Source: Candidatus Eiseniibacteriota bacterium
GTDB taxonomy: Bacteria > JAFGKV01
Direction of reading: 5' to 3'
Assembly: GCA_025453925.1 (NCBI GenBank)
Contig: JALOPK010000018.1
Coordinates: 1 to 20,088 of the forward strand
DNA length: 20,088 bases
Made by a program: the position numbers and the translations under genes. Below, piece by piece: positions 1 to 20,088 of this stretch (the stretch's first letter is position 1; every line of letters begins with the position of its first letter). Below the pieces are notes generated by a model that was given only the letters and a program-made list of their open reading frames with translations, had not been told where the DNA came from and searched no databases.

Positions 1-1015
1 CAGCGACAACGCACAGGAAATGGAGGTCGCCGTCAGCCTCGATCAAACCATCGAAGAAGGAGTTTTGGTAGTGCCCCTCAATCCCGGGAAGCCCTCCCGG
101 AATGTCGGGCACCGTGACCTGGTCGAGCCACACGTTGTCGGACCATGAGAGCCCGCCGTCGATGGATTCGCGGTAGACGACGAGCAACGGGTTCGTATGA
201 TCCGCGTAATCCTCGCTTCGATATCCTCCCCTGGCAATAACGACCCTGCCGTCATGGTGGAGGAGCTGACTGTTCTCAAAGCCTTGTCCATACACCGGGT
301 TGGGGCCCCATGAAGCATCAGTCGGGAAGACCATGACCTCACCGGGGGGGTCAACCATCACACCGTCAACCCCTCCGAACGATTTGAAGACGTGGCTGTC
401 TGATGCCGTATCGCGAGCCAGGCCCTCCATGAACACCACGTTGGAGGTGCTTGTCTCGGTCAGCGGCAGGTAGTAGTCATAGACGGGACCACTCACGTCC
501 ATGGGTGCGGTCCACAGCCCCGCGCCAAGACCTCCCTGGTCATGCATACAGAACGTGGCTGTGGGTCCGTAGGCATTGAAGGTGACCTGCGGATACCAGA
601 GAGACGCTCCACTGTCCCAGTATGCGGTAGGCGATACGTACCGCAGTGTGCCCGCACCCGTCCACGTGACGACGTTCTGCGAGATCCAGGCTCCTGGGTT
701 CAGCAGGTCGGACTCTGCGAAGACCTTCGTTGTGACATGGGTCTGAGCGTCATTGTAGGCGAAGTAGAAGTAGAACTCGCCATCCTGCTCAAGAATCAAA
801 GCCTGCTTGTGCATGAAGAGGTAGCGAATGTAGGAGATGAGAGGGTCGATCTCGACCGTCGGGAACTGGCGGATTGCTGGGCTCGGAGCGGTCTGCGCGA
901 CCGCAGACCCTGACCCCTCATCCCACCATCGCACCGGTGGCGGTCCTCCTCTTCCCCATCCGACCGAGGCACACAACATCAGGATCAGTGAAGCGCAGGC
1001 AACTACCCTTCGCAT
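1..1015 (-). CDS. Secreted Asp-box (sialidase-like) beta-propeller protein, 3' end off the window
   Basis: This is an open frame of 338 codons with no stop before the left edge, so the C terminus is missing. The ATG at 1015 follows a strong Shine-Dalgarno sequence (AAGGGAGGT on the minus strand, 1021-1029). Residues 1-20 (MRRVVACASLILMLCASVGW) form a signal peptide, so the product is exported. Residues 284-291 (SIDGGLSW) are an Asp-box/BNR motif, S-x-D-x-G-x-[TS]-W, typical of sialidases and other beta-propeller glycosidases or adhesins. The body is rich in Tyr, Trp and Phe beta-strand patterns such as GEFYFYFAYND. Only one Asp box is visible, and the catalytic Arg triad of true sialidases cannot be judged, so the enzyme activity is unproven. 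The 274 bp between this gene and the next one upstream hold no gene. Confidence 0.72.
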   Translation of the reverse strand, partial: MRRVVACASLILMLCASVGWGRGGPPPVRWWDEGSGSAVAQTAPSPAIRQFPTVEIDPLISYIRYLFMHKQALILEQDGEFYFYFAYNDAQTHVTTKVFAESDLLNPGAWISQNVVTWTGAGTLRYVSPTAYWDSGASLWYPQVTFNAYGPTATFCMHDQGGLGAGLWTAPMDVSGPVYDYYLPLTETSTSNVVFMEGLARDTASDSHVFKSFGGVDGVMVDPPGEVMVFPTDASWGPNPVYGQGFENSQLLHHDGRVVIARGGYRSEDYADHTNPLLVVYRESIDGGLSWSDNVWLDQVTVPDIPGGLPGIEGHYQNSFFDGLIEADGDLHFLCVVA

Positions 1016-1289
1016 GGCTGACCTCCCTTCGATGGGTGTTGCTGCCTGGAATCGCACTCGGATGTCGAGCGCTAGGCGGCACAGCCCCAGGCCTTCCGTG
1101 CCGCGGCGAGCGGGCATGCACCAGGGAGGCTGACGACGGGTGGGGTGTTCTGGTGAGGAATGACAGACGCCTCAAAGCCATCCCGCAACGCCGACACTCC
1201 CGGTGGGTGCAGTCCACCCTTCTGCTGCACAACCTCGCGGGGGCGAAGGCGCCCTGTCAACAGGTCAATTGGGGCGGCGGCCCAAGGCT

Positions 1290-1538
1290 CTACCGGTCCA
1301 CTCGTCGCAGCTCCAACGTGATGCCGTCAGGGTCGACGCAATGGAGCCTCATGACGCCTTTCTCTTCGGACCACGCGACGTCGCCACCGCAGAGCAGCGC
1401 CGTCACGTAGGGCGCAAGTGCGTTCCAGGCCCCGAGGCACATCCCGTCAGGGGTTGTCCAGTCACACGTGAAGGTGTCGCCGACGTGGTGAATGTCGCCC
1501 TGACACGTGCCCCGGATGACCGTGATCAAGACTGGCAC
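1290..1538 (-). CDS. TIGR04076-like small protein
   Basis: An 82-residue protein whose function is not known. The pattern fits the TIGR04076 family of small uncharacterised cytoplasmic proteins: a basic N-terminal strand (VLITVIRGTC), a short Cys-containing strand (FTCDW), a P-x-G-x-C-x-x-A-W segment (PDGMCLGAWNAL), a GGD turn, and a closing strand containing CVDPDGITLELRRVD. It has no signal peptide or membrane segment. The start is a GTG at 1538, preceded by a strong purine-rich Shine-Dalgarno stretch (GAGGAGGAGGG). It overlaps the 3' end of the diguanylate cyclase gene by 13 bases in another frame, so the two are probably translationally coupled. Confidence 0.6.
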   Translation of the reverse strand: MPVLITVIRGTCQGDIHHVGDTFTCDWTTPDGMCLGAWNALAPYVTALLCGGDVAWSEEKGVMRLHCVDPDGITLELRRVDR

Positions 1539-2599
1539 TCAGGCGGCCCTCCTCCTCGTGCGAGCCCGAGATTGGCGGGAGCATTGTGGGGCTCCTTCGA
1601 AGCCACGTCGCCTGGACCAAGAGCGCCGCCCCAGGTCGCGCAGTCAATGCCATGCTTCCCTCTCCGCTTCACGTGGTACATCAGGGCATCTGCTCGCCGG
1701 ACGACCTCGTCCACGTCGCACGGATCCCGCTCGCAGGTGAATACTCCGATGCTCACGGTCACGGGCCGGCCCTGTGCGTGCAGCTTCGCCAAGAGAACGT
1801 CTCGTATGCGACTCATGGTTCGGCACGCGCCTTCCGAATCCGTCTCTGGGAGAAGCACCGCGAACTCATCTCCACCGAGCCGGGCGACCACATCGTTCCC
1901 TCTGAGCTCGCGGGACATCGTCTCAGCAGCGACCCTGAGCAGGTCATCCCCGGCCTGATGACCGAAAGCGTCGTTGACAGCCTTGAAGTCGTCGAGATCC
2001 AGATAGGCGACGGAGAAGGGACGCTGGTGCCGCCGGCACCGTTCAACCTCGCGATCGAGAAGCCCGGCGAATGCCCGGGAGTTCAAAACGCCCGTTGTGA
2101 AGTCCACACGAGCCATCTCCCGTTCCCGGTCAAGAGCATTGCGGAGCGCAGCGGCCAGCCACGTTGCCACGAGGAAGAAGCCCAAGCGCGTGGTGGCGTT
2201 CCACACGCCGACCAGCGGATGCGGGTAGAGATGGCCTGATGTGACATCCGCGATCCACCACACCGCCGCACTGAGGGCCGAGAGGGCAATGCCGTGGGTT
2301 CTTCCCGCGAACCACGCAGTGATGAGAACCGGGAATAGGAAGAAGAACGACCAGGCGATGTCCGGCCCGGTGGCGTAGTCCAGAAACCCCAAGAATCCGG
2401 TGCTTCCCGTTCCGAAGAGAAACCAGAACAGCCGGCTTCTCCGATCAAAGACATGACCAAGATGGGTGAACAGCTTTGGGATGGGCAAGGCGGGGAGACC
2501 CCCGTCAAGTGGCGGACGACGCCATGCTCCGGGTGGGGCTTCCGGAACCACGGCGCGGCCGATTGGCCTGGAGAGGTGATCAGGAATCTCTTGGTTCAT
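1526..2599 (-). CDS. Membrane-anchored GGDEF diguanylate cyclase
   Basis: This 357-residue protein should make cyclic di-GMP from two GTP molecules at the inner membrane. Residues 56-152 hold about four hydrophobic segments (for example LFWFLFGTGSTGFLGF and SFFFLFPVLITAWFAG) forming a small membrane sensor of the kind that precedes many GGDEF domains. The catalytic domain covers roughly residues 160-322: it has DFTTGVLNSRAF (the DxLT-like entry motif), YLDLDDFKAVND with metal-binding Asp residues at 199-210, and an intact GGDEF at 242-246. RGND at 233-236 lies five residues before GGDEF and fits an RxxD inhibitory I-site, so product feedback inhibition is likely. The last 35 residues are low-complexity. 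The ATG at 2599 has no clear Shine-Dalgarno sequence, so the true start may be somewhat downstream. Confidence 0.9.
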   Translation of the reverse strand: MNQEIPDHLSRPIGRAVVPEAPPGAWRRPPLDGGLPALPIPKLFTHLGHVFDRRSRLFWFLFGTGSTGFLGFLDYATGPDIAWSFFFLFPVLITAWFAGRTHGIALSALSAAVWWIADVTSGHLYPHPLVGVWNATTRLGFFLVATWLAAALRNALDREREMARVDFTTGVLNSRAFAGLLDREVERCRRHQRPFSVAYLDLDDFKAVNDAFGHQAGDDLLRVAAETMSRELRGNDVVARLGGDEFAVLLPETDSEGACRTMSRIRDVLLAKLHAQGRPVTVSIGVFTCERDPCDVDEVVRRADALMYHVKRRGKHGIDCATWGGALGPGDVASKEPHNAPANLGLARGGGPPECQS

Positions 2600-2733
2600 G
2601 CGACGCTACCGCGAGCGCCAACCAGGGAGGGCGGGTGGCCGACCTCCCCCCCCGCAAGGCCCCTGCGGCCATCTGCGAGCATCCACTGTGCCCCATAATG
2701 GTGCCTCGCGACATCGGGCCGTCATCCCCTTCG

Positions 2734-3750
2734 TCAGAGCGTATGGTTCGACGCAGGGGCTCCCGCCCAGTCCTCGAGGCCCTGTGCCATCGCGCCGAGG
2801 AGTCCCGCCTTGGGATTCAGCACGACGTGCACCGGGATGCGGCCCACCAGATCACTGAAGCGGCCCTTGCTGCTGAACGCGACCCGGAAATCATCGGCCA
2901 GGAGGAGGGGAAGGATCCGCCGCGGGAGGCCGCCGGCGAGATAGACGCCCCCGGTCGCCAGCACCTTGAGCGCGAGGTTCCCCGCCTCCGCTCCCAGCAC
3001 GGAGGCAAAGATCGCCAACGCGTCGCGGCATGCCGGGCACGGGTTGTCCTCCGCCATGGCCGCATCAACGATGACCGGCGTGGGATCGGCAGCTCGGGCC
3101 AGGTCGGCCGCGACCGCGGGGTGTGCCGTCACGCCCGACTGGCGCACGAACCTGTAGAGGTCGGGAATCGCCATCCCGGAGCAAACCCGCTCGTAGCTTG
3201 CGTGACGGTACTGGCCCATCAGCCACTGAAGCAGACGGATCTCGCGCTCGTTTCGCGGGCCGAAATCCGTATGGCCGCCCTCCGAGGGGCGGGCACGATA
3301 CCGCGCCCCGTCCCAGATAAGCAGGGCCTCACCCAGCCCGGTCCCGGGAGCGACCACCGCAACGGCCCCTCCGGCTTCGGCCGTGCCGGGGTTGACCTGC
3401 CGGAGATCCGCCGCCTCAAGCCCCGGTATCGCCCAGGCGATGGCCTCCAGATCGTTCATGATGCAGACTTCAGCCGCTCCGGTGCAGCGACGCATCCCGA
3501 CATCGTCGATGACCCAGGGGAGGTTGGTGACCCGGGCACGGCCGGCGACCACCGGCCCCGCAACGCCCAGAATGACCCGGTCGGGGCGGTGCGGCCGACA
3601 CGCCAAGAACTCGGCGACCATCATCTCCAGATTGGCGTACTGGCGGCTCAGATAGGTGGCTTCGGCAAGGGGAGCGTTGACTCCACGCTCTCTGGAGACC
3701 AGCGCGAGGTCGGTCTTGGTTCCCCCCACGTCGCCGGCCAAGACGATCAT
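2734..3750 (-). CDS. glk: Glucokinase (Glk family, PF02685)
   Basis: This 338-residue cytoplasmic enzyme phosphorylates glucose to glucose-6-phosphate with ATP. The N-terminal phosphate loop AGDVGGTKTDLAL (residues 5-17), GVAGPV at 62-67, NLPWVID at 76-82, the catalytic-region NDLEAIAWAIP with Asp100, APGTGLGEA at 134-142 and SEGGHTDF at 156-163 all match the E. coli-type glucokinase family rather than the ROK family. ROK glucokinases carry a zinc-binding CxCGxxGC motif, which is absent here. The length is close to the family norm. The ATG at 3750 has a GGAGG Shine-Dalgarno sequence seven bases upstream. The gene starts 58 bp after folE ends on the same strand, so the two may be co-transcribed, although their pathways are unrelated. 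Confidence 0.93.
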   Translation of the reverse strand: MIVLAGDVGGTKTDLALVSRERGVNAPLAEATYLSRQYANLEMMVAEFLACRPHRPDRVILGVAGPVVAGRARVTNLPWVIDDVGMRRCTGAAEVCIMNDLEAIAWAIPGLEAADLRQVNPGTAEAGGAVAVVAPGTGLGEALLIWDGARYRARPSEGGHTDFGPRNEREIRLLQWLMGQYRHASYERVCSGMAIPDLYRFVRQSGVTAHPAVAADLARAADPTPVIVDAAMAEDNPCPACRDALAIFASVLGAEAGNLALKVLATGGVYLAGGLPRRILPLLLADDFRVAFSSKGRFSDLVGRIPVHVVLNPKAGLLGAMAQGLEDWAGAPASNHTL

Positions 3751-3808
3751 GCGGCGGCCTCCGACCGCACGGGCAGGCGACGGCGAGCCCGGAATCCCTC
3801 CCCGCCTT

Positions 3809-4396
3809 TCAGATGTCTCCCCCGGTGCCGACGACCCGGAGAAACTCCGCCCTGGTTCGGGGGTCGTCGCGGAAACCGCCCAGCATGGCGCTGGTCACCA
3901 CCCGGGCGTTCTCCCGTTTGATTCCCCGCATCATCATGCACAAATGGGCGCCTTCGACCACGACGCCAACCCCCGATGGCGACAGGGTCTCCATCAGAAA
4001 GTCGGCGATCTGGCGGGTCATTCGTTCCTGCACTTGAAGGCGCTGGGAGAACATATCGACGACGCGGGGGATCCGGCTCAGGCCGAGCACCTTGCCTGCC
4101 GCCACGTACCCCACGTGTACCCGACCGAAGAACGGCAGCAGGTCGTGTTCGCACAGGCTGTAGTAGTCAATGTCCTTGACCACGACCATGTCATCGTAGT
4201 CGCCCGCGAAGACGCCGCCTTCGGTGATGTCCGCGGGCGTAATGCGATACCCCTGCGTAATGTCGCGGTACGTGCGCAACATGCGCTCCGGCGTCTGCTC
4301 CAGACCCTCGCGGTCAGGATCGTCGCCGATGTAGCCGAGGAGGTCACGGATGCCCTTCACCCGCCGCCTCTGGCTCTCTCCCGACTGCCTGGTCAC
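3809..4396 (-). CDS. folE: GTP cyclohydrolase I (FolE) with CEHD in place of CEHH
   Basis: This enzyme converts GTP to 7,8-dihydroneopterin triphosphate, the first step of folate or pterin synthesis. The motifs are DPDREGLEQTPER, the zinc/catalytic segment SLCEHDLLPFFG, HVGYVAAGKVLGLSRIPRVV, QVQERMTRQIADF and GAHLCMMMRG, in family order and at family length. The Cys and second His of CEHH, together with the Cys of HLC, are the zinc ligands in E. coli FolE (Cys110, His113, Cys181). Here the second His is Asp, confirmed by the codons TGC-GAA-CAC-GAC. The GTG at 4396 (195 residues) is chosen because GGGAG sits eight bases upstream. A GTG at 4420 would add eight residues but has no ribosome site. 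Confidence 0.93.
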   Translation of the reverse strand: MTRQSGESQRRRVKGIRDLLGYIGDDPDREGLEQTPERMLRTYRDITQGYRITPADITEGGVFAGDYDDMVVVKDIDYYSLCEHDLLPFFGRVHVGYVAAGKVLGLSRIPRVVDMFSQRLQVQERMTRQIADFLMETLSPSGVGVVVEGAHLCMMMRGIKRENARVVTSAMLGGFRDDPRTRAEFLRVVGTGGDI

Positions 4397-4549
4397 CTCA
4401 ATCGCTCCCGCAGGGCACACGGTGCGGCACGGGCCAGTGGAAGCGCATCAGGCGATGAGAGTTCGACGGGGAATGAGGCCGTCTCTCAGGCGTCCGCTGG
4501 GCGGCACCTCTCCCGATTCGTGCGGGAATCCCCTCCACCGTCCGTGTCT

Positions 4550-4564
4550 CACGCCCGGGGCGTG
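4550..4564. other. 15-bp perfect palindrome downstream of the lipoprotein gene
   Basis: CACGCCC-G-GGGCGTG is a perfect inverted repeat 32-46 bases after the lipoprotein stop codon and upstream of folE. In RNA it could form a short hairpin, but no U-tract follows in either direction. It could be a weak terminator or a protein-binding site, and no function can be assigned. Confidence 0.25.
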
Positions 4565-4595
4565 TGCCCGGACCGCGGATGCGTCGCACCCCCCG

Positions 4596-5021
4596 TCACT
4601 CCTCCACAACGAAGAAATGGCTTCGGTGAAACGCGTTGTCCAGCCAGAGCTCGACTTCCCATCGACCGACCGACATCCCGGCGGGGTCAACGTAGAACCA
4701 CGTGATCTGCTCGCCGGTGGGTGAGTTAAACTGCTGGCTGCTGTCGAAGTTCCTGCTTCCACCGGGATCATACCACACCGCCTGAGTGGTGTGGGCTCCC
4801 CCGACATTCTCCCACTCCACCCAAGTGTAGATCCGTTCATCAAGAGACTGGTAGAAGATCTCGGTGATCCCTGTTGGCCGTGACTGGGAATCAACCTCAC
4901 GACAGGTGAAAGACTCGACGATCCGAGGTTCATCGCCCGGGGTCGTTCCCCCGCCGCCGCCCGACGATTCGCAGCCGGAGAGCAGCATCGCCAGAGCCCC
5001 CATCGCCAACAATGAACGCAT
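4596..5021 (-). CDS. Small predicted lipoprotein of unknown function
   Basis: A 141-residue protein of unrecognised family. The N terminus MRSLLAMGALAMLLSGC is a lipoprotein signal with lipobox LLSGC, so Cys17 should be lipidated and the mature protein held at a membrane. A flexible Ser/Gly linker (SSGGGGG) follows. The rest has a beta-strand pattern with many Trp and Tyr residues (YTWVEWENV, QAVWYDPGG, ITWFYVDPAG, RWEVELWLDN, HFFVVEE), suggesting a single small beta-sandwich, possibly Ig-like; this is an inference from pattern only. The ATG at 5021 has an ideal Shine-Dalgarno sequence (GGGAGG, about six bases upstream). An earlier in-frame start at 5120 would bury the signal peptide and is rejected. 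Confidence 0.78.
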   Translation of the reverse strand: MRSLLAMGALAMLLSGCESSGGGGGTTPGDEPRIVESFTCREVDSQSRPTGITEIFYQSLDERIYTWVEWENVGGAHTTQAVWYDPGGSRNFDSSQQFNSPTGEQITWFYVDPAGMSVGRWEVELWLDNAFHRSHFFVVEE

Positions 5022-5143
5022 ACCGTTTCCTCCCTTCACCAATGCCCAGGAACATGGATCGCCACCCCGAACGGGGGAGCAGTCCTCCAAACGGCGCCTC
5101 TCGCTCCAGCCGACTCCCAAGGCTCTGCCGCGGGGGTCACGGC

Positions 5144-6301
5144 TTAGAACACCGGGACACTTCGCTCCCCGGCGAGATTGTATCGTGCGCCCTTGGCCAG
5201 CAGGGCGTCCACGATGGTCTTGTCCCCGCGTGTGGCCGCATAGCGAAGGGGAGTCGACCCGATGCTGCTGGGTGCATTGACGTCTGCCCCCGCATCGAGG
5301 AGCAGGTTCACGGTCGTCAGGGGCCCCTTTTGCACCGCGATGTGGAGAGGAGTCAGCCCTTCCTGCTGCCGCTCCTCAATGCCGGCCCCCCGCCTCAGCA
5401 GGGTCCTCACGGCAGCGCTGTTCCCCTTCTCGGCGGCAAGATGCAGCGGGGTCTCCCCCGTGGGAGTCCGCTCCTCAAGACCCGCGCCGGCATCAAGCAA
5501 CAGCTCGATCATCTCGGGCGTCCCCAGGGTCATGATGGCGTGCAGGGGAGTTCGACCCGTCTCGTCCCGCGCATGCACATCGGCCCCCATGCGCAGGAGC
5601 GCGGTCGTGATTTCGATCTTCCCCGCACGGGCGGCGCTGTGGAGCGGCGTGAACCCTCCCCTGGACACCGCATCGACCTCGGAGCCGGCCTCCAGGAGCA
5701 GGGTGACCATGTCAAGCCGGTCAACCTGGATCGCGTAGTGCAGCGGCGCGTAGGTGAGCAGGTCGGTCAGGTTCACGTTTGCCCCGTGTCTCACCAAGAC
5801 TTGAGTGACCTCCAGAGACCTGGCCCGCACGGCGAGAGACAGGGGAGTGGAGAGGCCGGTATCACGCAGATTCGGATCTGCGGCCCGTGAGATGAGGTAC
5901 GTGACGAAACCGGCATCTCCCCTTGCGGCCGCGATGTGGAGTGCGGTCTTATGGTTGACGTCGACCGCGTTGACATCCGCGCCAAGCCTGAGCGCAATCT
6001 GGGCCCGGGAGAGCACCCCACTTCTGGCCGCCGAGATCAGCATCTGGTTGCCGGCCCACGGCAGCGCCCGCCCGTGCGCCAGGGTCCCGGCCAGCACGAG
6101 CAGCCCGGCTGTCATGACCAGCGCGACCGCCCGAAGGCGAACCACCGTGACTATGGCGCGCACCGCGGCCGGGCCCCGATACATGCGATGCTGGAAGCCT
6201 TCCGCGGGATCGCCTCCGACTGGAGACAGGAACCAACGCAGGATCTGGCTCGCTTGATGCCCGATCGGGGTCCTGTTTCCCTGGGGCCGTTGCTGGGTCA
6301 T
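5144..6301 (-). CDS. Membrane-anchored ankyrin-repeat protein
   Basis: A 385-residue protein. Residues 57-76 (RAVALVMTAGLLVLAGTLAH) are one hydrophobic segment preceded by a basic stretch, so the ankyrin domain probably faces the periplasm as a signal-anchored or cleaved product. From residue 85 onward nine consecutive 33-residue ankyrin repeats can be read, with the G-x-TPLHxAA and LLxxGAdvN signatures (for example GFTPLHSAARAGK, GETPLHLAAEKGN, LLLDAGADVN). Ankyrin repeats bind protein partners; the partner is unknown. The ATG at 6301 is supported by GGAGG seven bases upstream (6309-6313). A later ATG at 6184 would give a conventional signal peptide but has a poor ribosome site. Confidence 0.88.
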   Translation of the reverse strand: MTQQRPQGNRTPIGHQASQILRWFLSPVGGDPAEGFQHRMYRGPAAVRAIVTVVRLRAVALVMTAGLLVLAGTLAHGRALPWAGNQMLISAARSGVLSRAQIALRLGADVNAVDVNHKTALHIAAARGDAGFVTYLISRAADPNLRDTGLSTPLSLAVRARSLEVTQVLVRHGANVNLTDLLTYAPLHYAIQVDRLDMVTLLLEAGSEVDAVSRGGFTPLHSAARAGKIEITTALLRMGADVHARDETGRTPLHAIMTLGTPEMIELLLDAGAGLEERTPTGETPLHLAAEKGNSAAVRTLLRRGAGIEERQQEGLTPLHIAVQKGPLTTVNLLLDAGADVNAPSSIGSTPLRYAATRGDKTIVDALLAKGARYNLAGERSVPVF

Positions 6302-6684
6302 CGGATGGCCTCCACGAGGTCGGTCAGACCGGCAGAACCGGGCATGCCCGGGCCGAGCACGGCCCCAAGGCCATGCGGAACGGATGTATCATCATGGTTC
6401 GGCAGAGTTCCCGGAGTGCGCGCACCGCGGCAATAACCCCCGCAGCGCAGGCTCAACAGCGGCATGTTATGATCTCAGTCTCTACGCCCGTACGGGCACC
6501 AGGGCCAGTGCAGACCAGTCAAAAGGCTCCGCAAGATAGGCCCGAACCACGGAAAAGGCACCTGTTCGGACAGGTGTCGCCTGACCCACGCGTCCTGGCG
6601 AGCTGAGGCCGATCTCCGGCACGGGCTGCGCCGCCGCGCCTCCGTGCGGGCCAGCATCTCGCCTTCAGAGTCATGCGGGGCGAC
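6302..6684. other. 383-bp intergenic stretch between the vanZ-like and ankyrin genes
   Basis: No convincing gene is present. The stretch holds the intrinsic terminator of the vanZ-like gene at 6553-6578 and must also contain the promoter of the ankyrin gene, for which no clear sigma-70 boxes stand out. A 60-codon Arg-rich open frame on the minus strand (6475-6657) passes through the terminator hairpin and is not believed. Confidence 0.5.
6553..6578 (-). terminator. Intrinsic terminator of the vanZ-like gene
   Basis: Read on the minus strand, GACACCTGT-CCGA-ACAGGTGCC forms a nine-base-pair stem (one G-U pair) with a four-base loop, followed at once by TTTT. It lies about 107 bases after the stop codon of the vanZ-like gene, which is somewhat distant, with no believable gene in between. 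Confidence 0.6.
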
Positions 6685-7089
6685 TCAATCCCGTCGTATG
6701 GCGCCGAGCGCGACAATCGCGCAGGCGGCTCCCGCGAGATTGGCCACAGCATCCCAGGCTGAGAACATGCGGTCGCCGGGCAACACAAGAACCTGCAGAA
6801 TCTCCACGGCAAGGCCGTAGGCGGCGCAGGAGATGGCCACGAGAAGCCTCGTCCGGCTCTTGACAGCGTGGAGTTGCAGTGCCCAGGTCAGCAAGACGGC
6901 CAACACGCCGTACATCAGGAAGTGAAGGCATTTGTCGCGGTTGGGGAATTCCCAGCTCACCATGAACCGTCGCAGGGACCGGTTGGGGGTCAGGGAAATC
7001 GTGGTGATTACGGCGGTGTATGCAGCGGTGACCATCCACCGGAACGTGGCCACGCACAGACCGCGCATCGGTCCTGCACTCATCATCAT
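6685..7089 (-). CDS. VanZ-like membrane protein
   Basis: A 134-residue integral membrane protein. It shows the VanZ family pattern: an N-terminal membrane segment followed by a LTPNRSL turn, the conserved DKCLHFLMYGVLAVLLTWAL segment, then AAYGLAVEILQVLVLPGDRMFSAWDAVANLAGA, containing the family's E-x-x-Q and R-x-FS-x-x-D-x-x-AN elements. About four transmembrane helices are expected. VanZ is linked to teicoplanin resistance in one system, but most family members have no known role, so none is assigned. The second of two candidate starts is chosen, an ATG at 7089 with GGGAG six bases upstream. An earlier GTG at 7116 has no ribosome site. Confidence 0.82.
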   Translation of the reverse strand: MMMSAGPMRGLCVATFRWMVTAAYTAVITTISLTPNRSLRRFMVSWEFPNRDKCLHFLMYGVLAVLLTWALQLHAVKSRTRLLVAISCAAYGLAVEILQVLVLPGDRMFSAWDAVANLAGAACAIVALGAIRRD

Positions 7090-7531
7090 CCGTTTCTCCC
7101 GAGTCAGAGCACTCACTCACCATCGCCGTGCGACCAAGGCGCGTGAGGAAGCGGAGGGGCCACCAAGGACTCCGGGCCACCGGTCCGCCGCAAGTGTCCC
7201 GTTTCGGCGTGCTGCCACACCGATGCGTGGAGCACGTCGGCACACCATGTGTCTCCCCGGCATTCACTCCCGCCGGCCGGCCCCACGCGAGAAGCGGTGG
7301 TGTCCCCGGGTTTCGCGAGACCGCACGACCGCCGACATCGGCGCCTCTGCCGCGCCCACACCATCGACCGTGACAAGTAGACATACGTGATGCTAGTCTG
7401 TCAGGGTCGTCTCCCGCGTCGACCTCGCGACCGGCGAAGCGGTTCGCCGGCGATCGAGCGGGTGGGAACAACGGACCGTCACCTACTGTGGGTTTTCTTA
7501 TACAACTCCGGGAATCCCGATGGAGGCCCCA
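7090..7531. other. 442-bp divergent intergenic region
   Basis: This separates the minus-strand vanZ-like gene from the plus-strand methyltransferase gene and should hold promoters for both. The only promoter-like sequence found is the plus-strand candidate at 7370-7399. Short open frames here have no Shine-Dalgarno sequence or recognisable domain. No tRNA-like or repeat structure was seen. Confidence 0.45.
7370..7399 (+). promoter_or_regulatory. Candidate sigma-70 promoter for the methyltransferase gene
   Basis: GTGACA (-35-like) is followed after 18 bases by TAGTCT (-10-like), with a TGn extension directly before the -10. Transcription from here would give a leader of about 125 bases. This is a pattern match only. 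A second weak -10-like TATACA lies at 7499-7504. Confidence 0.3.
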
Positions 7532-8686
7532 ATGTCGCTCACACAGGTTCTTCACCATCAAGCGCTCCTCCAGGATTCGATCCGCATGACCGCCTACCAT
7601 CGGGCGATCTCCGAGGTGGTGCGTCCCGGAGATATCGTCATCGACATCGGAACGGGAAGCGGCATCCTCTCATTTCTGGCCGCGAAGGCCGGTGCCCGCA
7701 GGGTGTATGCCATCGAACACGGTGACATCATCAACGCCGCGCGGAAACTGGCGGAGGTGAATGGGCTTGGGTCTCAGATCGTCTTCGTGCACAGCCACTC
7801 GGCGGCCGCGGAGATTCCCGAAACCGCCGACGTGGTGCTTTCGGAGATACTCGGCCACTTCGGAATCGAGGAAGACGCGCTGGCCGTTTCCGGGTGCGCC
7901 CGGGAGAAGTGGTTGCGCCCGGGTGGTACGATGCTGCCGGCATGGCTGGCAATCAATCTGGTGCCGGTGGCCTGCCCCTCGGTGTGGGAGGCAATCATCG
8001 GCTTCTGGCAACGGGGCCTCCATGGCGTTGACTTCTCAGCCCTGGCGCGACTCGCGCATCAGACGCCCCACCTCCACGACTGCACAAGTGCGGTTGGCGT
8101 GGCCCCCCCCCAGACGGTCGCTCGCTATGACTTCGCTTCCGTCGAGAACCCACCCGCGGTTCTTGACTACTCCGCCGAGTTCATGGTGTGCCGGTCGGGC
8201 ACGCTGCACGGCCTCGTGGGCTACTTCGAGGCAGGGCTGTCACCCGGTGTGAACATCAGCACCGGTCCTCATGCTCCGTTGACACACTGGAAGCAGATGT
8301 TCTTTCCAGGAGAGGTTCCGGTCCCGGTGGAGCCGGGCGACCGGATCATGTGCCGTCTCAAGCGGGGGCAGGGCGGCGTGCGGTTCTGGTTTTGGTCGGT
8401 TGTGGTCACGCGTGGAACGAAGCGCCTCGGGCAGACAATCCAGTTCGCCCCTGCCATGGAGATCTCCCCGCGCATGGTCCAGGTGACCGAGTCTGGCTAC
8501 GTGCCGCGCCTCAGTCAGGCCGGCGAGGCGAGACGCCGGCTGTTCGAGCTCAGCGACGGGCGTCGCACCCTGGGCGAGATCAGCGCCCTCCTGTATGCCG
8601 AGTACCCCACCCTGTTCTCCGACATGGCCGATGCGAGGCTTCAGGCCGCCAGTTGGCTGTGGCGGCTTCTGGCGAAGACCCCCTGA
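7532..8686 (+). CDS. PRMT-type methyltransferase with C-terminal PqqD-like domain
   Basis: A 384-residue SAM-dependent methyltransferase of the protein arginine methyltransferase fold. Visible elements in order are: the pre-motif helix LLQDSIRMTAYHRAI (like the PRMT MLxDxxRxxxY segment), motif I DIGTGSG (38-44), acidic Glu62 for the ribose, the double-E loop SEILGHFGIEE with Glu105 and Glu114 nine residues apart as in PRMT1, and the THW loop at 251-253 (LTHWKQMFFP). Residues about 315-381 form an extra domain, LFELSDGRRTLGEISALLYAEYP then SWLWRLLAK, which matches the helical part of PqqD/RRE leader-binding domains. The substrate may therefore be a leader peptide-bearing RiPP, probably the CxxG peptide at 12783. 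The start at 7532 has GGAGG five bases upstream; an ATG at 7520 is the alternative. Confidence 0.85.
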   Translation: MSLTQVLHHQALLQDSIRMTAYHRAISEVVRPGDIVIDIGTGSGILSFLAAKAGARRVYAIEHGDIINAARKLAEVNGLGSQIVFVHSHSAAAEIPETADVVLSEILGHFGIEEDALAVSGCAREKWLRPGGTMLPAWLAINLVPVACPSVWEAIIGFWQRGLHGVDFSALARLAHQTPHLHDCTSAVGVAPPQTVARYDFASVENPPAVLDYSAEFMVCRSGTLHGLVGYFEAGLSPGVNISTGPHAPLTHWKQMFFPGEVPVPVEPGDRIMCRLKRGQGGVRFWFWSVVVTRGTKRLGQTIQFAPAMEISPRMVQVTESGYVPRLSQAGEARRRLFELSDGRRTLGEISALLYAEYPTLFSDMADARLQAASWLWRLLAKTP

Positions 8687-8710
8687 GTTCGGATCGAGAC
8701 TGCCGGGTTC

Positions 8711-9943
8711 TTAGGGGCGGGCGGGGCGCTGGTCCTTCGAATCTTCGAAACGGGTGACGTCGCGGACTCGGCGAACCGCCCGCACGACCGCACGCATGGT
8801 CATAAGGAAGAGCTTCAGTGTGACGCGCACCACGCGAATGCCCCGGTAGAGAAACGCCGTTCGGACTGGCAGGTCCACCAAAGCAATGTCGCGGGGACCG
8901 GGGCTGAAAGGCAGCGAGGTGAAGAAATGCACGTGGGCGGGCAGTGAGTCCAACGCACCCAGCAGGCGAAGGTCGCGCCGCACGATCCCCGGGATCTCAC
9001 ACTCCGGCCGCAGGATCTCGTCTCGGGCGGCAGCGATCCGGCGAGCGACAGGGGTGATCCCGCGGCTCGCCCGTAGGAGCTGTTCAGGGATCGCTGCGTC
9101 AAGAAGCTCGTGGGCCAGCCCGACTCCGATCAACACCATGCGAGACTTCCCGGCCTTGACGGCGTGTTCCATGACCAGATGCCAGTCATCCGGGGAGAGC
9201 TCCCGCGCCGCTGCCGAGATGTCCGCGATTCTGAACACCGCCCGCCATGAGTCAACGGCGGCTCGCGCGCAGAAATAGAGAAGGAGATCCGGGGGGCCAA
9301 GCGTCTCGAACCGGTAGCCGGCGAGGTTGGCGGACACCGCCCGATCCCACATCCCGCGCTCATCAGGCAAGAGCTGGAGCTGATCCGCCAGAAGCCGCCA
9401 GTGAAGGTCGACATGGAAGGATCCGCCTTCTGAGCCGAACACCCACGCGTTCCGGTAGCGGCGGAGAGCGGCGAGCTGTCGCGGCGAGAGCGGCGGCAGG
9501 GGGGTCAGGCCGCGGTCCTGCAGCGTGCGCCCTGCACGGGAGAAGTCCCGTTCGGGCACCAGGATATCCAGATCGGTTGACTGGCGCAGACCGAGGTCGC
9601 CATACGCCATGTGTGCGGTGAGGGGGCCCTTGAACGTGATCGCCCGAATCCCGGCTTCCCGCAACGAATGGGTCAATCTGACCAGCGCCACGAGCACCGC
9701 GAGGTTGCGGGAGGCCGTGTCCCGGTAGGATGCCGCAAGATGATCGAGAACAGACGGGGGCACCGCGCCGGCATGCGGGCTGAGATGCCGGTGGAGAAAC
9801 GGTTTCATTCGGTGCGGGCTGGCGAGGCGGACCACAAGCTCCCAGTCGATGGGCTCCTGGAGTGCACGTCCGACCAAATGGGACGCGGCGGTGTTCCCGG
9901 CTTCCCGGGCGCAGGCGAGTATCAGTCTGGCCTCGTGCGTCAT
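8711..9943 (-). CDS. PF14907-type nucleotidyltransferase family protein
   Basis: A 410-residue protein of the nucleotidyltransferase group that often occurs in lasso peptide and other RiPP clusters beside PqqD-like and HprK-like proteins. Key features are an N-terminal helical part with PIDWELVVRLASPHRMKPFLHRHL, FKGPLTAHMAYGD at 104-116, the metal-binding strand QSTDLDILVPE with Asp124 and Asp126, and HVDLHW at 177-182. The target of nucleotidyl transfer is unknown. It converges with the methyltransferase gene (24 bp between stops) and diverges from the PqqD-like gene, sharing a 268-bp upstream region. The frame stays open upstream to 10363, but that extension runs antisense through the PqqD-like gene and is rejected. 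The ATG at 9943 gives the family-like N terminus despite lacking a clear ribosome site. Confidence 0.8.
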   Translation of the reverse strand: MTHEARLILACAREAGNTAASHLVGRALQEPIDWELVVRLASPHRMKPFLHRHLSPHAGAVPPSVLDHLAASYRDTASRNLAVLVALVRLTHSLREAGIRAITFKGPLTAHMAYGDLGLRQSTDLDILVPERDFSRAGRTLQDRGLTPLPPLSPRQLAALRRYRNAWVFGSEGGSFHVDLHWRLLADQLQLLPDERGMWDRAVSANLAGYRFETLGPPDLLLYFCARAAVDSWRAVFRIADISAAARELSPDDWHLVMEHAVKAGKSRMVLIGVGLAHELLDAAIPEQLLRASRGITPVARRIAAARDEILRPECEIPGIVRRDLRLLGALDSLPAHVHFFTSLPFSPGPRDIALVDLPVRTAFLYRGIRVVRVTLKLFLMTMRAVVRAVRRVRDVTRFEDSKDQRPARP

Positions 9944-10129
9944 ATCGGATCGCGATCTGCGGGCCCACGCCACGCGTGGAACTCGTGTCGGGGTTGCGGA
10001 CGCTGTCGATGGGGGCAGGCGGGAATCCCGCCATGCTCGGGCCCGGGAGCGAATCGGGTCGTTCCCGGCCAACATCGCGCCACAGGCCGCTGAGGTCAAA
10101 TCGAGAAGTGGAGTGAGAACGCCTACTGC

Positions 10130-10158
10130 TTGCAGAATGACCGCCACGGGCCTACATT
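10130..10158 (+). promoter_or_regulatory. Candidate promoter of the PqqD-radical SAM operon
   Basis: TTGCAG (10130-10135) and TACATT (10153-10158) are separated by 17 bases, the sigma-70 optimum, and lie about 54 bases before the PqqD-like start codon. Each box matches its consensus only partly. The position in the divergent gap is what makes it credible. Confidence 0.35.
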
Positions 10159-10211
10159 TGTGGGCTGTCTCCACTGACACTGACACCGCCACTCCGAATA
10201 CCGAGGGAATC

Positions 10212-10514
10212 ATGGGAATCGACGTTACACCCGCAACTGTCCTCCGTCGCAATCCTGACGTTGTGCTTCGCGAGGAAGACACGGACGGGGCTCTGTTGTT
10301 CAACCCCGACACCAACCAGATCCGCGTCCTCAACGCCACGGGCCTGTTCGTCTGGAAGTTCATGGATGGAACACGAGATCTGGGGGCGGTGGTTGCTTCG
10401 TTCCGTGAGTCCTTCGAGGAGGTTCCCCAAGAGGTGGAGGCCCACGCCTTGGCATTCGCCGGCGAGATGGCCGCGGCCGGATTCCTCCATCCGACCGACT
10501 CTCCCCAGGCGTGA
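10212..10514 (+). CDS. Stand-alone PqqD-like RiPP leader-binding protein (ScmD-like)
   Basis: A 100-residue protein of the PqqD family, which binds RiPP leader peptides and delivers them to radical SAM enzymes. The pattern is canonical: a beta-strand segment VVLREEDTDGALLFNPDTNQIRVLN, then ATGLFVWKFMDGTRDLGAVVASF (the winged-helix region with the DGTRDL turn), then a final helix ending EMAAAGFLHP. It is the first gene of the plus-strand cassette and ends 15 bp before the first radical SAM gene. In the SynChlorMet cassette the PqqD-related protein occupies the same position relative to ScmE and ScmF. The ATG at 10212 is preceded by GAGGGA. The naming as ScmD is from memory of the family set and needs an HMM check; the PqqD-like call itself is secure. 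Confidence 0.87.
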   Translation: MGIDVTPATVLRRNPDVVLREEDTDGALLFNPDTNQIRVLNATGLFVWKFMDGTRDLGAVVASFRESFEEVPQEVEAHALAFAGEMAAAGFLHPTDSPQA

Positions 10515-10529
10515 CAAGAGCGTAGCGAA

Positions 10530-11636
10530 GTGGGCCTTCAGAAGTTCCCCCAAGAGTGCAATATTGCCATCACCGGCCGATGCAATCTTCGATGCCACTA
10601 CTGTTTCTACGCCAATGAGATGACGGCCCTGGCCGATCTGCCGACCGCCGTCTGGCTCTCCTTCTTCGAGGAGCTTGGGCGGCTCGGTATGATGAGAGTC
10701 TGCGTGGCCGGCGGGGAACCATTCGTCCGTCCCGACCTTTTCGAGTTGATTGACGGCCTGATAGCGAACCGCATGCGCTACAGCGTGCTCAGCAACGGGA
10801 CTCTCATTGATGAGAACATGCTCGCGAAGTTCGAGGTCGGCAAGAGGCGCCTTCGCCTCGACTACATCCAGATCTCCATCGACGGTTCGTGCGCAGAGAT
10901 TCACGACAAGAGCAGGCCGGGCAGCTTCGAGAAAGCGATCAGGGGACTGCGGCTTCTCATGGAGCACCGATTCCCAATGGCCGTCCGTATCACGATCAAC
11001 CGGCACAACCTGCACGATCTGGAGAATACTGCCAAGCTGCTCCTTGAGGACATCGGCGTCCCCTCGGTGGGGACCAATGATGCGATGCCCATCGGATCGG
11101 GATGCCCCAATGAGCCGGAAGTCGCCCTCACGCCGCGTGAGTACCTGGTCGCCATGAAGACAATGGAACGGCTGCGAACCCGGTATCCCGGCAGGCTGAC
11201 GGCGACCGCGGGACCCCAGGCGAGGCTGAAGATGCAGGCGGAGATGGAGGAAGCCAAGCGAACCGGGGTGAAGACCACCCGCTGGGGCATGGGATACCTC
11301 ACGGCGTGCGGCTGCATCTTCAACAAGCTCGATTTTCTCCACGACGGGACCATTGTGCCGTGCAACATGCTTCCCGATCTCAAACTCGGGAACATCACCA
11401 CGGACTCGCTTGAGGAGATCTGGCGCGACCATCCTACACTGCGCGCGCTACGGGAGCGTCGGTTCATTGCCATGCGTGATGTCCCCGGATGCGGGGATTG
11501 TGAGTGGAACGAGTACTGCAACGGGAGCTGCCCCGGCCTGGCGCACCAGATGCTGGGCGACTTCAACCTACCCAACCCCCGTGACTGTTACCGTCGTTTC
11601 CTCGAAGACACCAAGGAGACGGAATGTCCTGCCTGA
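10530..11636 (+). CDS. Radical SAM/SPASM peptide-modifying enzyme, ScmE-like
   Basis: A 368-residue radical SAM enzyme. The SAM-cluster motif CNLRCHYC (Cys18, Cys22, Cys25) is CX3CX2C, and GGEP at 61-64 contacts SAM. The C-terminal SPASM domain has CGDC-EWNEY-CNGSC, an exact CX2CX5CX3C at 321-334, plus Cys353 and upstream Cys residues in TACGCIF and VPCNML, enough for two auxiliary iron-sulfur clusters. Segments such as MMRVCVAGGEPFVR, MRYSVLSNGTLI, LDYIQISIDGS and the GYLTACG region closely follow what I recall of ScmE of the SynChlorMet cassette. SPASM enzymes commonly modify RiPP precursors, for example by forming thioether or carbon-carbon bonds. The GTG start at 10530 gives a natural N terminus with a weak ribosome site, suggesting coupling to the PqqD-like gene. 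Confidence 0.9.
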   Translation: MGLQKFPQECNIAITGRCNLRCHYCFYANEMTALADLPTAVWLSFFEELGRLGMMRVCVAGGEPFVRPDLFELIDGLIANRMRYSVLSNGTLIDENMLAKFEVGKRRLRLDYIQISIDGSCAEIHDKSRPGSFEKAIRGLRLLMEHRFPMAVRITINRHNLHDLENTAKLLLEDIGVPSVGTNDAMPIGSGCPNEPEVALTPREYLVAMKTMERLRTRYPGRLTATAGPQARLKMQAEMEEAKRTGVKTTRWGMGYLTACGCIFNKLDFLHDGTIVPCNMLPDLKLGNITTDSLEEIWRDHPTLRALRERRFIAMRDVPGCGDCEWNEYCNGSCPGLAHQMLGDFNLPNPRDCYRRFLEDTKETECPA

Positions 11637-12769
11637 CCGAGAAACAAGAACCGGTCGCACCGACCGACCCTGCCGCGCCGCTGGACCTCCCTCCGGGAGT
11701 GCCGCCGCTCACGTCGCTTTACCTTTATGTCTCCGGTGGCTGCAACCTGGCATGCCAGCACTGCTGGATCACGCCCTCCTTCGATCCATCGGGGGCGAGC
11801 GCGCAGCACGTGAAGCTGGAACATGTCGCCAAGGCCATCCGGGAGGGCTTCCCCATCGGCCTGCGGACGATCAAGCTGACCGGCGGTGAGCCGATGCTCC
11901 ATCCCCGTTTCCGGGAGTTGGTGCAAATGATCGCCGAAGCCAGGATCGGCATGTCCATGGAGACCAATGGAACCCTCATCGACCGCGACCTCGCCCGCTT
12001 CCTCAAGGAACACCGGTTCGCGCAGATCTCCATCAGCGTAGACGGGCCAACCGCCGAGGTTCACGACTCGCTTCGCGGAGTCCCCGGGGCATACGCGCGG
12101 GCGATCGCTGGGATCGGGCATCTGGTAGAGGAAGGCATGCACCCACAGATGATCTGCACCTTGCACGACGGCAATGTCGCGCATGTCGATGCGGTCATCG
12201 AACAGGCTGAGAGGCTGGGCTGCAACTCCGTGAAGTTCAACCACGTGCAGGTGGTCGGGAGGGGAGACCTCTTCGCCAAGAAACACGGGCTGACCGTCGA
12301 GGGCTTGCTCGAGGTGTACCGGCACATCGACAAGCAGGTCAGGCCCACGTCCAAGATCCCGGTATACCTGGACATCCCGGTGGCATTCCATTCGATCCGT
12401 CAGCTCAGCAAGGCTCCGGGAGGGAGATGCGGCATTCTCACCATCCTCGGCATGCTCTCCGGCGGGGACCTCGCCCTGTGCGGCATCGGCGTCAACGTCC
12501 CTGAGCTTGTGTACGGGCACATCGAGACCGACAACTTGAGGGATGTGTGGTGTTTCAGCCCGGGTCTGATCGAGCTCCGAGACCTGATTCCGGCCAAGTT
12601 CGACGGCATCTGCGGCAACTGCGTGCTGCGCGACACCTGCCTGGGGTCCTGCGTGGCCAACAACTTCTATGTTGCGGGGCGGCTGAACGCCTCGTACATT
12701 TTCTGCGATACTGCGAATACTCTCGGTCTGTTTCCCGCGTCTCGTATGCGGGTTGGCTCCTTAGCCTGA
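11624..12769 (+). CDS. Radical SAM/SPASM peptide-modifying enzyme, ScmF-like
   Basis: A 381-residue radical SAM enzyme overlapping the previous gene by 13 bases. The N terminus PLTSLYLYVSGGCNLACQHCW carries the CX3CX2C motif at Cys40, Cys44 and Cys47, followed by IKLTGGEPMLHPRF and SISVDGPTAEVHDSLRG. The C terminus has GRCGILTILGML, LALCGIGVNVPELVYGH and the SPASM signature CGNC-VLRDT-CLGSC (CX2CX5CX3C at 330-343) with a final Cys361. These segments match the ScmF family of the SynChlorMet cassette as I recall it, especially CGIGxxVPELVxGH and the ending GLFPxxR. The ATG at 11624 has AAGGAG six bases upstream. With ScmE, the likely substrate is the CxxG peptide encoded 13 bp downstream. Paired radical SAM enzymes may carry out sequential modifications or form a complex; this is inference. 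Confidence 0.92.
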   Translation: MSCLTEKQEPVAPTDPAAPLDLPPGVPPLTSLYLYVSGGCNLACQHCWITPSFDPSGASAQHVKLEHVAKAIREGFPIGLRTIKLTGGEPMLHPRFRELVQMIAEARIGMSMETNGTLIDRDLARFLKEHRFAQISISVDGPTAEVHDSLRGVPGAYARAIAGIGHLVEEGMHPQMICTLHDGNVAHVDAVIEQAERLGCNSVKFNHVQVVGRGDLFAKKHGLTVEGLLEVYRHIDKQVRPTSKIPVYLDIPVAFHSIRQLSKAPGGRCGILTILGMLSGGDLALCGIGVNVPELVYGHIETDNLRDVWCFSPGLIELRDLIPAKFDGICGNCVLRDTCLGSCVANNFYVAGRLNASYIFCDTANTLGLFPASRMRVGSLA

Positions 12770-12770
12770 T

Positions 12771-12778
12771 AGGGAGGA
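12771..12778 (+). promoter_or_regulatory. Strong ribosome binding site of the CxxG peptide gene
   Basis: AGGGAGGA lies four bases before the ATG at 12783 and is the strongest Shine-Dalgarno sequence in the cassette. It fixes the peptide's start and implies high translation, as expected for a RiPP substrate made in excess of its enzymes. Confidence 0.75.
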
Positions 12779-12782
12779 AACC

Positions 12783-13058
12783 ATGGTAAAACGCGTAAGG
12801 CCTGTCTACGAGCCTCCCCGCGCGAGGGACCTGTCGGGCCTCGGAGTCGTCGGCCAATTGCCATTGGGCGAGTGCATCAACGGGGCCTACCCCTACACCA
12901 ATTGCCTCGCCGGCCCGGGGTTTTTCAGCCCGTGCACCGTCGGAGCGACAGCCGATACATCTTCTTGTGTCGGCGGCACGTTCCACAACCAACCGACCTG
13001 TGCTCAGGGCCGCAGCGCAGTGACGATCTGCCTCTCCGGCCAACAACAGAACTTCTAG
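12783..13058 (+). CDS. Putative RiPP precursor peptide with six periodic C-x-x-G motifs
   Basis: A 91-residue peptide with no signal peptide. Residues 1-30 look like a leader: basic and Pro-rich at first (VKRVRPVYEPPRARD), then LSGLGVVGQLPLG. Residues 31-91 are the probable core, with exactly six Cys at 31, 41, 51, 62, 73 and 83, spaced 10, 10, 11, 11 and 10. Each is followed by Gly at +3: CING, CLAG, CTVG, CVGG, CAQG and CLSG. The spacers are rich in Ala, Thr, Ser, Pro and Asn and carry few charges. It lies between two SPASM radical SAM genes and a HprK-like gene with an ideal ribosome site, which is the expected place for their substrate. A metal-binding or ferredoxin role is unlikely because the Cys are not in CxxC groups. 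Whether it belongs to a named Scm family (ScmA or ScmB) I cannot say. Confidence 0.8.
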   Translation: MVKRVRPVYEPPRARDLSGLGVVGQLPLGECINGAYPYTNCLAGPGFFSPCTVGATADTSSCVGGTFHNQPTCAQGRSAVTICLSGQQQNF

Positions 13059-13071
13059 CGAGCCGTTCTCC

Positions 13072-13108
13072 GAGAGAGGCGCCACCCTCTGCGTGCGGCT
13101 TCTCTCTC
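13072..13108 (+). other. Hairpin 13 bases after the peptide gene (possible attenuator or partial terminator)
   Basis: GAGAGAG (13072-13078) pairs with CTCTCTC (13102-13108). The stem continues through a G-U pair, one mismatch and three G-C pairs, leaving a 13-base loop. No U-run follows. Its location directly after the precursor stop suggests a 3'-end stabiliser or partial terminator that raises peptide mRNA over the downstream HprK-like gene. This is an inference from structure and position. Confidence 0.4.
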
Positions 13109-13325
13109 TACAACTGTGCAATCTCGAGCTTCCTTCCTCGGGCAGCCTGGCGCATTCCCGCGAGGGTTCTGCGCCTTCTCTCTGTCGTGGTCGTGTGGTC
13201 GTAGAGGAATCGCCTGGCCGGTCATCGAGATCGCCCAGGTGTGCGTCTCGAAGCGAGTATCCCTTTAGGGACAGGTGTCGCCACTCCCTGGGAAGCGTTG
13301 TTGTCACACACGCCGGAGCGGGCCA

Positions 13326-14249
13326 GTGGACCATGAATACCGTCATCGCATTGGCCACCTTCTCTTCAGCACGTCCACGGATGCCCCCATCCCCCACTTG
13401 CTGGAGTGGCCCTATTCGGCATTTGAAGCGCCAACCCCGTCCGCTCCGGATGTAAGGAATCGCATCCGGAGAATGCCGGGTCCCCTCAGCGGCGCTCGGC
13501 TGTCGCTCGAAGAACGAAAGACAATCCAGCGATGCCCCCACTTCGTTCCGCGTTGGGCGAACCATCCGGTTCTCGCGACATCACCGGTGAAGGAAGTCAT
13601 CGAGGAATGCCTCCTGGCTCCCGAGTCTGTGTTCATTGAGATGGCCTGGAACCGGATCGTCATCAGGAACTTCCGGCTCAAGATCTGCGACCTGTTCTAC
13701 CCGCCTGATGGGCGAGAGCCACTCGCGGATCCATTGTTCGTTGCCGGATATCGAAACATGATAGGCAGCTTTCTCAGCGGGTTCAGCCGTGCTCTCGTGC
13801 ATGCGGCGGGCGTGGCACTCGATTCCCGAGCGGCCGTGTTCCTCGGTCCTGACGATGCGGGGAAGACGACTGTCGCTCGGTCTGCAACACTCCGCCCCGT
13901 GCTGAGCGATGACCACCTTCTGATCACGCATGATGGAGGGCAGTCAATGGCTCATGCGACCCCGTTCGGCAACTTGACCGCTGGACCCAACTCGGCGCGC
14001 GTCGGAGCCTTCTTCGTCCTGGAGAAATCATCAGCGTTCGAGATCGAACCGATGCGCCAGGCCGAGTTCTTCGAGTTCCTCTGGGAACAAGCGGGGCATA
14101 CGAAGTACACTTTGCCCCGGGAAGACGCGGTTGCCCATCTGGATCTCCTGCGGGCCATCAGCCGATCGGCTCCCGTGTTCCGCATGCGATTCGAGAGGAA
14201 CTTCATCAACTGGGATGCCATCGATTCGGCAATGTTGAAGGGGGCCTGA
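13326..14249 (+). CDS. HprK-like P-loop protein, ScmC-like
   Basis: A 307-residue protein related to the C-terminal catalytic domain of HPr kinase/phosphorylase. SRALVHAAGVALDSRAAVFLG (about 154-174) is the strand and turn before the P-loop GPDDAGKT (174-181). LSDDHLLI with Asp195-Asp196 and PFGNL follow at the positions seen in HprK-related RiPP-cluster proteins. Such proteins accompany PqqD-like proteins and nucleotidyltransferases in lasso peptide clusters, and ScmC in the SynChlorMet cassette is a HprK-like member as I recall it. It may phosphorylate the peptide or act as an ATP-driven helper. The GTG at 13326 is chosen because GGAG lies seven bases upstream and the protein then begins naturally with VDHEYRHRIGHLLFST. 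A GTG at 13275 is possible. It lies 267 bp after the peptide gene. Confidence 0.82.
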   Translation: MDHEYRHRIGHLLFSTSTDAPIPHLLEWPYSAFEAPTPSAPDVRNRIRRMPGPLSGARLSLEERKTIQRCPHFVPRWANHPVLATSPVKEVIEECLLAPESVFIEMAWNRIVIRNFRLKICDLFYPPDGREPLADPLFVAGYRNMIGSFLSGFSRALVHAAGVALDSRAAVFLGPDDAGKTTVARSATLRPVLSDDHLLITHDGGQSMAHATPFGNLTAGPNSARVGAFFVLEKSSAFEIEPMRQAEFFEFLWEQAGHTKYTLPREDAVAHLDLLRAISRSAPVFRMRFERNFINWDAIDSAMLKGA

Positions 14250-14367
14250 CCTTGAGGTGCCCCTGGCGTGGAGGCTGCATGCCGGGAGCCCCATGCGCAC
14301 TTTTGCTTTCCCGGCACGTCTCTGGTCCGGGACAGGCGTCACCCCGCAGAGGGGTGCGGAGCCTCAG

Positions 14368-15348
14368 ATGACCGATCGTACCGGCTCCCCACCGATCACG
14401 GAACTCAGCATCTCCTACACGCTGCGATGCACCAGCGCGTGCCGGCACTGTGCCGTCGAGTCGTCGCCTGAACGTACCGAAAAGCTCAACCCTGATGACG
14501 TGCTACCCCTCCTCCCCGCCCTTCATGCACACGGCGTGCGCAGGTTTCTCCTCACCGGCGGCGAGCCTGCGCTCTACGTCGATGAACTGGCGCACATCAT
14601 CCGGCCCACACAGTCCTATGGGTGGAGGGTCGCGGTGTTCAGCAACGGGTTCTGGGCCGTTTCCGATGAGGATGCGCGTTCATGGGCCGCGGACTTCCGG
14701 GGGGCCGGGATTCACCACGTCTTCTTCAGCACGAGCCGCTACCACCGCGAGTTCGTCCCCTCTGCGAACATCCTCCGGGCCGCTGCCGCCCTGGAGCGTC
14801 ATCACCTCACGTCACACGTCCACTGCCACCTCGACCGGACGAGGAACGTCGGCGACCTGCTGGTGGCCGCCGAACTGGCCGAGCGAGGCGTCCCGTGCTC
14901 GCCCTTCGTGCTCTGCCCCGAAGGCCGGGCGCGAGATCTGACCGATCAGATCGAGCTCCTCGGTGCGCCGAGGGGCCAGGTGCCGAAGGAACGGTGCGCC
15001 CTTCAGCACCAGATCTTCATCGACACCGGCGGCGTGGCGATGCGGTGCTGTGCGGCCGCCGACCGAATGGAGCGTCTCGAAAACCGAGACTTCTACTGCT
15101 ACGGCGACGTGCGCCAGCACACGATCGAAGAAATCCTGGACGGCATGGCGCCATGGACTCCCCTGTTCGCCCTCCTGAATCGTGAAGGTCCCGCGGGAGT
15201 GTGGGGGTGTCTCGCCGGCCAACTGGCGGGAACCGGCTTCTCCCTTCGAGATAGGTACTACTCTCACTGCGATCTGTGCACTGACCTCTTGGGCAATCCC
15301 CGCGTGCTGCACGTCGTGCGAGACATGTTCAGGATTCCCCCTCCCTGA
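14368..15348 (+). CDS. Third radical SAM protein of the cassette region
   Basis: A 326-residue radical SAM protein with CTSACRHC (CX3CX2C; Cys21, Cys25, Cys28) and TGGEP at 63-67, confirming SAM-cluster binding. The C terminus has further Cys residues: ERCALQ, AMRCCAA, YCYGDV, WGCLAG and HCDLCTDLLG. These suggest at least one extra iron-sulfur site of Twitch or divergent SPASM type, but the classical CX2CX5CX3C is absent. The N-terminal motif ITELSISYTLRC resembles that of peptide-modifying radical SAM proteins. It follows the HprK-like gene by 118 bp on the same strand, so it may be a third tailoring enzyme of the peptide or a separate unit. The ATG at 14368 has GGAG six bases upstream; an ATG at 14293 with GGGAG is an alternative adding 25 residues. 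Confidence 0.82.
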   Translation: MTDRTGSPPITELSISYTLRCTSACRHCAVESSPERTEKLNPDDVLPLLPALHAHGVRRFLLTGGEPALYVDELAHIIRPTQSYGWRVAVFSNGFWAVSDEDARSWAADFRGAGIHHVFFSTSRYHREFVPSANILRAAAALERHHLTSHVHCHLDRTRNVGDLLVAAELAERGVPCSPFVLCPEGRARDLTDQIELLGAPRGQVPKERCALQHQIFIDTGGVAMRCCAAADRMERLENRDFYCYGDVRQHTIEEILDGMAPWTPLFALLNREGPAGVWGCLAGQLAGTGFSLRDRYYSHCDLCTDLLGNPRVLHVVRDMFRIPPP

Positions 15349-15417
15349 AAGGATCCGTTCCGGCATGTGCGAGAGAAGCCGTGTCACGGACCTGCGAAAC
15401 TCGGTGGGAGCGTGAAC

Positions 15418-16200
15418 GTGACGGCTTCCACGCACGACGTGCGACAGGAGGTCCGCCGAGCACTGGCACTCTCTCCGCAGAAGGCGGCGTCCTCGATCCG
15501 ACTCATGCTGGCCTCGTTGGGAAGCCCCGATGATGCCGAGGGGGCTCGTCGGTTCATCCCGGGCATGGGTTCATGCTTCGGCGTGCGGATGCCCATCCTT
15601 CGAGAAATCGCAGCCGAAGTCGCCCTGTGGGGCGCACGAATGCCCCTCGATGGGACGGGGATGGCTGAACTACTGTGGCGCAATGACTCCCGCGAGGAAC
15701 GGGTCATCGCCGCCAAGACGCTGGAACGATTGGGAAAGTGGGCATGGCGACCGGTTCTTGAAACGGCGGCGCGCCTTGTACCCGATATCCGCACATGGGA
15801 GGAGTGTGATCAGCTCGGCTGTTTTGGGTTGCGCTTCGTGACCCAGCTTCACCCTGAGGAGGTCCTGCCGCGATGCACGGCGTGGGTGAGGGATTCCCGT
15901 TCTTGGACCCGGCGTTTCGGCATAGTGGTGATGACCGCCCTCCCCAAGGTCAGGGGCTACCACGTCGGCGAACGCGAAACCGATGTGCTGGACCATGGCA
16001 TGAATGACGATGCGCGAGAGGTCCGGGATGCGGTGGGCTGGGTCTTGCGGGAAATGGCCGCGGTTGATTCCGTGTCCGTCACCTCCTTCTTGACTCGTCA
16101 TGCCGCGCGCGCGTCACCCACGACCCGGCGCATCATTCTGCAGACGCTCCGCAGACTGCCGGAGTCGCAACGGGTTGCTGTCCGGGATGCACTGGCGTGA
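15418..16200 (+). CDS. AlkD-like DNA alkylation repair protein
   Basis: A 260-residue protein of the AlkD/HEAT-like repeat family, which in characterised members excises alkylated bases from DNA. Visible family features are the N-terminal helices with FGVRMPILREIAAEV, then LLWRNDSREERVIAAKTLERL, IRTWEECDQLGCFGL, WVRDSRSWTRRFGIVVMTALP and the C-terminal REVRDAVGWVLREMA helix. Length fits the family. Substrate range cannot be read from sequence, and several AlkD relatives lack glycosylase activity. The GTG at 15418 is preceded by GGGAG at seven bases. A GTG at 15367 would add 17 residues without a clear ribosome site. It starts 69 bp after the radical SAM gene and is probably outside the RiPP locus functionally. 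Confidence 0.8.
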   Translation: MTASTHDVRQEVRRALALSPQKAASSIRLMLASLGSPDDAEGARRFIPGMGSCFGVRMPILREIAAEVALWGARMPLDGTGMAELLWRNDSREERVIAAKTLERLGKWAWRPVLETAARLVPDIRTWEECDQLGCFGLRFVTQLHPEEVLPRCTAWVRDSRSWTRRFGIVVMTALPKVRGYHVGERETDVLDHGMNDDAREVRDAVGWVLREMAAVDSVSVTSFLTRHAARASPTTRRIILQTLRRLPESQRVAVRDALA

Positions 16201-16331
16201 CGAGCTGAGAGGGATGCCTGCCGTCACGAGTTCCGTTCCCAATGGTCCAATGGTCGATGGACGCGGCATGGCGATTGGCCCCACCCCGGGGCTCGCCCAG
16301 GCCGCCAAACGCCCCAAGAGGAGGGAGAGTC

Positions 16332-16667
16332 ATGTCACGAATGATCGCCGTGTGCGGCCTTGTGTGCTCGGAATGCCCGGCCTATGTAGCCACCAAGGCC
16401 GGCGACTACGAGGCGCTGGTGAGAGTCGCCGAGCTCTGGAGCAAGGAGTACCACGCTGATCTGACACCCGAGGGGTGCCGCTGCGATGGGTGCCAGGATG
16501 CCGGTAGACGCCATATCGGCCACTGGTCGGAATGCCAGATCCGCCTGTGCGGCCATAGCCGTGGCCTGGAGACCTGCGCGTCCTGCGCGGATTATGCATG
16601 CGAGAAGCTGACCGGGTTCTTCGGCATGGTGCCCGCGGCCAGGGCCAATCTGGACGCGCTGCGCTGA
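16332..16667 (+). CDS. DUF3795 cysteine-rich protein
   Basis: A 111-residue protein matching DUF3795 by its cysteine layout: MIAVCGLVCSECPAY at the N terminus, CRCDGC in the middle, then ECQIRLCGHSRGLETCASCADYACEKL. The ten or so Cys residues suggest metal or iron-sulfur binding, but the family has no established function. The ATG at 16332 follows a very strong ribosome site (AGGAGGGAGAG). The next gene, a radical SAM protein, begins 20 bp downstream, so the two form a small operon. Confidence 0.83.
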   Translation: MSRMIAVCGLVCSECPAYVATKAGDYEALVRVAELWSKEYHADLTPEGCRCDGCQDAGRRHIGHWSECQIRLCGHSRGLETCASCADYACEKLTGFFGMVPAARANLDALR

Positions 16668-16687
16668 GTCTGCCGGGGATCCCTTCC

Positions 16688-17503
16688 TTGGCTGAGCCTT
16701 CGATCCGTGAAGTTGCCTGCAAGAGTGCCCTGACCAGATCGCGCATTCCGTCACTCGACTATGTGGTCAACCCCTACGCGGGGTGCGCGCACGGGTGCGT
16801 GTACTGCTATGTCCCTTCCATGCCGTGGGTCGCCGGCAGGCCGGAACCGTGGGGCAGCTATGTCGACGTGAGGATCAACGCGCCGAGCGTGTTGGCCCGT
16901 CAGCTCCGGCGCGCGGGACCTGGTTCCGTCAATCTCAGCACGACCACCGATCCCTACCAACCCGCGGAAGCACGGTATCGGCTTACTCGGGCGTGCCTCG
17001 GGCTCTTGGCGGAGGCGGGGAGACCGGTGTCGATCCTCACCAAGTCCCCTCTGGTGACCAGAGACCTCGACATCCTCGCGCGATTCCCCGACGTGGAAGT
17101 CGGATTTTCCATCGCGTCAGTGAATCAGGAGCTGATCAACTGGTTTGAGCCCGCCACGCCCCCCGTCGCGGCACGACTCGATGCGCTCTCGATGCTGGCC
17201 GATTCAGGCATTCGAACCTACGCCTTCCTCGGACCGCTGCTGCCCTTCCTGAGCGACTCCGAGGAGGACATCGGGCGGCTGGTGGCCGAAGTAGCCCGCA
17301 GGGGAGTGTCGTCACTGATCGCGGACAGCATGAACCTGCGAGGTGTCGCCGTGCAACGGATGTGCCGCATTCTGTGCGGGCGGCGGCCCGACCTCGTGGT
17401 GCGTTATCGTGCGATGAGCCAGGGGCGCACAGCCTACCACAGGTCGCTTCGCGAGGTTGTTCGCGCCCAGGCCGCACGGTACCGGCTCGAGGTCGTCATG
17501 TAG
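16688..17503 (+). CDS. SPL-family radical SAM protein (spore photoproduct lyase-like)
   Basis: A 271-residue radical SAM protein. The N terminus AEPSIREVACKSALTRSRIPSLDYVVNPYAGCAHGCVYCY carries CX3CX2C (Cys33, Cys37, Cys40) and matches the group annotated as SPL family radical SAM proteins. NLSTTTDPYQPAE and the RPVSILTKSPLVTRDLDIL segment are also typical. Members resemble spore photoproduct lyase, but most come from non-sporulating bacteria and their substrates are unknown. The start is taken as TTG at 16688, since this yields the normal family N terminus and follows a GGGGAT ribosome-like sequence. An ATG at 16598 lies inside the DUF3795 gene and would add an unrelated 30-residue tail. Confidence 0.83.
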   Translation: MAEPSIREVACKSALTRSRIPSLDYVVNPYAGCAHGCVYCYVPSMPWVAGRPEPWGSYVDVRINAPSVLARQLRRAGPGSVNLSTTTDPYQPAEARYRLTRACLGLLAEAGRPVSILTKSPLVTRDLDILARFPDVEVGFSIASVNQELINWFEPATPPVAARLDALSMLADSGIRTYAFLGPLLPFLSDSEEDIGRLVAEVARRGVSSLIADSMNLRGVAVQRMCRILCGRRPDLVVRYRAMSQGRTAYHRSLREVVRAQAARYRLEVVM

Positions 17504-17527
17504 GGAGTTCCACGCCGCGGACCCGTG

Positions 17528-17564
17528 GGCCACCACAACCTTCGGGATAGCCCGATCGGTGGCC
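17528..17564. terminator. Nested hairpin between convergent genes, possible two-way terminator
   Basis: GGCCACC (17528-17534) pairs perfectly with GGTGGCC (17558-17564), and inside it CGGG-ATAG-CCCG (17543-17554) forms a second stem. It lies between the stops of the SPL-like gene and the convergent STAND gene, where a shared terminator would be expected. No U-tract follows on either strand, so intrinsic termination is uncertain. Confidence 0.3.
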
Positions 17565-17577
17565 GTCGAGAGGACGA

Positions 17578-20088
17578 TCAGGGATCCCGCGGGTGAAGGC
17601 GCGGAGCGAGCCCCGCGAGTGCGGCCTCGATTACCGGCATGAGCGATTCAGTCGTGAGGGATCTGGCTCTGGCCGTGACGGCGTCCAGTGCGGCGGCGCC
17701 AAGTTCCTTCTCGAGCTCCTCCATTGCATCGGCTGCCTCACGCCTGGCCTTCGATTTGGCATCGCCGCTGGCAAGGATAAACGCGTGAAGCAGGGCGGCA
17801 TGCTCGTGGGCGCCGAGGTGCTGCATGATTGGCGCGAAGCGGCCCGCAAACCCGACGATCAATGCCCTCGCGTTGATCTCCACGGCGATCCGCAACCCCT
17901 CCCCATACGCCTCGATCGCTGAATGGGCGGCGCCATTCGCACGGTGCGCATCGCCCGCCTCTTCGAGCGCCGTACAAAGACTCCATCTCTCCCCGAGTTC
18001 GCGGAACAGCGCTACCGCGGCGTCCACGCTGGCGATCGCCTGTTCCCGTTCGCCAAGGGCCTGGCACGCCCGCGCCAGGGCAACAAGCGCAAGCCCTTTT
18101 CCCCTTCGCTCGCCGGTCTTCTCATGGATCTCCAGGCTCTCACGATTCAGGCGCTTCGCCTCGCCGTGGTTCCCCGTGACGCCCTCCAGAGTGCCCATCT
18201 GGTAGAGCGCATGGGCGGTGCCATGCTCGTCACCCATCTCCCGCGCGACCTCGAGGCTCTCGCGGTAGCACTGCCGCGCGGTGGTGAAATCGTCGAGGGA
18301 GAACGCGACGTTCCCGAGGTTACCCAAGGCCGTCCGAATCCCGCGCCGGCTCCCTATCTCGCGATTCACCGCGAGTGCAGCCTGGTAGTGCTCCCGGGCA
18401 GGAGCCATTTCGCCGAGGCAATAGGAGGCGTTCCCGAGATTGTTCAGGGCCATGGCGACGGTGCGGCGGTCCCCGGCTTCGCCCAGGATGGAGAGCGACC
18501 GAGCATGCCACGTCTGGGCGTTCGCGTACCCACCCCGATACATCTCGATGCTCCCCATCGCGTCACAGCACTGGGCGAGAAGCAAGTGGTCGCCGCAGGC
18601 GGTCGCATGCCGCAAGGCCTCTTCGAGCAACGCAGCGGCGTCCTCATAGTGACCCTCCCTGCCCGCATTCCCCCCAAGGCCGAGCAGTGCCATGGCCAGG
18701 TCGCGCGGAGTCCCATGTTCTCGAAGAAGCCCCATCGCTTCCTCATACCGATCGCGGGCGACGCCGAACTTGCCGAGTGCCTGATTCGTGTCGGCCTGGA
18801 GCACGAGGGCCACGCCGAGCAGACGCCGTACCGCGTCGACGGCGCCCGTCCCTCCGCCCGAGGCGGCCCGGAGGACCTGGATGGCCTGATCGAGCGTCTG
18901 GCCGTCGACCGCCAGCCACCCGCGACCGTGAAGGAACGCATGCAGCGCGGAGAGAAAGCCTTCCAGCGCGTCGAGTTCGAGATGCGTCAAGGCCCAGTCA
19001 AGCCCGATCCGCATGTTGGCGAGCTCCTCCTCCATCTCGTCGAACACGGCCTCGGCGCCGCGCTGGTGGAGCCGTCCACGTCGTTCACTGACGTACCGGG
19101 CGAAGTAATCGGCGTGGACCTGCCGGGCCTGCCGCAGCGCCTCCCCGTCGAGGGAGAGCTGACTCCCCACGAACTGCCGAAGGAGCTCGTGCAGGTGGTA
19201 GCGATCGGTCGTGTCGCGGGAGATCAGTGACCTGTCCATCAGCCCGGCGAGGAGGTGAAGATCGGCGCCGATGTACTCCGCTGCCTCGCGACGGAAGCCG
19301 TGACCGAATACCGAGAGACGTCCCACCACAGACCGTTCGCGATCACTGAGGCGACGCCATGACTGGGAGAGCACGGCAGTCATGCTTCGGTGGTGCGCGG
19401 GAACGTCGCGTGCCGATGTGGTGAGAATGCCGGCATCTCGTTCGATCTCAGCGAGAATCTCGGCGCATGTCAGGACCCGAGCCCACCCCGCGGCCATTTC
19501 AATCCCCAGCGGGAGGCCCTCCAAGAACCGGCAGATGCGAACCACCGACGCCACATCCGTGACCGCGGCCGCAACTGTGGCATTCATGCGATTCGCGTGC
19601 TCCAGGAAGAGTCGAACGGCGTCATACTCCACGACGTCGTCGCCCGTGTCGTGAGGGGGCACTGGAAGCCCTCGCACCGGCATCACGTGTTCGTAGCGCA
19701 GGTCGAGTCGCTGCCGTGAAGTGATCAGCAGCTTGAGGCCGCTGGTCCGCGCGAGGAGTTCCGTCACGATGGGTGCGCCGTCCAGAAGCCGGTCGAAGTC
19801 GTCCAACACGAGAAGGAGTTGCTTGCCGCGGAGGAATCCCGCGAGCTGTTCCGTCGGGTCGCGTCGCCCGGAGAGCTGAAAGGCCAGCGCGCTGGCGATT
19901 GCCAAGGGGATGAACGCGGGAGACTGGACAGGATTCAGCGGCACGAGGCAGGATCCGTCGACGAACAGCCGCGCCAGCTCTTTCGCGGCCTCGTATGCAA
20001 GGTGGCTCTTGCCGACTCCCCCGGGGCCCGTCAGGGTGAGCACCCGGCACGACGACTCGCCCAGCATGGCGCCTATGGCATCCAACTC
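17578..20088 (-). CDS. STAND-type NTPase with TPR repeats, 5' end off the window
   Basis: An open frame of 836 visible residues reaching the right edge, so the N terminus is missing. It begins inside the common pre-NTPase motif ELDAIGAML. The NTPase domain has Walker A GPGGVGKS, the Walker B strand LLLVLDDFD, the sensor-like LLITSRQRLDL and LEGLPLGIEMAAGW, the pattern of AfsR/NB-ARC-like STAND regulators. A winged-helix linker region (LSDRERSVVGRLSVFG, LLRQFVG) follows. About nine tetratricopeptide repeats then run to near the C terminus (for example ALNNLGNASYCLGEMAPAREHYQAAL). Such proteins usually carry an N-terminal transcription-factor, kinase or cyclase domain and act as signal-responsive regulators; that domain is not visible here. 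It is convergent with the SPL-like gene. Confidence 0.87.
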   Translation of the reverse strand, partial: ELDAIGAMLGESSCRVLTLTGPGGVGKSHLAYEAAKELARLFVDGSCLVPLNPVQSPAFIPLAIASALAFQLSGRRDPTEQLAGFLRGKQLLLVLDDFDRLLDGAPIVTELLARTSGLKLLITSRQRLDLRYEHVMPVRGLPVPPHDTGDDVVEYDAVRLFLEHANRMNATVAAAVTDVASVVRICRFLEGLPLGIEMAAGWARVLTCAEILAEIERDAGILTTSARDVPAHHRSMTAVLSQSWRRLSDRERSVVGRLSVFGHGFRREAAEYIGADLHLLAGLMDRSLISRDTTDRYHLHELLRQFVGSQLSLDGEALRQARQVHADYFARYVSERRGRLHQRGAEAVFDEMEEELANMRIGLDWALTHLELDALEGFLSALHAFLHGRGWLAVDGQTLDQAIQVLRAASGGGTGAVDAVRRLLGVALVLQADTNQALGKFGVARDRYEEAMGLLREHGTPRDLAMALLGLGGNAGREGHYEDAAALLEEALRHATACGDHLLLAQCCDAMGSIEMYRGGYANAQTWHARSLSILGEAGDRRTVAMALNNLGNASYCLGEMAPAREHYQAALAVNREIGSRRGIRTALGNLGNVAFSLDDFTTARQCYRESLEVAREMGDEHGTAHALYQMGTLEGVTGNHGEAKRLNRESLEIHEKTGERRGKGLALVALARACQALGEREQAIASVDAAVALFRELGERWSLCTALEEAGDAHRANGAAHSAIEAYGEGLRIAVEINARALIVGFAGRFAPIMQHLGAHEHAALLHAFILASGDAKSKARREAADAMEELEKELGAAALDAVTARARSLTTESLMPVIEAALAGLAPRLHPRDP

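Follow-up and report, generated by a model that had tools for sequence, protein, structure and literature searches.

A peptide with six CxxG units beside ScmE- and ScmF-like radical SAM enzymes, a candidate precursor of a sactipeptide-like RiPP

The window, by which we mean the whole stretch of 20,088 nucleotides that was analysed, contains a cassette of RiPP-type genes arranged around a short ORF with a regular cysteine pattern. The features of the cassette are as follows.

8711..10363, minus strand: NTP_transf_5 nucleotidyltransferase, divergent neighbour (PF14907, E 3.9e-49; relatives found by BLAST close to other ScmF genes)
10212..10514, plus strand: ScmD/PqqD-like RiPP recognition element (RRE), with the ATG taken at 10212 (TIGR04248, 63.6 bits, cut-off 100; PF05402, E 1.4e-12)
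10530..11636, plus strand: ScmE-like radical SAM/SPASM enzyme with CNLRCHYC and SPASM cysteines (TIGR04250, 389.9 bits, cut-off 400)
11624..12769, plus strand: ScmF-like radical SAM/SPASM enzyme with CNLACQHC and CGIG (TIGR04251, 346.6 bits, cut-off 400)
12764..12782, plus strand: Shine-Dalgarno sequence GGGAGG, then a short spacer up to the ATG, directly 3' of the ScmF stop codon (by eye)
12783..13058, plus strand: precursor peptide of 91 residues with six C-x-x-G units (ORF translation)
12807..12833, plus strand: leader recognition motif Y9-E-P-P-R-A-R-D-L17, which fits [YW]xxPx[LVIFA]xx[LIF] (translation and homologue comparison)
12873..13058, plus strand: core with the six CxxG units, from C31 to the end (translation and homologue alignment)
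13275..14249, plus strand: ScmC/HprK-related kinase with P-loop GKTT, LSDD, and TPFG (NCBIfam matches of relatives; predicted PEPCK fold)
14257..15348, plus strand: third radical SAM gene, weakly similar to YydG peptide epimerases (TIGR04078, E 3.8e-22, 79 bits, cut-off 300)

The precursor translates to MVKRVRPVYEPPRARDLSGLGVVGQLPLGECINGAYPYTNCLAGPGFFSPCTVGATADTSSCVGGTFHNQPTCAQGRSAVTICLSGQQQNF and is preceded by TAGGGAGGAAACCATG. Its cysteines lie at positions 31, 41, 51, 62, 73, and 83, at intervals of 10, 10, 11, 11, and 10 residues, each is followed by glycine at +3 (6/6), and residues 1-30 are free of cysteine. These positions agree exactly with those claimed in an earlier note on this DNA, and the good ribosome site described there is likewise borne out, as the GGGAGG before the ATG is strong by eye. 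The same pattern was never reproduced when the core was shuffled (six CxxG in 0/200,000 shuffles; the best result, five, occurred 8 times), and six random positions are spaced as evenly as these cysteines with P = 2.4e-4. At the DNA level, the 30-base units share a pairwise identity of only 0.20-0.53 and use differing codons, which rules out recent DNA duplication as the origin of the period and agrees with the earlier proposal that it is kept at the protein level. Furthermore, dN/dS values of 0.12-0.37 in four close homologue pairs indicate purifying selection under which the pattern is retained. Thus, given the shuffles, the even spacing, the lack of DNA repeats, and the selection acting on homologues, 12783-13058 is a real gene and no chance ORF. 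The only point in favour of a chance ORF or an unrelated Cys-rich protein is that the precursor has no Pfam or NCBIfam match; the shuffles, dN/dS, and the synteny and co-occurrence described below all contradict this explanation, which the comparative data already refute and to which we attach next to no weight.

The radical SAM pair has ScmE (E 9e-117) and ScmF (E 2e-103) as by far its top NCBIfam matches, and TIGR04248 is likewise the top match of ScmD, although all three proteins score under the curated NCBIfam cut-offs. ScmE and ScmF also match many other SPASM families in NCBIfam, including PapB, AhbD, and GeoRSP, with no special tie to sactisynthases, and a sequence comparison with the PDB did not tell radical SAM chemistries apart. 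The AlphaFold model of ScmF (pLDDT 89) has the sactisynthase SkfB as its top Foldseek match, but SuiB, which makes a Lys-Trp crosslink, and anSME are almost as near, so the fold does not fix the chemistry of ScmF.

Downstream of the precursor, the kinase model (pLDDT 87.5) has PEPCK as its top Foldseek matches; PEPCK and HprK belong to one superfamily. The kinase itself has no match to the ScmC model (TIGR04249), and of 11 aligned relatives six match TIGR04249 and six match TIGR04352 (HprK_rel_A). Together with the PF14907 protein, a probable tailoring enzyme, this places both an HprK-like kinase, as judged by fold and homologues, and an NTP transferase in the cluster, as in LPP. Whether the third radical SAM gene is part of the cassette is uncertain, as no close homologue was found near the other ScmF genes examined; its product might add D-residues. 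The SipW-like peptidase motif occurs in no window ORF, and no exporter was found among the window ORFs examined. Since the window spans an entire contig and the assembly is fragmented, the leader peptidase and exporter may lie elsewhere in the source genome. Several other genes flank the cassette: a PRMT-like methyltransferase (7520-8686) whose C-terminal end looks PqqD-like by eye and which is a possible extra tailoring enzyme, and, both recognised by eye only, an Rv2578c-like radical SAM protein (16598-17503) and a large P-loop/TPR regulator (17578-20088).

To place the precursor among its relatives, a profile was built from ten ScmF proteins; 546 relatives were confirmed, of which the best 80 were taken as loci. 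The corresponding records are named Aminicenantes, Chloroflexi, Fermentibacteria, Omnitrophica, Deltaproteobacteria, Verrucomicrobia, Nitrospirae, WOR-3, Riflebacteria, Bacteroidetes, and methanogenic archaea, among others. An ORF with at least three CxxG motifs is present at 59/80 of these loci, a count that includes a few spurious cases, and several of the remaining loci are on cut contigs; a relaxed count of 73/89 loci, which includes spurious ORFs, was set aside. Such ORFs are concentrated on the ScmF strand, both within 1 kb downstream of the gene (37/298 ORFs, compared to 2/366 on the opposite strand) and at 1-2 kb upstream (10/261 vs. 0/303). The family is large and almost unstudied, and its members accompany pairs of radical SAM enzymes in archaea and in many phyla of bacteria. 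The precursor size varies: one locus (L016, 3026-3736) encodes a 236-residue precursor with 20 CxxG motifs, and two Bacteroidota-type loci (L048 and L057) encode tandem sets of two to five short peptides, most of which have two CxxG units.

Among 479 cysteines in 80 peptides from 67 loci, glycine follows at +3 in 411 and at +4 only in 46 more. Glycine at +3 or +4 thus follows 95% of the cysteines, and no other residue downstream of Cys is nearly as constant, with glycine at other offsets near or below the shuffle level. As the selection required three CxxG motifs, the fair figure is the one obtained when three selection units are left out, which is glycine at +3 in 171/237. Two features outside the selection criteria also recur: the Cys-Cys distance peaks at 10 (148 cases) and 11 (85 cases), and alanine or proline occupies +6 in 54% of the units. 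The resulting unit consensus is CxxGxxAxxx, repeated about every 10 residues, and that of the alignment is KYExP....L...(CxxGxxAxxx)n. The number of cysteines is odd in 47/80 peptides, which argues against disulfide pairing.

In the clade of the window, the gene order ScmD-ScmE-ScmF-peptide-kinase is kept at loci L024, L025, L027, L031, L032, L036, and L037, and with one extra ORF at L033. At most loci of this clade, the kinase is followed by a protein of ~200 residues with the motifs SM..F..GD, HR, and GDxN, which we take to be the signature of SipW-type signal peptidases; Pfam gave no match for this protein. ABC exporters are common at the loci of relatives. Two loci of the clade with SipW-bearing relatives, L025 from Chloroflexi and L027 from Aminicenantes, also encode proteins with a PqqD-domain C-terminus behind a weak sulfotransferase match (L025, 11926-12747; L027, 11434-12231), which may be tailoring enzymes with their own RRE.

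The leader provides a further link to known recognition systems. Residues 9-14 of the precursor, YEPPRA, match the LPP-type leader motif [Y/W]xxPx[LVIFA], which discrete RREs bind in both lasso and LPP systems (PMC13381572). Although it was no selection criterion for the ORFs counted, this motif is found in 48 of the 61 CxxG ORFs near ScmF and in 249 of 7,645 other ORFs, and with a Leu-like residue at Y+8 the counts are 47/61 and 60/7,645. The earlier note had read the peptide as a RiPP substrate consisting of a leader and a repeated core, and its own test was that homologues keep the Cys/Gly period and stay linked to radical SAM genes. They do both with respect to ScmE and ScmF, and together with the leader motif this supports that reading.

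Peptide and ScmF also co-occur genome by genome. In a set of 145 genomes, the peptide profile and ScmF were found in the same eight, all of which had helped to build the profiles. In 81 other, held-out genomes from the phylum of G047, six have both, again the same six, and 75 have neither, with no discordant case. Peptide and ScmF always lie on one contig within 2 kb in these six genomes, and the held-out loci share no DNA similarity with the training loci. One further genome in the phylum of G079 was concordant. A sample from the phylum of G121 was not counted as held out because the peptide of one genome is identical to that of the training locus L063 and a contig of another matches the contig of L067 in length; two genomes in this phylum (G242 and G243) seemed to have ScmF without the peptide, but each had a short, weak candidate below the threshold. 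Two tandem CxxG peptides, both with five units, are also encoded at a second locus of the source genome (L132; G000:C279, ~13154-13621), where their neighbours are a PqqD-domain protein, a glycosyltransferase, and an HprK-like protein; the stretch read at L132 contains no radical SAM gene. Since ScmE and ScmF exist in the same genome, these peptides may be modified in trans, or they may not be modified at all.

Taken together, we propose, with a probability of roughly 0.55, that the peptide is an ScmA-like SynChlorMet RiPP precursor of a diverged branch, in which ScmE and ScmF make a row of Gly(+3) sactionine rings. In this scheme, ScmD would bind the leader at YEPPRARDL, as discrete RREs do in lasso and LPP pathways. 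The ScmE/ScmF pair, possibly with a division of labour, would then move along the core and connect each Cys sulfur to the alpha-carbon of the glycine at +3 (sometimes +4). With Gly(+3) as acceptor, the thioether could only be a sactionine, because the alpha-carbon is all that glycine offers, and a beta- or gamma-thioether is impossible. Of the thioethers considered in the earlier note, the backbone type has a CxxG precedent in streptosactin, which the note did not name; the side-chain type falls away with glycine as acceptor. We infer that the units are modified and all alike, and the precursor would probably become a series of small rings closed by sulfur, with unnested four-residue sactionine rings as the predicted product, six for 12783-13058. 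The HprK-fold kinase, perhaps with the NTP transferase, may decorate Ser/Thr residues of the core; phosphorylation of the peptide is likely by analogy, as serine phosphorylation by the kinase and, where present, SipW-like leader removal are extrapolated from LPP. Finally, the leader would be cut off and the product exported; relatives carry a SipW-like peptidase for the first step and an ABC exporter for the second. The product is probably a secreted or envelope peptide. Extended to the whole family, the proposal becomes more tentative, and we place it slightly below even odds: a widespread class in many bacterial phyla and methanogenic archaea, in which ScmE/ScmF would stitch each Cys to the backbone of Gly(+3), yielding poly-sactionine products in which 2 to 20 small rings form a ladder on a phosphopeptide chassis of the LPP type.

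The main competing explanation keeps the peptide in the same RiPP family but assigns it another modification: a bond from Cys to a side chain, as in ranthipeptides, a C-C crosslink, or epimerisation. Gly(+3) would then serve only for a turn. It gains from the many SPASM families matched by ScmE and ScmF and from the SuiB fold being nearly as close to ScmF as SkfB; the alanine or proline at +6 in about half of the units would also be compatible with it, and two enzymes could yield two different changes. However, the constancy of glycine at +3/+4 and the crosslink at the identical spacing in streptosactin speak against it, and we regard a different bond as rather unlikely, while still a serious competitor to the sactionine rings. 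A more distant option is that the product is mainly an LPP-like phosphopeptide, whose Cys-Gly units stay uncrosslinked in vivo or engage only in metal or disulfide bonding, the radical SAM pair acting elsewhere. LPP-type parts do occur in the family, and L132 shows CxxG peptides on a stretch read without radical SAM genes. Yet the odd cysteine counts, the genome-by-genome co-occurrence of peptide and ScmF, including the subthreshold candidates in the two apparently peptide-less genomes, and the lack of any mention of radical enzymes in the LPP paper (PMC13381572) speak against it and make it improbable.

Under the sactionine proposal, the product would be a RiPP that resembles sactipeptides, depends on ScmE/F, and is built on an LPP-like chassis. 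SynChlorMet cassettes are named in databases, and searches of open-licence full texts for SynChlorMet, ScmE/ScmF, and CxxG with radical SAM found no relevant paper or product. The repeated CxxG unit leads to a clear chemical prediction, a loss of 2 Da per Cys with glycine as the acceptor, and peptides of 2 to 20 units would represent natural length standards for enzyme processivity. The features shared with the LPP/paeninodin chassis point to a single modular system of leader recognition, kinase, and export for lasso, linear phosphorylated, and radical-SAM peptides. In addition, most hosts of the family are known through metagenome-assembled genomes, and the RiPPs characterised from such genomes are few.

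Variable degrees of similarity are found to known systems. Ranthipeptides such as freyrasin (PapA/PapB) have CX3D/E acceptors and resemble the cassette in that their Cys units are repeated and a SPASM enzyme is present; instead of a side-chain acceptor at a fixed Cys spacing, the conserved partner here is glycine at +3/+4. LPP clusters consist of the genes A, K, B, S, D, and N, and no radical SAM genes are described for them (PMC13381572); their phosphorylated serine lies close to where the core begins. They and paeninodin-type lasso systems have the Y/WxxPx[LVIFA] leader, the discrete RRE, the HprK-like kinase, and the NTP transferase in common with the cassette, and among relatives the likeness extends to an ABC exporter in many and a SipW-like peptidase in some. 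In contrast, the core here is composed of CxxG units, and no lasso cyclase is seen in the cassette. As in sactipeptide systems, the cassette has a SPASM radical SAM maturase encoded next to a precursor that contains cysteines. Thuricin CD also employs two radical SAM enzymes (TrnC/TrnD), which work as one complex, but differs in its nested topology, two precursors, and leader. A chemical parallel is streptosactin (GggA/GggB), a type II unnested sactipeptide in which the SPASM radical SAM enzyme GggB makes two unnested four-residue rings by Cys31-Gly34 and Cys25-Ser28 alpha-thioethers, with the same Cys-Gly i+3 spacing. Whereas streptosactin has two rings in a 14-mer made by one enzyme, the peptides here have 2 to 20 units with a period of ~10, two enzymes, a separate RRE, and a different leader, and their rings are predicted. 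In gene content, the cassette resembles the predicted SynChlorMet cassette (TIGR04248-TIGR04252, ScmA-ScmF), with ScmD/E/F as top matches, albeit below cut-offs, and an ScmC/HprK-like kinase and a CxxG precursor alongside. The peptide family is therefore not entirely new, as the ScmA model TIGR04252 indicates that curators had predicted a SynChlorMet precursor; the model misses the precursor of the window, and used alone to search for relatives it found almost nothing. Pfam matched 0/58 family peptides and TIGR04252 matched 11/58, about a fifth, so that the family defined by CxxG units and leader is far wider than the ScmA model.
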